A stretch of DNA of 64,000 nt. It comes from Lysinibacillus sp. 2017 (GTDB lineage Bacteria > Bacillota > Bacilli > Bacillales_A > Planococcaceae). The notes under the pieces are model-generated. The model worked only from the letters and a program-made list of their open reading frames with translations. It was not told the origin of the DNA and made no database searches. Where the stretch lies: assembly GCF_003073375.1 (NCBI RefSeq), contig NZ_CP029002.1, forward strand, positions 420,001 through 484,000, given 5' to 3'. Positions 1-64,000 of the stretch are shown one piece after another. The first letter of the stretch is position 1. Each line of letters begins with the position of its first letter. A program made the position numbers and the translations under genes.

Positions 1-2
1 AA

Positions 3-206
3 GATTTAACATTTACGATGCCAGAGCGCTTTGAAAAAGATTTCGCTCGTGATCCACAGGAGAAAACGGTATTTGGTCAAGATTTAGAAAAGCTCTTATT
101 TAAACGGACCTTTAATAATGCCGCAACCAAATATAACTCTCATGTCGCGATGGTGAAAAACGGCTATCGTCCGGTATATGAACCAATATTTTCTCAAATC
201 GCATAA
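3..206 (+). CDS. C-terminal end of an unrecognised protein (partial)
   Basis: An open frame runs from the window edge to a TAA at 204-206, giving the last 67 residues of a protein whose start lies outside the window. The tail is charged and aromatic, ends in ...YEPIFSQIA, and has no membrane segment. The frame is followed at once by a hairpin terminator, so it closes a transcription unit. I do not recognise the family and assign no function. That it is real coding sequence rests on the uninterrupted frame and the terminator placement. Confidence 0.55.
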   Translation, partial: DLTFTMPERFEKDFARDPQEKTVFGQDLEKLLFKRTFNNAATKYNSHVAMVKNGYRPVYEPIFSQIA

Positions 207-212
207 TGTACC

Positions 213-247
213 GACTCGCTCAAATAACTTTGGGCGAGTTTTTATTT
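213..247 (+). terminator. Rho-independent terminator after the partial gene
   Basis: The arms ACTCGCTCAAA and TTTGGGCGAGT flank a short loop and are followed by a T-rich run. It separates the partial gene from the ybaK gene. Confidence 0.75.
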
Positions 248-307
248 TGTTCCCAACTAAGGCAGTGTATACTGTTTACAAAGTTGAAAGAATAGGGAGT
301 GAATGTC

Positions 308-793
308 TTGGCGAAAAAGCAGGCAAAAACCAATGCGGTGCGTTTAATCGAGCAACAAAAAATCCCGCATGAAGTATTTGAATATACAACAGAAGACGGT
401 GGAGCAGTAGATGGCATTACGGTTGCCAACAAAATTGGACAGCCAGTAGAACATGTATATAAAACATTAATCGCCACAGCCGGTAAAGGACACTATTTTG
501 TATTCGTTATTCCAGTCGCAGCGGAACTTAATTTAAAAGCAGCGGCAAAAGCAGTTGGTGAGAAAAAAGTTGAAATGATTCCGGTAAAGGAATTACTTGG
601 CTTAACGGGCTATGTGCGCGGGGGGTGTTCACCAATTGGCATGAAAAAACCATTCCCAACGTATATCGAGCAAGCTGCGGAAACACTAGATTATCTACTC
701 GTGAGTGCTGGAAAAATCGGTATGCAACTCAAGCTTTCACCAATCGATTTAGCAAAAGCAGCCCACGCACAATTTGCATCAATTACTATGTAG
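308..793 (+). CDS. ybaK: YbaK/EbsC-family Cys-tRNA(Pro) deacylase
   Basis: A 161-residue protein of the YbaK/ProX aminoacyl-tRNA editing family. YbaK hydrolyses cysteine mischarged on tRNA(Pro) in the cytosol, a trans-editing step that protects translation fidelity. The family look is clear: an early HEVFEYT segment, a [10 protein letters not shown] helix feeding VYKTL, and the closing [14 protein letters not shown] stretch. I chose TTG at 308 because AGGGAG (294-299) then sits about 8 nt upstream. GTG at 299 would overlap that ribosome site but cannot be excluded. The next gene follows after 23 nt on the same strand, so the two are probably co-transcribed. Family assignment is firm; exact tRNA specificity is inferred from the family. 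Confidence 0.85.
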
Positions 794-816
794 GTTATAG
801 AGAGAGAAGGTTTGCT

Positions 817-1434
817 ATGTCGAAAAAATTTAAATGGCAGTGGGGTAGCTTTTTTGTAGGGTTAATCGTCATGTCACTTGGCATTACGATGACGATTAAA
901 GGAAATGTCGTCGGCACAGGCCCGTGGGATGTTTTCCATATTGGTCTTTTTAAACAATTTGGATTAACAATTGGTTCTTGGTCGATTTTAACGGGACTTT
1001 TAATTATTTGCACGACGTCGCTTTATTTAAGAAGGTTTCCGAAGTTAGCGACTTTATTAAATATGCTATTAATTGGCTCATTTATTGATGTGTTTAACTG
1101 GCTGTTACCAGAAGTACATGCATTTGGCTTTGAACTCGCATATTTTGTAGCAGGCTTTTTGGTGATGAGCGTAGGGTGTGGTCTTTATATCGCGGCAAGT
1201 CTTGGTGCGGGTCCCCGTGATACCGTGATGATGATTATTGCGAGCAAGGGTTATTCAGTCAAAACAGGACGAATGGTGATGGAGGTATTTGCCGCAGCTG
1301 CAGGGTGGTTACTTGGTGGTCCAGTCGGTATTGGAACGGTCATTTTAGCGCTCGGCACTGGCTACATTATTCAGCCATCATTATTTTACTTTAAACAGAA
1401 GCTTGAACAAATTATTGGAGAGCCACTTACATAA
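817..1434 (+). CDS. YczE/YyaS/YitT-family integral membrane protein
   Basis: A 205-residue, very hydrophobic protein with about five membrane segments. It carries the small-residue motifs of the YczE/YyaS family: MSLGITMTIKGNVVGTGPWD near the N-terminus and a second GLYIAASLGAGPRDTVMM copy near residue 130. The repeated GxGPxD signature suggests internal duplication. Start ATG 817 is set by AGAGAGAAGG at 801-810, six bases upstream; a longer in-frame extension would run back into ybaK. It lies 23 nt after ybaK and probably shares its transcript. The biochemical role of the family is not established beyond the membrane location. Confidence 0.75.
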   Translation: MSKKFKWQWGSFFVGLIVMSLGITMTIKGNVVGTGPWDVFHIGLFKQFGLTIGSWSILTGLLIICTTSLYLRRFPKLATLLNMLLIGSFIDVFNWLLPEVHAFGFELAYFVAGFLVMSVGCGLYIAASLGAGPRDTVMMIIASKGYSVKTGRMVMEVFAAAAGWLLGGPVGIGTVILALGTGYIIQPSLFYFKQKLEQIIGEPLT

Positions 1435-1505
1435 AGAAATAATGCGGAAAATTTCTGTCAATATGCTAAAATGGGGCTAACCTTGAAATCGAAAGGATGA
1501 ACAGC

Positions 1506-2696
1506 ATGTCAAACGTATTAACGACTTTTTTAGATGAAAATTTAGACGCGTTACGCTCGCAAGGTTTATACAATGAAATCGACCCTGTAGAAGGTGCAAA
1601 CGGTCCGATTATTCAAGTTGCAGGCAAAAAGTTAGTGAACTTATCATCAAACAACTATTTAGGCTTAGCAACTAATGATGAGTTAAAGAAAATTGCCCAA
1701 AAAACAATTGATACATACGGTGTGGGTGCAGGTGCCGTTCGTACAATTAACGGAACACTGGATTTACACGTAAAATTAGAAGAAACACTCGCAAAATTTA
1801 AAGGTACAGAAGCAGCGATTAGTTATCAATCAGGCTTCAACTGTAATATGGCGGCGATTTCAGCTGTTATGGATAAAAACGACGCGATTTTATCTGATGC
1901 ATTAAACCATGCGTCGATCATTGATGGCTGTCGTTTATCAAGAGCGAAAATTATACCGTTCGCCCACTCTGATATGAATGATTTACGCGAAAAAGCAAAA
2001 GCAGCCAAGGAATCAGGTCTTTACAATAAAGTAATGGTCATTACAGACGGCGTATTTTCGATGGACGGGGATATTGCAAAATTACCTGAAATCGTAGAAA
2101 TCGCAAAAGAATTCGATTTAATCACTTACGTAGATGACGCGCATGGTTCAGGCGTAACAGGTAAAGGTTCGGGCACAGTGAAGCATTTCGGCTTACAAAA
2201 TGAAATTGACTTCCAAATCGGTACATTATCAAAAGCAATCGGTGTTGTCGGTGGTTATGTAGCAGGAAAGAAAAACTTAATCGACTGGTTAAAAGTTCGT
2301 TCTCGACCATTCTTATTTTCAACAGCGTTACCACCAGGTGATGTAGCGGCAATTACACGCGCGGTTGAAATGATTATGGAATCAACAGAACTGCATGATT
2401 TACTTTGGGAAAATGGCCATTATTTAAAAGAAGGCTTAGCGAAATTAGGCTTTAATATTGGTGCATCAGAAACACCAATTACACCATGTATTATTGGTGA
2501 TGAGAAGCTAACGCAGAATTTCTCGAAACGTTTAATCGAAGAGGGCGTATACGCGAAAGCAATCGTCTTCCCAACAGTTCCTAAAGGGACAGGTCGCGTG
2601 CGCAATATGCCAACAGCAGCGCATACAAAGGAAATGTTAGATGACGCATTAGCAATTTACGAAAAAGTAGGTCGTGAATTAGGGGTAATTAAATAA
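1506..2696 (+). CDS. kbl: Glycine C-acetyltransferase (2-amino-3-ketobutyrate CoA ligase)
   Basis: A 396-residue PLP enzyme of the alpha-oxoamine synthase family. It cleaves 2-amino-3-oxobutyrate with CoA to give glycine and acetyl-CoA, the second step of threonine degradation. Visible features are [10 protein letters not shown] near the N-terminus, [10 protein letters not shown], the DDAHGSG motif and the PLP-lysine segment [15 protein letters not shown], with the usual length for Kbl. The relative BioF is the main alternative; the partner tdh gene at 8455 supports Kbl. Start ATG 1506 has AAAGG nine bases upstream; ATG 1497 overlaps that site. The gene stands alone and ends at a strong terminator. 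Confidence 0.88.
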
Positions 2697-2737
2697 TCGT
2701 GTTAGGGCTGTCCAATTAATTGGACAATTTAACATAC

Positions 2738-2785
2738 AAACAGGTGAAGCATACATTCGTGTAGCTTCACCTGTTTTATGTTTTT
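2738..2785 (+). terminator. Terminator after kbl
   Basis: AAACAGGTGAAGC (2738-2750) pairs with GCTTCACCTGTTT (2764-2776), followed by a T-rich tail. The 13-bp stem is perfect. Confidence 0.9.
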
Positions 2786-2867
2786 GTGGTCTTAAAACTG
2801 TAATAGCTCCTAAAGTTAGCCTGTGGTGGCAAAAGAGGGACTTGATAAGTGGGCGATGAAATTTGAA

Positions 2868-2911
2868 AAAAGGGCAAAAAAATACAGCATAGCGGATTCG
2901 CTATGCTGTAT
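2868..2911 (-). terminator. Terminator of the antiporter gene
   Basis: ATACAGCATAGCG and CGCTATGCTGTAT form a 13-bp perfect stem with loop GATT. Read on the minus strand it is followed by seven T residues, so it ends the transcript of the 2971-4122 gene. Confidence 0.88.
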
Positions 2912-2970
2912 CTTGCAATTAGTGATAAAGTACTTTTAAAGTATACCATACTAAACTATCTACCTATTTA

Positions 2971-4122
2971 TTATTTTGATGTTTCCTCTGTATGACGTTT
3001 GCCAAAAATTAATTTTAATAATGGTGGCGTCACAATCGTTGTGACAATCACGACAATAATCATTGCAGTATAGTAATTAGCTGGTAGTAAGCCACTTTCT
3101 AATCCCATTGCCGCTAAAATTAATGCCACTTCTCCACGAGATACCATTCCCGCGCCAACACCCATTGATGATTTTGTAGTAAACCCTGCTAATTTTGCAC
3201 CAACACCGGACCCTATAAATTTAGATGCAATGGCAATAATCGAGAAGATTAAAATAAACCCTATTTGATCTCCAATTCCATCAAATGAAACAGCTAACCC
3301 AATGCTTACAAAGAAGAATGGAACAAAAATGCCATATGCAATTGGCTCTACCTTATGTTCAATTTCTTTTTTATATTTTGTTTGAGCAATTGCAATTCCT
3401 GCGAAGAATGCACCGATAATGCCTGCAAGACCTAAAATTTCTGCAAAATAAGACAAACCAAAGCAAATAATTAACCCCGCACTTAGTACAGACTCCGTTA
3501 CCTTGAATTTCGTAAATAAGCGAATGAAGTGTGGAATGACCCATTTCGAAATTAAAATTAACACCACAAAGAATAAAATTTTCTTCCCAATGAGTAACCC
3601 AATATTCGTATCAGATCCTGCAAACACACTCATTGCAATCGCAATTAGAATCACAACAACGATATCATCTAATACCGCAGCTCCAAGTAGCGTAGAACCC
3701 TCTTTACTGTTTAACCAGCCAAGTTCTCGTAATGCTTGAACCGAAATACTAACAGATGTTGCAGATAGTAATAACCCAATGAAAATGGATTCACCCACTG
3801 ACATTCCGTAATATTGAGATCCTAAATACCCTAAAATGATTGGCAGGATAATTCCACCAAATGCTACATAAATGGCAGCTTTCTTATTTTTATTCATCTC
3901 GTGTAAGTCTGTTTCAAGTCCTGCTAAAAACATCAATAACAGCACACCAATTTGACTAAATGTCGTTAATAATTCAGTTTCATGAATCCACCCCAATAAA
4001 GCGGGTCCCAAAATAATCCCTACAAGGATTTTTCCTAAAACAGATGGCTGACCTAGCCTCGCAGCTAGATGGCCAGCAAGTTTAGTAGCAAATAAAACGA
4101 GTACAATTTGTATAATAAACAT
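2971..4122 (-). CDS. CPA2-family Na+(K+)/H+ antiporter, GerN/NapA-like
   Basis: A 383-residue membrane protein with about 12 hydrophobic segments over its whole length. The paired acidic motif AAVLDDIVVV (near residue 150) is the ion-binding DD signature of the NapA/GerN branch of CPA2 antiporters. LGKILVGIILGPALLG near the N-terminus is the usual first helix region. It lacks the C-terminal TrkA-N domain of KefB/C, so it is a simple antiporter, probably exchanging Na+ or K+ for H+ at the cytoplasmic membrane. GerN works in spore germination in Bacillus cereus, but nothing here proves that role. RBS GAAAGGGG precedes ATG 4122. A terminator-like hairpin lies directly upstream of that RBS. Confidence 0.82.
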   Translation of the reverse strand: MFIIQIVLVLFATKLAGHLAARLGQPSVLGKILVGIILGPALLGWIHETELLTTFSQIGVLLLMFLAGLETDLHEMNKNKKAAIYVAFGGIILPIILGYLGSQYYGMSVGESIFIGLLLSATSVSISVQALRELGWLNSKEGSTLLGAAVLDDIVVVILIAIAMSVFAGSDTNIGLLIGKKILFFVVLILISKWVIPHFIRLFTKFKVTESVLSAGLIICFGLSYFAEILGLAGIIGAFFAGIAIAQTKYKKEIEHKVEPIAYGIFVPFFFVSIGLAVSFDGIGDQIGFILIFSIIAIASKFIGSGVGAKLAGFTTKSSMGVGAGMVSRGEVALILAAMGLESGLLPANYYTAMIIVVIVTTIVTPPLLKLIFGKRHTEETSK

Positions 4123-4141
4123 AATTTTCCCCTTTCAATGC

Positions 4142-4190
4142 AAAAAAAGACAAGGTGGAGCCATAGTTGACTATGGCTCCACCTTGTCTT
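4142..4190 (-). terminator. Strong hairpin between mtnE and the antiporter start
   Basis: Two 20-base arms (4147-4166 and 4171-4190) are exact inverted complements around a 4-base loop. On the minus strand it is followed by seven T residues, so it should terminate mtnE transcription. It ends only about 24 bases before the antiporter start codon. Confidence 0.85.
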
Positions 4191-4280
4191 GCATCGTATA
4201 TTTTCTTAGATTAATAATAACATATTCTCGAGATCGTAGTCTACAATAAGTCTCTTCAAGTTAGGGAACAGTTGAGTTAC

Positions 4281-5462
4281 TTATTTTGCCAAGTTTGCTG
4301 TAAATAGCCCAAGCTTTGCAATGCGCGTCATTGCTTCACGTAAGCGCACCTCATCTACAAGAAGTCCTACACGGATATAACCTTCACCATATTCCCCAAA
4401 ACCGTTCCCTGCAGCAACCGCAATATCGGCTTTGTCGAGTAACAGGTCGGCAAACGCTTCGCTTGTATAACCAGAAGGAACTTTAAGCCAAGCAAAGAAA
4501 GACCCTTTTGGTGCGGTAATGTCCCAACCGATTTTTTGTGCTTCTTCGACTAATACATTGCGACGGCTTTCATATAACGCACGTAAGTTTTCAACGCATG
4601 TTTGCTCTTCATTTAATGCGGCTGCTGCGGCATGTTGAACAGCAGGAAATTGACTGCAAAATAGATGATCTTGAATAAGATTAATGGCTTCAATGATTTT
4701 GGCATTTCCAACCGCAAAGCCGATTCGCCAACCCGCCATATTGTACGATTTCGACAACGTGTACAGTTCAATTCCTACTTCTTTCGCACCGTCAGCTTGT
4801 AAAAAGCTTGGAGGACGCACATTATCAAAACCAATTGCACCATACGCAAAATCATGTGCAACCACGATATGGTTTTCTTTTGCAAACTTTACCGTATCTT
4901 CAAAAAATGGAGCAGTTGCCACACCGCCAGTTGGATTGTTTGGATAGTTTAAATACATAAGTTTCGCACGTTGTTTTATTTCATCAGTTAATGCATTATA
5001 GTCTGGCAAATAGCCATTTTCCGCATATAATGGCAGCGTATCAAATTTGACATCAGCAAGTGCCACCCCGGACAAATAATCCGGATAACCTGGGTCAGGA
5101 AGTAGCATAGAATCACCTGGATCGAGAACAGCAAGTGGTAACTCAACGAGCCCTACCTTTGTACCGCCTAAAATAGCGACTTCAGTGTTTGGGTCAATAT
5201 CAACATTGTATTCACGTTTATAAAAGTCAGCAGCGGCTTGTCTTAATTCTGTAATCCCTCGAAAAGGGGAGTATTTATGGGTTTGTGGATTGGTTACGGC
5301 TAGTTGCAACGCATCAATAATATGGTCAGGCGTTGGTTGGTCGGGATTCCCTTGCCCTAAATTAATGACGTCACGGCCTTGTGCGAGTGCAGCATTTACT
5401 TTACTGACAAGCGCGGCGAAAAATTGTGGGGGTAGCTGTTGTAGTTTCTTTGAAAATTCCAT
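4281..5462 (-). CDS. mtnE: Pyridoxal phosphate-dependent aminotransferase, MtnE (YkrV)-like
   Basis: A 393-residue fold-type I aminotransferase. It closely resembles Bacillus MtnE, which transaminates 4-methylthio-2-oxobutyrate to methionine, the last step of methionine salvage, using glutamine as amino donor. Recognisable blocks are INLGQGNPDQPTPDHI, YPNNPTGGVAT, the PLP-lysine segment YTLSKSYNMAGWRIGFAVGN and the C-terminal GFGEYGEGYIRVGLL. RBS AAAAAAGGTGATGA precedes ATG 5462. It is divergent from the mtnU gene across a 154-bp gap. No other mtn genes (mtnK, A, W, X, B, D) are in the window, and I see no S-box leader. Broad aminotransferase specificity is possible. Confidence 0.85.
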   Translation of the reverse strand: MEFSKKLQQLPPQFFAALVSKVNAALAQGRDVINLGQGNPDQPTPDHIIDALQLAVTNPQTHKYSPFRGITELRQAAADFYKREYNVDIDPNTEVAILGGTKVGLVELPLAVLDPGDSMLLPDPGYPDYLSGVALADVKFDTLPLYAENGYLPDYNALTDEIKQRAKLMYLNYPNNPTGGVATAPFFEDTVKFAKENHIVVAHDFAYGAIGFDNVRPPSFLQADGAKEVGIELYTLSKSYNMAGWRIGFAVGNAKIIEAINLIQDHLFCSQFPAVQHAAAAALNEEQTCVENLRALYESRRNVLVEEAQKIGWDITAPKGSFFAWLKVPSGYTSEAFADLLLDKADIAVAAGNGFGEYGEGYIRVGLLVDEVRLREAMTRIAKLGLFTANLAK

Positions 5463-5616
5463 CGTTCATCACCTTTTTTAAATAATAAAATTAATCTTAG
5501 TCCTTTTCTAGGGATTAGTAAAGTGAAAATTATGATAATTTAGATAAGCGTGCTAGAATGAAGCACGTAATGGTAAAATGGCGTTAAGAAAGCGAATTTT
5601 AAAGGAGTGTCATTTC

Positions 5617-6408
5617 ATGAAAATCGGATGTATTCAATTAAATGTAGGCTTCGGCAAAGTAGATGAAAACTATGAACGTGCAGAAAAGTTCATTCGTGAA
5701 GCGGTCGCTGGTGGTGCAGAAATCGTCGTGTTACCAGAAATGTGGAATACAGGCTATGCGTTAGAGAAATTAGAAGAACTTGCAGATGTGAACGGGGAAC
5801 GTACGAAAGCATTTTTAAGTGCTTTGGCAAAGGAATTAGCGGTACATATTGTAGGTGGCTCAGTTTCAGTGAAGCGTGACGGTAAGTTTTACAATACGAT
5901 GTATACGTATAATCGTGACGGTGAACAAGTCGGTGAGTACAGCAAAGCCCACTTGTTCCGCTTAATGGATGAGCATCTGTATTTAGAATCTGGAGATACG
6001 ATGAATCGATTTGCACTTGGGGATATTGAAGCGGGTGGTGTTATTTGCTACGATATTCGTTTCCCAGAATGGTTACGTGCCCACGCGCTAGACGGTGCAA
6101 AAGTGTTATTTATTCCCGCACAGTGGCCAACACCGCGCATTGATCACTGGAAAACATTATTGCAAGCACGTGCTATTGAAAATCAATGCTTTGTTGTGGC
6201 AGTCAACCGTATCGCACGTAAAGTGGAGAACTTTAATGGGCAGTCGATGATTATCGGGCCTTGGGGCGAAGTGTTGTGGACGGGTGCTGAAGACGAGGAG
6301 CTTGCGATTATTGATGTTGATTTTTCAAATGTCGATGAAGTACGCGGACGCATTCCCGTATACGAAGATCGTCGCCCGAGTCTTTATGGAAAAGTGGTAA
6401 AACAATAG
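5617..6408 (+). CDS. mtnU: Carbon-nitrogen hydrolase, omega-amidase MtnU (YkrU)-like
   Basis: A 263-residue nitrilase-superfamily hydrolase. The catalytic triad is visible as Glu in VVLPEMWNTGY, Lys in EYSKAHLFRL, and Cys in GVICYDIRFPEWLRA. MtnU-type omega-amidases hydrolyse 2-oxoglutaramate, the by-product of glutamine transamination, to 2-oxoglutarate and ammonia, which fits the divergent mtnE neighbour. Start ATG 5617 is fixed by AAAGGAGTG at 5601-5609; an upstream ATG at 5578 has no ribosome site. The 154-bp gap holds an extended -10 (TGCTAGAAT, 5551-5559) but no convincing -35. A terminator follows at 6417. Confidence 0.87.
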   Translation: MKIGCIQLNVGFGKVDENYERAEKFIREAVAGGAEIVVLPEMWNTGYALEKLEELADVNGERTKAFLSALAKELAVHIVGGSVSVKRDGKFYNTMYTYNRDGEQVGEYSKAHLFRLMDEHLYLESGDTMNRFALGDIEAGGVICYDIRFPEWLRAHALDGAKVLFIPAQWPTPRIDHWKTLLQARAIENQCFVVAVNRIARKVENFNGQSMIIGPWGEVLWTGAEDEELAIIDVDFSNVDEVRGRIPVYEDRRPSLYGKVVKQ

Positions 6409-6416
6409 TTTATGGA

Positions 6417-6450
6417 AGCACATCGGAATTTCGGTGTGCTTTTATTTTTT
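6417..6450 (+). terminator. Terminator after mtnU
   Basis: AGCACATCGG and TCGGTGTGCT form a stem with one G-U pair, followed by TTTTATTTTTT. Confidence 0.8.
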
Positions 6451-6455
6451 ATCGA

Positions 6456-6535
6456 ATTATAAATTCCGAGTACTGTAGATAACTTTTGAAATGTACTTCA
6501 TGTCTAGGAACAAACGCTTTAGCACTTTTGTTTTT
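6456..6535. repeat. Dispersed repeat copy B (internally deleted)
   Basis: This segment matches both ends of the longer repeat at 35957-36136 but lacks about 90 bases of its middle. The left part shares GTACTTC(A/C)(T/C)GTCTAGG, the right part shares CTTTAGCACTTTTGTT. It lies immediately after the mtnU terminator and before the uvrX operator. Similarity was judged by eye. Confidence 0.6.
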
Positions 6536-6584
6536 AAAATCCATTACTTCCCACTTGCGGTCTCACACGTCTCATTTTAAAATA

Positions 6585-6598
6585 AGAACAAACGTTCG
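6585..6598 (+). promoter_or_regulatory. LexA/DinR (SOS) box upstream of uvrX
   Basis: AGAACAAACGTTCG contains GAAC-N4-GTTC, the perfect core of the Bacillus LexA operator. It sits 23 bases upstream of the uvrX start, so the uvrX-yolD pair is expected to be damage inducible. Confidence 0.85.
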
Positions 6599-6620
6599 TT
6601 TTAAATGAGGTGAATTTGAA

Positions 6621-7874
6621 ATGTATGAAAATGCAACACAGCGTTCAATGATTTGTGTGGATATGCGTAGTTTTTATGCAAGCTGTATCGCGTCTATTGA
6701 AAATTTGAATGTCATGGAAGTCCCGATGGCTATCGTCGGTAACTTTCAACAAAAGGGCAGTGTTGTCCTTGCTGCGTCACCACCGATGAAAAAGCGTTTT
6801 AATATTCGAACGGGTTCGAGACTTTATGAGATTCCACCGCATCCCGATATTCGCTTATTTGAACCACGCATGTCTTTTTTTATCCGTATGTCGATGGAAA
6901 TTACACGATTGCTCAATGATTTTGTCCCAAAAGAAGCGATTCATGTATACAGCATTGACGAAAGCTTTATCGATTTAACAGGCACAGAAAAATTATGGGG
7001 GCCTCCAGAACAAACAGCTGAACGGATTCGCGATCAAATTTATCGACAATTTGATATTCAAAGTGCGGTTGGCTTTGGACCGAATATGCTTTTAGCTAAG
7101 CTTGCACTTGATATCGAGGCAAAAAAAACAGGTTTTGCAAAATGGACATATGATGATGTACCGACAAAATTATGGCCAGTCACACAGCTAACCGACGTAT
7201 GGGGCATTGGACGTCGAACAGAGAAAACGCTGCATCATATGGGCATTTATTCTGTTTATGATTTAGCACATACTGACCTCGAATTACTAGAAAAGCGCTT
7301 GGGTGTTATGGGCAATCAGCTTTATTATCATGCCTGGGGAATAGATCATTCGACTGTAGGTGCACCAATCATGCAGGGGCAAATTAGCTTTGGAAAAGGG
7401 CAAATGCTGATGCGGGATTACCGTAGTCGCCAAGAACTATTAGTCGTGCTTCTCGAAATGTGTGAAGATGTGGCAAGACGTGCGCGGGAGGCGAGAAAAA
7501 TAGGACGTACGATTTCACTTGGACTTAGCTACAGTAAGGATGCATTTGGTGGAGGCTTTCATCACGCACGTACAATCGATGAGCCGACAAATGATACGTT
7601 GAAGATTTTTCATGTATGCAAGGAATTGCTCGATGAATTTTATGCTGAGCGTCCGGCACGTAAATTGACGGTAACACTGAGCAATATTGAAAGTGAGTAT
7701 TCCATGCAACTCAGTCTGTTTGATGAAGCAAGGTGGCGTAATCGAAAACTAGGGGAGACAATGGATCAGCTACGTACAAAATATGGCACGACGGCATTAC
7801 TACGGGCAATTTCTTACACGGAAGCAGGAACAGCCATTACGCGTGCTTCGTTACTAGGTGGACACAAAAAGTGA
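6621..7874 (+). CDS. uvrX: Y-family DNA polymerase, UvrX/YqjW (PolY2)-like
   Basis: A 417-residue translesion polymerase. The palm-domain acidic residues are present in MICVDMRSFYAS (residues 10-21) and YSIDESFIDLTG (near residue 113). The helix-hairpin-helix block VWGIGRRTEKTLHHMGI follows, then the little-finger region. The short, LexA-regulated UvrX/YqjW type carries out error-prone synthesis across lesions during the SOS response. A near C-terminal QLSLFD motif resembles the clamp-binding peptide of Y-family polymerases. RBS GAGGTG lies nine bases before ATG 6621, directly downstream of the LexA box. The yolD gene follows after 12 nt and completes the usual two-gene unit. No sign of inactivation. 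Confidence 0.9.
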   Translation: MYENATQRSMICVDMRSFYASCIASIENLNVMEVPMAIVGNFQQKGSVVLAASPPMKKRFNIRTGSRLYEIPPHPDIRLFEPRMSFFIRMSMEITRLLNDFVPKEAIHVYSIDESFIDLTGTEKLWGPPEQTAERIRDQIYRQFDIQSAVGFGPNMLLAKLALDIEAKKTGFAKWTYDDVPTKLWPVTQLTDVWGIGRRTEKTLHHMGIYSVYDLAHTDLELLEKRLGVMGNQLYYHAWGIDHSTVGAPIMQGQISFGKGQMLMRDYRSRQELLVVLLEMCEDVARRAREARKIGRTISLGLSYSKDAFGGGFHHARTIDEPTNDTLKIFHVCKELLDEFYAERPARKLTVTLSNIESEYSMQLSLFDEARWRNRKLGETMDQLRTKYGTTALLRAISYTEAGTAITRASLLGGHKK

Positions 7875-7886
7875 GGAGTGATCAAG

Positions 7887-8207
7887 ATGAATAAAGACCG
7901 TGGGACGATTAAATGGAATGCGATGATGCTTCCTGAGCACGTAAAATTTTTACGTGAATGGCAAGAGGAAGATCAGCTTGTGACAAAACCTCAGCTCGAT
8001 GAAGCACTAGTTGAACAATTGAATACAAATTTACAGCGTGCGTACAACGAGCGACAACCGATTAATTTAAAAGTGTGGGAGAAAACCGCCATTTATCAAG
8101 TATGTGGTAGGATCCAAAAAATGAATATGAATGAAAAGTACATTCAACTTGAAAATGGTCAAAAATTTTTATTTGAAGCCCTTTGTGATGCGGTAATAGA
8201 TGAGTAA
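7887..8207 (+). CDS. YolD-family protein
   Basis: A 106-residue cytosolic protein of the YolD family, the usual partner gene of SOS-regulated Y-family polymerases in Bacillales. It begins with a basic RGTIKWNAMMLPEH segment typical of the family and has a small beta-rich core with no catalytic motif. Start ATG 7887 follows GAGGAG (7873-7878) by eight bases; a GTG at 7878 overlaps that site. It shares the uvrX transcript. Function is not settled; an accessory or modulator role for the polymerase is inferred from the constant pairing. Confidence 0.82.
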   Translation: MNKDRGTIKWNAMMLPEHVKFLREWQEEDQLVTKPQLDEALVEQLNTNLQRAYNERQPINLKVWEKTAIYQVCGRIQKMNMNEKYIQLENGQKFLFEALCDAVIDE

Positions 8208-8310
8208 AAGCCCTGTATTTCTCAAAAAATAGTTAATTGAAAGAAAAATTCCGCTATTCGAATATTTCATGCGTACAAATGTCTCACTGAAAAAGAATAT
8301 CGATAAAGCA

Positions 8311-8339
8311 TTGTATTTTATAAAAGAACACAATATAAT
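8311..8339 (+). promoter_or_regulatory. Predicted sigma-A promoter for tdh
   Basis: TTGTAT (8311-8316), a 17-base spacer and TATAAT (8334-8339). It lies about 115 bases before tdh in an otherwise gene-free 247-base gap (8208-8454). A small hairpin GGTAGGT/ACTTACC (8414-8434) lies in the leader just before the RBS. Confidence 0.55.
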
Positions 8340-8454
8340 AGTTTTCATGAAAAGTGTTTTAAATCAATGGTTTATACGAAAATAAATGTATTTTTACAGA
8401 GGACAATTGTTTTGGTAGGTGAGAAAAACTTACCGACGATAAGGAGGCATCATC

Positions 8455-9405
8455 GTGAAAAAAATTATGGTGACCGGAGCTTTAGGTCAAATCGGTTCGG
8501 AATTAGTAGAGAAATTACGCCATACGTATGGCGTTGATAATGTATTAGCCACAGATATTCGTAAGATTGATCAGCATGAGGGGCCGTTTGAAGTATTAGA
8601 CGTAACAGATGGCAAACGCATGCATGCATTAGCGAACGATTTCGGTGCGGACACAATGATTCACATGGCCGCCTTATTATCTGCAACGGCTGAAAAAAAT
8701 CCGGTATTTGCTTGGAACTTAAACATGGGTGGTTTAATGAACGCCCTTGAAGTAGCACGTGAATTAGATATGCAATTCTTCACGCCAAGCTCAATCGGAG
8801 CATTCGGTCCTTCAACACCAAAAGACAATACACCACAAGATACGCTACAGCGCCCAACGACAATGTACGGCGTCAATAAAGTAGCGGGTGAATTATTATG
8901 TGATTACTACCATACACGCTTTGGTTTAGATACACGCGGTGTTCGTTTCCCAGGGTTAATCTCGTATGTAACGCCTCCTGGTGGGGGTACGACGGATTAT
9001 GCGGTGGACATTTATTACAAAGCTATTTTAGAAGGTCGCTACACATCGTATATTGCAGAAAATACGTACATGGATATGATGTATATGCCAGACGCACTGC
9101 AAGCGATTGTTGATTTAATGGAAGCTGATCCAACAAAACTTGTTCACCGTAACGCGTTCAACATTTCAGCTATGAGCTTTGAACCATCTCAAATCGCGGC
9201 TGAAATTACAAAGCATATTCCAACCTTTACGATGGACTATGAAGTAGACTCAGTTCGCCAAGCCATCGCTAACAGCTGGCCAAATTCAATTGATTCATCA
9301 GCTGCGATTGAAGAATGGGGCTTCAAAGCAAGCTATGATTTAGAAAAAATGACGACAGATATGTTAGAAAAACTAAAAATTCGTTTAGACAATAAAGTGA
9401 TTTAA
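8455..9405 (+). CDS. tdh: L-threonine 3-dehydrogenase, short-chain (epimerase-like) type
   Basis: A 316-residue NAD-dependent enzyme of the extended short-chain dehydrogenase family. It has the Rossmann motif [11 protein letters not shown] at residues 7-17 and the catalytic YxxxK in [11 protein letters not shown]. Further blocks are [12 protein letters not shown] and the [20 protein letters not shown] substrate region. This matches the SDR-type threonine dehydrogenase, which oxidises threonine to 2-amino-3-oxobutyrate for cleavage by Kbl. The start is GTG 8455 behind AAGGAGG. It stands alone, about 5.8 kb from kbl; the two are commonly linked elsewhere. A terminator follows at 9535. Confidence 0.87.
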
Positions 9406-9534
9406 TAGATGAATAGTGGATGCAATCTTCGTTGATTTCATTCGCCATTTTTAATTTGCTTGGAAGTTTTCTGATGTGTAATTTGCGAATTTTAGTAGCG
9501 TTTTACATTGAAGTGATAAAGCAATAGAACACAT

Positions 9535-9583
9535 AAAAAGAGAACGCCTGGGGGTTGTAGTACCCTGGGCGTTCTCTTTTTTT
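9535..9583. terminator. Bidirectional terminator between tdh and a small membrane gene
   Basis: AAAAAGAGAACGCCTGGG and CCCTGGGCGTTCTCTTTTT flank a short loop. A-runs and T-runs on both sides let it serve tdh and the convergent gene whose stop codon it touches. Confidence 0.88.
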
Positions 9584-9798
9584 TACACCGTTTTTCCTTT
9601 TGCAAAAAAGCGCTTGATTAAGGTTAAACCTAAATTGAAAAGGAAAATAATGAGGGCCACGCGGAAAAAGGCGACGAAATATTGCCAAAGGGTTGTCGTA
9701 TCAACAAAGAGCTCGGACATCCCGTCTACTAACATAAACGTAAAATAACCAGCAAGCCCGATGAAAAATATACCGCCGATAAAATCTTTAATACTCAT
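9583..9798 (-). CDS. Small membrane protein, unknown function
   Basis: A 71-residue hydrophobic protein with two predicted membrane segments (about residues 8-25 and 38-60) and a basic C-terminal end (KRFFAKGKTV). ATG 9798 is preceded by a GGGGGATGG ribosome site, and the frame ends at a strong shared terminator; both support a real gene. I do not recognise the family. It lies 63 bp downstream of trpA on the same strand, so it may be read from the trp operon, but a separate promoter is equally possible. Confidence 0.6.
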   Translation of the reverse strand: MSIKDFIGGIFFIGLAGYFTFMLVDGMSELFVDTTTLWQYFVAFFRVALIIFLFNLGLTLIKRFFAKGKTV

Positions 9799-9861
9799 AA
9801 TCCATCCCCCAATCGATTACTAATAGCTTTACTGTACCATATGAAAGATTTGGAAAATAGA

Positions 9862-10641
9862 TTAAAGTACGGCTGCTTTTTTCGATGCTTGTACGAGTGT
9901 TTCAATTGTTGTCCAGTCTTGCTGCTTGAGTGCTGTGACGATTTTACTGCCGACAATAACGCCGTCTGCAAGTTCACCAAAGTTTTTCACATGCGCAGGT
10001 GTTGAAATACCGAAGCCTGCTAAAACTGGGATGTCACTAAACGCTTTTAAATTAGCAAAGTGATTTTTTAAATCATCTGCAAAACTAGCACGTTCCCCAG
10101 TAATCCCGTTTACCGTTACCGCATAGATAAAGCCTTCACTTGCTTTAGCCAACTTTTTCATACGTTCAGCAGGGCTCGTTAACGAAACAAGCTGCACGAG
10201 TGCGATGTTTTGTGCTTGGAGCGCAGGATGAATAATCGCACGTTCTTCATAAGGCATATCCGGAACGATTAGACCTTGGATTTGAGCAGCCTTCGCGTCG
10301 CGTGCAAAGTGTTCCACACCATACGCTAAAATCGGATTTAAATACGTCATCGCAACGAGTGGAACCGTAATTTCATCCGCAAAACTTGTTAATTCCTTTA
10401 GCACCTTTCGTAAAGTGACACCATGTGCAAGGGCACGTTCACCAGCTTGTTCAATGACAGGACCGTCTGCAACGGGATCGGTAAATGGAATTCCAATTTC
10501 AATGGCCGTTACCCCGAGTTGTTGAAACTTCAGTATGGTTGGCTTTAGTGTTTCAAGTCCACCATCACCCGCCATTATATAAGGAACAAATGCTTTATCA
10601 CCTGCGACTAAAATTTGTTCGATTGCTTGCTGTAACGTCAT
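9862..10641 (-). CDS. trpA: Tryptophan synthase alpha subunit
   Basis: A 259-residue TIM-barrel protein. TrpA cleaves indole-3-glycerol phosphate to indole and glyceraldehyde 3-phosphate and passes indole to TrpB. Signature blocks are [12 protein letters not shown], the catalytic Glu in [19 protein letters not shown] and the phosphate-binding VLAGFGIS and [10 protein letters not shown] loops. Its start overlaps the trpB stop by 4 nt, consistent with translational coupling. It is the last gene of the trp operon. Confidence 0.95.
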
Positions 10642-11825
10642 ACTTTTGCACCTCCAAACTTATCCATTAACGTGTGAACATCTTTATCGCCACGACCAGA
10701 TAAACAAACGACGATAATTTCGTCAGCAGGGCGATTTTTTGCAAATTCCGCAGCAAAATAAACCGCATGCGCACTTTCTAACGCTGGTAGAATGCCTTCT
10801 GTTTCACATAATAATTTCACACCTTGCAATGCTTGTTCATCGGTTACAGAAGGGTAGGTAGCGCGGCCTGTTTCATGTAAATAACAATGCTCTGGACCAA
10901 CACCAGGATAATCGAGACCTGCTGAAATCGAGTGAGCCTCTTGTATAAAGCCGTTATCATCTTGAAGCAAATACATAAAGGCACCGTGTAAGACACCTGT
11001 TTTTCCAACATGAATGGCTGCTGCATGCTTATCGGTTTCCACACCATCACCCGCTGCTTCTACCCCGTAAAGTGTAACGTCAGAATCACCGATAAACGGA
11101 TAAAACATTCCAATCGCGTTACTGCCACCACCAATACATGCAATCACCGTGTTTGGTAGGCGACCTTCTTGCGCGAGAATTTGCTGTCTTGTTTCATCCC
11201 CAATAATACGCTGGAAGTCACGAACAATCGTCGGAAATGGATGTGGTCCAAGCGCTGAACCTAAAATATAGTGCGTATCTTCAATATGCGTGACCCAATG
11301 ACGCAATGCTTCATTGACAGCATCTTTCAAAGTGGCAGAGCCTTTTTCAACTGCAATGACTTTCGTTCCTAATAGTTCCATACGAAAGACGTTTAACTGT
11401 TGACGGCGTACATCTTCTGCCCCCATATAAACGATGCATTCCATATCGAGTAGTGCACAAGCTGTTGCCGTAGCAACCCCATGCTGACCTGCGCCCGTTT
11501 CAGCAACAATTTTTTTCTTTCCCATACGTTTTGCGAGTAATGCTTGCCCAAGCGCATTGTTAATTTTATGAGCACCCGTATGATTTAAATCTTCACGCTT
11601 TAAATAAATTTTCGCGCCCCCCATTTTTTCTGTCAGTCTCTCAGCAAAATAAAGGGGTGTTTCTCTACCAACATATTGCTTTAAATAATAGGCAAGTTCT
11701 TGTTGGAACTCTGGATCATTTTTTGCTTGTTCATACGCTTCTTCTAATTCATGTAGTGGCGTCATCAAGGTTTCGGGTACGAATTGTCCACCGAATTGCC
11801 CGAAACGTCCTTTTAAAGTCGTCAT
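10638..11825 (-). CDS. trpB: Tryptophan synthase beta subunit
   Basis: A 395-residue PLP enzyme that condenses indole with serine to tryptophan. The PLP lysine is K87 in [11 protein letters not shown], the phosphate cup is [10 protein letters not shown], and the catalytic acid block is [13 protein letters not shown]. Length is normal for TrpB1. It overlaps trpA by 4 nt and trpF by 4 nt, forming a tightly coupled operon. Nothing suggests decay. Confidence 0.96.
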
Positions 11826-12439
11826 AAAATCAGCTCTCCTTTTGCTTTTTCGATAAAGTTTGCGATAGCTGTCGAACTTTTTCGTCCGTCTATTTCGACA
11901 CCGCTCGAGACATCGACAGCAAATGGTTCGACAAGCATTATAGCAAGACCGACATTTTCATCATTTAAACCACCAGCTAAAATAATTTTTTCAGAAGGAA
12001 TCTTCATTTTATCGAGTAGTAGCCAATCAAATGATTTTCCGCTACCACCGCGGTAATCCGTTCCAAGTGCATCGAATAAATAGTAATCTACCTGATAACG
12101 AGCCGCACGCACGACATCTTCCTCCGTCTGAACGGAGAATGCTTTAATCGCTGGTAACCCAATCGCTTCAATCATATCCGGTGTTTCATCCCCGTGATAT
12201 TGAATGTAATGAAGTCCGACTTTTTGCGCAATTTCTTTTATCGTTTCAGGCTTTTCATTTACGAATACACCTACTTTTTTCACATTACTTGGAATCACCT
12301 TAGCTAGTTCAATTGCTTGTTCCATTGTAATTTGGCGTTTACTCGGGGCAAACATGAGTCCAATAAAATCTGCACCCGCTTTTACTGCTGCTTCTACATG
12401 TTCGATTTCTTTTAATCCGCAAATTTTTACTTTTGTCAT
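11822..12439 (-). CDS. trpF: Phosphoribosylanthranilate isomerase
   Basis: A 205-residue single-domain TIM barrel. It opens with [21 protein letters not shown], where Cys is the conserved general base, and contains [10 protein letters not shown] and the DVSSGVE phosphate-binding end. It isomerises N-(5-phosphoribosyl)anthranilate. ATG 12439 directly abuts the trpC stop (12440), and its own stop overlaps trpB, as expected inside a coupled operon. Confidence 0.94.
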
Positions 12440-13231
12440 CTATTTTTCGCCAGCTTTCGTCGTAATGTCGATTTGTAAGTTTTGAAGGGAAGTTTTGACG
12501 TCGCCACTGCGCATAAGCGATTCGCCAACCAACACAGCTTTTGCGCCAGCATTCGCCACAAACCTTGCATCTTCTGCGTTCCAAATGCCACTTTCGCTAA
12601 TAAAGGCAGTAGTAGAGGAAGGAAGATGTTGTGCAATTTCTGCCGTTTTTGAAAGCGTCACTTCAAATGTTTTTAAATTGCGGTTGTTGACTCCGATAAT
12701 TTTCGCGCCAATAGCTGTGGCGCACTGCAATTCATCGATGTCATGGACTTCAACAAGTACTTCTAGATTTTTTGCTGCCGCGTACGTATAGAGCGACTGC
12801 AGTTGTTCGTTTTTTAAGGCCGCTACAATAAGTAAAATGACAGAAGCTCCAGCAGCCTTTGCATAATCGATTTGCACCGAATCGATGATGAAGTCTTTAC
12901 ATAGAACAGGGATGGCGACTGCATTTGCCACTGCGTTTAGATCCTGAAATGATCCTTTGAAATAAGCGTGCTCTGTTAAAACAGAAATACAAGCTGCACC
13001 TGCTTGCTCGTATTGCAAAGCTTGGTCGATAGGGTCGATATGTGTGGCGATATCACCCTTTGAAGGGGAGGCACGCTTCATTTCAGCAATGACTTGTAAT
13101 GTGTCTGATTTTATTAAGTTTTCATAAAGAGACGGGCGTGTTTTCAAGACGGTTTGAAAATTGGGCTTTGCTGCTTGAAGTGCAGGTAATTCTAATCTTT
13201 TTTGCTCAAGTATTTTGTCTAAAATCGTCAT
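12440..13231 (-). CDS. trpC: Indole-3-glycerol phosphate synthase
   Basis: A 263-residue TIM barrel. Visible are VIAEMKRASPSKG with the catalytic Lys, VLTEHAYFKGS, VLCKDFIID with the second Lys, and the IGVNNRNLKTF and ISESGIW blocks. It closes carboxyphenylaminodeoxyribulose phosphate to indole-3-glycerol phosphate. It overlaps trpD by 4 nt. TrpC and TrpF are separate genes here, as in Bacillus. Confidence 0.95.
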   Translation of the reverse strand: MTILDKILEQKRLELPALQAAKPNFQTVLKTRPSLYENLIKSDTLQVIAEMKRASPSKGDIATHIDPIDQALQYEQAGAACISVLTEHAYFKGSFQDLNAVANAVAIPVLCKDFIIDSVQIDYAKAAGASVILLIVAALKNEQLQSLYTYAAAKNLEVLVEVHDIDELQCATAIGAKIIGVNNRNLKTFEVTLSKTAEIAQHLPSSTTAFISESGIWNAEDARFVANAGAKAVLVGESLMRSGDVKTSLQNLQIDITTKAGEK

Positions 13232-14265
13232 TTCATCGATTCCTCCTGTAGCGTCTTTTGACTGTATGCTGCGACGTGCTCCAGCTTTTCGTAGGCACGA
13301 CCAGAAATAATACTGTCTTTTGCCATTTCAATGCCTTCTTTCATCGTGTCGGCTAAGCCGTATGCGAAAAAGCCAATGCCTGCGTTTAACACGACGGTAT
13401 CGAAGTAGGCACTTTGTTTACCTTGTAATAGTTCGCGCATAATCTGAGCATTTTCAGTTGGATTTCCGCCGCGGATTGCAGAGAGAGGTTGAGCTTGTAA
13501 ACCAACATCTTCGGCGCGTAATTTAAACGGAATGATGTCGCCGTGATCGAGCAACACGAATGTATTCTCACCATCAAGTGACGCTTCATCCATACCCTTA
13601 GCACCCGAGACAACAATTGCACGCTCTCGTCCTAATAGATGAAGAACCTCTGCGTAATCGGTTGTGAAATTTGGCCGATTAATGCCGACGAACTGTGTTT
13701 TTAAAGGCACTGGATTTGTTAATGGACCAACTAAATTAAAAATGGTTGGCTTCCCGATTGTCTGGCGAACTTCTCCAATACGCTTCAGCTTCGGATGCAT
13801 ATTCGGTGCGTGTAAAAATGCAATACCTTGCTGTTTTAAAAGCTCGGTCGTTTGTGCTGTATTCGGTAGCAGGGCAATGCCGAGTGCTTCTAATACATCG
13901 GAACTACCCGATGCACTCGAAATTTTACGATTTCCATGCTTCGCAATTAAAATGCCACCGCCAGCTAACACGAAAGCGGCTGTCGTACTAATGTTAAAAC
14001 TTTGCAGGCCGTCACCACCGGTCCCACAATTGTCGATGTAAATGCCTTCAGGTGCATCGATTGTTACGGCATGGGATTTCATAACTGCCGCAAGACCCGC
14101 CACTTCATGAGCGGTTTCACCTTTTTTATTCATTGCGAGTAAGAAGGTAGCAATTTGTTCCTTTGGTGTTTGTTCATCAAATAGGAGCTGAGCCGCTTGC
14201 TGCATGTCATTGAAATCTAAATGCTTACCACGTTGTAATTGATGTATATAGGAAGTTAAAGACAT
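13228..14265 (-). CDS. trpD: Anthranilate phosphoribosyltransferase
   Basis: A 345-residue protein with the family motifs: DNCGTGGDG (pyrophosphate loop), NISTTAAFVLAGGG, KHGNRKISSASGSSDVLEALG and FNLVGPLTNP. It transfers the phosphoribosyl group of PRPP to anthranilate. Its start lies directly against the stop of the trpE-like frame. No trpG precedes it, so the glutamine amidotransferase subunit must come from elsewhere, for example pabA. Confidence 0.95.
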   Translation of the reverse strand: MSLTSYIHQLQRGKHLDFNDMQQAAQLLFDEQTPKEQIATFLLAMNKKGETAHEVAGLAAVMKSHAVTIDAPEGIYIDNCGTGGDGLQSFNISTTAAFVLAGGGILIAKHGNRKISSASGSSDVLEALGIALLPNTAQTTELLKQQGIAFLHAPNMHPKLKRIGEVRQTIGKPTIFNLVGPLTNPVPLKTQFVGINRPNFTTDYAEVLHLLGRERAIVVSGAKGMDEASLDGENTFVLLDHGDIIPFKLRAEDVGLQAQPLSAIRGGNPTENAQIMRELLQGKQSAYFDTVVLNAGIGFFAYGLADTMKEGIEMAKDSIISGRAYEKLEHVAAYSQKTLQEESMK

Positions 14266-15258
14266 TTAAAGTCCTCCTTTTATTAACGTATGAAAGGGTA
14301 CTTCACCATCATTAGTTGCTGTATAAAGCTGAGCAATATCCCCAGTAATTGTGATCATGCTATGGGGTGTCGCAAAATCAACCTGACCGTTAAAGCCGAT
14401 GTAACCGATTAAGCCTTCGTTTGGCTGTAACTCTTTTACGACATCCATTGCGTGAAAAGTAGATAGGAGCTTTCCATGCTGAATTTGCTCCGCTTGGTGA
14501 ATGGAATTTTCCTCACAAAAGCGCTCGATGGAAGCTTCGGTATTAGTTGTCGAAAGTTCACCATCTCGAATTTGAATTGAGCTTGTTGGAGACGTTCCAA
14601 TAACTGTGCATTCATCAAACTCGATGTAGTACATATAGGCTGCTGCATGCTGAATACGAAGCTTACGGTAAAGTGAAAAGGCATCCCCTGAAAATTTTGC
14701 ATCATAACGATTCGTGGCGCTTTTTTCCAAAGAGTGAAGCAGATAATCTGTTTCAATCGGTGTATGACCAGCAAATAATTGCTCGATTAACGCATCGATA
14801 TTCGGTTCAACTTGCTCCGCTTCAATATTTGTGTGAAACACAGCAATTTCATCCGTTAAATGATCGAAAATAAAAAGCGTATCGTACACATGAAATTGCA
14901 TGGCGGGAAGTGATTTTGGCAGGGCGTTTATATAACCAATACCACCACCTGTTAAAGGAAATTCTGTATGTGATGACACGCGCGGCATCACTTGCTTTAA
15001 TAAGGAAATTAATTCACCGTCATATTGGTACGATTTATTTGTTAAATGCGAGATATCTTGCAAATACTCGTCTTGCCCACGATAGGTTTTCCTTGGATTA
15101 ACGCCAATGAAGGAATAACGCCCGTTACCTTCATATTTCGTCGAGCTTTCTAATAAAAATTTATGACGCCCTTGCAATCGCTGGAAAATAGAAATCGGTG
15201 TTAATAAGTCACCATTTACTTTTTTCATTGACGTGCGAAATCGCTGTTTAATAGACAT
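14266..15258 (-). CDS. trpE: Degenerate TrpE-like protein, probably inactive anthranilate synthase component I
   Basis: A 330-residue open frame in the trpE position, against about 460-515 for normal TrpE. The N-terminal half still looks like TrpE: FLLESSTKYEGNGRYSFIGV matches the tryptophan-binding LLES region. Weaker matches follow: LYRKLRIQHAAAYMYYIEF with TVIGTSPTS, and near the end LIGYIGFNGQVD. The stretch between them is missing, so the PIAGTR-type motif, the DEKERAEH helix, the LxRND motif, the HVMH segment and the PAGTxSGAPK loop cannot be found. These build the chorismate and Mg2+ site, so activity is very unlikely. The frame has no internal stop. RBS AGAGG sets ATG 15258. It is first in the T-box-controlled operon. 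Confidence 0.75.
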   Translation of the reverse strand: MSIKQRFRTSMKKVNGDLLTPISIFQRLQGRHKFLLESSTKYEGNGRYSFIGVNPRKTYRGQDEYLQDISHLTNKSYQYDGELISLLKQVMPRVSSHTEFPLTGGGIGYINALPKSLPAMQFHVYDTLFIFDHLTDEIAVFHTNIEAEQVEPNIDALIEQLFAGHTPIETDYLLHSLEKSATNRYDAKFSGDAFSLYRKLRIQHAAAYMYYIEFDECTVIGTSPTSSIQIRDGELSTTNTEASIERFCEENSIHQAEQIQHGKLLSTFHAMDVVKELQPNEGLIGYIGFNGQVDFATPHSMITITGDIAQLYTATNDGEVPFHTLIKGGL

Positions 15259-15291
15259 TTGGAACACCTCTCACAATAAATTTTTGGAAAT

Positions 15292-15330
15292 AAAAAAGCC
15301 CTCAACAAAAGAATGATCTTTTGTTGAGGA
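15292..15330 (-). terminator. Attenuator terminator of the trp T-box leader
   Basis: On the minus strand CCTCAACAAAAGA pairs with TCTTTTGTTGAGG and is followed by GCTTTTTT. It lies between the T-box sequence and trpE and is the conditional terminator of the leader. Confidence 0.9.
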
Positions 15331-15600
15331 CGATAGAAACCGCGTTGCCACCTCGATTGAAGCTGTGTATGCTTCCGCTCTAAACCTGATAACGGCAGGG
15401 AACCGTCCACTAACTATGCGCTAGTAGCTTTCATAAGGCCCATTCACATTTCACCTTTGACGCATTTTCACCAACCATGCGCTCTCTAAACAAACGAAAA
15501 ATGCTACTCTTCTTAGTCATTAATTTTTCTCAGCTCAATCTCAGCTCCACTTTGCTACAACGGTGGTCACGCTCCCGCAACCTGCTACCGTATAACGAAC
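15292..15600 (-). promoter_or_regulatory. Tryptophan T-box leader RNA
   Basis: Read on the minus strand, the leader contains the T-box sequence GAGGTGGCAACGCGG (15340-15354) upstream of the attenuator. The Stem I specifier region GTGAATGGGCC contains UGG (15440-15442) in the expected GAA-codon context. Uncharged tRNA(Trp) should therefore favour read-through into the trp operon. The AGUAG-rich Stem I base and the GGUUGGUGAAAAUGCG arm are also present. Confidence 0.9.
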
Positions 15601-15615
15601 AAATTGAATAATCCT

Positions 15616-15644
15616 ATTCTAAACACGCACGACCTAAATGTCAA
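15616..15644 (-). promoter_or_regulatory. Sigma-A promoter of the trp operon
   Basis: On the minus strand TTGACA (15639-15644), exactly 17 bases, then TAGAAT (15616-15621). It lies immediately upstream of the T-box leader. Confidence 0.85.
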
Positions 15645-15667
15645 ACAATTCTAAAAACGGTTTAGTG

Positions 15668-15703
15668 TATAAAAAAACCAACTAACAAATGGCTAGTTGG
15701 TTG
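15668..15703 (-). terminator. Terminator of queT
   Basis: On the minus strand AACCAACTAGCC and the complementary TTAGTTGGTT form a stem followed by TTTTTTTAT. Confidence 0.8.
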
Positions 15704-15713
15704 AAATCATCTA

Positions 15714-16199
15714 TTAGATTAATTTTTTGAAATGTAATCGTTTATTTAACGCATGCATTATTGGTGCACTAATAGCAAGTACAACAAATTCGCCGAATGC
15801 AACAAATGCCCATGTTTCCCAGAACGGGAACTCTAATACAATGTTGAGCTGTGCTGCGATGATGAACATCGTAAACGTAAATAACAATGTATTAATAATT
15901 AAGCGTGCCCAAATATTTTTTACAAATTTACAAATGAAAATTAAGATCCCCAATGTAATGATTGTATGTCCTACGCCAAAAATCAAATCGATTGGACCAA
16001 TTGAAGACAGTAGGAAATTCGAAATAAAAACACCAATCACAACACCTAGCATATAGCGTGGGTTAAAGACGATTAAATGGTTGAATAGCTCGGCAATACG
16101 GAATTGTACTTGACCAAAGCTAATCGGAGCAACAAGCATTGTTACAGCAATATATAATGCTGCAATAATGGCACTCGTTGCCATAAATTTTACTTTCAC
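15714..16199 (-). CDS. queT: QueT-family transporter (queuosine precursor uptake)
   Basis: A 161-residue protein with about five membrane segments, of the QueT S-component type used by ECF transporters. The block APISFGQVQFRIAELFNHLI near the N-terminus is characteristic. It should import preQ1 or a related queuosine precursor with a shared ECF module encoded elsewhere. The start is GTG 16199 behind AGGAGGA. A preQ1-I riboswitch lies directly upstream with its 3' end in the ribosome site, which strongly supports the substrate call. Confidence 0.88.
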   Translation of the reverse strand: MKVKFMATSAIIAALYIAVTMLVAPISFGQVQFRIAELFNHLIVFNPRYMLGVVIGVFISNFLLSSIGPIDLIFGVGHTIITLGILIFICKFVKNIWARLIINTLLFTFTMFIIAAQLNIVLEFPFWETWAFVAFGEFVVLAISAPIMHALNKRLHFKKLI

Positions 16200-16207
16200 A
16201 TTCAGTT

Positions 16208-16247
16208 CCTCCTAGTTTTTTTACGTGGGATGGTTACGAACCACGTG
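16208..16247 (-). promoter_or_regulatory. preQ1-I riboswitch controlling queT translation
   Basis: On the minus strand ACGTGG-TTCGTAACCATC-CCACGT forms stem P1, followed by the A-rich tail AAAAAAACTA that pairs back in the H-type pseudoknot. The tail runs into AGGAGG, so ligand binding should hide the Shine-Dalgarno sequence. This matches the compact class I preQ1 consensus. Confidence 0.88.
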
Positions 16248-16426
16248 AAGCAACTGCAATCATAGCAAGTTTGATCATTATTGTAAATAGTAACACGAAA
16301 AAATAAATCATTAATAAAAAAATAATTATGACGAAAATAATACTATTTATGACTAGATATTGTAAGTAATTGCTTTAAATATTGTCAATTTTTAATATAT
16401 ACAGAAAAGTATTTGGGGGAACTAAG

Positions 16427-17251
16427 ATGAATATTGTAGAAGCATTAGCAATGTCAGCACCGTATATCCATATGGCGCTAAAAGACGAAGCAATCGTAGC
16501 AGTTGTGGATAAAGAGACTGAAACCGTTATAAAATATTTAGCAGGTAAACGTGTTGATTCAGGCTATAAAGATGGCGAAAAGATCAATCCGAATGATTCA
16601 AATGTCTTTATTGCATTTCGTGGACAAAATGCCGATGTAATCATCCCAGAAGATGTATACGGGGTAGCGATCAATGCATTTTCATTTCCAATTCGAGACA
16701 ATGGAAAAGTTGTCGGCGCATTAGCATTTGGCTTGCCAATCGATAACGAAGTCCAAATGGAAACTTATATGGAAAGTATTGAACATATTGTTATGAACCT
16801 ACAAGATAACGTTCACACATTGGCATCACATTCAGAAGAATTAGCGGCAACAAGTGAAGAAATAGACAAACAAACGCAAGTTGCATTAGAAGACGCAGAA
16901 AAATCAAATGCCGTAACGTCATTAATTAAAGGGATTTCACGTCAAACGAATTTACTTGGATTAAATGCATCGATCGAAGCAGCACGTGCAGGCCAACAAG
17001 GTGCAGGATTCAACATCGTTGCACAAGAAGTACGTAAGCTGTCATTTGAAACATCTACCGCAACAGAAAATATTGAATCATCGCTTCAAAATATTAATAT
17101 GAACTTAACAAATTTAAAGCAAAACATGGGGCAAATTAACTCTGCATCTAACGAACAAGCGCAGTTAATTCAAAATTTCAGTGAAGTCATCGAAGAATTA
17201 AGTGACTTAAGTAAAGAAATGAAAGAGTTTATGCATAAAGCATTGAAATAG
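16427..17251 (+). CDS. Soluble chemoreceptor-like signalling protein
   Basis: A 274-residue methyl-accepting chemotaxis protein with no membrane segment and no HAMP domain. Residues 1-115 form a small PAS/GAF-sized sensory domain. The rest is a short helical hairpin whose tip carries the conserved [26 protein letters not shown] and EVRKL sequence that contacts CheA and CheW. Size and layout resemble the cytosolic receptor YfmS of B. subtilis. Start ATG 16427 has GGGGGAA six bases upstream; an earlier in-frame start has no RBS. The ligand is unknown. Terminator at 17261. Confidence 0.82.
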
Positions 17252-17260
17252 AATGGGAAT

Positions 17261-17296
17261 CGACGTAGTTAGATTAATTTCTAGCTGCGTTTTTTT
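17261..17296 (+). terminator. Terminator after the soluble chemoreceptor gene
   Basis: ACGTAGTTAGA and TCTAGCTGCGT pair around TTAATT and are followed by seven T residues. Confidence 0.82.
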
Positions 17297-17447
17297 GTGG
17301 AATTATAAAAATCATTCAAAAAAGTGTCACAATATGAAAATGATAAGAATATAAAGTTATTATAAGGAGTTTAGTGATTTAAAGCGCTAAATTAGTAAGG
17401 GAGATAAAAATTATCTAACTATTGATTTCTGAACATTCTAAATGTTA

Positions 17448-17476
17448 TTGACTATCTGAAAACTTAAATGTAATAT
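17448..17476 (+). promoter_or_regulatory. Sigma-A promoter of the TrpX-type ABC operon
   Basis: TTGACT (17448-17453), 17 bases, TAATAT (17471-17476). It gives a leader of about 70 bases. Confidence 0.7.
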
Positions 17477-17482
17477 ATCTTT

Positions 17483-17552
17483 AATTCACACTTCATCGAG
17501 ATGAAGTTCGTCGCTTTAAAGCGACAGAGAAAAAATAGGGGGACAATACTTT
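17483..17552 (+). promoter_or_regulatory. Short leader with two tandem hairpins before the ABC operon
   Basis: The predicted leader contains ACTTCAT-CGAG-ATGAAGT and, a few bases later, the self-complementary GTCGCTTTAAAGCGAC. The RBS GGGGG follows. No T-box sequence or other riboswitch consensus that I know is present. The rest of the 17297-17447 gap shows no gene. Confidence 0.5.
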
Positions 17553-18569
17553 ATGAAACGTAAATTAATGAAGCTATCATTCTTATTATTCGGGCTTTTA
17601 TTATTATTAACAGCTTGTGGTGGCGAAGATGATGCAACATCTTCTAGCGCATCAACGAATAGTGACGGGGGAGAAGCAACTCAAACAGAAGAAACGAAAA
17701 CGTTTAAAATTGGTACAACACAAATTATGGAGCACCCATCATTAGATTCAGCAAAAGAAGGCTTTAAAAAGGCAATTGAAGATGCGGGTATTAAAGCAGA
17801 GTACGTAGATAACTCTGCAAATGGTGATAATAGTGCAAACATGACAATTGCACAACAATTAGTAAGTAAAAACGTAGATTTAATTTTTGCCAATTCAACA
17901 CCATCAGCACAAGCTGCTAAAGGTACGACAACTGATATTCCAGTCATCTTTACATCCGTAACAGATGCGGTCGGTGCAGAGTTAATCGATTCTATGGCGT
18001 CACCAGGTGGAAACGTAACAGGAACGATAGATTTACATCCAGAAACAATGCCAAAAACAATGGCGTTCTTAAAAGAATTAGGTGCTAAAAATGTAGGGAT
18101 GGTTTATAACGCAGGAGAGCAAAACTCAGTAGCTCAAGTTTCAACTGCAAAAGAATTAGCAGCAAAAGAAGGAATTACAATTGTGGAAGCTTCGGCATCA
18201 ACATCAGCTGAAGTAAAGCAAGCTACAGAATCGTTATTAGGTAAAGTAGATGCATTTTACATCATTACAGATAACACAGTTGTCACAGCGTTAGAATCAG
18301 TAATCGATGTGGCAAATGCAAACAAGTTACCATTAATCGTTGGGGAAATAGACTCTGTAGAACGTGGCGGTTTGGCAGCTTACGGCTTCGATTACTATGA
18401 TATCGGCTATGAAGCAGGTCAAATGGCAGCGCAGATTTTAATAGAAGGAAAATCACCTTCAGAAATTCCAGCTGCTTTCCCAGCAAACTTAAAATTAGTC
18501 ATTAATAAAGCAGTTGCAGAAAACTTAGGTATAGAAATTAAATCTGAGTGGGGCGCAGAAGTACAATAA
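17553..18569 (+). CDS. ABC transporter substrate-binding lipoprotein (ABC_sub_bind/TrpX type)
   Basis: A 338-residue exported lipoprotein. The signal peptide ends in lipobox LLTAC with the acylated Cys at residue 22, followed by a Ser/Thr/Glu-rich linker to about residue 48. The mature part has the periplasmic-binding fold of the ABC_sub_bind family, with FKIGTTQIMEHPSLD at its start and PVIFTSVTDAVGAELI in the middle. Some members (TrpX of streptococci) serve aromatic amino acid uptake. Here the substrate is inferred only from family and from the nearby trp operon. It is the first gene of a three-gene operon. Confidence 0.85.
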   Translation: MKRKLMKLSFLLFGLLLLLTACGGEDDATSSSASTNSDGGEATQTEETKTFKIGTTQIMEHPSLDSAKEGFKKAIEDAGIKAEYVDNSANGDNSANMTIAQQLVSKNVDLIFANSTPSAQAAKGTTTDIPVIFTSVTDAVGAELIDSMASPGGNVTGTIDLHPETMPKTMAFLKELGAKNVGMVYNAGEQNSVAQVSTAKELAAKEGITIVEASASTSAEVKQATESLLGKVDAFYIITDNTVVTALESVIDVANANKLPLIVGEIDSVERGGLAAYGFDYYDIGYEAGQMAAQILIEGKSPSEIPAAFPANLKLVINKAVAENLGIEIKSEWGAEVQ

Positions 18570-18623
18570 TTTGTTCATTCTATGCCAAAGCATAATGGAT
18601 AAAAGTTTAGGAGATGGTTCAAG

Positions 18624-19667
18624 ATGTTTACAGCTTTGTTTGGTTCGGTAGAGCAAGGAATCATCTATGCAATTATGGCGCTCGGGGTGTATTTAACATT
18701 CCGAGTGTTAGATTTTCCGGATTTAACCGTTGATGGCAGCTTTGTAACGGGTGCAGCAACAGCAGCGACAATGATCGTGCTCGGCTATAACCCAATACTA
18801 GCGACATTGGTAGCAACAGTTGCTGGATTTATTGCTGGATGTATGACAGGCATTTTACACACAAAAGGGAAAATTAATCCGCTACTTTCGGGGATTTTAA
18901 TGATGATTGCACTTTATTCCATCAACCTTCGTATTATGGGGATTACTTCTGATACAGGTGTAACACGTCCCAATATTCCATTATTAAATACAGATACGGT
19001 GTTCTCTATGTTCGGTAGCTTCTGGTCAAATCTTGGCATTGACAGTGTATTTTCAAATGTCTTAACAGCAATGGGTCTAAAATCGGTTCCATCAACATGG
19101 GGCATTTTAATTTTGATGTTAATCGTTACATTTATTATTAAATTAATCGTGGACTGGTTCTTGAAAACAGAAGTGGGTCTAGCGATTCGTGCAACAGGGG
19201 ACAATAAACGCATGATTCGTAGTTTCTCAGCGAATACAGATTCACTTATTATTTTAGGACTTGGTATTTCAAATGCAATGGTGGCATTAGCGGGTGCGTT
19301 AATCGCACAATACACAAAATTCGCAGATGTGGGTCTTGGTATTGGGATGATCGTTGTTGGATTAGCTTCGGTTATTATCGGGGAGGCCATTTTCGGTACA
19401 AAATCAATCGTGCGTACAACATTTGCCGTTGTCGCAGGTGCGATTGTTTACCGTTTAATCTACGCATTAGCACTGCGCGTAGGCTGGTTAGATACAGGGG
19501 ATATGAAGCTCATTACAGCCATTATCGTCATTTTAGCATTAGTCATTCCACAATTATTAAACAAGCAAAAAGAAAGAAAGCGTAAAGCAAAGCGTTTAGA
19601 AGAACGACGTACAGCACAACAAATGAAACAACTTGAAATCGAGCAGGGAGGGAAGAGCCTTGCTTAA
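18624..19667 (+). CDS. ABC transporter permease (branched-chain/TrpY type)
   Basis: A 347-residue membrane protein with about nine hydrophobic segments. The N-terminal block VEQGIIYAIMALGVYLTFRVLDFPDLTVDG, read in pieces, is typical of permeases paired with ABC_sub_bind proteins. The last 40 residues form a highly charged Lys/Arg/Glu tail on the cytoplasmic side. RBS AGGAGATGG lies before ATG 18624. Its end overlaps the start of the ATPase gene. Confidence 0.86.
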   Translation: MFTALFGSVEQGIIYAIMALGVYLTFRVLDFPDLTVDGSFVTGAATAATMIVLGYNPILATLVATVAGFIAGCMTGILHTKGKINPLLSGILMMIALYSINLRIMGITSDTGVTRPNIPLLNTDTVFSMFGSFWSNLGIDSVFSNVLTAMGLKSVPSTWGILILMLIVTFIIKLIVDWFLKTEVGLAIRATGDNKRMIRSFSANTDSLIILGLGISNAMVALAGALIAQYTKFADVGLGIGMIVVGLASVIIGEAIFGTKSIVRTTFAVVAGAIVYRLIYALALRVGWLDTGDMKLITAIIVILALVIPQLLNKQKERKRKAKRLEERRTAQQMKQLEIEQGGKSLA

Positions 19668-20454
19668 ATTAGATGGTATTAACAAAGTATTTAATGAGGG
19701 AACCCCCGATGAAAAAATCGCGCTAGACACTATTAATTTGCATTTGGCACCGGGAGATTTCGTTACCATTATCGGAAGTAATGGTGCAGGAAAATCGACG
19801 ATGATGAATATGATTTCAGGTGCTTTAACACCAGATTTCGGAGTGATTTCAATTGCGGGTAATGATTTAACACGATTACCAGAGCATAAGCGTGCAGTTC
19901 ATATCGGCCGTGTATTCCAGGATCCCATGGCTGGTACTGCACCGTCAATGACGATTGAAGAAAATTTAGCGATTGCTTATTCGCGTAATGCGAAGCGTGC
20001 TTTACGTTTTGGTGTCGATAAAAAGCGTCGAGAATTTTTCAAAACATCCCTTGAAAAGCTTCACTTAAATTTAGAAAATCGCTTATCAGCAAAAGTAGGG
20101 CTGTTATCAGGTGGAGAACGTCAGGCACTTAGTTTACTAATGGCAACATTCACAAAGCCGTCCATTTTATTATTAGATGAACATACAGCAGCACTTGATC
20201 CATCACGTGCTGAGCTGATTACAAAATTAACAAAAGAGCTTGTCGAAGAAAGTAAGTTAACAACTTTAATGGTTACGCATAATATGCAGCAAGCCCTAGA
20301 CTTAGGTAATCGCCTTATTATGATGGATAAAGGACAGATCATTTTAGAAGTGACCGAAGATCGTAAACCAGACTTGACCATTCCGGATTTAATGGCCGAG
20401 TTTGAACGTATTCGCGGCGAAAAAATGAACTCAGACCGTGCGTTACTAGGATGA
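19660..20454 (+). CDS. ABC transporter ATP-binding protein (TrpZ type)
   Basis: A 264-residue ATPase. Walker A GSNGAGKST, ABC signature LSGGERQALSLLM, Walker B ILLLDEHTAALDP and the switch His in MVTHNMQQA are all present. The Walker B motif has DEHTAAL where most have DEPTxAL, as in other ATPases of this subfamily. Start TTG 19660 follows GGGAGGG by seven bases; it overlaps the permease stop, so translation is probably coupled. It energises the transporter above. Confidence 0.88.
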   Translation: MLKLDGINKVFNEGTPDEKIALDTINLHLAPGDFVTIIGSNGAGKSTMMNMISGALTPDFGVISIAGNDLTRLPEHKRAVHIGRVFQDPMAGTAPSMTIEENLAIAYSRNAKRALRFGVDKKRREFFKTSLEKLHLNLENRLSAKVGLLSGGERQALSLLMATFTKPSILLLDEHTAALDPSRAELITKLTKELVEESKLTTLMVTHNMQQALDLGNRLIMMDKGQIILEVTEDRKPDLTIPDLMAEFERIRGEKMNSDRALLG

Positions 20455-20523
20455 AAATGGAGTATCGATGATAGCGGTCCCTGCAAAATAAGAACACCAG
20501 AATAATGCTTAAAACAAAACAAT

Positions 20524-20565
20524 ACCGTAGCTTGTTGATAACAATCAATAGGCTGCGGTTTTACT
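20524..20565 (+). terminator. Terminator of the ABC operon
   Basis: ACCGTAGC pairs with GCTGCGGT (one G-U pair), with inner TTGTTGAT/ATCAATA pairing, followed by TTTTACTTTTA. Confidence 0.75.
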
Positions 20566-20569
20566 TTTA

Positions 20570-20624
20570 TGTCGTGTTCTCCAAAGCGGTCGGAACTAAA
20601 GGGAGGGCTTTAGCGCTTTTCTAA
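20570..20624. repeat. Dispersed repeat copy C (right half only)
   Basis: This matches the right half of the repeat at 35957-36136: GTCG(T/G)GTTCTCCAAAGC, then TCGG..CTAAA and CTTTAGCGCTTTTCT in the same order and spacing. It lies immediately after the ABC operon terminator. Alignment was by eye. Confidence 0.55.
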
Positions 20625-20677
20625 TATTGCGTTCTAACTTCGGATATAATACGATGAATTAAAAAAGGTGGTTCAAG

Positions 20678-23600
20678 ATGTCGTATTCGCTAGATCAGTT
20701 TTCAATAATCGAAAGCCATGATGACTGGCTCTTAGAACATAAAGTAAATGAGCATGGTAACCACGACATGTCGAAAGTTGTTAATCGGAAAAATAAAAAA
20801 AAAATCGCCCAGTTACACTATGAGCTAGAATTAGCCAATGAGTTGAATTTATCAACGATGCTACAACCGATTGCAATCGAACAAAACGATCAATACATAA
20901 AGTTAACCTATCAAAGCACGCAACAAAAATACATATCGTTAGCAGAATACATTTCTGCGTCTTTAACTACATATGACTTCTTAAAAATCGCCATCAATAT
21001 TACGAACTGCTTTATTGATTTACATCAAGCTTCTTATATTTATCGAAACGTCCATCCGAAACATTTTTTAATCGATCCACAGACATATGATATAAAACTA
21101 TACAATACCGAACATGTTTTCAAGTATTCCAATTATGCGCACTCCTTAGGAATCGAAAAAGAGCTTCCTAACCATCGACTAGATTATGTAGCACCCGAAG
21201 AAACAGGAAGAGTAACGAGCGAAATTGATTTTCAAACGGATTTATATAGTTTAGGTGTCTTATTTTTTAAAATGATTTCAAGAAGAACGCCCTATATAGG
21301 GGACTCAACCACATTATTAAATAAGATGCTAACAACGTCCCCACCAACATTTACGGAGTTAGGTATAAAAGTACCTGCGATTATTGAAAAAATTATTCAG
21401 AAGCTCTTAAGTAAAAATAAGGAAAATCGTTATCAAAGTGCAATCGGTGTGAAAGAGGATTTGGCCCTTTGTTGGTACCGTTTCACCAATAAACTTCCAC
21501 TAAGTGATTTTGAATTAGCCATGCAAGATAATATCAACCAACGAAATTTAAATGTCATTATCCCAACAAGACAGCGAATGATAAATGAATTATCCAAGCA
21601 AATCGAACAGTACCAAGAACAGCAACAAATTCATCTACTTAAAGGAAAAGACGGAGCAGGAAAAAGTTATGCGCTGTTAACGATGTATAAATCCTGTTTA
21701 GCTGAGTCAAGATTTGTACTGCAATTTGCAAAAGATACGAAGCATGCAAAAACGAAAATTCCTGTATTTTTATTAGCCTACCGTCAACAATTTATGCGTT
21801 TCATAGAGGTAAATGAACAAACAAGGCATAATTGGAAGCAAAGGCTTTTGTCGCTCAACTTAACGTTTCCAAAATTAGTGCTCACATATTTTCCTGAATT
21901 AGAACCTTATAAAGATGAGTTGAATATAACAGAGCAGCAAGAGGTCATTGAACAAGATCAATTATTTATGATATTTTCTCAGATCATCGAAGTATTTCAT
22001 ACACAAGCCTTGCCAGCAGTCATTATTGTAGATGATTGGCTGAAATTAGATTTAGACTCTCAAAAGTTTATTGAATTTTTAATAAAAAAACAACGACCGT
22101 ATATTTTCCTGTTTGCCGAGCAACAAACGAATGATATTACGCACTGGCTACAACAAAATAATCGACCGTTTATTGAACATCAAATTTTATTTATTTCAAA
22201 AGAAGAAGTAATGGAATGGATAGCGTATTCTTTTAAAAGTAATGAAGAGGCACTTCGCCAATTAGCAGAATTTTTATTTGATATTACACAAGGGAATCCA
22301 TTATTTATTCAAGAATTATTTTTAGTAGTTTGTGAGCAGCAAGTGCTGAAATACGATCATCACAGCCATGAATGGCAATTTGATATACACGCAAGTCAAC
22401 TGAAGGGAAATATCGCAACTTTCCATGAATTTATCGCGCGCGGTATCGAAAAGTTATCACAGCAAGAAGTGATTGTGTTGAAGTATGCAGCGTGCATCGG
22501 AATGCAATTCGATCTCGAAACGTTATTAAACATTGTTCCATTTCATAAGGAAAAGACTTTACAGATTTTCACTGAATTATTAAGAAATCGATTTTTTATA
22601 GCGAGACATGAACAAGTAGCATTATTTCGAACGTATATGGATTTTAATATGCTTGGAGAGATCAAAATTCCAGTGGTCTTCTTATGTGAAGATTTACTTG
22701 AAACAACATTAAAATTAGTGACAGCAGAAGAACTAGGTACAATACATTATGCGATTTCTTCCTATTTTTTTAGTGAAAAAGAGCAAATCGATGTTGAAAA
22801 ACGCTTACTTGTTCACCATTTGCGTTTTTGTCAGGAGTTATTAACAAAACAAGAGCTTGATAATTTTCTGAGATTGAACTTCGAATTGGGCAATAAAGCG
22901 TTGAAAAGTGGCATGTTCCGTGAAAGTTTGAGTTTTTCACAAGTGGCATACGATGTATTAACACCAGCGCACTGGAAAAATGACTATCAGTTAACATTAG
23001 AAGTTTATGTGATGCATGCCAATGCCCTGTACTTAAATGGTCATAAACAGGCGAATGAAATATTTGAAGCCGCATTAAAGCATTGTGAAAAAACATATGA
23101 TCGCCTATTTGTTTACAATGAAAAAAGCCTATTTTATATGATGGGACAAGCCGACGATAGCTTCCAGATGAATTTAATAGAAATTTTACAAATGGCTGAT
23201 GAGGCGTTAAAGCCGATGAACATCTCGATACGAACAAATATGTCTACGATTCAGGTCGCTAAAGAATACCTGTTATTAAAAAGCATGCTAAATAAATATC
23301 CAGCTTATCAACTGCTGAATTTGCCGAAAACAAAAAATAAGACGATGAAATTAGTATTAAGCTTATTAATGAATATTTCAGGTGCAGCATTGATCGTAGA
23401 TGAGAAACTATATGCGTGGATTAATATGAAGGCGATTCGTTTAATTATTAAATACGGAGAGGTCGAATTTGCCTCGGTGTTTTACGGAAACTTTGCGAAT
23501 ATTTTAGTGACAGGATTCAAAGATTTAAAGCAAGCGCACCGTTTTGGATTGCTCTCTGTAAAACATGTAGATAAATACGATAATCCCTTTTATAAAAGTA

Positions 23601-25798
23601 ATGTGTATATGAATTACGGAATTACGATTAGCTATTTAAAAAAATCGTATGATACGTCTATTTATTATTTAGCACAAACCCAAAAATACCATTTAAATAA
23701 TTCCTTACATCATTTATTTAATGCGATGGCCAGTGCTTATACACTTAACTTCATGCTTGTTCAAGGCGCGAAGTTAACGATGATTAAGGAAGAATATAAC
23801 GACCAAAAAATTTACTTAGAAGCAACGAATAATCGATTGTCTCAAGTATATGCAAATGAAATCGTCCATTGGATACACATACTACAAGATCCAAATGTGA
23901 AAATTGATTGGGAATTTCCAGTAGAGACGAAAATACGAGCTTCCTTTTGGGAAAGTCATTTAGTTTTACGCTTGCAAATGAGTTATTTATTACATGATAA
24001 ACAGCAGGCGGAAGCCCTATTACAAGAAATTCAGGCTATTTTAAATGACTCCATTTTAACGGCAAATCGACCACAATATTACTATTACCGAGCGTTGTGG
24101 AATTTTAGACAGTTAGAAGAAGACTTACCAAAGAAAATGGTAGTAAGTTTGATGAAGGATATTAAAAATTGTATGAAGGAAGTAAAAAAGTATGTTCAGC
24201 ACAATCCGCAAAATTTCGAACATATGTTGATGCTACTAAAGGCACAATACTACCGATTTACAAATCAAATTACGAAAGCCGTACTTCATTTTGATCGTGC
24301 CGTTCAGTTGGCCAAATTAGCTAATAATAATTGTGATAAAGCAATTGCCCTATTAAGCGCAGCGCTGTTTTATGAATCTCAACATGAATCCCAAAAAGCG
24401 AAAGACTATATGCAACGAGCGATTCAAACGTTGTATGCTTGGCAAGCACCCCGAGTCGTCCAAGTATGGGATGAGCATTATTATTATTTAAGAAAAAGAG
24501 TATTAGTCTTTGATCAACCTTCCGAAAATCAAGGGTTTGATATTCAACCGATTGTTAATATGTATCAAACGATCGCAAGTGAGAGCGAAGTAAAGGAATT
24601 ATTAAAAAACAGTTTGTTAGAAATCATGAAGCATTTAGATGCGGAGTCCATTTATTTATTTACCGTAAAGATGGATACGCCTAAGGTAGTAGCCTACGCA
24701 AATAGCGTGAAAGAGGAGTATATCTATTACGAAAATGCACAGGATGATATCGTTCCTTCTTTTATGTCAGAAATTTTGCAGGAAGTCATTACATCAAAGA
24801 AAATGGCTTTTAATAATGAGGTAATGGCAAAAGGAAAGTCAGTCATTTGTTTACCAATATTTATGAATGGCCATTTAAAGGCATTAATCTACTGCTCAAA
24901 TGATACGATTGCATCGATATTTACAAAAACAAAAATTGATTTAGTAACGATTTTGGCTACACAAATGTTGATGGCTAAAGAGAATATTGAAAGCAAAAAT
25001 ATTTTAGAACAAGAGGTAAAGGAAAGAACACTTGAACTGGTACAAGTTAATAATCAGTTGCAACAAATGAATGATCGCTTAAAGCAAAATGAAGAAGAAC
25101 GAAAATATTTCATTCAGCATATCTCGCATGATTTACGTTCGCCGCTTACATCTGTATTAGGTTATGTTGAGGCGCTTTCAGATGGTTTAGTTAAGACGGA
25201 AGAGCAACAAAAGCAATATTTAGCTCGAAGTAAAAGTCGATTACTCTCTTTAAATCATTTGATTCAAGACTTATTTGATATTGCTTTGTTAGAAGGCGGA
25301 CGTATCGAATATAAAAAAGAAGAATTATCGGCTAAACAATTATTTGCATTACTTGATGATTCCATCCAAAATGGACTTGAAGAAAAATCCGTTCACTATG
25401 TCAGAAGCTTTAGAGGGGAAAATGGAAGGCTTGTTGTTGATATAGAAAGAATTACGCAAGTCATCGATAATTTAACGAGTAATATTCGAAAATATGCAAA
25501 TGAAGGAACGGTTCACTTTTCGATTAATAGTACAGATCAATTCATCGAAATTTCGTTAAGTGATGAAGGGCAAGGAATACCAGAAAAGGACCTTCCATTT
25601 ATATTTGATATGCATTTCTCTGCTTCCAATAATCATCGTAAAGAATCTCATGGAATAGGGCTCGCAATTTGCAAACAAATTATTGAACATCACGGGGGTA
25701 GCCTTCGTGTGAGCAGTGATGGACAAAAAGGAACAACGATGACCATTAGACTGCCTGTTTTAAAAGAAAGTCCATCTGCTATTCTAAATATGGAATGA
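20678..25798 (+). CDS. Giant signalling protein: pseudokinase, STAND/AAA ATPase, helical repeats, GAF, histidine kinase
   Basis: A 1706-residue cytosolic protein. Residues 1-275 have a Ser/Thr kinase fold whose catalytic residues are lost: the HRD position reads Y122-R-N124 and the DFG position N143-T-E, with no glycine loop. Residues about 290-600 form an ATPase with Walker A GKDGAGKS (K329) and Walker B AVIIVDD. Residues about 620-1230 are helical, TPR-like. Residues about 1240-1410 resemble a GAF domain, followed by a coiled coil. The histidine kinase has H1484 in ISHDLRSPLTS, an N box NLTSNIRKYA, G1 DEGQGIP and G2 SHGIGLAI. The protein-kinase/ATPase/histidine-kinase architecture is known in bacteria. 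No response regulator is adjacent. RBS AAAAAAGGTGG precedes ATG 20678. Input and output are unknown. Confidence 0.85.
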   Translation: MSYSLDQFSIIESHDDWLLEHKVNEHGNHDMSKVVNRKNKKKIAQLHYELELANELNLSTMLQPIAIEQNDQYIKLTYQSTQQKYISLAEYISASLTTYDFLKIAINITNCFIDLHQASYIYRNVHPKHFLIDPQTYDIKLYNTEHVFKYSNYAHSLGIEKELPNHRLDYVAPEETGRVTSEIDFQTDLYSLGVLFFKMISRRTPYIGDSTTLLNKMLTTSPPTFTELGIKVPAIIEKIIQKLLSKNKENRYQSAIGVKEDLALCWYRFTNKLPLSDFELAMQDNINQRNLNVIIPTRQRMINELSKQIEQYQEQQQIHLLKGKDGAGKSYALLTMYKSCLAESRFVLQFAKDTKHAKTKIPVFLLAYRQQFMRFIEVNEQTRHNWKQRLLSLNLTFPKLVLTYFPELEPYKDELNITEQQEVIEQDQLFMIFSQIIEVFHTQALPAVIIVDDWLKLDLDSQKFIEFLIKKQRPYIFLFAEQQTNDITHWLQQNNRPFIEHQILFISKEEVMEWIAYSFKSNEEALRQLAEFLFDITQGNPLFIQELFLVVCEQQVLKYDHHSHEWQFDIHASQLKGNIATFHEFIARGIEKLSQQEVIVLKYAACIGMQFDLETLLNIVPFHKEKTLQIFTELLRNRFFIARHEQVALFRTYMDFNMLGEIKIPVVFLCEDLLETTLKLVTAEELGTIHYAISSYFFSEKEQIDVEKRLLVHHLRFCQELLTKQELDNFLRLNFELGNKALKSGMFRESLSFSQVAYDVLTPAHWKNDYQLTLEVYVMHANALYLNGHKQANEIFEAALKHCEKTYDRLFVYNEKSLFYMMGQADDSFQMNLIEILQMADEALKPMNISIRTNMSTIQVAKEYLLLKSMLNKYPAYQLLNLPKTKNKTMKLVLSLLMNISGAALIVDEKLYAWINMKAIRLIIKYGEVEFASVFYGNFANILVTGFKDLKQAHRFGLLSVKHVDKYDNPFYKSNVYMNYGITISYLKKSYDTSIYYLAQTQKYHLNNSLHHLFNAMASAYTLNFMLVQGAKLTMIKEEYNDQKIYLEATNNRLSQVYANEIVHWIHILQDPNVKIDWEFPVETKIRASFWESHLVLRLQMSYLLHDKQQAEALLQEIQAILNDSILTANRPQYYYYRALWNFRQLEEDLPKKMVVSLMKDIKNCMKEVKKYVQHNPQNFEHMLMLLKAQYYRFTNQITKAVLHFDRAVQLAKLANNNCDKAIALLSAALFYESQHESQKAKDYMQRAIQTLYAWQAPRVVQVWDEHYYYLRKRVLVFDQPSENQGFDIQPIVNMYQTIASESEVKELLKNSLLEIMKHLDAESIYLFTVKMDTPKVVAYANSVKEEYIYYENAQDDIVPSFMSEILQEVITSKKMAFNNEVMAKGKSVICLPIFMNGHLKALIYCSNDTIASIFTKTKIDLVTILATQMLMAKENIESKNILEQEVKERTLELVQVNNQLQQMNDRLKQNEEERKYFIQHISHDLRSPLTSVLGYVEALSDGLVKTEEQQKQYLARSKSRLLSLNHLIQDLFDIALLEGGRIEYKKEELSAKQLFALLDDSIQNGLEEKSVHYVRSFRGENGRLVVDIERITQVIDNLTSNIRKYANEGTVHFSINSTDQFIEISLSDEGQGIPEKDLPFIFDMHFSASNNHRKESHGIGLAICKQIIEHHGGSLRVSSDGQKGTTMTIRLPVLKESPSAILNME

Positions 25799-25827
25799 GA
25801 AAATGGAGTAGATAAAAATTAAAAACC

Positions 25828-25868
25828 AAGGAGATATTCGGGAAGTAATTTCAGGATATCTCCTTTTT
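25828..25868 (+). terminator. Terminator of the giant kinase gene
   Basis: AAGGAGATAT and ATATCTCCTT pair around an 18-base loop and are followed by TTTGT. Confidence 0.75.
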
Positions 25869-25889
25869 GTACTGCAAAACTGGGAAACC

Positions 25890-25937
25890 ACAAAAAAAGG
25901 ACTCAACCCCTCTAGTAGGAAGGGCTTAAGTCCTTTA
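25890..25937 (-). terminator. Terminator of ilvA
   Basis: On the minus strand AAAGGACTTAAGCCC pairs with GGGGTTGAGTCCTTT and is followed by TTTTGTGG. Confidence 0.8.
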
Positions 25938-25948
25938 AAAGCTATGGT

Positions 25949-27211
25949 TTACACCAACAACGCGAACAAAGTGCTATCGTTATTGACCTCTTTATATTCA
26001 AAACCATTTGCCCGCATGCGTTCTAACAAGCCAACATGATCAGTTGGGTCGCTAATTTCAATACCAACGAGGGCGGGACCGCTTTCTTTGTTGTTTTTCT
26101 TTGTATATTCAAATGTTGTAATATCATCATTTGGTCCAAGTACTTCAGTTAAAAATTGGCGAAGTGCGCCTGAACGCTGTGGGAAACTAACGATGAAGTA
26201 ATGTAATAACCCCTCATAAATAAGAGAACGCTCTTTAATCTCCTGCATGCGTCCAATATCGTTATTACCACCAGAGATAATGACAACAACGGATTTCCCA
26301 CGAATTTGCTCAGCATATAAATCAAGTGCTGCTACAGGTAACGCCCCAGCAGGCTCCGCAATAATTGCATGCTTATTATATAAATCTAAAATCGTCGTAC
26401 AAACTTTCCCTTCTGGTACAGTTAGAATATCGTCTAAATAGGTTTTACATACTTGATACGTATCATTTCCAACACATTTTACAGCTGCACCATCCACGAA
26501 TTTATCAATCCATTCAAGTGCGACTGGGCCTTCTTTTTCAAAAGCGGCTTTCATACTGGATGCCCCAGCAGGCTCAACACCGATCACTTTACTAGTTGGC
26601 GACAAATTCTTAATGTAGGCAGAAACACCAGACATTAACCCACCACCACCAATGCTACCAAACACAAAATCAATCGGTTCTTCAATATCATTCATGATTT
26701 CAACAGCAACCGTCCCTTGACCAGCCATTACGTCATAATCATCGAATGGGTGAATGAAGAGGCGATTTTCTTCTTCACAATAAGCTATTGCACTTTTTGC
26801 AGAATCATCAAATGTATCACCCGCTAACCGGATCTCCACAAATTCACGTCCAAACATGCGCACTTGGTCAATTTTTTGTTTTGGTGTTGTTTTTGGCATG
26901 AAGATAGTCGCTTGAATTTCTAACTTGGCGCATGCGTAAGCCACACCTTGTGCATGGTTACCAGCACTCGCACAAACAATTCCTGAAAGACGTGCCTGTT
27001 CTTCAATCTTTTTAATTTTATAGTAAGCCCCGCGTAACTTAAATGATCGAACATGCTGTAAGTCCTCACGCTTAAAATAAATTTTTGCCTCGTACTTTTC
27101 GGATAAATAATCATTTAATTGTAGCGGTGTGTGTACGACGACATCTTTTAAAAAGTGATGTGCGATTAATACGTTTTCCACTGCTATCGTTTTCGTTTGT
27201 GTAAGTTCCAT
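25949..27211 (-). CDS. ilvA: Threonine dehydratase, biosynthetic
   Basis: A 420-residue fold-type II PLP enzyme that deaminates threonine to 2-oxobutyrate for isoleucine synthesis. The PLP lysine is K58 in RSFKLRGAYYK, the phosphate loop is SIGGGGLMSG, and SAGNHAQGVAYAC follows near residue 80. The last 90 residues form one ACT-like regulatory domain, as in the short Bacillus IlvA, not the double domain of the enterobacterial enzyme. A CodY-like sequence lies about 70 bases upstream of the start. The gene stands alone, away from ilv-leu genes. With tdh and kbl it makes a second threonine-consuming route in this window. Confidence 0.93.
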   Translation of the reverse strand: MELTQTKTIAVENVLIAHHFLKDVVVHTPLQLNDYLSEKYEAKIYFKREDLQHVRSFKLRGAYYKIKKIEEQARLSGIVCASAGNHAQGVAYACAKLEIQATIFMPKTTPKQKIDQVRMFGREFVEIRLAGDTFDDSAKSAIAYCEEENRLFIHPFDDYDVMAGQGTVAVEIMNDIEEPIDFVFGSIGGGGLMSGVSAYIKNLSPTSKVIGVEPAGASSMKAAFEKEGPVALEWIDKFVDGAAVKCVGNDTYQVCKTYLDDILTVPEGKVCTTILDLYNKHAIIAEPAGALPVAALDLYAEQIRGKSVVVIISGGNNDIGRMQEIKERSLIYEGLLHYFIVSFPQRSGALRQFLTEVLGPNDDITTFEYTKKNNKESGPALVGIEISDPTDHVGLLERMRANGFEYKEVNNDSTLFALLV

Positions 27212-27281
27212 CTCTATGTAACCTCCGTCATCTGTGTAAAAGATTGTATTATTTTATCACGAAACGAACCTTCAATGTTTA

Positions 27282-27296
27282 AAAATTCAGTAAATT
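27282..27296 (-). promoter_or_regulatory. Possible CodY box upstream of ilvA
   Basis: AAAATTCAGTAAATT matches the palindromic CodY consensus AATTTTCWGAAAATT at 12 of 15 positions. CodY control of ilv genes is known in Bacillales; this site is a sequence match only. Confidence 0.35.
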
Positions 27297-27352
27297 TAGA
27301 AATTTTGCAGAAACTTCCTAATGAAAGCGGTTTATAGTTGGATTTAAGAAAT

Positions 27353-27392
27353 AAAAAAACGCACGAACATGATTAAAAACATGTCGTGCGTT
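27353..27392 (-). terminator. Terminator of the YjiH-type gene
   Basis: AACGCACGAACATG and CATGTCGTGCGTT form a stem, followed on the minus strand by seven T residues. Confidence 0.85.
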
Positions 27393-27400
27393 ACGTTTAA

Positions 27401-28753
27401 TTAAAATAAAATATGTGCAATGACTGCAATAATTGGAATCGAGATAAGTGTACGGATTAAGAAAATCGCGAACAAGTCCCATAATTTAATTGGGAGCTTC
27501 GTACCAAGAATTAATCCACCGACTTCTGACATGTAAATTAATTGTGTAACGGAAACGGTAGCGATAAAGAAGCGAGTCATTTCAGATTCAATTCCGGCTC
27601 CTAAAATAGAAGGAAGCAGCATATCTGCAAATCCAACAATCATTGTTTGTGCAGCTTCACCGGCTTCAGGAATTTGTAATAATGCTAAAATCGGTTCGAA
27701 CGGCATTCCTAAAATACGGAAAAAGCTTGTGAATTCAGCTAATACTAACGCGATGGAACCGAATGCCATAATAATAGGTGTGACAGCGAACCACATTTCT
27801 AATACATTGATAAAGCCGTTTTTGAACATTAGTCCTAAATTACGATTGGAATCGGCTTTTGATAATGCACTGTGTAAACCGAACGTAAAGACGTTAAAGC
27901 CTTCTTTTACATCCTCGCGATTTTTTGGAACTTCAGAGCCATCGATTAACGTATCCGCTTTTTGTTTCAACGGATAAATACGTGGCATGATGAAGGCTAA
28001 AATAACACCACATAAAATAACGGAAATATAAAACTCAGCGAAGTAATCCGCAATACCAATTGTTTCAACAACGACTAAGCAAAATGTAATCGAAACAACA
28101 GAGAAGGTTGTCGCAATCGTCGCTGCTTCTCGACTGGTATAGTTCTTTTCTTCGTACTGTTTACTTGTTAAAAGAACACCAATCGTACCATCCCCAACCC
28201 ATGAGGCAAGACAGTCGATGGCAGAACGCCCTGGAATTTTAAATAATGGACGCATCACTTTGACCATCATGGAGCCGAAAAACTCTAACAAACCGTAGTC
28301 TGTTAATAATGGTAAAAGTAAGCCTGCAAATAAAAACAGGACAAACATAAATGTCACAAGTCCAGAAACAGGATCAATTAATACACCCGTTGTATCAGCA
28401 CTCGTGAAGCTTTCAGGACCTACTTGGAAAATGTACATCCCAGCAAAAAATACAGCAAGGACACGCATGATCATCCAAAACCAGTGGACACGGAATAAAG
28501 AATCCATTAACGTACGAGGACCCTTTTGTGGAATAAACTGCATCACCACAGAGCCAACCGCTGCAATGATAAACACAATAAAGGCGAACCAATGGATAAA
28601 CGGTTCTACTTTTCCTGCAAGTAAATTGGCAAGAATCGCAATCGGAACTTTCATGCCATCTGCCGTATTAATCGGAGTGATAAATAAAAATACCCCTAAT
28701 GCAGAGAGGGCGATGAATAGGAACCATGTATAAAAAGAAAATTTTGTTTTCAT
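27401..28753 (-). CDS. YjiH-family membrane protein with nucleoside-recognition (Gate) domains
   Basis: A 450-residue protein with about ten membrane segments. It carries the Gate-type nucleoside-recognition signatures of the YjiH family, for example IPGRSAIDCLASWVGDGTIG near residue 170 and MIVGFADMLLPSILGAG near residue 365. The family is placed among transporters of unproven substrate. It is alone on its strand between ilvA and bshB2 with its own terminator. The 270-bp upstream gap (28754-29023) is AT-rich and contains only the bshB2 terminator that I can support. Confidence 0.78.
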   Translation of the reverse strand: MKTKFSFYTWFLFIALSALGVFLFITPINTADGMKVPIAILANLLAGKVEPFIHWFAFIVFIIAAVGSVVMQFIPQKGPRTLMDSLFRVHWFWMIMRVLAVFFAGMYIFQVGPESFTSADTTGVLIDPVSGLVTFMFVLFLFAGLLLPLLTDYGLLEFFGSMMVKVMRPLFKIPGRSAIDCLASWVGDGTIGVLLTSKQYEEKNYTSREAATIATTFSVVSITFCLVVVETIGIADYFAEFYISVILCGVILAFIMPRIYPLKQKADTLIDGSEVPKNREDVKEGFNVFTFGLHSALSKADSNRNLGLMFKNGFINVLEMWFAVTPIIMAFGSIALVLAEFTSFFRILGMPFEPILALLQIPEAGEAAQTMIVGFADMLLPSILGAGIESEMTRFFIATVSVTQLIYMSEVGGLILGTKLPIKLWDLFAIFLIRTLISIPIIAVIAHILF

Positions 28754-28974
28754 TTATAATAACCTCTTACTAGTAGATTTGAATATTTATACACTATAAA
28801 ATGAATAATATACACTTGTCCACTGTTTTGCATAAAGATTATATTTTCAGATAATATAAGTGGATAGAATATGAATATAAAGAGTTGGAGGGTATTGATA
28901 AAAGGCAGAGAAGACAGTTTTCTAAAAGAAATTCAGTGGATTTGAATAGTATAAAAATACAAAATTACGCATAA

Positions 28975-29010
28975 CAAAAAGCGAGAGAAAATATCCCTCG
29001 CTCTGATGCT
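28975..29010 (-). terminator. Terminator of the yojF-bshB2 unit
   Basis: On the minus strand AGAGCGAGGG and CTCTCGCT pair around ATATTTT, followed by TTTTTG. Confidence 0.78.
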
Positions 29011-29023
29011 TTAACTAGTAAAA

Positions 29024-29701
29024 TTAATCGTTAAACGTGACATTATAAAACTTCTCAACACTTAACCAACTGTCCGTTAATACTTCACCGTCATCGGCAC
29101 GTTTCGCTGTTTCTTGTATCATCCAGCCCGTTTGAGAGGCATGTGCTTTTAAAGCATTTAATTTATCATTTTTTACTGATTGAATATCGATTGTAACATG
29201 TGGTTCGCCAATCTTTTCGATTGTATCGTTAGCAAATGCACAGGCTAAAATACGTGGACGTTTTTCTTTATCGATTCGGCGTACTGCTTCAACAACAGCA
29301 CGTGCTGTTGCTTCATGGTCAGGGTGCACCGCATAGTTTGGCAAGAACGTGAAAATTAATGAGGGGTTCAATTCGTCGATTAAATCCGTAACAAGTTGCA
29401 CCATTTTTTCATCATCTTCAAATTCCACTGTTTTATCACGTAATCCCATCATACGTAAATCTTCAATCCCCATCGCAGCACAGGCCGCAATTAATTCTTT
29501 ACGACGGACTTCAGGTAATGATTCACGTGTTGCAAATGGGGGATTTCCAAGGTTACGTCCCATTTCGCCTAATGTTAAGCAAGCATATGTAACAGGGACC
29601 CCCATATTACGATACATACGTACAGAACCCGCAACAGAAAAGGCTTCATCATCTGGGTGAGGGTAAACAACTAATACGTGACGTTCTTCTTGTAAAGTCA
29701 T
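29024..29701 (-). CDS. bshB2: Bacillithiol biosynthesis deacetylase BshB2
   Basis: A 225-residue LmbE-family zinc deacetylase. The zinc motif HPDDE is in VVYPHPDDEAFSVAG and the second His block is HPDHEATARAV. BshB removes the acetyl group from GlcNAc-malate in bacillithiol synthesis, and BshB2 is the YojG paralogue. ATG 29701 is preceded by AGGAGGAGATTGAG, so I trimmed the longer frame that would run back into yojF. It lies 13 bp after yojF, the same pairing as yojF-yojG in B. subtilis. Confidence 0.9.
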   Translation of the reverse strand: MTLQEERHVLVVYPHPDDEAFSVAGSVRMYRNMGVPVTYACLTLGEMGRNLGNPPFATRESLPEVRRKELIAACAAMGIEDLRMMGLRDKTVEFEDDEKMVQLVTDLIDELNPSLIFTFLPNYAVHPDHEATARAVVEAVRRIDKEKRPRILACAFANDTIEKIGEPHVTIDIQSVKNDKLNALKAHASQTGWMIQETAKRADDGEVLTDSWLSVEKFYNVTFND

Positions 29702-29714
29702 CTCAATCTCCTCC

Positions 29715-30065
29715 TTAATAAGCAAATGGCGATTCACTAATTTCAAGTGCAACCGCTAGCTTTCCTGTAAAATCTAATCCAGCCATTAGTAAACGACCTT
29801 GATCATCCAATTCAAAGTGGGTAATACCTTGCGCGTAAACCCAGCCATGTTCCATTTTTAAACCGACACGATGTGGTGAATTATCCACGACTTTTCCTAA
29901 TTCATAGCGTATTTTTACATTGCGGATAAATGCCCCCGCATTGAAAAATTGTTCATTATAATGTGTGGCATACGAGCCATTTGTTGTTTCTAGATGAATA
30001 TATACGTCTTTGTTCGCAAAAGAATTGAGTAATTCTTGGAGCTCTTGAGTATTTACTTCTTTCAT
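29715..30065 (-). CDS. yojF: YojF family protein (DUF1806)
   Basis: A 116-residue cytosolic protein of the YojF family, constantly encoded next to bshB2. It is beta-rich, with NGSYATHYNEQFFNAGAFIRN, read in pieces, as the most conserved-looking part. RBS GAAAGGAGAATT precedes ATG 30065. It probably supports bacillithiol metabolism, inferred only from gene pairing; no catalytic motif is evident. Confidence 0.85.
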   Translation of the reverse strand: MKEVNTQELQELLNSFANKDVYIHLETTNGSYATHYNEQFFNAGAFIRNVKIRYELGKVVDNSPHRVGLKMEHGWVYAQGITHFELDDQGRLLMAGLDFTGKLAVALEISESPFAY

Positions 30066-30121
30066 CTCTAATTCTCCTTTCGAATCATATTAAGTTAAGT
30101 ATAGTAAAGTTTTTCAAAGGA

Positions 30122-30163
30122 TGAAAAGAAAAAGTCACACAACCGGTTAATTTGTTGTGTGAC
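30122..30163 (-). terminator. Terminator of pdxK
   Basis: GTCACACAA and TTGTTGTGTGAC pair, followed on the minus strand by TTTTTCTTTTC. Confidence 0.82.
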
Positions 30164-30175
30164 GAATGCATTCAT

Positions 30176-31024
30176 TTACATAATCGTTTCATTTGAAATC
30201 GTCGTTACGGTTACTTTAGGCGCGCCGTAGCGGGGTTTTGCGCCGTGCATGACTGGTCCAACATGCTCGTTTAATGCCCATCCATGTTTAATGGCAGCAG
30301 AAACAAATTGTTTTGCTTCGATGACTGCTTCTTCAACAGAAAGTCCAATTGCTAAGTTTGCACAAACGCTCGCAGCAAATGTACAGCCGGCACCGTGATT
30401 ATAAGTAGAAGCGACTTTTTCTGTTTCTAATAATTTAAACTCAGTCCCGTTAAAGAATAAATCGACGGCTTTATCATGTGCTAATGCTTTGCCGCCTTTA
30501 ATGACAACATTTTTAGCACCTAGCGCATGAATTTTTTGGGCAGCGCTTTGCATTTCTTCAATTGTTTTTGGTGTAGGTACGCCAGCTAACTGACCTGCCT
30601 CAAATAAGTTTGGTGTTACAACTGTTGCAAAAGGTAATAAGTAGTGAATCATCGCTGTAGTATTCCCAGGATTCAACACTTCGTCGTCGCCTTTACAAAT
30701 CATTACGGGATCGATGACAATTTTATCTGTACCAGAGTTTTGAATCGCTTTTGAAGCCATTTGAATAATTTCCTCTGTAGAAAGCATGCCAGTTTTAATG
30801 GCATCAACGCCTGTAGATAGCGCGGTATCCAACTGTTTTTGTAAAAGTTCTGTTGGAAGTGGTGTCACATTGTGGCTCCACGTTTTTGGATCCATCGTGA
30901 CAACAACCGTTAACGCGACCATCCCGTATGTTCCATGTTCTTGGAAAGCCTTTAAATCAGCTTGCATTCCTGCACCAGCTGATGTATCTGAACCTGCAAT
31001 TGTTAATGTTTTTTTGAGCGTCAT
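30176..31024 (-). CDS. pdxK: Pyridoxine/pyridoxal/pyridoxamine kinase (ThiD-like)
   Basis: A 282-residue ribokinase-family kinase. Signature pieces are TIAGSDTSAGAGMQADLKAF at the N-terminus, VIDPVMICKG, VTPNLFEA and the anion-hole block NHGAGCTFAA with the catalytic Cys. The sequence resembles Bacillus PdxK, the ThiD-related enzyme that phosphorylates B6 vitamers, rather than HMP kinase. The adjacent ung and ywdI genes repeat the Bacillus ywd neighbourhood, which supports the PdxK call. It is divergent from ung. Confidence 0.85.
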   Translation of the reverse strand: MTLKKTLTIAGSDTSAGAGMQADLKAFQEHGTYGMVALTVVVTMDPKTWSHNVTPLPTELLQKQLDTALSTGVDAIKTGMLSTEEIIQMASKAIQNSGTDKIVIDPVMICKGDDEVLNPGNTTAMIHYLLPFATVVTPNLFEAGQLAGVPTPKTIEEMQSAAQKIHALGAKNVVIKGGKALAHDKAVDLFFNGTEFKLLETEKVASTYNHGAGCTFAASVCANLAIGLSVEEAVIEAKQFVSAAIKHGWALNEHVGPVMHGAKPRYGAPKVTVTTISNETIM

Positions 31025-31187
31025 ATCGCATTTCTCCTTAAATTGAAAATTCGAAGTATAATTGCATTTAGTATAACGCGCAACTGACTATATAAAAATA
31101 GCCAGAAATTAAAAAAACTATAAGGTCAGAATTTCTGCTTGAAATTTTTTTATGAATTGACTACTTTTGAAAGAAGAGGTGAACGAA

Positions 31188-31904
31188 ATGATTGAAACAG
31201 TAACGAATAAATGGCGTGATGTATTACATGAACAAACAACCTATGATTATTATAAGAAGTTGCAAACATTTTTAGCCAAAGAATATAACGAAGCTACGAT
31301 TTATCCGAAGCAAGAAGCTGTCCTTAACGCATTAACATACACAGATTATGATGATGTGAAAGTCGTATTATTAGGACAAGATCCGTATCATGGACCACGT
31401 CAAGCACATGGGTTAAGTTTTTCCGTATTACCAGGACAAAAGCTTCCACCCAGTCTAAGAAATATGATGAAAGAATTACAGGACGATTTAGGGTGCGAAT
31501 TGCCAGATCACGGGGAGCTGACACATTGGGCAAAGCAGGGAGTTCTGTTATTAAATACAGTATTAACTGTGCGCGCGGGTGAAGCACATTCGCATAAAGG
31601 GCAGGGTTGGGAACAATTCACAGATGCAGTTATTGAAAGTATAGCCAAACGCGAGCAGCCTGTTGTCTTTTTATTGTGGGGAAAACCTGCACAAAGTAAA
31701 CGTCAAATAATTGAACGCTATCCAAATGGGCATATCATTTTAGAAGCGCCACATCCTAGTCCATTAAGCGCGCATCGTGGCTTTTTTGGCAGTAACCCAT
31801 ATTCCAAAACAAATGATGCATTAATTCAATTAGGACAAGCACCCATCGATTGGTGTATCCCGCATAAACAGGCTAAACTTTTTGATGAAAGCATGGTAAA
31901 GTGA
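31188..31904 (+). CDS. ung: Uracil-DNA glycosylase, family 1
   Basis: A 238-residue base-excision repair enzyme that removes uracil from DNA. The water-activating motif GQDPYHGPRQAHGLSFS, the uracil-specificity Asn in LLNTVLTVR and the HPSPLSAHRGFFGS leucine loop are intact. Start ATG 31188 follows AGAGGTGAACGAA; an earlier in-frame start lacks an RBS. Two short genes follow with 23-bp spacing and a 4-nt overlap, so it leads a small operon ending at the ywdK terminator. Confidence 0.94.
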   Translation: MIETVTNKWRDVLHEQTTYDYYKKLQTFLAKEYNEATIYPKQEAVLNALTYTDYDDVKVVLLGQDPYHGPRQAHGLSFSVLPGQKLPPSLRNMMKELQDDLGCELPDHGELTHWAKQGVLLLNTVLTVRAGEAHSHKGQGWEQFTDAVIESIAKREQPVVFLLWGKPAQSKRQIIERYPNGHIILEAPHPSPLSAHRGFFGSNPYSKTNDALIQLGQAPIDWCIPHKQAKLFDESMVK

Positions 31905-31927
31905 GTATGAAAGAGAGGGAGTAACTG

Positions 31928-32104
31928 ATGAATGTCGATTGCTTTAAATGTCAATACTTCCGCGTAACTTGGGATCCAAACAATCCACGTGGCTGCTCAG
32001 CATATGGCTTTAAAACAAAGCAGCTGCCATCTGTTCTAGTGAAGAAATCTTCTGGTATGGATTGCTTAAAATTTGTACCAAAAAAACGGGAGGATCAGCG
32101 ATGA
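31928..32104 (+). CDS. 58-residue cysteine-rich protein, probable zinc-binding
   Basis: A short frame with a good RBS (GAGAGGGAG) before ATG 31928. The product has four cysteines as CxxC (C5, C8), C23 and C46, an arrangement that suggests a small zinc ribbon, with a basic tail. Its stop overlaps the next start as ATGA (32101-32104), a sign of translational coupling and good evidence of coding. It sits between ung and ywdI. I cannot name a family. A DNA-repair or nucleic-acid-binding role is a guess from position. Confidence 0.72.
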   Translation: MNVDCFKCQYFRVTWDPNNPRGCSAYGFKTKQLPSVLVKKSSGMDCLKFVPKKREDQR

Positions 32105-32388
32105 TTACATATGAAAAAATTGTAGCGCAAATTGCAAAGCTTGCCGTACAAGCGAACGATACAAAAGATGAACAGCATGTCCGCGAACAGCTAACAGCGA
32201 TTCGCGCATTATGCGATGTCGTATTGAATGATGATGCGGTTCAGTCAAACCAATCGCGCACATCATATACAGAATCGAATTTTGTAAATCAATCAATCCC
32301 ATCGCCCGTTTTTACACAACCAGTGATGAATTCGTCGCAAAAGCTAGAAGAAGCGGATGCGAATGGTGATTCTATTTTTGATTTCTAA
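32101..32388 (+). CDS. ywdI: YwdI family protein (DUF5327)
   Basis: A 95-residue protein. The N-terminal half (residues 1-45) is helical, and the rest is Ser/Asn/Gln-rich, probably disordered, ending in the acidic GDSIFDF. Its place directly after ung and before ywdK matches the B. subtilis order. ATG 32101 overlaps the upstream stop by 4 nt and has GGGAGGATCAGCG in front. Function is unknown. Confidence 0.75.
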   Translation: MITYEKIVAQIAKLAVQANDTKDEQHVREQLTAIRALCDVVLNDDAVQSNQSRTSYTESNFVNQSIPSPVFTQPVMNSSQKLEEADANGDSIFDF

Positions 32389-32412
32389 TAGAGAAAAAGA
32401 GAGGTAATACTA

Positions 32413-32790
32413 ATGAAAAGTTCAATTGTTTCAGGTGCGATTCACGGATTTTTAGCTGTAGCGCTTGGTGCATTCGCTGCACATGCATTAAAGGAAGTAT
32501 TAGATGATTACGGTGCAGGTATTTGGGATACAGCAGTTCAATACCAAATGTTCCATGCCGTGGCTCTTATTATAGTCGGCATCTTAATGTCAAAAGCCAT
32601 TTTTGGCGAAGTAAAAGCATTAAAAACGGCGATGATCTGCTTCAACTTAGGAATCATTTTCTTCTCAGGTAGCCTAATGGTTCTTGCTATTACAGGAATT
32701 AAAGTATTAGGTGCCATCACACCAATTGGTGGCGTACTATTTTTAATTGGCTGGTTTATGATTATTAAAACAGCACTGAAAAAAGCATAA
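32413..32790 (+). CDS. ywdK: DUF423 membrane protein YwdK
   Basis: A 125-residue protein with four membrane segments. The start GAIHGFLAVALGAFAAHALK and the central YQMFHAVALI are typical DUF423 blocks. RBS AGAGAGGTAATACT precedes ATG 32413. It ends the ung operon at a terminator. Physiological role is not established. Confidence 0.87.
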   Translation: MKSSIVSGAIHGFLAVALGAFAAHALKEVLDDYGAGIWDTAVQYQMFHAVALIIVGILMSKAIFGEVKALKTAMICFNLGIIFFSGSLMVLAITGIKVLGAITPIGGVLFLIGWFMIIKTALKKA

Positions 32791-32818
32791 AGAGAAAAAT
32801 AACTTACAACGCCTAAAG

Positions 32819-32858
32819 TACGAATTTGACCTGGTCAAATTTGTGCTTTTTTTTATGA
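32819..32858 (+). terminator. Terminator of the ung operon
   Basis: ACGAATTTGACC and GGTCAAATTTGTGCT pair around TG, then eight T residues. Confidence 0.85.
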
Positions 32859-32974
32859 AATACTTCCATTTCTCTATTTTTTAAAATCTAAATTTAGGTA
32901 AAAAGTAAAAGTTTTTCAAAATTGTCGGAATTTATTGTATAGTTATATAGTAATCGGAAAAAGGTGGGAAATGA

Positions 32975-34156
32975 ATGGATCAATTATTAACGAAGTTACA
33001 AGAAAGCTTTGAAGAAATGGTTATCATTAGACGTTACTTACATGAGTATCCCGAATTGTCTCATGAAGAAGTACATACACCCGCTTATATCGCAAGTTTT
33101 TACCGCGAGCTCGGCTTAGAAGTTCGCGAACAGGTAGGCGGACGCGGTGTCGTTGCAACGCTTCGGGGTGCAAAGCTTGGAAAAACGGTTGCATTACGAG
33201 CAGACTTTGACGGTCTAGCGATTCAGGAATTAAATGATTTACCTTATAAATCAAAAAACGATGGCATTATGCATGCATGTGGACATGACGGACATACCGC
33301 AACGCTATTAGTATTAGCCAAAATTTTGGTGGAAATGCGTGAAGCGTTATCAGGAAATGTTGTTTTCATTCATCAACATGCTGAAGAAGTAGCTCCGGGT
33401 GGTGCAAAGGCGATGATTGAGGATGGCTGTTTAGATGGTGTTGACGTCATTTACGGCACGCATTTATGGGCACCGACACCACTAGGAGAAGTACTTGTCT
33501 GTGAAGGGGCAATTATGGCGGCAGCAGACCGCTTTGAACTCGTCATTCAAGGCAAAGGCGGGCACGGTGCAGAACCACAACATTCGGTGGACGCCATTGT
33601 TGTAGGCGCCCATTTTGTAACGCAATTACAAACAATTGTGTCGCGTAGAGTAGCCCCTTTACAATCTGCTGTGATAACAGTCGGCCTTTTTGAAGCCATT
33701 AATCCGTTCAATGTCATTGCGGATACAGTGAAAATTCAGGGGACGGTTCGAGCATTTGACGAACAAGTCCGCGAACAAATTAAAGAAGAAATTGAACATT
33801 TATTAAACTATACATGTAAAGCGATGCATGCCACTTATGAATATGCCTATTTTGATGGATACCCGCCGGTAGTGAATCATGCGCACGATACGCAATTTAT
33901 TGCGCAAGTAGCACAACAAATTCCATCGGTTGAACAAGTTTCTGTTTGTCCGCCATTTATGATTGGCGAAGATTTTGGTTATTATATGCAGCATGTTCCA
34001 GGTACATTTTTCTTCACTGGAGCCAAAAATCCAGAGTGGGAAGAGGCTTATCCACATCATCATGCGAAGTTTGACTTTGATGAGCGTGCGATGTTAATTG
34101 CGGCACAAGTTTTAGGAAAAGCGACATTAGACTATTTAAATAGCGAAGTTGAATGA
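32975..34156 (+). CDS. M20-family metallo-amidohydrolase (N-acyl-L-amino acid amidohydrolase type)
   Basis: A 393-residue zinc peptidase-fold enzyme of the M20D group. Metal-ligand blocks are HEYPELSHEE, ALRADFDGLAI, HACGHDGHTA and the catalytic Glu pair in HQHAEEVAPGG; the dimerisation-domain GKGGHGAEPQHSVDAI follows. Members hydrolyse N-acyl or N-acetyl amino acids, or hippurate-like amides. Substrate cannot be read from the sequence. RBS AAAAGGTGGGAA precedes ATG 32975. It appears monocistronic, with the chemoreceptor gene starting 58 bp later. Confidence 0.87.
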   Translation: MDQLLTKLQESFEEMVIIRRYLHEYPELSHEEVHTPAYIASFYRELGLEVREQVGGRGVVATLRGAKLGKTVALRADFDGLAIQELNDLPYKSKNDGIMHACGHDGHTATLLVLAKILVEMREALSGNVVFIHQHAEEVAPGGAKAMIEDGCLDGVDVIYGTHLWAPTPLGEVLVCEGAIMAAADRFELVIQGKGGHGAEPQHSVDAIVVGAHFVTQLQTIVSRRVAPLQSAVITVGLFEAINPFNVIADTVKIQGTVRAFDEQVREQIKEEIEHLLNYTCKAMHATYEYAYFDGYPPVVNHAHDTQFIAQVAQQIPSVEQVSVCPPFMIGEDFGYYMQHVPGTFFFTGAKNPEWEEAYPHHHAKFDFDERAMLIAAQVLGKATLDYLNSEVE

Positions 34157-34214
34157 AAAACTAATGCTGGACAAATAAAAATAAAATAGAGTTATTTAAG
34201 AGAGGAAGTAAGAA

Positions 34215-35903
34215 ATGAGCGTTGGAACAAAGCTAAATATGGCTTTCTATTCGATGATTGCGATATTTACATTAACCGTAGTAGTAAACTTTTTCAGTAT
34301 AAATAATATTGAAAGTAAAACAGAAGAAGCTTTAAATAATCGAGTTGAACAAATTCGTGCAGTGGATGATATTCGATTTGGGACTGCCATGCAAGGCTTA
34401 TATGCTCGTTCAGTTGTTTTAGATGGGAAAGATGAGAGTTTCGAAAATTTTGAACTTTATAAGACCTATCTAACTGATGCAATCACTCATTTAGAAAGTT
34501 TAACGACAAATGAACAGATGGTTGCTTATATTGAAGAAATTAAATCGTATAACAAAGCCTTTAATAATGGGGCGTTAGATATGGTCGATACGTATAATCG
34601 AGGGGAAACGCGTTTAGCAAATGGATTTATCAATACAAAATTGCGTGATGCGAATAACGGGATTTTAGAGGTTGCGGCACAAATCGTACAATATCAAGAA
34701 GAACAACTAGATAAAATCAGCAAAGAAACAGATGCAGCCATTGCTTTAACAAAAATAGTGGCCATCATCGCTTTAATAATTTGTGTCATTATTGTATTTA
34801 GCTTTATTATATCTATTCGAAAAACAATTACTATGCCATTAAAACTAGTAGTTAGTGAAGCAAAATATGTGGCATCAGGTGATTTATCTCGTGAAGATGT
34901 TCGCATGAAAACAAAAGATGAAATTGGTCAATTAGGTGATGCATTCAATGCGATGAAAAATAATTTATCGAATTTAATCAAAAATATTCAAGTGAATTCA
35001 GAGCAGTTAAGTGGTTCTGCACAGGAGCTTTCAGCAAGTACAGAAGAAATTTCAGCATCGACCGAAGAAGTAACAATGCGCGTAGAGGCTACGACAGAAA
35101 CTGCGCAAGTATCAGCACAAGCATCAACGGAAAGTGCCCGAGCGATGGAAGAAACCGCACAAGGGATACACCGAATTGCAGAAGCGACACAAGCCTTACA
35201 TTCCAATTCATTAGATGCGTCACATACAGCAACGAATGGTGGAACGATTATTGTTCAAGCAAAAGACCAAATGAAAATTATTAATGAATCAACAAATTCA
35301 GTCAATGCGTTAGTCCAAAAATTAGCGCAACAAACAGAGGAAATTAATAATATTTCAAAAGTCATTACAGATATTACGGATCAAACGAACTTGTTATCAT
35401 TAAATGCAGCGATCGAAGCCGCACGTGCAGGAGAGCATGGAAAAGGCTTCGCTGTTGTAGCAGATGAAGTTCGTAAGCTAGCCGAACAATCGAAAAACTC
35501 AGCAAGCTCAATCGTTAGCTTAACACTAGAAATTAAAGCAGACACCGAAAATGTAGAGCGCGCTGTATCAGAATCGTTAGTATCCGTAAAAGACGGCGTT
35601 CAAATTATTACGGAAGCGGGCGAGTCGTTTACATCGATTGCAAAAGCAGTCAATCAAATGACAACGCAAATTCAAGAAATTTCCGCAACGTCAGAGCAAT
35701 TATCAGCAAGTGCGGAAGAGGTAACCGCTTCTGTTAATGAAATTGCCATTGGTTCAAGTGAATCGAGTAGCAATCTTGAAATGATAGCTGCAGCAGTAGA
35801 GGAACAATCTGCAACAATGCAACAAGTTAATGCAGTAGCCATTACATTAACGGAAAATGCACAGGATTTACAAAGCGAAATCCAACAATTTAAAGTACGT
35901 TAA
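34215..35903 (+). CDS. Transmembrane methyl-accepting chemotaxis protein
   Basis: A 562-residue receptor. It has a membrane segment at residues 8-30, an extracytoplasmic four-helix-bundle type sensor (about 31-175), and a second membrane segment (about 178-200). A HAMP domain (about 202-255) and a long signalling hairpin follow. The tip carries the [20 protein letters not shown] and [11 protein letters not shown] consensus. Several Glu/Gln-rich heptads ([14 protein letters not shown]) are likely methylation sites. It transmits ligand binding to CheA. The ligand is unknown. RBS GAGAGGAAG precedes ATG 34215. Confidence 0.92.
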
Positions 35904-35907
35904 TAAA

Positions 35908-35946
35908 ACGCCTCCTATAGCTTAGACAGCTGTAGGAGGCGTTTTT
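35908..35946 (+). terminator. Terminator of the chemoreceptor gene
   Basis: AAACGCCTCCTATAGCT and AGCTGTAGGAGGCGTTT pair around TAGAC, followed by TTTTTG. Confidence 0.9.
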
Positions 35947-35956
35947 TGTAAGTAAG

Positions 35957-36136
35957 TAAATTGTAAATCGCTCGTAGTATGGATAATTTTAAAAATAAAG
36001 TGTACTTCACGTCTAGGCAACAGCGCCAGCTCCTCGAGCTTTTCGGCCCCTCCTACGAAAGTGGTGGAACGTTTACTTTCTTGTCGGGTCCTCCAAAGCT
36101 TATCGGGGCTAAACGGCTCTTTAGCACTTTTGTTCT
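35957..36136. repeat. Dispersed repeat copy A (longest)
   Basis: A roughly 180-base non-coding segment of higher GC than its surroundings, between the chemoreceptor terminator and gerQ. Its left end is shared with 6456-6508 and its right end with 6509-6535 and 20570-20624. The style (GCGCCAGCTCCTCGAGC, GGTCCTCCAAAGC) resembles the intergenic repeats common in Bacillales genomes. No open frame explains it. Confidence 0.6.
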
Positions 36137-36471
36137 TATGGTGTTTGGGTGAAATAATTGAGTTCTTCATCAAATTCTGCATAATCAAAGTAAATCATCG
36201 GGAATAAAAAGCGATGATCCGTTTTTAAATCGCGTAAAATCACATGATCTCGGCCCGCTGCTTCAACGACCCCACGAACCGCACGCGTATTGTTGCCCGC
36301 AACCGCATTATCAAACGAAAAATAAAAGTTCCCAGGTTTTCCTCGATTTAAACGTAAAATGTTTTCAATATAGGATTCTTCGCGCGGAAACGTCGAACCT
36401 TGTAAATTTGCTTGGGACGGTATACCAGACGGATTCATTTGTTGCATTGGAGAAGTCCAATAGTAAGTCAA
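36136..36471 (-). CDS. gerQ: Spore coat protein GerQ
   Basis: A 111-residue protein. The C-terminal two thirds match GerQ (YwdL): YIENILRLNRGKPGNFYFSF, VVEAAGRDHVILRD and LFPMIYFDYAEFDEE. GerQ is an inner-coat protein needed for function of the cortex-lytic enzyme CwlJ, and in Bacillus it is cross-linked by transglutaminase. The Gln/Met-rich N-terminus (MTYYWTSPMQQMNPSG) is short and low in complexity. It stands a few genes from ywdK, close to the B. subtilis order. It shows that the organism forms spores. Confidence 0.9.
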   Translation of the reverse strand: MTYYWTSPMQQMNPSGIPSQANLQGSTFPREESYIENILRLNRGKPGNFYFSFDNAVAGNNTRAVRGVVEAAGRDHVILRDLKTDHRFLFPMIYFDYAEFDEELNYFTQTP

Positions 36472-36522
36472 TTTTGCATCCTTTCTATAAGAAAATTACA
36501 TGTTAATACAATCGGAAGTCGT

Positions 36523-36609
36523 TGGCGAAAAGAAGCAACGTGCCTTAAAGTGCCCGCTATGCAACTGTTCATAGTACTGCTTATGGACATTCGCCTTCTG
36601 CTTCAGCCC
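36523..36609. repeat. Imperfect palindromic intergenic element
   Basis: In the 394-base gap between gerQ and the small membrane gene, GGCGAAAAGAAGCA and TGCTTCAGCC form outer arms and CTATG/CATAG an inner hairpin. The right arm shares TCGCCTTNTGCTTC with the element at 40167-40250. A perfect AAGGAGGTG lies on the minus strand at about 36670-36678 but has no usable start after it. Confidence 0.45.
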
Positions 36610-36865
36610 GCATGATAGAGTTAGTAGCGTAGTATATCGATTATTTGTTTGAAAGTCAGGCGAATGAAGCACCTCCTTTTCAAACAGTATATGCACCATT
36701 GAAAAAATGATGATTTCAAAATGGCGTATAATTTTATGGAAACTTGAATAACCTATGTGAAATAATTATGTAAAAATTTTTAACAAATTGGGTGAGCAGG
36801 GGTGATGATACTGTTTGAGGACAGAATATAAGAAATTCATCAAAAAATAAGAAAGAAGTGAATAG

Positions 36866-37081
36866 GTGGAACAACCTAAAGTACAATGGAAACTTGCACT
36901 TGTCATTGTCATTTGTGCTACTGTTGCAATCGCTTTTGGAAAATGGATGAATCCACAGATACCGTGGTTTTTATATATCGTATTATTGTGCATTGGCTTT
37001 TTTGTTCATACCGTAATTTTAATTTGTCAAACGGACAGTGAGCAAAAAACGACCGATACCCACTTGAAAAAGAAAGCTTGA
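36866..37081 (+). CDS. Small membrane protein, unknown function
   Basis: A 71-residue protein with two membrane segments (about residues 9-26 and 33-53) and a charged, Lys-rich C-terminal tail. The start is GTG 36866 with AAAGAAGTG about seven bases upstream. The frame ends inside a clear terminator hairpin, which supports a real gene. I do not recognise the family. Confidence 0.55.
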   Translation: MEQPKVQWKLALVIVICATVAIAFGKWMNPQIPWFLYIVLLCIGFFVHTVILICQTDSEQKTTDTHLKKKA

Positions 37082-37108
37082 TTGACGCCAATCAAGCTTT
37101 TTTCTTTT
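37073..37108 (+). terminator. Terminator after the small membrane gene
   Basis: AAGCTTGATT and AATCAAGCTT pair around GACGCC, followed by TTTTCTTTTT. Confidence 0.85.
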
Positions 37109-37142
37109 TCGCTTTTTCGTTACGTAAAAAATCTTCTTCATC

Positions 37143-37182
37143 TAAAAAATGGAGCTATCTGACGAGTCAAATAGCTCCATTA
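37143..37182 (-). terminator. Terminator of hemQ
   Basis: AATGGAGCTAT and ATAGCTCCATT pair; on the minus strand TTTTTAGATG follows. Confidence 0.82.
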
Positions 37183-37193
37183 ACATGTATTAA

Positions 37194-37931
37194 TTAGATG
37201 GCTAAAAGCTTCTCTAATTTTTCGTTATCTAATAAGTTCCCAACTAAGAACTCACCGAATTCGCCGTAGCGAGCTGATACTTCATCAAAGCGCATTTCAT
37301 AAACGATTTTTTTGAATTCTAACATATTATCAGAGAATAAAGTTACGCCCCATTCGTGATCGTCTAGACCAACAGAACCTGTAATGATTTGTTTGATTTT
37401 ACCAGCGTAACTACGACCGATTAAACCGTGTGAATACATTAATTCACGACGTTCTTCCATTGAAAGCATGTACCAGTTGTCGTTACCTTCACGTTTTTTA
37501 TCCATTGGATAGAAACAAACGTATTTAGACTTTGGTAATTCAGGGTATAAACGCGCACGAATATGTGGGTTTTGGTAAGGATCTTCATCTGATTTCCCTG
37601 CTAAGTAGTTTGATAATTCGACTACTGACACATATGAATACGTTGGAATTGTGAAATCTGCAATCGCAAGTTTCGCAAATTTTGTTTCGATTTCATTTAA
37701 TTCTTCTGGTGTTTCACGTAACGTCATCATCATAAAGTCTGCTTTTTGACCAATGATTGAGTAGAAGGCATTTGAGCCAGTATCTTTATTTAGATCCTCT
37801 AAGTATTGGATAAATTCTTTTGTTGCTGCTTCGCGCTCTTCAGCTGAAACTAATTTCCATGATGTCCAATCCATTGAACGGAATTCATGTAATGCGTACC
37901 AGCCATCTAATGTAATTGCTGCTTCATTCAT
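37194..37931 (-). CDS. hemQ: Coproheme decarboxylase HemQ
   Basis: A 245-residue chlorite-dismutase-fold protein. HemQ oxidatively decarboxylates coproheme to heme b in the Gram-positive coproporphyrin-dependent pathway. The block [18 protein letters not shown] and the downstream [16 protein letters not shown] with [11 protein letters not shown] carry the family heme-pocket residues, including the proximal His region. Length is normal. RBS GAGGAGTG precedes ATG 37931. It is divergent from lipL across 165 bp, as in the ywfI neighbourhood of Bacillus. Confidence 0.93.
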
Positions 37932-38096
37932 ATTATAAACACTCCTCGTTATTGAAAATGATTCACAATTAGTTTAGCACAAAAGCATTAAAAAAAATCG
38001 ACTGAAACCCGCAAAATGGCAGATTTCATCAATTTGACATGACTTTCATTTGCGGTATGCTAAAGGAAATAGAAATTAACTATAGGAGTTAAAATT

Positions 38097-38921
38097 ATGA
38101 CTGAAATTTTTGAGCAAACGAACTGGCGTTTTATCGATCAATCGATTAGTGCCAACAAGCGCTCACCGTTAGAATCCTTTGCGGTGGATGATACACTTTG
38201 CCATCTTATTGGACAAAATAGGAGCAATCCCGCTATTCGTACTTGGGTGCATCATGACGCGGTTGTGCTAGGTATTCAAGATCACCGTCTTCCACATATT
38301 GAATCTGGAATGGATCAATTAATCGCGCATGGCTACCATCCAATCGTCCGAAATTCAGGAGGCTTGGCAGTTGTTTTAGATGCAGGCGTACTAAATATTT
38401 CGATTGTATTAAATGAAAATGAACCGTTAAGCATTAATGCAGCATTTGAGTATATGGTTGAGTTTATTCGTCTATTGTTCCCGGAAATAGCACACAAGAT
38501 CGAAGCTTATGAAATTGTCGGCTCGTATTGCCCAGGTTCATATGATTTGAGTATTGATGGTAAAAAGTTTGCAGGTATTTCACAGCGCCGTATGAAAAAT
38601 GGTATTGCTGTGCAAATTTATTTGGGCGTGGAAGGCAGTGGCAGTGAACGCGCGGAGCTTGTGAAAAAGTTTTATGAAGCAGGTTTACAAGGTGAGGAAA
38701 CGAAATTTAGCTATCCAGTGATCACACCGCATGTTATGGCGTCGTTGCAGGAGCTTACAGGGACAGATATAACGGTACAACAAGTGAACGAACGCATTCG
38801 TCAGCTTCTTCAAGGTTGGAATGGACAATATAACGAAATGCCATTACAGCAAGATGAAATGGACCTGTATCAATTTTATTTAGAGCGTATTTTAAAACGT
38901 AACGAATCGATGTTACGCTAA
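38097..38921 (+). CDS. lipL: Octanoyl-[GcvH]:protein N-octanoyltransferase LipL
   Basis: A 274-residue cofactor-transferase-fold protein. LipL moves octanoyl groups from GcvH to the E2 subunits of 2-oxo acid dehydrogenases. RNSGGLAVVLDAGVLNISI is the lipoate-ligase-like core, and the acyl-carrying Cys sits in VGSYCPGSYDLSIDGKKFAG. It resembles LipL (YwfL) rather than the GcvH-loading LipM, and its synteny with hemQ and rsfA agrees. RBS ATAGGAG precedes ATG 38097. Confidence 0.88.
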   Translation: MTEIFEQTNWRFIDQSISANKRSPLESFAVDDTLCHLIGQNRSNPAIRTWVHHDAVVLGIQDHRLPHIESGMDQLIAHGYHPIVRNSGGLAVVLDAGVLNISIVLNENEPLSINAAFEYMVEFIRLLFPEIAHKIEAYEIVGSYCPGSYDLSIDGKKFAGISQRRMKNGIAVQIYLGVEGSGSERAELVKKFYEAGLQGEETKFSYPVITPHVMASLQELTGTDITVQQVNERIRQLLQGWNGQYNEMPLQQDEMDLYQFYLERILKRNESMLR

Positions 38922-38960
38922 AAAAAGGCGAGGTGCTTAATAATGCACTTCGCCATTTTC
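38922..38960. terminator. Bidirectional terminator between lipL and rsfA
   Basis: GGCGAGGTGC (38927-38936) pairs with GCACTTCGCC (38945-38954). T-rich tails occur on both strands, and the hairpin overlaps the last codons of rsfA. Confidence 0.8.
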
Positions 38961-39584
38961 AGTATTTAAAGGGTTGTGAGGAACAAGATTACCGTTTTTC
39001 TCCATTTTAAATGTAGGTCCAGCGGGTTCTTCCTCTGTTTCAAGTGTCACAAGTCGACGCGCCCGATTCATAATCGATACAAATTGCTCGTAATCTTCTT
39101 TAATCGATTTATTTTCTTTTTGAAGAACGGCTAGCTGTTTCTCCAATTCTTTCTTTTGCTCAGTCAGTAGACTCGTTAATTTCCGCCATTTTAAAATATC
39201 CTGTTCAGATGTATTAGAGTGTTGAAGTCTGACTAAGTAGGCGATCACAATATCAAGTGAGAGCGCTGAAAGAGGGATTGAAGCTGGTTCCTCTTCGTTC
39301 GTTGGTACTAAGTAAAATGGATTCGTTCTTCGTTTCGATGCAGCATTTAATACACGCATCCGTTCTTTCCGTTCTTTTTTCGCACTCGTTAATTCTTCTT
39401 CGTAAATGCGACGTACGACCGCATTCCAGCGAAATCCACAGGCTGCAGCCGTTCGATTTAATAAATCGCTTGCTTCTTCAAAGGCATTTAACTGTGTACT
39501 GCCTTCCTTTACATGTCGCAAAACCGCCTCTGCTAATAATTCATCATTTTCTTTTACCCAAGCATCTTGTCTTACTTTTGTCAT
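38937..39584 (-). CDS. rsfA: RsfA-family prespore transcription factor
   Basis: A 215-residue protein. Residues 1-65 form a Myb/SANT-like DNA-binding domain (QDAWVKENDELLAEAVLRHV, ACGFRWNAVVRRIYEEEL). Residues about 130-175 form a coiled coil. RsfA is a sigma-F-dependent regulator that tunes forespore gene expression. RBS GCAGGAGGTCA precedes ATG 39584. A palindrome GATAGTTTGA/TCAAATCTATC lies just upstream of that RBS (39605-39629), followed further up by a run of eight G. Confidence 0.87.
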   Translation of the reverse strand: MTKVRQDAWVKENDELLAEAVLRHVKEGSTQLNAFEEASDLLNRTAAACGFRWNAVVRRIYEEELTSAKKERKERMRVLNAASKRRTNPFYLVPTNEEEPASIPLSALSLDIVIAYLVRLQHSNTSEQDILKWRKLTSLLTEQKKELEKQLAVLQKENKSIKEDYEQFVSIMNRARRLVTLETEEEPAGPTFKMEKNGNLVPHNPLNTENGEVHY

Positions 39585-39800
39585 TCATTGACCTCCTGCC
39601 TTTCGATAGTTTGATTGCTCAAATCTATCATGTCCAAGGGGGGGGAACTTATTCAATAAATCGTAATCAATTACTAGATTTCTGCAGCTTATTTTAACTA
39701 TCAGACATTTGGCGGAAATACTAGGATTTTGCTTGAAGGAAGATGTAGTGATACGATACAATAGCAAATAGGTTAAAAAGAATAGAAAGGTGTTGGCACA

Positions 39801-40025
39801 ATGGCAAACTTATTCCACGTTTGCGATGAATGTCAGGCCGTTAATTTAAAGACGTTAATTCCAAAATTAAAAGAAATTGATCCAGAAGCAACGATTGAAA
39901 TTGGCTGTCATTCATACTGTGGCCCAGGTCGCAAAAAAACATTCACATTCGTAAACAACCGTCCAGTAGCCGCATTAACTGAAGAGGAGTTAATGGTAAA
40001 GGTACTCGACAAACTAAAGAAGTAA
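39801..40025 (+). CDS. YuzB-like DUF1450 protein
   Basis: A 74-residue cytosolic protein of the DUF1450 family. Cysteines in [11 protein letters not shown] and [14 protein letters not shown] form two CxxC/CxxxC pairs, a thioredoxin-like or metal-binding pattern. RBS GAAAGGTGTTGG precedes ATG 39801, and a terminator follows. Function is unknown. Confidence 0.82.
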
Positions 40026-40033
40026 CAACATAA

Positions 40034-40074
40034 AACCACCAACCACATGAAATTTTGTGATTGGTGGTTTTGTT
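40034..40074 (+). terminator. Terminator after the DUF1450 gene
   Basis: AAAACCACCAACCACA pairs with TGTGATTGGTGGTTTT, then GTTTT. Confidence 0.85.
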
Positions 40075-40166
40075 TTCTAATACGGCGTTGTTCCTATAAG
40101 GTTGGTAAAGACTATTATCAACGGGGATAGTTCTTCTAATATAGAGATGATTCGGGGATAGTCATT

Positions 40167-40250
40167 TGGTGGGTTCTTCGCACGCAAGCCGCACAGACAT
40201 GTTGCACATATCTGTACGACTCGCCTTTGTGCTTCGTGAAAGACCCACCA
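40167..40250. repeat. 84-bp imperfect palindrome with TGGTGGGT ends
   Basis: TGGTGGGT (40167-40174) and ACCCACCA (40243-40250) are perfect terminal inverted repeats. CAGACATGT and ACATATCTG form the apex. It is non-coding and lies in the 446-base gap between the DUF1450 gene and ywfO. Two direct CGGGGATAG copies lie just to its left. The rest of the gap holds no gene that I can support. Confidence 0.6.
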
Positions 40251-40471
40251 ATAGATGGTGTATCCATTTTCCTTTTACTTGTATTCACGTACTGGCGCTT
40301 ACAATGGTAGGCGCCAGTCTTCTAATATATAGAATCCTTCCTATGCGGTGCCCAGCCCGCCAAAGTCCGAAACACTTTCATAGAATTTTGATTAACCTAT
40401 GACACTCTCCATTTCATTTTATAACAAGCACCAAGTATAATAGGAAATAAAGAGCAAGGAGGTCGGTTCAT

Positions 40472-41776
40472 TTGACTACATATGCAACGGCAAAATTACA
40501 AGAAGAAAAAGTATTTAAAGACCCCGTCCACCGATACGTCCACGTACGCGATCAAGTGATTTGGGATTTAGTCAAAACCCGTGAATTCCAACGCTTACGC
40601 AGAATTAAACAACTCGGCACAACCTATTTAGTATTCCACGGCGCTGAACATAGCCGTTTCAGTCATTCTCTTGGTGTATACGAAATTGTTCGCCGTATTA
40701 TGGATGATGTATTTAAAGGACGCCCGGAATGGGATGAAAACGAGCGCTTACTCGTATTATGTGCAGCACTTCTCCATGATTTAGGACATGGCCCATTCTC
40801 ACATGCATTTGAAAATGTATTTGAAACCGATCACGAATATTTTACGCGTCAAATTTTATTAGGAGATACCGAAGTAAACAGCATACTTCGCCGTGTTGCG
40901 GAGGATTTTCCTGAAAAAGTAGCGCAAGTCATTGAAAAAACGTATCCAAATGAATTAGTCGTTAGTCTAATTTCGAGTCAAATTGATGCGGATCGTATGG
41001 ATTACTTGCAGCGAGATGCCTATTATACAGGTGTAAGCTACGGACATTTTGATATGGAACGCATTATGCGCGTCATGCGCCCACGTGAAAATGGGGTGGT
41101 CATTAAAGAAAGCGGTATGCACGCGGTCGAGGACTATATCATGTCTCGTTATCAAATGTATTTACAAATTTATTTCCATCCCGTGTCACGCAGTGCAGAA
41201 GTCGTGTTAAATCATATATTAAAACGCGTGAAGGTACTGTGCCAACAAGGATATCAATTTAAACAAGAACCAACGTATTTTCAACCGTTTTTCAAAGGGA
41301 ACGTTACGGTAGAAGATTATTTAGCGTTAGATGAAAGTATATTGCTCGCGTATTTCCAATTTTGGATTCATGAAGATGATTCGATTTTAAGTGATCTATG
41401 TCGCCGCTTCGTCAATCGCAAACTGTTCCAATACGTAAACTTAAATCCAACCGAGAACGCAAAAGTATATGGAGAATTATGCCGATTATTTAAAGAAGCT
41501 GGTTATGATCCTAATTATTACGTCGTACATGACTCCACGTCGGATTTACCATACGATTTTTACCGTCCAGGAAATGAAGGAACTAAAAAGCCGATCTTCT
41601 TACTCATGCAAGATGGCACACAGCGCGAACTTTCCGAGCAAAGTCTCATTGTTGAAGCAATTGCAGGGCGAATTAAAGTCGATCATAAAGTGTATTATCC
41701 AGAAGAATTTTTCGAGGATGAACACATATCTGAAGTGTTACGCGATGAAACTCGTCGAATAATTGAAAAGTTATAA
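40472..41776 (+). CDS. ywfO: HD-domain phosphohydrolase YwfO (dNTP triphosphohydrolase-like)
   Basis: A 434-residue HD-superfamily enzyme. The metal-binding residues appear as His in HSRFSHSLGVYE, the HD pair in AALLHDLGHGPFSHAFE and the distal Asp in SSQIDADRMDYLQRDA. Relatives hydrolyse dNTPs to nucleoside and triphosphate; the exact substrate here is inferred. The start is TTG 40472 behind AAGGAGGTCGG. The position after lipL and rsfA follows Bacillus. Confidence 0.87.
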   Translation: MTTYATAKLQEEKVFKDPVHRYVHVRDQVIWDLVKTREFQRLRRIKQLGTTYLVFHGAEHSRFSHSLGVYEIVRRIMDDVFKGRPEWDENERLLVLCAALLHDLGHGPFSHAFENVFETDHEYFTRQILLGDTEVNSILRRVAEDFPEKVAQVIEKTYPNELVVSLISSQIDADRMDYLQRDAYYTGVSYGHFDMERIMRVMRPRENGVVIKESGMHAVEDYIMSRYQMYLQIYFHPVSRSAEVVLNHILKRVKVLCQQGYQFKQEPTYFQPFFKGNVTVEDYLALDESILLAYFQFWIHEDDSILSDLCRRFVNRKLFQYVNLNPTENAKVYGELCRLFKEAGYDPNYYVVHDSTSDLPYDFYRPGNEGTKKPIFLLMQDGTQRELSEQSLIVEAIAGRIKVDHKVYYPEEFFEDEHISEVLRDETRRIIEKL

Positions 41777-41787
41777 CCGAAAGATAC

Positions 41788-41816
41788 AAGACGTCAGTTA
41801 GTGGACGTCTTTTTTA
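41788..41816 (+). terminator. Terminator of ywfO
   Basis: AAGACGTC and GACGTCTT pair around AGTTAGTG, then TTTTT. Confidence 0.8.
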
Positions 41817-41861
41817 TATGGGATGTAAGTTTGTTTACTAAAAACAACTTATACAGACAAA

Positions 41862-41900
41862 TAAAAGAACAAGAAAATCTTTAAGATTCTCTTGTTCTTT
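41862..41900 (-). terminator. Terminator of ywhB
   Basis: AAAGAACAAGAAAATC and GATTCTCTTGTTCTTT pair with one wobble; on the minus strand it is followed by TATTTG. Confidence 0.72.
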
Positions 41901-41914
41901 ACCCGAAATTTCTA

Positions 41915-42100
41915 TTACTTGTCACTAACACGTACGCCACCTGTAGCGTAGTGGTTTTTCGACATTTCTTCAATAATGATGGATACATTTTCTACTGGTG
42001 CGTTCACTGTTTTTGAAACAGCTTGTGTTACTTCTTCTACGAGCGCGCGTTTTTGTTCATCTGAGCGGCCCTCAATCATTTTAATCGTAACGATTGGCAT
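41915..42100 (-). CDS. ywhB: 4-oxalocrotonate tautomerase family protein
   Basis: A 61-residue tautomerase subunit. After removal of Met, Pro1 (MPIVTIKMIEGRS) is the catalytic base. The Arg/Lys-rich helix DEQKRALVEEVTQAV and the C-terminal strand match the 4-OT family, which assembles as a hexamer. The physiological substrate in Bacillales is unknown. RBS GCAGGAGGCGA precedes ATG 42100. It is divergent from ywhD, as in Bacillus. Confidence 0.87.
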   Translation of the reverse strand: MPIVTIKMIEGRSDEQKRALVEEVTQAVSKTVNAPVENVSIIIEEMSKNHYATGGVRVSDK

Positions 42101-42165
42101 ATAGTCGCCTCCTGCGTAAAATATAGTGTATAGTAATTATAATAGCGTAATTGGAGGTATTTACA

Positions 42166-42675
42166 ATGGCAAATGAAGAAAAATCAAAACCAAAAATGGG
42201 TTTTACTATTATAAAAAACGATCCAACTGATGGACATAAAGGGTTTGGCATTGGTTCCCTATCATTAGAAAATGTTTCACCGGTTATTATTGATGTGGCA
42301 GAGGAAACAGCAGTTGTTGATATCGGTGCCATGCATGCGAAAAGCACAATCGAGCGCGGCATTAAATTTACATTGAACCGTGAAGATTCAGAAGGTGGAA
42401 AAGATTACTGGCTTGTCTGGGTAACAATCGATCATAGCGAATCAGGCGCTTATTTTGCAGGGGTTACAGCATGTGAAATGGTCGTTAACCGTGAAAAACG
42501 TCGTGGTTATAAAATTTTAGCCGATCATGTAAACAAAATGGATAAATCGATGAAACGAAAAATTATCGTGGACCATATGGATGAACGATCAAAAAAAGTA
42601 TTAGCTGACTTCTTAAAAAATCACAATGAAGACATGTGGAATAATAGTGAACAACTTCGCGCACAATTAGTTTAA
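42166..42675 (+). CDS. ywhD: YwhD family protein
   Basis: A 169-residue cytosolic protein of the YwhD family. It has a beta-rich N-terminal half (GFTIIKNDPTDGHKGFGIGS) and a helical, basic C-terminal third. RBS TTGGAGGTA at 42151-42159 sets ATG 42166. Synteny with ywhB and pbpG supports the name. No function is known and no catalytic motif is visible. Confidence 0.87.
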   Translation: MANEEKSKPKMGFTIIKNDPTDGHKGFGIGSLSLENVSPVIIDVAEETAVVDIGAMHAKSTIERGIKFTLNREDSEGGKDYWLVWVTIDHSESGAYFAGVTACEMVVNREKRRGYKILADHVNKMDKSMKRKIIVDHMDERSKKVLADFLKNHNEDMWNNSEQLRAQLV

Positions 42676-42794
42676 AATCCACAAATTTCCTATAAAGTAT
42701 AAAAACGATAAATTGTTTTACAGTCAATTGTTTTTTTAGAAAAGTGAATCAATTCAGTGAACAATATGTGACATTTATGGAAGTTGCTGAAACT

Positions 42795-42949
42795 GTGGTT
42801 GAAACTGTTTCCAAAAGAAAGTAAACTGAATTTAAAGCTTGCGAATAGTAGGCTAGGACACGTGGGAAATGAAACGTGATGAGGATTAAGCGGCATTTGA
42901 ACATTCCCAAGCCGAATGCCCCATGGTTCTCATCCTTTCGTTAACCACA
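42795..42949. ncRNA. Candidate structured RNA (strand uncertain)
   Basis: TGTGGTT near 42796 and AACCACA near 42943 can close a long stem. Inside lie CACGT/ACGTG (hairpin in the 42860s-42880s), GATGAGGA paired with TTCTCATC, and nested GGCATT paired with AATGCC. A terminator follows directly on the plus strand. A possible plus-strand promoter is TTGAAA-N17-TAAACT inside the first arm. On the minus strand a 12-codon frame with AAAGGATG in front exists. I cannot match it to a known RNA family. Confidence 0.4.
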
Positions 42950-42951
42950 AT

Positions 42952-43003
42952 AAAAAAGCTCTTTCGTTTTACGGACTAGATCCGGAGACGAAAGAGCTTT
43001 TTT
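42952..43003. terminator. Bidirectional terminator upstream of the pbpG 3' end
   Basis: AAAAAAGCTCTTTCGT and ACGAAAGAGCTTTTTT flank a 20-base loop. It can end pbpG on the minus strand and the ywhD or candidate RNA transcript on the plus strand. Confidence 0.88.
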
Positions 43004-43103
43004 ATCATTTGTGCCGTAGCCTGCCAATAGCTAGACAAAACGAATACAAATAAAAATCAATCCCATGTAACGGTGATAAACTAAATAAAGGTTTATTGCT
43101 TAG

Positions 43104-45164
43104 TTAGTCCCAAAAAGATCGAAGTGCCTCAAAGGGAACCTTTTCCCAAACACTGCTCCATGAATCCGTATCAAAGAAATCAAATGTAGAACAAGATTCA
43201 GTTGGAACATCCTTTGTTTTTAAGTAGATGACGCGTTGATTGGTACATGATTTATTTGCAAGTTTCCCACTGTTAATGTCAACTGTTACCGCTTCAACGC
43301 CTTTTGGAATAGGGAACGATTCATTCGCTTTACCATCAAGAGCCGTTTCCATAAAATCGATCCACACTTGCTTAGAAGCAGCCATATCGGCTTGAACCGA
43401 TAACGTTTTTCCTTGGTCATAACCATTCCAAACACCTGCTGTTAATCCTGGAGTAAAGCCGATCATCCACTGATCACTATTCGTTGTCCCAGATTTTGCG
43501 GCATACGTATGTGACATACGAGGGCGCAATGAAAGTCCAGTTGCAGGCGAGTAATCGCTATAAACAGGGTCAAACATACCTGTCATCATTTGTGTTAAAA
43601 CTGAAGCATCCTCTTTTGAAATTACCTGCTCTTTTTCCTTAGGTTCTTCGTATTTGTAAACAGTATTTCCTTTCGCATCTTTAATAGATAAAATCGTTGT
43701 TGCTTGGCGTTTTTCACCACCAGCGGCAATTGTATTATAAGCGTTTGTTAAGTCATACAATGAATTTTCTGTTGTCCCAAGTGCGATGGAAGGATTGTCA
43801 TTATCAGAATAATTTAACCCAAAACGCTTTTGTGTATCGCGGAATGCGCGATAACCAATTTCATCAAGTGTTTTTACTGCAAAGACATTATCCGAAATCG
43901 CAAGTGCCTGAGCCATTGAAATTTCATGATCGGCATATTTCTTATTAATATTTTGCGGTGTATACGTTGCACGACCACGATCATACGTAAAAGTCGTTTG
44001 ACTCACATCTAAGAATGTCATTGGCGTAAAGTCATTTTCCAGTGCAGCTGCATATAAAATCGGTTTAATCGCGGAGCCTGGCTGACGATTACCGAGTACA
44101 ACACGATTATAAGAACTTGTACTATATTCACGACCACCGACAAGTGCTGTAACAAATCCCCTATCAGCATCCATACTAACAAAGCCCACTTGTAGGTCAT
44201 TGTTCGGCATATTTTTAGTAATGGCGCTTTCAGCAGCTCGTTGATGGGCTTGGTTTAACGTCGTCTGAATTGTCCAACCACCTTCACTAATGCTTAAGTT
44301 CTTATCTGCCAAAATATCACTTGCTTCATCCCAAACAACGTCTAAAAAGTAAGGAGCAATAGATTTTGTTGCAATCCACTCATCGCTTTTTAACACAACT
44401 TGTTCAGAAGTCGCACGTGTCTTTTCTTCTGTTGTAATTTTGTCTTGCTCATCCATTAAACGTAAAATAACTTGCTGACGGTTTGTCGCTTTTTCCAAGT
44501 TATTTAGTGGGGAATAGTAGCTTGGTCCTTTTGGAACCCCAGCTAACATCGCCGCTTCTGATAAAGTTAAATCCTTGGCAGATTTCCCGTAAAAATAGCG
44601 ACTAGCCGCTTCCACACCATACATGCCGTGCCCATAGTAGACGGTATTTAAATAGCCTTCTAAAATTTCATCCTTTGAATAAAACAACTCTAAACGGTAG
44701 GAAAATAAAGCTTCATTTACTTTTCTTAACCATGTTTTTTCATGTGTTAAATAAAGGTTTCGGGCATATTGCTGTGTTAATGTACTTGCTCCTTGAACTT
44801 TACTGCCTGCTTTAATATCAGCAAGTACGGCTCCAGCAATTCGAGAATAGTCAAAGCCCCCGTGATTATAAAAATCTTTATCCTCAACAGCGACCGTTGC
44901 ATCAACTAAATAAGGAGAAATATCTTCTAAGTCCGTCCAATAACGGCGCTCCTCTGTGAAATAATCCCCAATTTGATTATTATCACTATCTAAAAAGATA
45001 GATGCTTTCGGTACTGTAAGCGGTGGAGCCCCAGCAACTTGTGCGTATATACGTAATGAAAGGAGGGTGACAGCGATGGCACAAATGAAACCAATCATAA
45101 GTAAACCCAGTTTTCGACTGAATTTTTTACGGTTTTTTTGTTTAATATATTGCTGTCTTTTCAA
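43104..45164 (-). CDS. pbpG: Class A penicillin-binding protein (PbpG/YwhE-like)
   Basis: A 686-residue bifunctional cell-wall synthase. A basic N-terminal tail precedes one membrane anchor (residues 18-40). The GT51 glycosyltransferase domain (about 65-235) has VEDKDFYNHGGFDY with the catalytic Glu and ASTLTQQYARNLYL. The transpeptidase domain (about 300-620) has the active Ser in PGSAIKP, SDN in AISDNVFA and KSGTT near residue 560. In Bacillus pbpG acts in spore peptidoglycan synthesis. RBS GAGGTGAAACGAG precedes ATG 45164. It is divergent from speB. Confidence 0.93.
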   Translation of the reverse strand: MKRQQYIKQKNRKKFSRKLGLLMIGFICAIAVTLLSLRIYAQVAGAPPLTVPKASIFLDSDNNQIGDYFTEERRYWTDLEDISPYLVDATVAVEDKDFYNHGGFDYSRIAGAVLADIKAGSKVQGASTLTQQYARNLYLTHEKTWLRKVNEALFSYRLELFYSKDEILEGYLNTVYYGHGMYGVEAASRYFYGKSAKDLTLSEAAMLAGVPKGPSYYSPLNNLEKATNRQQVILRLMDEQDKITTEEKTRATSEQVVLKSDEWIATKSIAPYFLDVVWDEASDILADKNLSISEGGWTIQTTLNQAHQRAAESAITKNMPNNDLQVGFVSMDADRGFVTALVGGREYSTSSYNRVVLGNRQPGSAIKPILYAAALENDFTPMTFLDVSQTTFTYDRGRATYTPQNINKKYADHEISMAQALAISDNVFAVKTLDEIGYRAFRDTQKRFGLNYSDNDNPSIALGTTENSLYDLTNAYNTIAAGGEKRQATTILSIKDAKGNTVYKYEEPKEKEQVISKEDASVLTQMMTGMFDPVYSDYSPATGLSLRPRMSHTYAAKSGTTNSDQWMIGFTPGLTAGVWNGYDQGKTLSVQADMAASKQVWIDFMETALDGKANESFPIPKGVEAVTVDINSGKLANKSCTNQRVIYLKTKDVPTESCSTFDFFDTDSWSSVWEKVPFEALRSFWD

Positions 45165-45468
45165 CTCGTTTCACCTCATTTTCTAAAGGAATTATAATGG
45201 TGTGTAAAATAATTTTTTATGAATTTAGAAAAGTCTAGAAAATCATCTTGCACTTTTAATAAAAACAACTATACTTTTGTCGAGACATAATTGATTTTAT
45301 GTCGAATTAAGTCAGTTGCTCTTATTATACGAAAATAGCGATCAAAAGTTTCGTTTCGTGATTTTAGTATGAGCAATTTCGTGGATACATATGCATGTAA
45401 CGGCAAGTTTCGAATGAAAAAGAAATAAAAGAGCAAACTAAATACAAGAAGGATAAAGGTGACCATTG
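45165..45468. other. Divergent intergenic region between pbpG and speB
   Basis: 304 AT-rich bases containing the promoters for both genes, which I cannot assign with confidence. A palindrome GACATAA-N6-TTATGTC at 45284-45303 could be an operator. No small gene is supported. Confidence 0.5.
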
Positions 45469-46341
45469 ATGCGATTTGATGAGACTTATGCAGGCAATCT
45501 ATTTATTAAAAGCCACCAAAACTATGAAGAAAGTAAAGCTGTTCTTTATGGAATGCCAATGGACTGGACGGTAAGTTATCGACCTGGCCAGCGATTTGGA
45601 CCAGCACGTATTCGTGAAGTATCCGTTGGTTTAGAGGAATACAGCTTTTATTTAGACCGTGAACTTGGTGATGTATCATTTTTTGATGCAGGAGATATTC
45701 CATTACCATTTGGAAATCCTGAGAAATCATTAGCAGAAATTAAAAGCTTCGTTCGCAAAGTAGTAGCAGACGGAAAAATTCCAGTCGGCATGGGTGGGGA
45801 ACATTTAGTTTCTTTACCTGTTATGGAAGCGGTATATGAAAAGTATTCAGATTTAGCCATCATCCATTTTGATGCACATACCGATTTACGTACGGATTAT
45901 GAAGGAGAACCTTATTCTCACGCGACACCAATCCGTAAAATTGCAGATACAATCGGCCCAGAAAATGTGTATTCATTCGGCATTCGTTCTGGCTTGAAAG
46001 AAGAGTTACAATGGGCAAAAGAAAATGGCATGCATATTTCATTATTTGAAGTGCTAGCGCCATTAAAAGACGTATTACCAACTTTAAAAGGACGCAATGT
46101 GTACGTGACAATTGATATCGACGTGTTAGATCCCGCTCATGCGCCTGGCACAGGGACAGTCGATGCAGGAGGAATTACACCAAAAGAGCTGCTAGCTTCC
46201 ATCCATGAAATCGCACGTTCAGAAGTGAATGTTGTTGGTTTTGATCTAGTAGAAGTGGCGCCTGTTTATGACCATTCAGAAATTACTGTAAATACAGCCG
46301 CGAAGTTAATTCGTGAAATGATACTGGGTTGGGTGAAATAA
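45469..46341 (+). CDS. speB: Agmatinase
   Basis: A 290-residue ureohydrolase that splits agmatine to putrescine and urea. The dinuclear Mn2+ ligands are present: His in GMGGEHLVSLP, DAHTD in IIHFDAHTDLR and DID in TIDIDVLDPAHAPGTGT. Start ATG 45469 has AAAGGTG seven bases upstream, and the preceding TTG is dispensable. In Bacillus speB follows speE; no spermidine synthase gene is present here. Bidirectional terminator at 46351. Confidence 0.92.
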   Translation: MRFDETYAGNLFIKSHQNYEESKAVLYGMPMDWTVSYRPGQRFGPARIREVSVGLEEYSFYLDRELGDVSFFDAGDIPLPFGNPEKSLAEIKSFVRKVVADGKIPVGMGGEHLVSLPVMEAVYEKYSDLAIIHFDAHTDLRTDYEGEPYSHATPIRKIADTIGPENVYSFGIRSGLKEELQWAKENGMHISLFEVLAPLKDVLPTLKGRNVYVTIDIDVLDPAHAPGTGTVDAGGITPKELLASIHEIARSEVNVVGFDLVEVAPVYDHSEITVNTAAKLIREMILGWVK

Positions 46342-46350
46342 AAATAACAA

Positions 46351-46390
46351 AAATACCATTTTGCTAAAAATAGCGAAATGGTATTTTTAT
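46351..46390. terminator. Bidirectional terminator between speB and the first GGDEF gene
   Basis: AAAAATACCATTT and AAATGGTATTTTT are exact arms with A/T runs on both sides. Confidence 0.88.
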
Positions 46391-46401
46391 TACACTTAAA
46401 T

Positions 46402-47481
46402 TTATTGAAGTTGCTGAAGTTGATTATAATGAAAAATATGAATACTTTTTTGCAGTTTCGCCTGTAGTAAAGCATGATAACAATTTTGATAGAGTTGATC
46501 TAATTTTAATGTGTTAGATGGATAAGAGCTAATGCCAATTGCTAAAGAAAGCTGAATTTCGGGATGCTTTTTAAAGGTTAACTGACGAACCGAATGATCA
46601 ATTTCAGAGGCAATTGTAATCGATTGAGCAGGTGCTAAGCTTGGTAAAATGACATAAAACTCATCGCTCCCTATTCGTCCTATAAATGCATTGCTCGGTA
46701 ATTGCTGTTGAATGACTTGCGTCGCTTCAATTAATACTTCATCACCCGTTTCGAAGTGATAGGTAAAATTGATGTCTTGAAAATGCCTAATATCGATGTG
46801 CAGTAACTCAAATGGCACTTTAGCACTTATATAGGAAGTAAGCTTTTTTTCTACAGCAATATTGTTAGGTAATTGCGTTAGAAAGTCCATCTTTCTAAGG
46901 GCGTAAATTTGCTTGATTTGCTTATTTTTATGTTCAAGCTGCGATAAAATTTTTCGGATTGCATAAAATGTGAACGTAGAAAATAGAAGATAGATAATTA
47001 AATACTGAATACCTTCTACAGAGCAACGATAATAAACGATTAATACGACAATGTGCTCAAACGTCAGGGCATAAAAGTAAATCGGTAAATTTTGATAAGT
47101 AATGGGCCATTTATAAGCAGCGTAGGCTGTACCACATGTTACAAACAACATATTGTACATCATGATGATTGCTAAGGTTGAAGTGAAAAATAAAACTTTC
47201 CGCCCGATTACAATAAGAAAGCCCGCAATTAGAATCGTAGTAGGACCGCCAAGTAATCCTCCGAATAACAAGAAAATTGTGCGGCTATTAATGAGTACAC
47301 CATTCGCAAATGGGGCAGTTAATACCGATAAAATAAGCGCTGCAAATCCAAAAGTAAGGCCTGCAATGAGTGATTTATAGTTCATTATAAAAGGTTTATT
47401 AGAATACTGTATAAATGGCCAAAAGATTAGAATAGAAAAACAAAATAGGATTGAAAAGTTAATAATAAACTCAAAAAACAT
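46402..47481 (-). CDS. 5TMR-LYT membrane sensor with GGDEF domain (GSDEF variant)
   Basis: A 359-residue protein. Residues 1-185 contain five or six membrane segments with the LYT-type motif LLFGGLLGGPTTILIAG (near residue 72). A GGDEF domain follows (about 195-355). It begins with MDFLTQLPNN, keeps the metal-site Asp in LHIDIRHFQDIN, and has RIGSDEFYVIL in place of GGDEF. One glycine is replaced by serine, so diguanylate cyclase activity is uncertain. It is one of two tandem paralogues, each with its own terminator. Confidence 0.85.
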   Translation of the reverse strand: MFFEFIINFSILFCFSILIFWPFIQYSNKPFIMNYKSLIAGLTFGFAALILSVLTAPFANGVLINSRTIFLLFGGLLGGPTTILIAGFLIVIGRKVLFFTSTLAIIMMYNMLFVTCGTAYAAYKWPITYQNLPIYFYALTFEHIVVLIVYYRCSVEGIQYLIIYLLFSTFTFYAIRKILSQLEHKNKQIKQIYALRKMDFLTQLPNNIAVEKKLTSYISAKVPFELLHIDIRHFQDINFTYHFETGDEVLIEATQVIQQQLPSNAFIGRIGSDEFYVILPSLAPAQSITIASEIDHSVRQLTFKKHPEIQLSLAIGISSYPSNTLKLDQLYQNCYHALLQAKLQKSIHIFHYNQLQQLQ

Positions 47482-47602
47482 TAGGTTTCCTCACTTAAAA
47501 TAAGATTGATGAAAAAGAATTACAATTCCCATCGTAAATGCTCTACATTTATATCATAATAGTAAAATTGATGACAGCAAGTTTGCTTGAAAAAGATAAA
47601 AT

Positions 47603-47648
47603 AAAAGACATTTCCTCCTCTAATAAGTGGGTGAGGAAATGTCCTTTT
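47603..47648 (-). terminator. Terminator of the second GGDEF gene
   Basis: AAAAGACATTTCCTC and GAGGAAATGTCCTTTT pair with one wobble around a 16-base loop; T-rich on the minus strand. Confidence 0.82.
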
Positions 47649-47650
47649 AA

Positions 47651-48733
47651 TTATTTCAAACTATTCGCATGGAAATAGGGAATATGAGTATGTTCTTTTG
47701 CGTGCTGTTGTGCTGCTATTAAACTTTTAAATAGATTTTGAGCATCTGTTCCGTTATCAGGGTAAGAGCTTAAACCGACAGCAATCGAAATAGGAACGTC
47801 CTCATTTTCTGGCCCTCTAAAAGAAAACTTCTCAATAGCTGCCATTAAATTACTCGCCTCGATAATGGCATAGGCGGGAGCAATATCCTTTAATACAACG
47901 ATAAATTCCTCACCAGCTAATCGACCAACGAAAGCATCATTTTTTTTAGCGTATTCTTGAAGGAATCCAGCCACTTGCTTAATGATTTCATCTCCCACTT
48001 GATAGCCGTACTCCGCATTTATCGTTTTAAAGTGATAGATATCTAATAGAAGTAAATTGAAAGGCGCTTTTTTCTTTATGAGACTTTGAATATATATTTC
48101 TATGGCATGGTTATTTGGTAATTGTGTTGGATAGTCAATTCGTTGTAAATAAATCGTTTCTTGAACGGTATCACTAGTCCGCTTTACTCTCTGAATTAAA
48201 TTATAAATAAAGTAAAACGAAAATACCGTAAAGATAGCATAAATAACCGAATAAAAAATACTTTGATTTTTAATGTGAAGGCCGATCGTTAAAACAATCG
48301 TTATTTCGATAAAGCAAATCCAAAAATACTTAAAAGAAGTCTTGTCCGTTAGTTTAAACTTTCGTGTTAGAAAAAACAAAAGGATGGTCAGTATCAGAAA
48401 GTTTAAATTGACTATAAATGGGCCGACAGTTAAATCAGATATAATCAATTGACCTAAACCCATGATCAATCCGCTAATGAGTATCGCAATGGGTCCACCT
48501 AATAGTCCACTAAAGAGCAATAAAATAAGTCGAGAACTAATCATAAAACCATAAACAGGATCAATTGTAGATAGCGTCAATATAAAACCAGCCACACCAA
48601 ACTTTACCCCTGTTACATACGGCTTCGAACGTTCAATAAATGCATTCTGCTTAAAATGGTTAACAAAAGGCCAATAAATTAATAATGTAAATGTTAGTAA
48701 CATACAAAAGTGATAAAAAATTTCAATAATCAT
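47651..48733 (-). CDS. 5TMR-LYT membrane sensor with GGDEF domain (AGEEF variant)
   Basis: A 360-residue paralogue of the preceding gene. It has the same architecture: membrane sensor (1-185) with LLFSGLLGGPIAILISG, then a GGDEF domain. The domain opens with IDYPTQLPNN, has LLLDIYHFKTIN as metal site, and RLAGEEFIVVL in place of GGEEF. The first glycine is alanine, which may impair GTP binding. ATG 48733 follows AAAGGAGATTGTC on the minus strand, so an upstream in-frame Met is not used. A regulatory or c-di-GMP-binding role is possible instead of catalysis. Confidence 0.85.
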   Translation of the reverse strand: MIIEIFYHFCMLLTFTLLIYWPFVNHFKQNAFIERSKPYVTGVKFGVAGFILTLSTIDPVYGFMISSRLILLLFSGLLGGPIAILISGLIMGLGQLIISDLTVGPFIVNLNFLILTILLFFLTRKFKLTDKTSFKYFWICFIEITIVLTIGLHIKNQSIFYSVIYAIFTVFSFYFIYNLIQRVKRTSDTVQETIYLQRIDYPTQLPNNHAIEIYIQSLIKKKAPFNLLLLDIYHFKTINAEYGYQVGDEIIKQVAGFLQEYAKKNDAFVGRLAGEEFIVVLKDIAPAYAIIEASNLMAAIEKFSFRGPENEDVPISIAVGLSSYPDNGTDAQNLFKSLIAAQQHAKEHTHIPYFHANSLK

Positions 48734-48864
48734 GACAATCTCCTTTAATCCAAAAACAATCATCACGCTTTTGGGTAAAAAAAACTATTGAATTCGCTGA
48801 ATCAAGTGAAAATCGTTGTAAACAACTTTATTGAATGAGTAAGCGCAAAGTTTGAGTTTCGTCC

Positions 48865-48894
48865 TTGCTTAAAAGCGTATATTCATCCTATAAT
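48865..48894 (+). promoter_or_regulatory. Predicted promoter of ywiB-argS
   Basis: TTGCTT (48865-48870), 18 bases, TATAAT (48889-48894), about 40 bases before the ywiB start. Confidence 0.55.
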
Positions 48895-48933
48895 AAAAAG
48901 GTTATAGAAAAACAAGTATAGGAGCTGACTGCT

Positions 48934-49377
48934 GTGGCGAACGAGAACGGGAAAACAGTCAAAATTAAGCTAGTTTCCTCAATCATTCCAACCGAGGGCG
49001 AGCTTGAAAAATACGAAATGTGGCTAGAGGGTAGCTGTGTTGAAAAAGGCGGCAGTCTTTATTTACGCTATGAAGAAGTGCAGGCAGACTTACAAATTCA
49101 AACGACGATAAAATTAAATAAAGAGCGTTCGTTTATTATGCGTAACGGTGGCGTGAACATGCGCTTGCCATTAAATCCTGGTAAGCGTGAAAATGGGCAT
49201 TATGAAAGTCCATTTGGCTCACTTCCAATCATTACAGATACACATCAGCTTGCCATTGAAGTAACGGAAGGCGATAAAGTATCAGGGCGTTTTCTAACGC
49301 AATATGATCTAATAATAGGCGGCAATTCTGTCGGCAAATACACTTTAGAAATACAATTTACGGAGGTACAAATATGA
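48934..49377 (+). CDS. ywiB: DUF1934 beta-barrel protein YwiB
   Basis: A 147-residue protein of the DUF1934/YwiB family, predicted as a calycin-like beta barrel, with LKLVSS-type first strand and the central [17 protein letters not shown]. The start is GTG 48934 with TAGGAG upstream. Its stop overlaps the argS start (ATGA at 49374-49377), so the two are translated together, the same pair as in Bacillus. Function unknown. Confidence 0.85.
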
Positions 49378-51041
49378 ATGCAGTAGAACAATTACAGCAA
49401 TCGATTAAAGCAGCTTTTGCAGCAGCAATCGAAAAAGCAGGCTTAGTAGAAGCAGGCACAGAAGTGAACATCCATTTAGAAACACCAAAAGATAAAGCGA
49501 ACGGTGATTTCGCAACAAACGTAGCGATGCAATTAACAAAATTAGCGAAAAAGCCACCACGTGCGATTGCAGAAGCTATTTTAGAAGCAATTGAAACAGA
49601 AGGTACAGATATCGAAAAAATCGACATCGCAGGTCCTGGTTTCATGAATATTACAGTGCGCAAAGATTTCTTAGCAGGCGTTGTTAAAGCAACTTTTGAA
49701 CAAGGTGAAAACTATGGTCGCTCAAATACAGGTGTAGCTGAAAAAGTTCAAGTTGAATTCGTATCAGCAAACCCAACAGGTGACTTACATTTAGGTCACG
49801 CACGTGGTGCTTCGGTAGGGGATTCATTATGTAACGTAATGGACTTCGCTGGGTATGATGTATCACGTGAATACTATATTAACGATGCAGGTAACCAAAT
49901 TAGCAATTTAGCGTATTCATTAGAAGCACGTTACAAACAAGCTTTAGGCATGGAAGCTGAAATGCCAGAAGGTGGCTACCACGGTCCAGATATTATCGGC
50001 ATTGCAAATAAATTAGCTGAAGAATTCGGTGCGACAATTTTAGAAAAAACAGAAGAAGAACGCTTTAAATTCTTCCGTCAGCACGGTTTAAAATTAGAAT
50101 TAGGAAAATTACAAACCGACCTTAAAAATTTCCGCGTAGAATTTGACGTTTGGTATTCAGAAACTTCTTTATACGAAAACGGTAAAGTAGAAGTAGCATT
50201 AGACAAATTAAAAGCAAATGGTCATGTATTTGAACAAGACGGTGCAACTTGGTTCCGTTCGACAACATTCGGTGACGATAAAGACCGTGTATTAATCAAA
50301 AACGACGGTTCATTCACATACCTTACTCCAGATATTTCTTACCACGAAGATAAAATCGTACGTGGCTTTAATAAATTAATTAACATTTGGGGTGCAGATC
50401 ACCACGGATATATTCCACGTATGAAAGCGGCAATCGAAGCACTTGGCTATGACCGTGACACATTAGAAGTGGAAATTATTCAAATGGTACAACTGTACAA
50501 AGACGGCGAGAAATTCAAAATGTCGAAACGTACAGGTAATGCTGTAACAATGCGTGAATTAGTAGAAGAAGTAGGCTTAGATGCTGTACGTTACTTCTTC
50601 GTAAAAACAGCGGGCGATTCTCATATGGACTTCGACTTAGATTTAGCTGTATCACAATCAAACGAAAACCCAGTGTATTATGCACAATACGCACACGCAC
50701 GTATCGCTTCAATTTTACGTGCGGCTGGCGAACAAGGCTTCACAGCTTCACTAGAAAACCTGGGTCTATTAACGGCCGAAAAAGAAGTAGATGTACTGAA
50801 AAAAGTAGGCGCATTCCCACAAATCGTGGCAGATGCAGCGAAACACCGCACACCGCACCGTATCGCCAACTACATTCAAGAATTAGCAGCTGCATTCCAC
50901 AGCTTCTACAATGCAGAAAAAGTAATCAACGCAGACAACAAAGAGCTTACAGAAGCACGTCTTGCACTAATTACAGCTGTAAAAACAACAATGGCGAACG
51001 CATTAAAATTAATCGGTGTATCCGCACCAGAAAAAATGTAA
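49374..51041 (+). CDS. argS: Arginyl-tRNA synthetase
   Basis: A 555-residue class I aminoacyl-tRNA synthetase. The HIGH motif is in [18 protein letters not shown] and the KMSKS-like motif is [10 protein letters not shown]. The Arg-tRNA N-terminal add-on domain (residues 1-105) and the anticodon-binding DALR domain at the C-terminus are both present, so the enzyme is complete. It attaches arginine to tRNA(Arg). It overlaps ywiB by 4 nt and ends at a terminator. Confidence 0.96.
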
Positions 51042-51059
51042 TTCAAACTAAACTAAATC

Positions 51060-51102
51060 AAAAAGCGATTTTGACTGTAAAAGGTCGAAATCGTTTTTTT
51101 TA
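51060..51102 (+). terminator. Terminator of ywiB-argS
   Basis: AAAGCGATTTTGAC and GTCGAAATCGTTTT pair, then TTTTTATT. Confidence 0.82.
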
Positions 51103-51266
51103 TTGGCTAAATCAGGGGATTACGAGGAGAAAGCGTACCCAATTTATATTGACAGATGTTCAAAATGCATAAAGAAAATTATGAAATTTTTTCACCCAAA
51201 ACCGCCATTATACATATGATTTATAATAAAAATGATTAATCATATAAAAAAACTCGGAATAAAGTA

Positions 51267-51295
51267 TTGACTTCATAATATTCTGAAAGTAATAT
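51267..51295 (+). promoter_or_regulatory. Sigma-A promoter of the flavoprotein-ABC operon
   Basis: TTGACT (51267-51272), exactly 17 bases, TAATAT (51290-51295). It lies 54 bases before the first start codon. The -35 is preceded by an AT-rich stretch with CGGAATAAAG that could hold a regulator site. Confidence 0.7.
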
Positions 51296-51349
51296 TAATT
51301 TCAACAGTTGAATGACGAACTGAATTTACAAAAATAGGTGGCGTTTTAT

Positions 51350-52528
51350 TTGAGTAAACAGTTATTTATACAAACAGATGAGCAACGACAATGGTTAGAA
51401 AAACTAGAGACATTGAAAGAAAGCTTCACAAAAAATGCCCAGCAAATCGATGAACAATCGGTTTTTCCATTTGAAAATTTTAAAAAGCTACGAGAAATTG
51501 GCTACACCAAAATGACATTACCCAAACAATACGGTGGTGCAGGTTTCACTGTCTATGATGCCGTACTTTTGCACGAGACATTATCAAGTTATTGTGGCAG
51601 CACGGGGTTAGCCGCGTCATGGACGATTCAAAATGTCGGTGAAATTTTTGAAAACCGTTATTGGGACCACGATAAGCTAGATTGGTTTGGTAAGGAAGTG
51701 GGTAACGGAGCTACAGTCAATCGTGCGGTAAGTGAATTTGCGATGGGAAGTCCCGTTCGTGGAGGAAAGCCTGCGACATCGGCCAAGCGTGATGGAGACC
51801 AATACATTATTAATGGGCGCAAAAATTATACAAGTGGCGCACCAGACTTAGATTATTTTTTAGTATCAGCTTGGATTGAACAAGACGATCACTTAGGATT
51901 TTTCCTCGTACCAAAAACAGCTGCGGGCGTATCGGTTGAGAACACATGGGATGTGGCTTCAATGCGCGGGACAGGGAGCGATGACCTTGTACTCGATAAT
52001 GTGCGTGTGGAGCTTTCTAATTTGGTTGAAATTCCGAGTTATTCTACAGGTTTTAAGTTGAATGGTTGGCTGCTATTAATTCCAGCAACGTATTTAGGTA
52101 TTGCACAAGCTGCTCGTGACTATGCAGTAGAGTTTGCCACAACCCATTCACCGAACAGTATCGAAGGCACCATTGCTCAGCTGCCTAATGTGCAAAGTCT
52201 CATTGGTGAGATGGATTTAGCGTTAACAAATGCACGATTTACTATTTACGGGGTGGCACAGCTATACAATGAACCATCGAAAAAAGCAGCAATCATTAAT
52301 GAAGTGAATATCGCGAAGCATGTCGTAACCAATATGGCAATTGAAGTAGTAGATAAAGCGATGCGATTAGTTGGGGCAAAAAGCTTACAGCGTTCAAATC
52401 CGTTGCAGCGCTATTACCGAGACGTGCGTGCAGGATTGCATAATCCCCCAATGGACGATTTAACGATTAAACGTTTAGCAGAAACAGCTATTCAAGATAA
52501 TTTAAAACAGAAAGAGGTTCTTATATGA
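51350..52528 (+). CDS. Acyl-CoA dehydrogenase-fold flavoprotein
   Basis: A 392-residue protein with the three-part acyl-CoA dehydrogenase fold: an N-terminal helical domain (LREIGYTKMTLPKQYGGAG), a middle beta domain (INGRKNYTSGAP, MRGTGSDDLVLDNVRV) and a C-terminal helical bundle (RYYRDVRAGLHNPPMDDLTI). The C-terminal end looks like the SfnB/DszC-type flavoproteins found with sulfur-compound metabolism, not like fatty-acid dehydrogenases. Start TTG 51350 follows TAGGTGG by eight bases. The next gene overlaps it by 4 nt (ATGA), so it works with the following amino-acid transporter. The substrate is unknown. Confidence 0.78.
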   Translation: MSKQLFIQTDEQRQWLEKLETLKESFTKNAQQIDEQSVFPFENFKKLREIGYTKMTLPKQYGGAGFTVYDAVLLHETLSSYCGSTGLAASWTIQNVGEIFENRYWDHDKLDWFGKEVGNGATVNRAVSEFAMGSPVRGGKPATSAKRDGDQYIINGRKNYTSGAPDLDYFLVSAWIEQDDHLGFFLVPKTAAGVSVENTWDVASMRGTGSDDLVLDNVRVELSNLVEIPSYSTGFKLNGWLLLIPATYLGIAQAARDYAVEFATTHSPNSIEGTIAQLPNVQSLIGEMDLALTNARFTIYGVAQLYNEPSKKAAIINEVNIAKHVVTNMAIEVVDKAMRLVGAKSLQRSNPLQRYYRDVRAGLHNPPMDDLTIKRLAETAIQDNLKQKEVLI

Positions 52529-53385
52529 AATTCAAAACATTTTCCAAATTAGCTACGGTTGGTATTGCATCACTCGCTTTACTCGCTGCTTGCGGCAATG
52601 ACCCTGATTCAAGTTCGGCTTCATCAAAAGATGGGGTAACAGTTGTTAAAGTTGCTTACGATCAAGCAAGTAAACCGATGACTTATATAGATGAAAATGG
52701 CAATGCAACAGGCTATGACGTAGAAGTGATGAAGCTTGTTGATGAGGCATTACCAGAATATGAATTTGAGTATGTCGGGACAACAAGTGACGATTTATTA
52801 ATCGGGGTGGAACAAGGAAAATATGATGCAGGTGTAAAAAATGCCTTTTGGACAGAAGAGCGCACTCAAAAATATGTTTTCCCGCAAGAGTTTTTAGGAT
52901 TAAGTAGTGCAGGTCTTGTACTGAAAAAAGAAAATGCTCATATTAAAAACTTAAGTGATTTTGCATCAGCAGGCTTTACGCTAGCACCAATCGCTGCGAA
53001 TAACGCGCAATATACGATTATTGCTGAATACAACGAAGCAAATCCTAATAACCCAGTGAAATTAAAAGCAGGGGAAGACTTTACAGTAGACGTCGTGCAG
53101 TGGGTAAATGAAGGGCGTGTAGATGGTGGTGTTCAAATTGAAGGTGCATTTACAGGGCAAGTGTTAACAGAAGGTGGCCCTTATTACAATTTAAAAGATG
53201 ACGTGGTTTACAACGAATTTGCTGTTATTAAGACATGGCCATTATTTAATAAGAAACAACAGGAATTTGCAGATGCCTATGATTCGGCTATCGCAGAAAT
53301 TAAAAAGACAGATGCCTTACGTGATTTAAGTGTTGAATTTTACGGTAAAGATTTGTTTGAAGTATTAGAGTCAGTGAACCGTTAA
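52525..53385 (+). CDS. Polar amino acid ABC transporter substrate-binding lipoprotein
   Basis: A 286-residue family-3 solute-binding protein. The signal peptide ends in lipobox LLAAC with Cys23, followed by a short Ser-rich linker. The mature part has ITYDQ-like opening KVAYDQASKPMTYIDENG and YDVEVMKLVDEAL. Such proteins bind amino acids such as cystine, glutamine or related sulfur compounds. It overlaps the flavoprotein gene by 4 nt and is followed by an intra-operon terminator before the permease genes. Confidence 0.86.
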   Translation: MKFKTFSKLATVGIASLALLAACGNDPDSSSASSKDGVTVVKVAYDQASKPMTYIDENGNATGYDVEVMKLVDEALPEYEFEYVGTTSDDLLIGVEQGKYDAGVKNAFWTEERTQKYVFPQEFLGLSSAGLVLKKENAHIKNLSDFASAGFTLAPIAANNAQYTIIAEYNEANPNNPVKLKAGEDFTVDVVQWVNEGRVDGGVQIEGAFTGQVLTEGGPYYNLKDDVVYNEFAVIKTWPLFNKKQQEFADAYDSAIAEIKKTDALRDLSVEFYGKDLFEVLESVNR

Positions 53386-53390
53386 TTTTT

Positions 53391-53427
53391 TGAACTGCTT
53401 AAGTAAAGAGCTTAAGCAGTTTTTTCG
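53391..53427 (+). terminator. Intra-operon terminator after the binding-protein gene
   Basis: AACTGCTTAAG and GCTTAAGCAGTT pair around TAAAGA, then TTTTCG. It lies between the binding protein and the permease genes, so partial read-through would give more binding protein than permease. Confidence 0.85.
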
Positions 53428-53463
53428 TAAAAAGAGAATTTATGAAGAAGGATGTGAGCGATT

Positions 53464-54174
53464 TTGGAGAAATATTTTGATCTATCCTATATTTGGTCTG
53501 CATTACCAGCTTTATTGCCCTTCCTATGGGTCACGCTTTACATAGTAGCCTTTTCAGTTATGGGCGGTACCTTATTAGGAATTTTATTAGCTGCAGCAAA
53601 GTTAAGCTCGAATAAAATTCTACAATTTTTAGCGAATGGCTATACAACAATCATGCGCTGTACACCTTCCATCGTTCTCTTATTTTTAGTGTATTATGGC
53701 ATTCCAGCATTTGCGGAGGCGCTATTTGGACTAAACTTGCAAAATATTTCTACAGGTGTTTTTGTTGTCATCACATTCAGCTTACAATTTGCGGCGATGA
53801 TGTCGGAAGTTGTTCGTTCCGCGTATTTAGCGATCGATAACGGACAATATGAAGCAGCGGTAAGTGTTGGTTTGACACCCTTTCAAGCGTATCGCAGAAT
53901 TATTTTCCCACAAGCGCTCGTTGTTGCATTACCGAACTTCGGAAATGGGTTGATTTCCGTGCTACAAGAAGGAGCCCTTGCTTACACAATTGGCTTTATT
54001 GATGTTGTAGGGAAAGCCAATTTAATTATTGCAGGCAATTACGGCACTCATACACTTGAAATCTATATTGCCCTGGCTGTGATTTACTGGGTGCTTTCGA
54101 TTTCCATCGAAAAAATCTTTTCGGTACTCGAGAAAAACTTTAATAAAGGGAACCGACCAATCAAAACAACGTAG
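53464..54174 (+). CDS. Amino acid ABC transporter permease 1
   Basis: A 236-residue His/Glu/Gln/Arg-family permease with about five membrane segments. The EAA-type coupling loop is ENGQ-YEAAVSVGLTPFQAYRRIIFPQAL. Start TTG 53464 with AAGGATGTGAG upstream. It pairs with the next permease to form a heterodimeric channel. The two genes are 11 bp apart. Confidence 0.85.
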   Translation: MEKYFDLSYIWSALPALLPFLWVTLYIVAFSVMGGTLLGILLAAAKLSSNKILQFLANGYTTIMRCTPSIVLLFLVYYGIPAFAEALFGLNLQNISTGVFVVITFSLQFAAMMSEVVRSAYLAIDNGQYEAAVSVGLTPFQAYRRIIFPQALVVALPNFGNGLISVLQEGALAYTIGFIDVVGKANLIIAGNYGTHTLEIYIALAVIYWVLSISIEKIFSVLEKNFNKGNRPIKTT

Positions 54175-54185
54175 GGGGAGCAAAT

Positions 54186-54896
54186 ATGGAATTCATTAAT
54201 TGGTCATTTTTAGTAGATACATTTTTTGTAGCGTTAAGCGGTGTTCCAATTGCTCTTTTAGTAACCGTTGTTTCGCTTTTTGTAGCCGTTCCGCTTGGGT
54301 TTTTACTAGCCCTTGCTCGCGTTTATGAACTACCTGTTATTAACGTTATTGCGAAAATTTATATTTCATTCGTGCGTGGGACACCCGTGATCATTCAAAT
54401 CTTCGTATTGTATGCAACGATTCCACTTTTACTAAACGGACTGTTTGAAAAATATCATATTGATTATCCGATTTATGATATTAACCCCATATGGTATGCG
54501 TTTATTATTTTCTCGTTTAATACAGCAGCAGTTTTAATCGAAGTATTTCGTTCAGCGTTGCAAACTGTTTCAAAAGGGCAATTGGAGGCGGCGCATTCTG
54601 TTGGCTTAACGACTGCGCAAGCATATCGCAGAATCATCATTCCACAAATGCTCGTTTCTGCAATGCCGAACCTTTGTACCGCAACGATCAACTTAATTAA
54701 AGCAACGTCGCTCGGCTATGCAATTTCTTTGCAGGAAATTACGCTAAAGGCAAAGGTTGAAGCGAACTTTGGCTACAACTATTTAGAGGCTTATATTGAT
54801 ATTTTTGTCGTGTATTTAATCGTTTGTATCATCGTTGAAAAATTATTTAAATGGTATGAAAAACATTTAAGCCGCTATAAAGTCGCGGTCGCATAG
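54186..54896 (+). CDS. Amino acid ABC transporter permease 2
   Basis: A 236-residue permease of the same family, with five membrane segments and the coupling loop [40 protein letters not shown] near residue 65 is the usual conserved helix. RBS AGGGGGAGC precedes ATG 54186. Two distinct permease genes also occur in the TcyLM cystine transporter of Bacillus. Confidence 0.86.
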
Positions 54897-54907
54897 GGGA
54901 GATTGTC

Positions 54908-55663
54908 ATGTTAGAAATTAAAAATGTGCATAAAACATTCGGCAAAAACGAAATTTTAAAAGGGGTCGATTTAACGATTGATAAGGGCGATGTCGTCGTG
55001 ATTTTAGGCCCGAGTGGTTCTGGGAAAACGACACTTTTGCGCTGCATTAACTTTTTAGAGCGTGCCGATGTGGGAACGGCAAATTTTGATTCCATTGAAG
55101 TCGATTTACATCACGCATCGAAAAAGGACATTTTGGCAATTCGTAAAAAAACAGCTTTTGTATTCCAAAACTATAGCTTGTTCAACAACAAAACTGCACT
55201 CGAAAATGTCGCAGAAGGATTATGGATTGGGCGCGGTTTGAAAAAAGAGGAAGCCTACCAAATCGCGCGCGAGGCATTAGATAAGGTTGGTTTATCTGCA
55301 AAATATGATTCGTATCCGAGCCAATTGTCAGGTGGCCAGCAGCAACGTGTCGGTATTGCTAGAGCAGTTGCACTAAATCCAGATATTATTTTATTCGATG
55401 AACCAACATCCGCACTTGATCCAGAACTTGTTGGTGAAGTGTTAGGGGTGATGAAGGATATCGCAAAAGAAGGGACAACAATGCTCGTTGTGACACACGA
55501 AATGTCCTTTGCCCGTGATGTTGCAAACCGCGTCATCTTTATGGATGGAGGCAATGTTATCGAAGAAGGCTCGCCACACGAAATTTTCGTACAACCAAAG
55601 CAAGACCGCACAAGACAATTCCTACGCCGCGTATTGCCAGACGATTATACGTATCATATTTAA
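54908..55663 (+). CDS. Amino acid ABC transporter ATP-binding protein
   Basis: A 251-residue ATPase with Walker [10 protein letters not shown], signature [14 protein letters not shown], Walker [14 protein letters not shown] and switch His in [13 protein letters not shown]. All catalytic residues are intact. RBS AGGGGAGATTGTC precedes ATG 54908. It is the last gene of the operon and ends close to the perfect palindrome at 55669-55689. The two-permease layout resembles cystine systems (TcyN type); substrate remains inferred. Confidence 0.9.
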
Positions 55664-55668
55664 TATTA

Positions 55669-55689
55669 TCTAATTATCAGATAATTAGA
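55669..55689. other. Perfect AT-rich palindrome before the cobalamin operon promoter
   Basis: TCTAATTAT and ATAATTAGA are exact arms around CAG. It lies right after the ATPase stop and 7 bases before the predicted -35 of the cobalamin operon. It lacks a T-run, so it may be a weak terminator or an operator. Confidence 0.5.
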
Positions 55690-55696
55690 ATATCCT

Positions 55697-55725
55697 TATA
55701 CAAATGAACAGTCTTTCGTTATAAT
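55697..55725 (+). promoter_or_regulatory. Predicted promoter of the cobalamin operon
   Basis: TATACA (55697-55702), 17 bases, TATAAT (55720-55725), about 30 bases upstream of the riboswitch. Confidence 0.6.
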
Positions 55726-55754
55726 AGGTGTATTAACAAGTTAATAATGTAGTG

Positions 55755-55925
55755 TAAAGGTTCTTATTTTAGGAAATAAGAAGTAAAAGGGAAATCGGTT
55801 CAAATCCGATGCGGTCCCGCCACTGTAAATGCGAGCATATCTTTTTAGACCACTGATGCACATCGGGAAGGTAAAGATATGTGTTACTTGCATAAGCCAG
55901 GAGACCTGCCTTTACAATGCCCAAG
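55755..55925 (+). promoter_or_regulatory. Cobalamin (AdoCbl) riboswitch
   Basis: The core is unmistakable: AAAGGGAAATCGGTTCAAATCCGATGCGGTCCCGCCACTGTAA, read in pieces at 55794-55827, and the B12 box AGCCAGGAGACCTGCC at 55895-55910. It precedes cobalamin uptake and remodelling genes. AACCTA (55931-55936) can pair with TAGGTT inside the downstream terminator as an antiterminator, so bound cobalamin should stop transcription. Confidence 0.95.
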
Positions 55926-55983
55926 TAAAAACCTACGAGGATAGGATGGGGTGAATAATTTTTAATCGAATTATTTACTGTTC

Positions 55984-56014
55984 AAGTCTCCTAGGTTATA
56001 GGAGGCTTTTTTTG
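55984..56014 (+). terminator. Riboswitch-controlled terminator
   Basis: AAGTCTCCTA and TAGGAGGCTT pair around GGTTA, then TTTTTTG. It is the expression platform of the cobalamin riboswitch, about 105 bases before btuF. Confidence 0.88.
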
Positions 56015-56121
56015 TGGATAAGAAAGTATAAATTTTCAAGGAAATCCACATAAGAAAAGACATCGTTTCAAGCTATTTGGCATGAACTATGCTTTTCTAA
56101 GCTATTAGGAGGAAAAGAAAA

Positions 56122-57081
56122 ATGAAAAAGTGGCAACAAATCTCTTCAATCGGATTAGCATCTATGCTAGTACTCGCAGCATGTGGTGAAGAGGAAGCAA
56201 CACCTAAGAACGAGCAATCTGAAAGTACAAAGGTAGCAACTGAACAAACCGAGACACAATTCCCGATGACGTTAAAAGATGCACTTGATAAAGAAGTAAC
56301 AGTAGAAAAAGCACCAGAACGTATTATTTCATTGATTCCATCGAATACAGAAATTTTATTTGGCTTAGGCCTAGACGAACAAATTATTGGGGTTAATGAT
56401 AACGATAACTATCCAGCAGAAGCAGCCGAAAAAGAAAAAATTGGTGGTCAAGAATTCAATTTAGAGCAGATTATCGCATTACAGCCAGATTTAGTAGTAG
56501 CACATGAATCGGGCCTATATAGTTTCGGTGAAGAGGCAATTGCCCAACTTGAGTCCGTTGGAATTCCAGTATTTGTTGTAAAAAATGCACTAACATTTGA
56601 GGAAACCTATACAACGATTGAACAAATCGGCCAGTTAACAGGAAAAACATCAGAAGCAGCGGACATGATTACTTCTATTAAAGAAGGGATTGCAGACATT
56701 GAAACGAAGGTAACGGAGCTTGAGGAAAAATCCGTTTTCGTTTTAGTCGGAGCTGAACCAGATCTTTATGCAGCCGGTCAAGAAACATTTATCGATGAGA
56801 TGCTTGATCTATTACATATAGAAAATGTTGTACCAGAACTTGGGTGGCCACAATATAGCGCAGAGCAATTTGTAAAAAGTAATGCAGATGTTATTTTAGT
56901 AACATATGAAAGCGACTTACAAGCCGTTTCCAATAACACAGCATATTCTGAAATGAATGCTGTAAAATCAGGAAATGTGAAACTAATAGATGGGGACACA
57001 ACAAGTCGCCAAGGTCCTCGAATTGTTGAAGGTATTGAATCGATTGCAGAAGCAATTTATCCAGAGGCATTTAATGAGTAA
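56122..57081 (+). CDS. btuF: Cobalamin ABC transporter substrate-binding lipoprotein BtuF
   Basis: A 319-residue lipoprotein of the TroA/BtuF type. The signal peptide ends in lipobox LVLAAC with Cys21, then an acidic linker. The mature part has RIISLIPSNTEILFGLGLDEQIIGV, read in pieces, and ALQPDLVVAHESG, typical of helical-backbone metal and corrinoid binding proteins. Riboswitch control and the following genes fix the substrate as cobalamin or cobinamide. RBS AGGAGGAAAAG precedes ATG 56122. It overlaps btuC by 8 nt. Confidence 0.9.
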   Translation: MKKWQQISSIGLASMLVLAACGEEEATPKNEQSESTKVATEQTETQFPMTLKDALDKEVTVEKAPERIISLIPSNTEILFGLGLDEQIIGVNDNDNYPAEAAEKEKIGGQEFNLEQIIALQPDLVVAHESGLYSFGEEAIAQLESVGIPVFVVKNALTFEETYTTIEQIGQLTGKTSEAADMITSIKEGIADIETKVTELEEKSVFVLVGAEPDLYAAGQETFIDEMLDLLHIENVVPELGWPQYSAEQFVKSNADVILVTYESDLQAVSNNTAYSEMNAVKSGNVKLIDGDTTSRQGPRIVEGIESIAEAIYPEAFNE

Positions 57082-58072
57082 GAAATACACACTTGCTTAT
57101 GTTGTATCCATTGCGATACTTCTAAGCAGTGTATGGACTGGTATTTCTTTTGGTTCGGTTGACATTCCACTTTCAACGCTTTGGGATAAAACGACAGACC
57201 CTGTAGCCTATAATATTTTGTGGAAAATTCGGATGCCTCGCGTGCTTTTAGCGACAATCATTGGAGCGTCCCTTGCAATTGCAGGAGCAGCTTTCCAGGG
57301 GCTACTAAAAAATCCGTTAGCAGACCCGTATACACTTGGAATTTCTTCAGGTGCTTCTGTCGGGGCTGTTACGACAATTTTCTTCGGTATTTCAATTCCC
57401 GTATTAGGTGTATTTACATTACCTGTATTTAGTATGGCAGGCGCAGCAATGACAATGTTCGCTGTATTAAGCTTTGCCAGACTTGTCGACCGCACAATGA
57501 AAATGGAAACACTAATATTAACCGGCATTATTTTTAGTTCATTTTTAGGGTCCTGTATTTCGTTAATGGTGGCATTAACAGGCGAGCAGCTTCGTGAGAT
57601 TATTGGCTGGTTACTTGGAAGTGTATCCATGCGCGGCTGGCCCTATGTCAAAATGATTATTCCGTTTACGATTATTGGTGTGCTCATGATTTGGTTAAAC
57701 CGCCGAGAACTGAATGCGATGGTTTATGGAGAAGAACGGGCAAAATATTTAGGTGTTAATGTAAAGCGCAGTAAATATATGATTTTAGCAGGAGGCTCGA
57801 TTTTAACAGGTTCAGCTGTGGCTGCATCGGGTACGATTGGCTTTGTTGGGCTTGTCGTACCGCATATGATACGTATTTTAATTGGGGCAGATCATCGGCA
57901 TTTATTAAGTTTATCGTTATTAAACGGTGCAAGCTTACTCGTGATTTGTGACTTAGTTTCTCGTACGATTATTTCGCCAGTGGAGCTGCCAATTGGTGTC
58001 ATCACTTCATTCATCGGTGCGCCAGTTTTTGCTTATATTTTCTTTAAGCAACGAAGAAAGGGTGGCGCGTAA
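57074..58072 (+). CDS. btuC: Cobalamin ABC transporter permease BtuC
   Basis: A 332-residue FecCD-family permease with about nine or ten membrane segments. Family blocks are RMPRVLLATIIGASLAIAGA, GLLKNPLADPYTLGISSGAS and GTIGFVGLVVPHMIR. ATG 57074 lies inside the end of btuF. A longer in-frame extension to 56990 would lie within btuF and lacks an RBS. The stop TAATG overlaps the next start, so the operon is tightly coupled. Confidence 0.92.
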   Translation: MSKKYTLAYVVSIAILLSSVWTGISFGSVDIPLSTLWDKTTDPVAYNILWKIRMPRVLLATIIGASLAIAGAAFQGLLKNPLADPYTLGISSGASVGAVTTIFFGISIPVLGVFTLPVFSMAGAAMTMFAVLSFARLVDRTMKMETLILTGIIFSSFLGSCISLMVALTGEQLREIIGWLLGSVSMRGWPYVKMIIPFTIIGVLMIWLNRRELNAMVYGEERAKYLGVNVKRSKYMILAGGSILTGSAVAASGTIGFVGLVVPHMIRILIGADHRHLLSLSLLNGASLLVICDLVSRTIISPVELPIGVITSFIGAPVFAYIFFKQRRKGGA

Positions 58073-59541
58073 TGTTAAAAGTAAACAATTTAGCAGGCGG
58101 ATATGCTAATGTCGAAATTATCAAAAATGTGACGTTTCACGTGGAAAAAGGTAAAATTCTCGGTATTCTTGGTCCGAATGGCAGTGGAAAGTCGACATTA
58201 TTAAAAATGATTAGTGGTGTCATTCGACCTACTAGTGGTCAAGTAATAATTGATGAAAAGCCTATTGAAAGCTATGAGGTCAAGCAGTTAGCGAAGAAAA
58301 TGGCGGTATTACCACAGCTTCATGCAAGTACGTTTTCAAATGCGGTATATGATGCCGTATCGCTTGGACGATATCCTCATCAAAGTGGGTTTTTCTCTAC
58401 TTGGTCGAAAGAAGACGAGGAAATTGTGCACCGAGCAATGGATAGTACAGGTGTTACACGTTACAAAGATCAATATTTAGAGTTTTTATCAGGTGGGGAA
58501 CAACAACGCGTTTTTATTGCACAAGCGCTTGCACAAAATGCAGAGTTGTTACTATTAGATGAACCGACCAATCATTTAGATATTGCACATCAAAAACAAA
58601 TTCTCGACATGATTCGTTTGCAAGTGGAGCAAAATGAGTTAACGGTCGTTTCAATTTTTCATGATATTAATTTAGCGTCCCTTTATTGTGATGAGCTTCT
58701 ACTCCTTGAAAATGGGGAGGTACGCGCATTTGGCTTACCGCACGAGGTTGTGTTGCAAGAGCAAATTGCAGATGTGTATCAAGCGCGTGTCGCAACGTAT
58801 CCGCATCCAGAATTGCCAAAGCCACAAATTACTATGCTTCCAACAAAAGAGATGGAGCGAGCGGTAGCGAAAGTTTGCGTGGAAGATTTTCATATTACAA
58901 AAGACTATATTGAATACCGTGCGAAAGCGCCTTTAAAAGTTGTTTCGTCAGCGGTTCATAATGCAGGTATAGGCTGGTACGAGACCTTTTTAAATCGTTC
59001 GATTGCCCAAGATTATGAGATTGAACGTGTTGAAGAAGAAACGATTGAATTTTTAATGGCACGAGGTTTTTCTCCTACTAATTCGGTTGTCATGATGACC
59101 GCGGTTGAGACGAACTGTGTAGAAATTCAAAAATTTTCAACCAATGAATTAGAAATCATCATTATGGTGACAGCCGGAATTGGTAATGGTGTTGACGTGA
59201 CGAAAACGTATTTGCGAGAAGATAAGCCACATATTGGAACGATTAATACATGGGTATTTATCAATGGTAGGCTAACCGATGAAGCGTTTATTCAAGCGAT
59301 GATTACGGCAACAGAAGCAAAAACGAAAGCTTTAGCCGATCAGCAAGTAATCGATGCTTTAACAGGGACGATTGCAACAAGCACGGCAACAGATAGTTTA
59401 TTAATCGCCGCAACGCAGCAAGGCAAAGAAATGCCTTATGCAGGTCCAATTACCGAAGTTGGAAAGTTAATTGGTCGGGGTGTTTTTGAAGTCACAATTC
59501 AGGCAATAAAAAAATATAAAGCATTACGAGAAGCTTTGTGA
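58072..59541 (+). CDS. btuD: BtuD ATPase fused to CbiZ adenosylcobinamide amidohydrolase
   Basis: A 489-residue two-part protein. Residues 1-255 are an ABC ATPase: Walker A GPNGSGKST, signature LSGGEQQRVFIAQA, Walker B LLLDEPTNHLDI and switch His in SIFHDINLA. Residues about 270-489 match CbiZ, which cleaves the aminopropanol-phosphate arm of (adenosyl)cobinamide or pseudocobalamin so that corrinoids can be remodelled. It shows GWYETFLNR, ARGFSPTNSVVMMTAVETN, VTAGIGNGVD, GTINTWVFINGRL and ATSTATDSLLIA. This fusion (YvrA type) is known in some bacilli. It suggests that imported corrinoids are salvaged at the membrane. Confidence 0.92.
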   Translation: MLKVNNLAGGYANVEIIKNVTFHVEKGKILGILGPNGSGKSTLLKMISGVIRPTSGQVIIDEKPIESYEVKQLAKKMAVLPQLHASTFSNAVYDAVSLGRYPHQSGFFSTWSKEDEEIVHRAMDSTGVTRYKDQYLEFLSGGEQQRVFIAQALAQNAELLLLDEPTNHLDIAHQKQILDMIRLQVEQNELTVVSIFHDINLASLYCDELLLLENGEVRAFGLPHEVVLQEQIADVYQARVATYPHPELPKPQITMLPTKEMERAVAKVCVEDFHITKDYIEYRAKAPLKVVSSAVHNAGIGWYETFLNRSIAQDYEIERVEEETIEFLMARGFSPTNSVVMMTAVETNCVEIQKFSTNELEIIIMVTAGIGNGVDVTKTYLREDKPHIGTINTWVFINGRLTDEAFIQAMITATEAKTKALADQQVIDALTGTIATSTATDSLLIAATQQGKEMPYAGPITEVGKLIGRGVFEVTIQAIKKYKALREAL

Positions 59542-59579
59542 AAATTTTTAACGGAATCAACAAAGGAAGGATGACGAAT

Positions 59580-60140
59580 ATGAAATTATATACAAAGCAA
59601 GGGGACACAGGCAAAACAAGTATTATTGGAGGCCGTGTCGATAAAGACCATTTACGAGTGGAAGCGTATGGAACGATTGATGAATTAAATTCCTTTATCG
59701 GAAAAGCGGTTACAGAGTTAGACGTTGAAAAATTTAAAGATTTGCTTCAAGATTTAACAGCGATTCAACATGAGCTATTTGATGGTGGCGGCGATTTAGC
59801 CAATGTTATGAAAGAGCGTCATTACAAATTAACGGAAGAGCCAATTACTATTTTAGAAAAAAGAATTGATCATTTGTCAGAAGAAGCACCCCCTCTTCAG
59901 CGATTCATCTTACCAGGAGGTTCACCAGCAGCAGCGACCCTTCATATTGCACGAACAATAGCACGCAGAGCGGAACGTCAGACCGTTTCGTTAATGAAGG
60001 AAATTGAAGACGTATCACCAGTTGTTCAAAAGTATTTAAACCGTTTATCGGATTACTTATTTGCAGCAGCACGTGTTGTGAATCACCGCCTAGACATTCA
60101 AGATGTCGAGTACGAACGCAGTGCCAATGTTTTCAAATAA
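59580..60140 (+). CDS. Cob(I)yrinic acid a,c-diamide adenosyltransferase, PduO type
   Basis: A 186-residue PduO-family enzyme that transfers the adenosyl group of ATP to cob(I)alamin. The N-terminal ATP-binding motif TKQGDTGKTSIIGG and the helical block RFILPGGSPAAATLHIART with ARRAERQTV are intact. Start ATG 59580 follows AAAGGAAGG by about ten bases; ATG 59571 is too close to that site. It is the last gene of the cobalamin operon, 38 bp after the BtuD-CbiZ gene, and supplies AdoCbl, the riboswitch ligand. Confidence 0.92.
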   Translation: MKLYTKQGDTGKTSIIGGRVDKDHLRVEAYGTIDELNSFIGKAVTELDVEKFKDLLQDLTAIQHELFDGGGDLANVMKERHYKLTEEPITILEKRIDHLSEEAPPLQRFILPGGSPAAATLHIARTIARRAERQTVSLMKEIEDVSPVVQKYLNRLSDYLFAAARVVNHRLDIQDVEYERSANVFK

Positions 60141-60143
60141 TAG

Positions 60144-60192
60144 AAAAATGCTAGCCTACGACATAAAATACGTCTAGCTAGCATTTTTTTAT
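60144..60192 (+). terminator. Terminator of the cobalamin operon
   Basis: AAAAATGCTAGC and GCTAGCATTTTT are exact arms around a 22-base loop, then TTATTTTT. Confidence 0.88.
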
Positions 60193-60228
60193 TTTTGATT
60201 AAATTTTCAGAATTAATGACGAATTGTA

Positions 60229-60257
60229 TTGACTGAATGCTCATTCATATTTAAAAT
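60229..60257 (+). promoter_or_regulatory. fadF promoter overlapped by a FadR-like operator
   Basis: TTGACT (60229-60234), 17 bases, TAAAAT (60252-60257). The spacer contains TGACTGA-ATGC-TCATTCA (60230-60247), which fits the 18-base Bacillus FadR consensus TGAATGANTANTCATTCA with two mismatches. A repressor bound there would block RNA polymerase. Confidence 0.6.
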
Positions 60258-60347
60258 GAACGTATACAATAATATGGAAATATAGTTTGTCTTATTAGTT
60301 TTTATGACAAAGGGGTTTAGAAACATAGTTTTCTAGGGGGGAAAAGG

Positions 60348-62756
60348 ATGAATACATTTTTAATTATTAACTGGATTGCATTTATTTTAGTGTTACTTTA
60401 TGGGATAGGTTTATTCGCATATCTATTAAAAACACGTTATGAATTCATTCAGTTAGGTAGAAAAGAAGAATTCAATCAAAAAATGACAGACCGAATTGGC
60501 GATCTTGTCGAAAAAGTATTCGGACAATCGAAACTATTAAAAGATAAGAAAATGGGACTTGTTCACGTATTCTTCTTCTATGGTTTCTTAATGGTTCAGT
60601 TAGGTGCGATTGATTTAATTTGGAAAGGTCTTGCACCAGGATCGCATATTCCACTTGGTGGCTTGTATCCAATGTTTACAATGACACAGGAAATTGTCGT
60701 ATTAGTCATTTTAATTGCGGTAGCTGTAGCATTTTATCGCCGCTATATGGAGAAGCTTACGCGCTTAAAACGTGGCTTTAAAAACGGTTTAGTTTATATG
60801 TTCTTAGGTGTTTTAATGTTTGCGACACTGTTCGGAAATGGCTTTTATATGATTTGGCAAGAACATGGTTTATCAGGCGCTGAGCCAGTAGCATCTGGGC
60901 TTGCTTGGGTATTCCAATGGATGAGCCCAACTGTTGCTGCTATATTGTTCTTTGTTATGTGGTGGGCGCATTTACTAGCGCTTTTAGCATTCCTTGTATA
61001 CATTCCACAAGGCAAGCACTTCCACTTAATCACATCGATTTTAAATGTTTACTTCAACCGTCAAGATCGTATGGGGACATTACGTCCAATCGACTTCACA
61101 GCACTTGAAGAAGCAGAAGATGAAGAGTCAATGCCGCCACTTGGTGTTGGGAAAATTCACGACTTCACACAAAAACAAATGCTCGATTTATATTCTTGCG
61201 TAGAATGTGGACGTTGTACGAATATGTGTCCAGCAACCGGTACAGGTAAAATGCTGTCACCGATGGACTTAATCGTAAAATTACGTGATCATTTAACCTT
61301 TACAGGGGCAGTAGAATTGAAGAAAAAGCCTTGGGTACCATTCTCATTCTTCAACAATACACAAGGAAACCAACTAGCAATGGCTGCTGGTGCTGAAGGT
61401 GCTGTGATCGAAAATATTTACAGCCCATCATTAATTGGTGATGTAATTACTGAAGAAGAAATTTGGGCATGTACAACTTGCCGTAACTGTGAAGATCAAT
61501 GTCCAGTTATGAACGAGCACGTGGATAAAATTATCGATTTACGTCGTTATTTAACGATGACAGAAGGTAAAGTAAACCCAGATGCACAACGCGCGATGAC
61601 AAATATCGAGCGTCAAGGAAATCCATGGGGCTTAAACCGTAAAGAAAAAGAAAACTGGAGAGAGCTAGACGAAACAGTTTACGTTCCAACAGTTAAAGAA
61701 CTGAAAAAATCAGGCGAAGAAATGGAATATTTATTCTGGGTTGGTTCAATGGGGTCATTCGACAACCGCTCACAAAAAATTGCACTAGCTTTCGCGAAAT
61801 TAATGAATAAAGCAGGCGTGAAATTCGCTATTTTAGGTAACAAAGAAAAGAACTCTGGAGATACACCACGCCGCTTAGGGAATGAATTCTTATTCCAAGA
61901 GCTAGCAACGGCGAATATCGATGAGTTCGAGAAAAATGGCGTAACAAAAATCGTAACGATTGACCCACATGCCTACAATATTTTCAAAAATGAATACCAA
62001 GATTTCGGATGGAAAGGTGAAGTATTACACCATACGGAATTATTATACGATTTAATTCAGCAAGGCCGATTAACAATGGATTACCGTGTTGATGAAACGA
62101 TCGTATTCCACGATTCATGTTACTTAGGCCGTTACAACGATGTATACGATCCACCACGTGAAATCCTACGAGGCATTCCAGGTGTGAAACTGGTGGAAAT
62201 GGAGCGTAACCGCGAAGAAGGTATGTGCTGTGGTGCTGGTGGTGGTTTAATGTGGATGGAAGAGCATGTTGGTAACCGTATTAACGTAGCACGTACAGAA
62301 CAAGCATTAGCAACAGAAGCTTCAGTTATTTCTTCTGGCTGTCCTTACTGCTTAACGATGCTTTCAGATGGTACGAAGGCAAAAGAAGTAGAAGATACAG
62401 TTGGCACATATGATATCGCAGAGCTATTAGAGCGTGCGGTATTCGGTTCACCAGTAGCGGCTCCAGTTGAAAAAGTGGAAGTTGTGGAAGAGACGGAAGA
62501 AGTAGTAGAACCCGTTGTTGTAGTAATCCCAGAAGTAGTAGAGGCGTCAGTTGTAGAATCAGTTCAAGAAGTCGCTGTGGAAGAAGTAAAGCAGGAAGAA
62601 GTTCCAGAACCTGCTCAGGCAGAGGTTGTTGAACAAGTAGAAGAAACAATCGTTACACAAGATGAACTTGAACCAGCAATCGAAGAACAGGCTGCTACTG
62701 AACTAATAGAAGAAATCGCAATAAAAGATGATTCTGTTAATTCTAATGAAAAATGA
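60348..62756 (+). CDS. fadF: FadF-like (Fe-S)-binding membrane oxidoreductase (YwjF)
   Basis: An 802-residue protein. The N-terminus (1-240) has about six membrane segments of the NarI-like type. Next come two [4Fe-4S] motifs, CVECGRCTNMCP (near residue 284) and CTTCRNCEDQCP (near 384). A C-terminal CCG-type domain holds HDSCYLGRYNDVYDPP and GMCCGAGGG. FadF is thought to pass electrons from acyl-CoA dehydrogenases via ETF to the quinone pool in fatty-acid degradation. After about residue 705, where Bacillus YwjF ends, comes an unusual tail of about 95 residues rich in Val, Glu and Pro. RBS GGGGGGAAAAGG precedes ATG 60348. Confidence 0.88.
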   Translation: MNTFLIINWIAFILVLLYGIGLFAYLLKTRYEFIQLGRKEEFNQKMTDRIGDLVEKVFGQSKLLKDKKMGLVHVFFFYGFLMVQLGAIDLIWKGLAPGSHIPLGGLYPMFTMTQEIVVLVILIAVAVAFYRRYMEKLTRLKRGFKNGLVYMFLGVLMFATLFGNGFYMIWQEHGLSGAEPVASGLAWVFQWMSPTVAAILFFVMWWAHLLALLAFLVYIPQGKHFHLITSILNVYFNRQDRMGTLRPIDFTALEEAEDEESMPPLGVGKIHDFTQKQMLDLYSCVECGRCTNMCPATGTGKMLSPMDLIVKLRDHLTFTGAVELKKKPWVPFSFFNNTQGNQLAMAAGAEGAVIENIYSPSLIGDVITEEEIWACTTCRNCEDQCPVMNEHVDKIIDLRRYLTMTEGKVNPDAQRAMTNIERQGNPWGLNRKEKENWRELDETVYVPTVKELKKSGEEMEYLFWVGSMGSFDNRSQKIALAFAKLMNKAGVKFAILGNKEKNSGDTPRRLGNEFLFQELATANIDEFEKNGVTKIVTIDPHAYNIFKNEYQDFGWKGEVLHHTELLYDLIQQGRLTMDYRVDETIVFHDSCYLGRYNDVYDPPREILRGIPGVKLVEMERNREEGMCCGAGGGLMWMEEHVGNRINVARTEQALATEASVISSGCPYCLTMLSDGTKAKEVEDTVGTYDIAELLERAVFGSPVAAPVEKVEVVEETEEVVEPVVVVIPEVVEASVVESVQEVAVEEVKQEEVPEPAQAEVVEQVEETIVTQDELEPAIEEQAATELIEEIAIKDDSVNSNEK

Positions 62757-62848
62757 GTTTAATAGAGAAAATAAATTAATTTCAGTATATTCGAATAATT
62801 GTATTGCGTAATAATAGTCGTTTTTGTACAATGAAATTAATTAAGAGA

Positions 62849-62885
62849 GGGCGTCCAAAAAAATTTTCGGACGCCCACTTTTCTA
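62849..62885 (+). terminator. Terminator of fadF
   Basis: GGGCGTCC (62849-62856) pairs with GGACGCCC (62869-62876) around an A/T-rich loop, then ACTTTTCT. The T-run is short. Confidence 0.65.
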
Positions 62886-62894
62886 CAATCAGAT

Positions 62895-62912
62895 TGAGCG
62901 AGCGTTCAGTCG
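62895..62912 (+). promoter_or_regulatory. Possible second FadR-like site before the thiolase gene
   Basis: TGAGCGA-GCGT-TCAGTCG keeps the NGANNGA-N4-TCNNTCN pattern of the FadR palindrome, but with four mismatches to the Bacillus consensus. It lies 68 bases before the thiolase start. Confidence 0.3.
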
Positions 62913-62979
62913 AAAGTGATATTTCACAAAAGATGGGGTCAAATAGTTAGTCGATACTTCAAACAAAGGGGTGTATGGA

Positions 62980-64000
62980 TTGTCGAGAACAGTCATTTTA
63001 GATGGCGCAAGAACACCATTTGGCAAATTTGGTGGCGCATTAAGTTCATTAACAGCAAGTGATTTAGGAAGCATTGCCATTAAAGGGGCATTACAAAAAG
63101 CCAATGTGGACGCAAGTGAAGTGGGAGAGGTTATTATTGGGACAGTTTTACAAGCTGGCCAAGGACAAATCCCTTCAAGACAAGCGGCAACAAAAGCAGG
63201 TATTCCTTGGGAAGTAAAAACAGAAACGATTAATAAAGTATGCGCATCTGGCATGCGAAGTGTGACGCTAGCAGATCAATTGATTCGTTTAGGGGACGAA
63301 GAAGTGATCATTGCAGGCGGGATGGAATCGATGTCAAATGCACCGTATTACATGCCTAAAGGTCGTTTTGGCCTTCGCATGGGCGATGCGAGTTTAGTAG
63401 ATGGCATGATTTACGACGGCCTGTCTTGTGCATTTCATCCAAAGCAAGTACATATGGGCATTTATGGCAACGAAACAGCACAAAAATTTTCAATTTCGCG
63501 TGATGACCAAGATGCTTGGGCTGTGCGTAGTCATGAAAAAGCAATTGCCGCAATCAAATCAGGAAAATTTGCAGAAGAAATCGTAGCAGTGGAAATCCCA
63601 CAGCGTAAAGGGGAATCTCTTCACGTTGAACAGGACGAAGCACCACGAGCAGGCACTACTTTGGAAACGCTTGCAAAGCTAAAGTCTGCATTTAGTAGTG
63701 ATGGCACGATTACAGCGGGGAATGCTCCAGGAGTAAATGACGGCGCATGTGCACTCGTATTAATGAGCGAGGAAAAAGCACAGCAGGAAAACCGACCAGT
63801 GCTCGCAACGATTTTAGCACATGCTGAAGTAGGCGTTGCACCAGAGGATTTTCCACAAACACCAGGCCTTGTCATTGATAAATTACTCGAAAAATCAGGA
63901 AAAACATTAGCAGAGATTGATGTAATCGAAATTAACGAAGCATTCGCAGCAGTTGCCTTAGTAAGCAACCAAATTAGCGGATTGGATGCAGAAAAAGTAA
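62980..64000 (+). CDS. fadA: Acetyl-CoA acetyltransferase (thiolase), 3' end beyond the window
   Basis: The first 340 residues of a thiolase; a complete enzyme has about 390. The opening SRTVILDGARTPFGKFGGAL is typical, and the acyl-accepting Cys lies in NKVCASGMRSVTLA (near residue 88). EVIIAGGMESMSNAPYYMP and, near the cut, VIEINEAFAAVALVS follow. The C-terminal His and second catalytic Cys lie outside the window. It carries out the final thiolytic step of beta-oxidation or acetoacetyl-CoA formation. Start TTG 62980 has AAAGGGG eight bases upstream. Position after fadF supports a role in fatty-acid degradation. Confidence 0.88.
   Translation, partial: MSRTVILDGARTPFGKFGGALSSLTASDLGSIAIKGALQKANVDASEVGEVIIGTVLQAGQGQIPSRQAATKAGIPWEVKTETINKVCASGMRSVTLADQLIRLGDEEVIIAGGMESMSNAPYYMPKGRFGLRMGDASLVDGMIYDGLSCAFHPKQVHMGIYGNETAQKFSISRDDQDAWAVRSHEKAIAAIKSGKFAEEIVAVEIPQRKGESLHVEQDEAPRAGTTLETLAKLKSAFSSDGTITAGNAPGVNDGACALVLMSEEKAQQENRPVLATILAHAEVGVAPEDFPQTPGLVIDKLLEKSGKTLAEIDVIEINEAFAAVALVSNQISGLDAEKV

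Follow-up and report, generated by a model that had tools for sequence, protein, structure and literature searches.

A catalytically dead TrpE paralogue at the head of the trp operon is maintained by selection in Solibacillus and may serve as a tryptophan-binding regulatory subunit

Anthranilate synthase serves in textbooks as an example of end-product inhibition, and the locus described here raises the question of what a trpE gene may still be doing at the head of a trp operon once its catalytic centre is gone. The window, by which we mean the whole stretch of 64,000 nucleotides that was analysed, carries what an earlier note had described as a T-box-controlled operon with trpDCFBA intact and trpG absent; the match to RF00230, the five open frames and the lack of any trpG within this operon agree with that description. 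The operon is composed as follows.

15323-15529, minus strand: T-box leader with a UGG (Trp) specifier, RF00230 126.8 bits, E 9e-28; UGG follows GAA in the specifier loop
15265-15272, minus strand: ribosome-binding site of trpE1, GAGAGGTG, with the ATG 7 nt downstream
14266-15258, minus strand: trpE1, opening gene of the trp operon, which encodes a catalytically dead TrpE paralogue; open frame of 330 codons plus stop
13228-14265, minus strand: trpD, anthranilate phosphoribosyltransferase, TIGR01245 349.9 bits (cut-off 199); ATG directly after the trpE1 stop
12440-13231, minus strand: trpC, intact frame, syntenic in the trp operons read
11822-12439, minus strand: trpF, intact frame, syntenic
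10638-11825, minus strand: trpB, intact frame, syntenic
9862-10641, minus strand: trpA, intact frame, syntenic

Beside the trp operon lies a genus-conserved PreQ1 riboswitch (16206-16250, minus strand), just upstream of a small membrane-protein gene (15714-16199, minus strand) whose product is probably a queuosine-precursor transporter. The window also contains a cobalamin riboswitch (55741-55927, plus strand, 117.5 bits) and a gene for a 1706-residue protein (20678-25798, plus strand), whose single chain looks, by eye, like a Ser/Thr-kinase-like domain, an ATPase/TPR part, a GAF domain and a histidine kinase.

The trpE1 frame starts at the ATG at 15258, and the corresponding genes of the relatives have AGGAG-type sites in the same position as in the window. 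The product retains LLES and GYIGFNG, in keeping with the open 330-codon frame with LLES and YIGFNG that had been noticed at 14266-15258 on the minus strand. Against the intact 464-aa TrpE encoded elsewhere in this genome it proves to be about 134 residues shorter, where the earlier note had spoken of about 120, and none of the motifs PIAGT, DEKExAEH, GRND, HVMH, PAGTxSGAPK, IRT and GAGIV is found in it; the catalytic-centre motifs are indeed missing. The Pfam profile of the N-terminal domain (PF04715, Anth_synt_I_N) matches residues 17-139 over profile positions 1-139 of 140 with an E-value of 2e-25. The chorismate-binding profile PF00425 aligns over positions 27-93 of 257 only and scores 26.6 bits against a cut-off of 27, and the TrpE equivalog TIGR00564 gives 112.2 bits, below its cut-off of 517.7. 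The AlphaFold2 single-chain model, built from a 4-sequence alignment, has a pLDDT of 37, too low to be of use. Three parts of the protein can be recognised as kept.

14746-15258, minus strand: residues 1-171 of TrpE1, the N-terminal domain; contains LLES, GRYSFIG and NPRKTY, a motif of the dead clade; omega 0.083
14539-14688, minus strand: core strands of TrpE1 (residues 191-240), AYMYYIEF with the Trp-site residues Y292 and M293 (from the alignment and residue table)
14371-14460, minus strand: scrap of the TrpE1 catalytic domain (residues 267-296), HAMDVVKELQPNEGLIGYIGFNGQVDF, which holds the Trp-site residues Y455 and D472; omega 0.039

That TrpE1 might keep, or have gained, a catalytic activity of its own has nothing in its favour beyond the ancestry of the fold; against it stand the PF00425 score below the cut-off and the loss of all chorismate- and Mg-site residues in the Solibacillus proteins, and we regard it as highly improbable.

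The anthranilate can come from elsewhere, as the earlier note had allowed. The host genome (3.74 Mb in one contig, 99.99% complete) encodes three intact chorismate enzymes besides trpE1. A trpE2-trpG operon at 2.416 Mb, 2 Mb from the window, has its own T-box with a UGG specifier; TrpE2 carries all the catalytic motifs and scores 566.9 bits with TIGR00564, above the 517.7 cut-off. The second, pabB, lies in a pabB-pabA-pabC group at 98 kb, and the third enzyme (2.851 Mb) may be MenF-like, judging by its length and place. The search for a second trpE or pabB/pabA that had been proposed thus found both, and since the pathway is complete on paper, the tryptophan auxotrophy once suggested for this strain is not to be expected. 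Nor is a sequencing error the cause of the missing motifs, because a trpE1 of about 325-332 codons recurs in 15 further species. A Trp-auxotrophic strain or an assembly error at this locus, ideas that have for them the missing motifs in the window and nothing further, are therefore rejected on the sequence as exceedingly improbable, given the intact TrpE2-TrpG with its Trp T-box, pabBAC and the same gene in 16 species.

The comparison with relatives shows that this gene is not peculiar to one strain. It is present in 16/16 Solibacillus genomes, where the 15 other proteins are 67-73% identical to that of the window over the whole length and all stand behind a T-box, with lengths of 325-332 residues. 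None of these 15 genomes has a full-length trpE at this locus, the finding that would have spoken against a dead gene. The dead lineage, carried by soil bacteria, extends to five sister genera (g14, g15, g16, g18 and g19), with proteins of 257-465 residues: 457 aa in g15, about 435-465 in g14, 383-402 in g19, 341-379 in g16 and 257-272 in g18. All the 55 dead-lineage genes sampled are open, with no stops or frameshifts, and the catalytic centre is missing in every one. In every dead-lineage operon read trpE1 is the first gene of the trp operon, and along the family the size of this first gene falls from 459 through 457, 435, 383 and 330 to 257 aa. In the tree the dead genes group together as a single clade (100/98), with TrpE1 and TrpE2 as separate clades, and a search at the level of the order found the dead lineage in no other family.

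The loss of catalysis tracks the presence of TrpE2: without TrpE2 the operon copy keeps its catalytic residues, and with it they are mostly lost. The TrpE2-lacking set that was aligned comprises 10 g3 genomes and one g5 genome, and there the operon TrpE is full-length, with all chorismate residues and an altered GRND motif. In the g3 loci (L072, L073, L137-L144), where it is the sole TrpE, the N of GRND is replaced by K, R or E and the D mostly by E, with all chorismate residues kept. In g6 and g17 the operon gene is full-length with light alterations and occurs together with TrpE2, apart from two g17 genomes, of which G031 has neither and G087 has TrpE2 only. Elsewhere in the family, beyond Solibacillus, the full-length operon TrpE proteins are of two sorts, dead or apparently still active. 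In the dead genera TrpE2 was present in the genomes examined, with the exception of G086 (fragmented, 90% complete), and TrpG adjoins TrpE2 at every locus read. The arrangement trpEGDCFBA, which still occurs in G026, is the ancestral one. In G031 the only chorismate enzymes are PabB-like and MenF-like and there is no real trpD match, so that its tryptophan pathway seems to be lost. Two further genomes have a second trpB-like gene, 57.9% identical to the trpB of the window, right after trpA (L066:7359-8495, plus strand, in G033; L069:3536-4672, minus strand, in G029).

Persistence of an open frame could in principle reflect no more than slow decay. TrpE1 would then be a relic, kept only as an open upstream frame for the translation of trpD, and both the shrinkage from 459 to 257 aa and the very short distance between the two genes (-4 to +7 nt from stop to start, with an overlap in about half of the 16 Solibacillus genomes) fit such a reading. 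The substitution pattern does not. Six close pairs pooled give a dN/dS of 0.107 for TrpE1, near the 0.070 of TrpE2, with 0.049 for trpD. Within TrpE1 it amounts to 0.083 in the N-terminal domain, 0.098 in the core strands, 0.215 in the linker, 0.161 in the variable part, 0.039 in the last conserved segment (HAID..GYIGFNGQVDF) and 0.240 in the tail; in g14 the same scrap has 0.059, and linker and tail 0.36-0.37. The most constrained part of TrpE1 is therefore the surviving piece of the lost catalytic domain. These pooled and segment values demonstrate that trpE1 is a selected protein-coding gene, and catalytic residues lost while purifying selection is kept (dN/dS 0.107, 55/55 open frames) are what defines a pseudoenzyme under selection. 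A translational coupler, moreover, is not essential, because in G087 (locus L151) the T-box (2696-2908, minus strand) is followed directly by trpD (1492-2532, minus strand) with no trpE1 detected between them. With the 55 genes free of stops and frameshifts, the dN/dS values and G087, we judged the relic reading very unlikely. Since G087 has trpDCF behind the T-box and TrpE2 elsewhere in the genome, TrpE1 is also dispensable in at least one lineage.

What is selected may be sought in the residues that survive. In Serratia TrpE the Trp site is formed by Ser40, Pro291, Met293, Val453 and Tyr455 (PMC10464499), and docking in M. tuberculosis TrpE names Leu54, Glu55, Ser56, Tyr284, Met285, Tyr445 and Asp453 (PMC6437058). 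Both domains contribute to this published set, whose members lie dispersed over the chain, and TrpE1 retains each of the segments that supply them. The window protein has the L, E39, S40, S67, Y292, M293, Y455 and D472, with V453 replaced by Ile and P291 by Ala. Among the 55 dead proteins, with genus weighting, L, E39, S40, S67 and D472 are conserved at 100%, Y292 at 94%, Y48 (the Tyr of GRYSF) at 88%, Y455 at 83% (otherwise Phe), M293 at 60% (otherwise Leu) and P291 at 39%; E39, S40, S67 and D472 are unchanged in all 55, and the equivalent of D472 contacts the amino group of Trp in docked M. tuberculosis TrpE (PMC6437058). The chorismate residues G328, T329, H398 and G485, on the other hand, are lost or scrambled as a set across the dead genes, including 16/16 Solibacillus.

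The statistics of single columns call for caution. Compared with all TrpE-invariant columns the Trp-site columns are preferentially retained (P 0.012), but when the lost columns are excluded the pocket residues are kept in 6/9 cases and the other invariant residues in 29/53 (P 0.72), so that general retention of the fold fits as well. Our argument for the Trp site consequently rests on which segments survived and on their dN/dS, not on the column test. TrpE1 might instead stabilise TrpD or TrpE2 as a scaffold or chaperone, with no part in Trp sensing and with the Trp-site residues persisting only for the fold. This would account for pocket residues being kept no better than other invariant residues of the retained segments, for the drift of P291 and M293 and for the position of trpD directly downstream at a spacing of -4 to +7 nt; a precedent is the TrpB of Chlamydia trachomatis, which needs full-length inactive TrpA (PMC3937554). 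It explains less readily why the segments that outlived the loss of about 134 residues are those giving the Trp-site residues, from both domains, and why D472, S40, E39 and S67 are invariant in 55/55. We consider a pure scaffold rather unlikely.

Some residues are fixed in the dead clade and absent from active TrpEs, namely R56 and T58 (within NPRKTY), T98, T135-D136 and N144 (HTNI); they suggest that a new surface has come under constraint. In M. tuberculosis TrpE the HHEGT segment, with which T135-D136 align, passes the inhibition by Trp across the dimer (PMC6437058); this alignment points to a dimer surface that may be retained or altered in TrpE1. The newly fixed residues would also suit a Trp sensor that works on its own, away from the pathway enzymes, with transport, RNA or a transcription factor as examples of its target, as would the g18 proteins of just 257-272 residues that still keep the Trp-site core. 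Such a sensor is distinctly unlikely, given that Pfam finds no DNA- or RNA-binding domain in TrpE1 and that trpE1 has kept its place as first gene of the trp operon throughout the dead-lineage operons read.

The reading that we favour is that TrpE1 is a selected pseudoenzyme which acts as a Trp-binding regulatory subunit and works like HisZ. We hold it at even odds with its opposite; that Trp is bound, what the partner is and which way the effect runs are what we infer. A remnant with a new role, for instance as a Trp-binding regulator, had been one of the possibilities raised by the earlier note, and it is the one that genus-wide retention, a dN/dS of 0.11 and the kept Trp-site core argue for. 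Early in the family trpE would have been duplicated. One copy, trpE2, travelling with trpG under its own Trp T-box, would make the anthranilate; the other, trpE1, left at the head of trpDCFBA, is without a chorismate site and in Solibacillus has also shed about 134 residues of its catalytic portion. The ribosome-binding site and the codon constraint argue that TrpE1 is still translated; it would be produced as the level of uncharged tRNA-Trp goes up. The parts that survive, an N-terminal domain and several separate strands, are those that jointly line the allosteric Trp site of TrpE. In a dimer or by docking, TrpE1 would join TrpE2-TrpG, or else TrpD, which is encoded directly downstream; these two are the most likely candidates for its putative partner. 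There it would tune the activity of the partner or its feedback inhibition in response to free Trp, as HisZ does for HisG. In enterics TrpD has to be in complex with anthranilate synthase for Trp to inhibit it (PMC10464499).

A more specific version is that duplication has split the Trp-sensing subunit from anthranilate synthase, and that Trp bound to TrpE1 controls TrpE2-TrpG or TrpD in trans. In 21/22 TrpE2 sequences LLES, whose second Leu contacts Trp, has Phe at this position, which possibly makes TrpE2 a weaker Trp sensor; this is a lead only, and it fits the split in that the sensor of the catalytic copy would be weakened. At the same time TrpE2 itself retains a near-complete Trp site and may therefore not need a separate sensor. 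Sensing by TrpE1 is also put in question by two positions: P291, with Ala in the window, drifts in the clade at large, and M293 is Leu in several genera. We offer the split as a tentative suggestion, on the doubtful side. If it is true, catalysis and feedback, which reside in one chain in other TrpE enzymes, are divided between two chains here. The clade offers a natural series, from a full enzyme to a 257-residue remnant, for the study of how allosteric sites become independent sensors, with stepwise loss of the catalytic half while the half with the Trp site stays selected. For these genera the annotation 'trpE' at the head of a trp operon may not mean an enzyme, which affects metabolic models and predictions of auxotrophy.

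A dead paralogue kept by selection is a known kind of protein; in the literature searched we found no dead TrpE, no earlier description of one that keeps its end-product site, and no duplicated trpE of which one copy is dead across a clade. TrpE proper (TIGR00564, PF04715 plus PF00425) is the direct paralogue and shares with TrpE1 the operon position, the N-terminal domain and the Trp-site core (L, E39, S40, S67, Y292, Y455, D472), whereas TrpE1 is without the chorismate site, scores 112 bits against 517.7, has about 134 residues fewer and no adjacent trpG. The AdoMetDC prozyme of trypanosomatids (PMC5201418), which regulates its active counterpart, and the eudicot pseudoenzyme for indole biosynthesis (PMC12727527) are likewise catalytically dead proteins with a biosynthetic role, but they belong to other enzymes and organisms, and neither is described in the text consulted as built around a retained end-product site. 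The closest analogy in the way of working is HisZ, the regulatory subunit of short-form ATP phosphoribosyltransferase, a catalytically inactive paralogue through which the first committed enzyme of an amino-acid pathway senses the end product (PMC10795190). HisZ, however, is a descendant of HisRS rather than of the enzyme it partners, and both its partner and its binding of histidine are known from experiment, while those of TrpE1 are putative. Genomes with a duplicated trpE resemble the present case in having two trpE copies under separate Trp control; the difference is that here one of the copies has lost catalysis throughout a clade.
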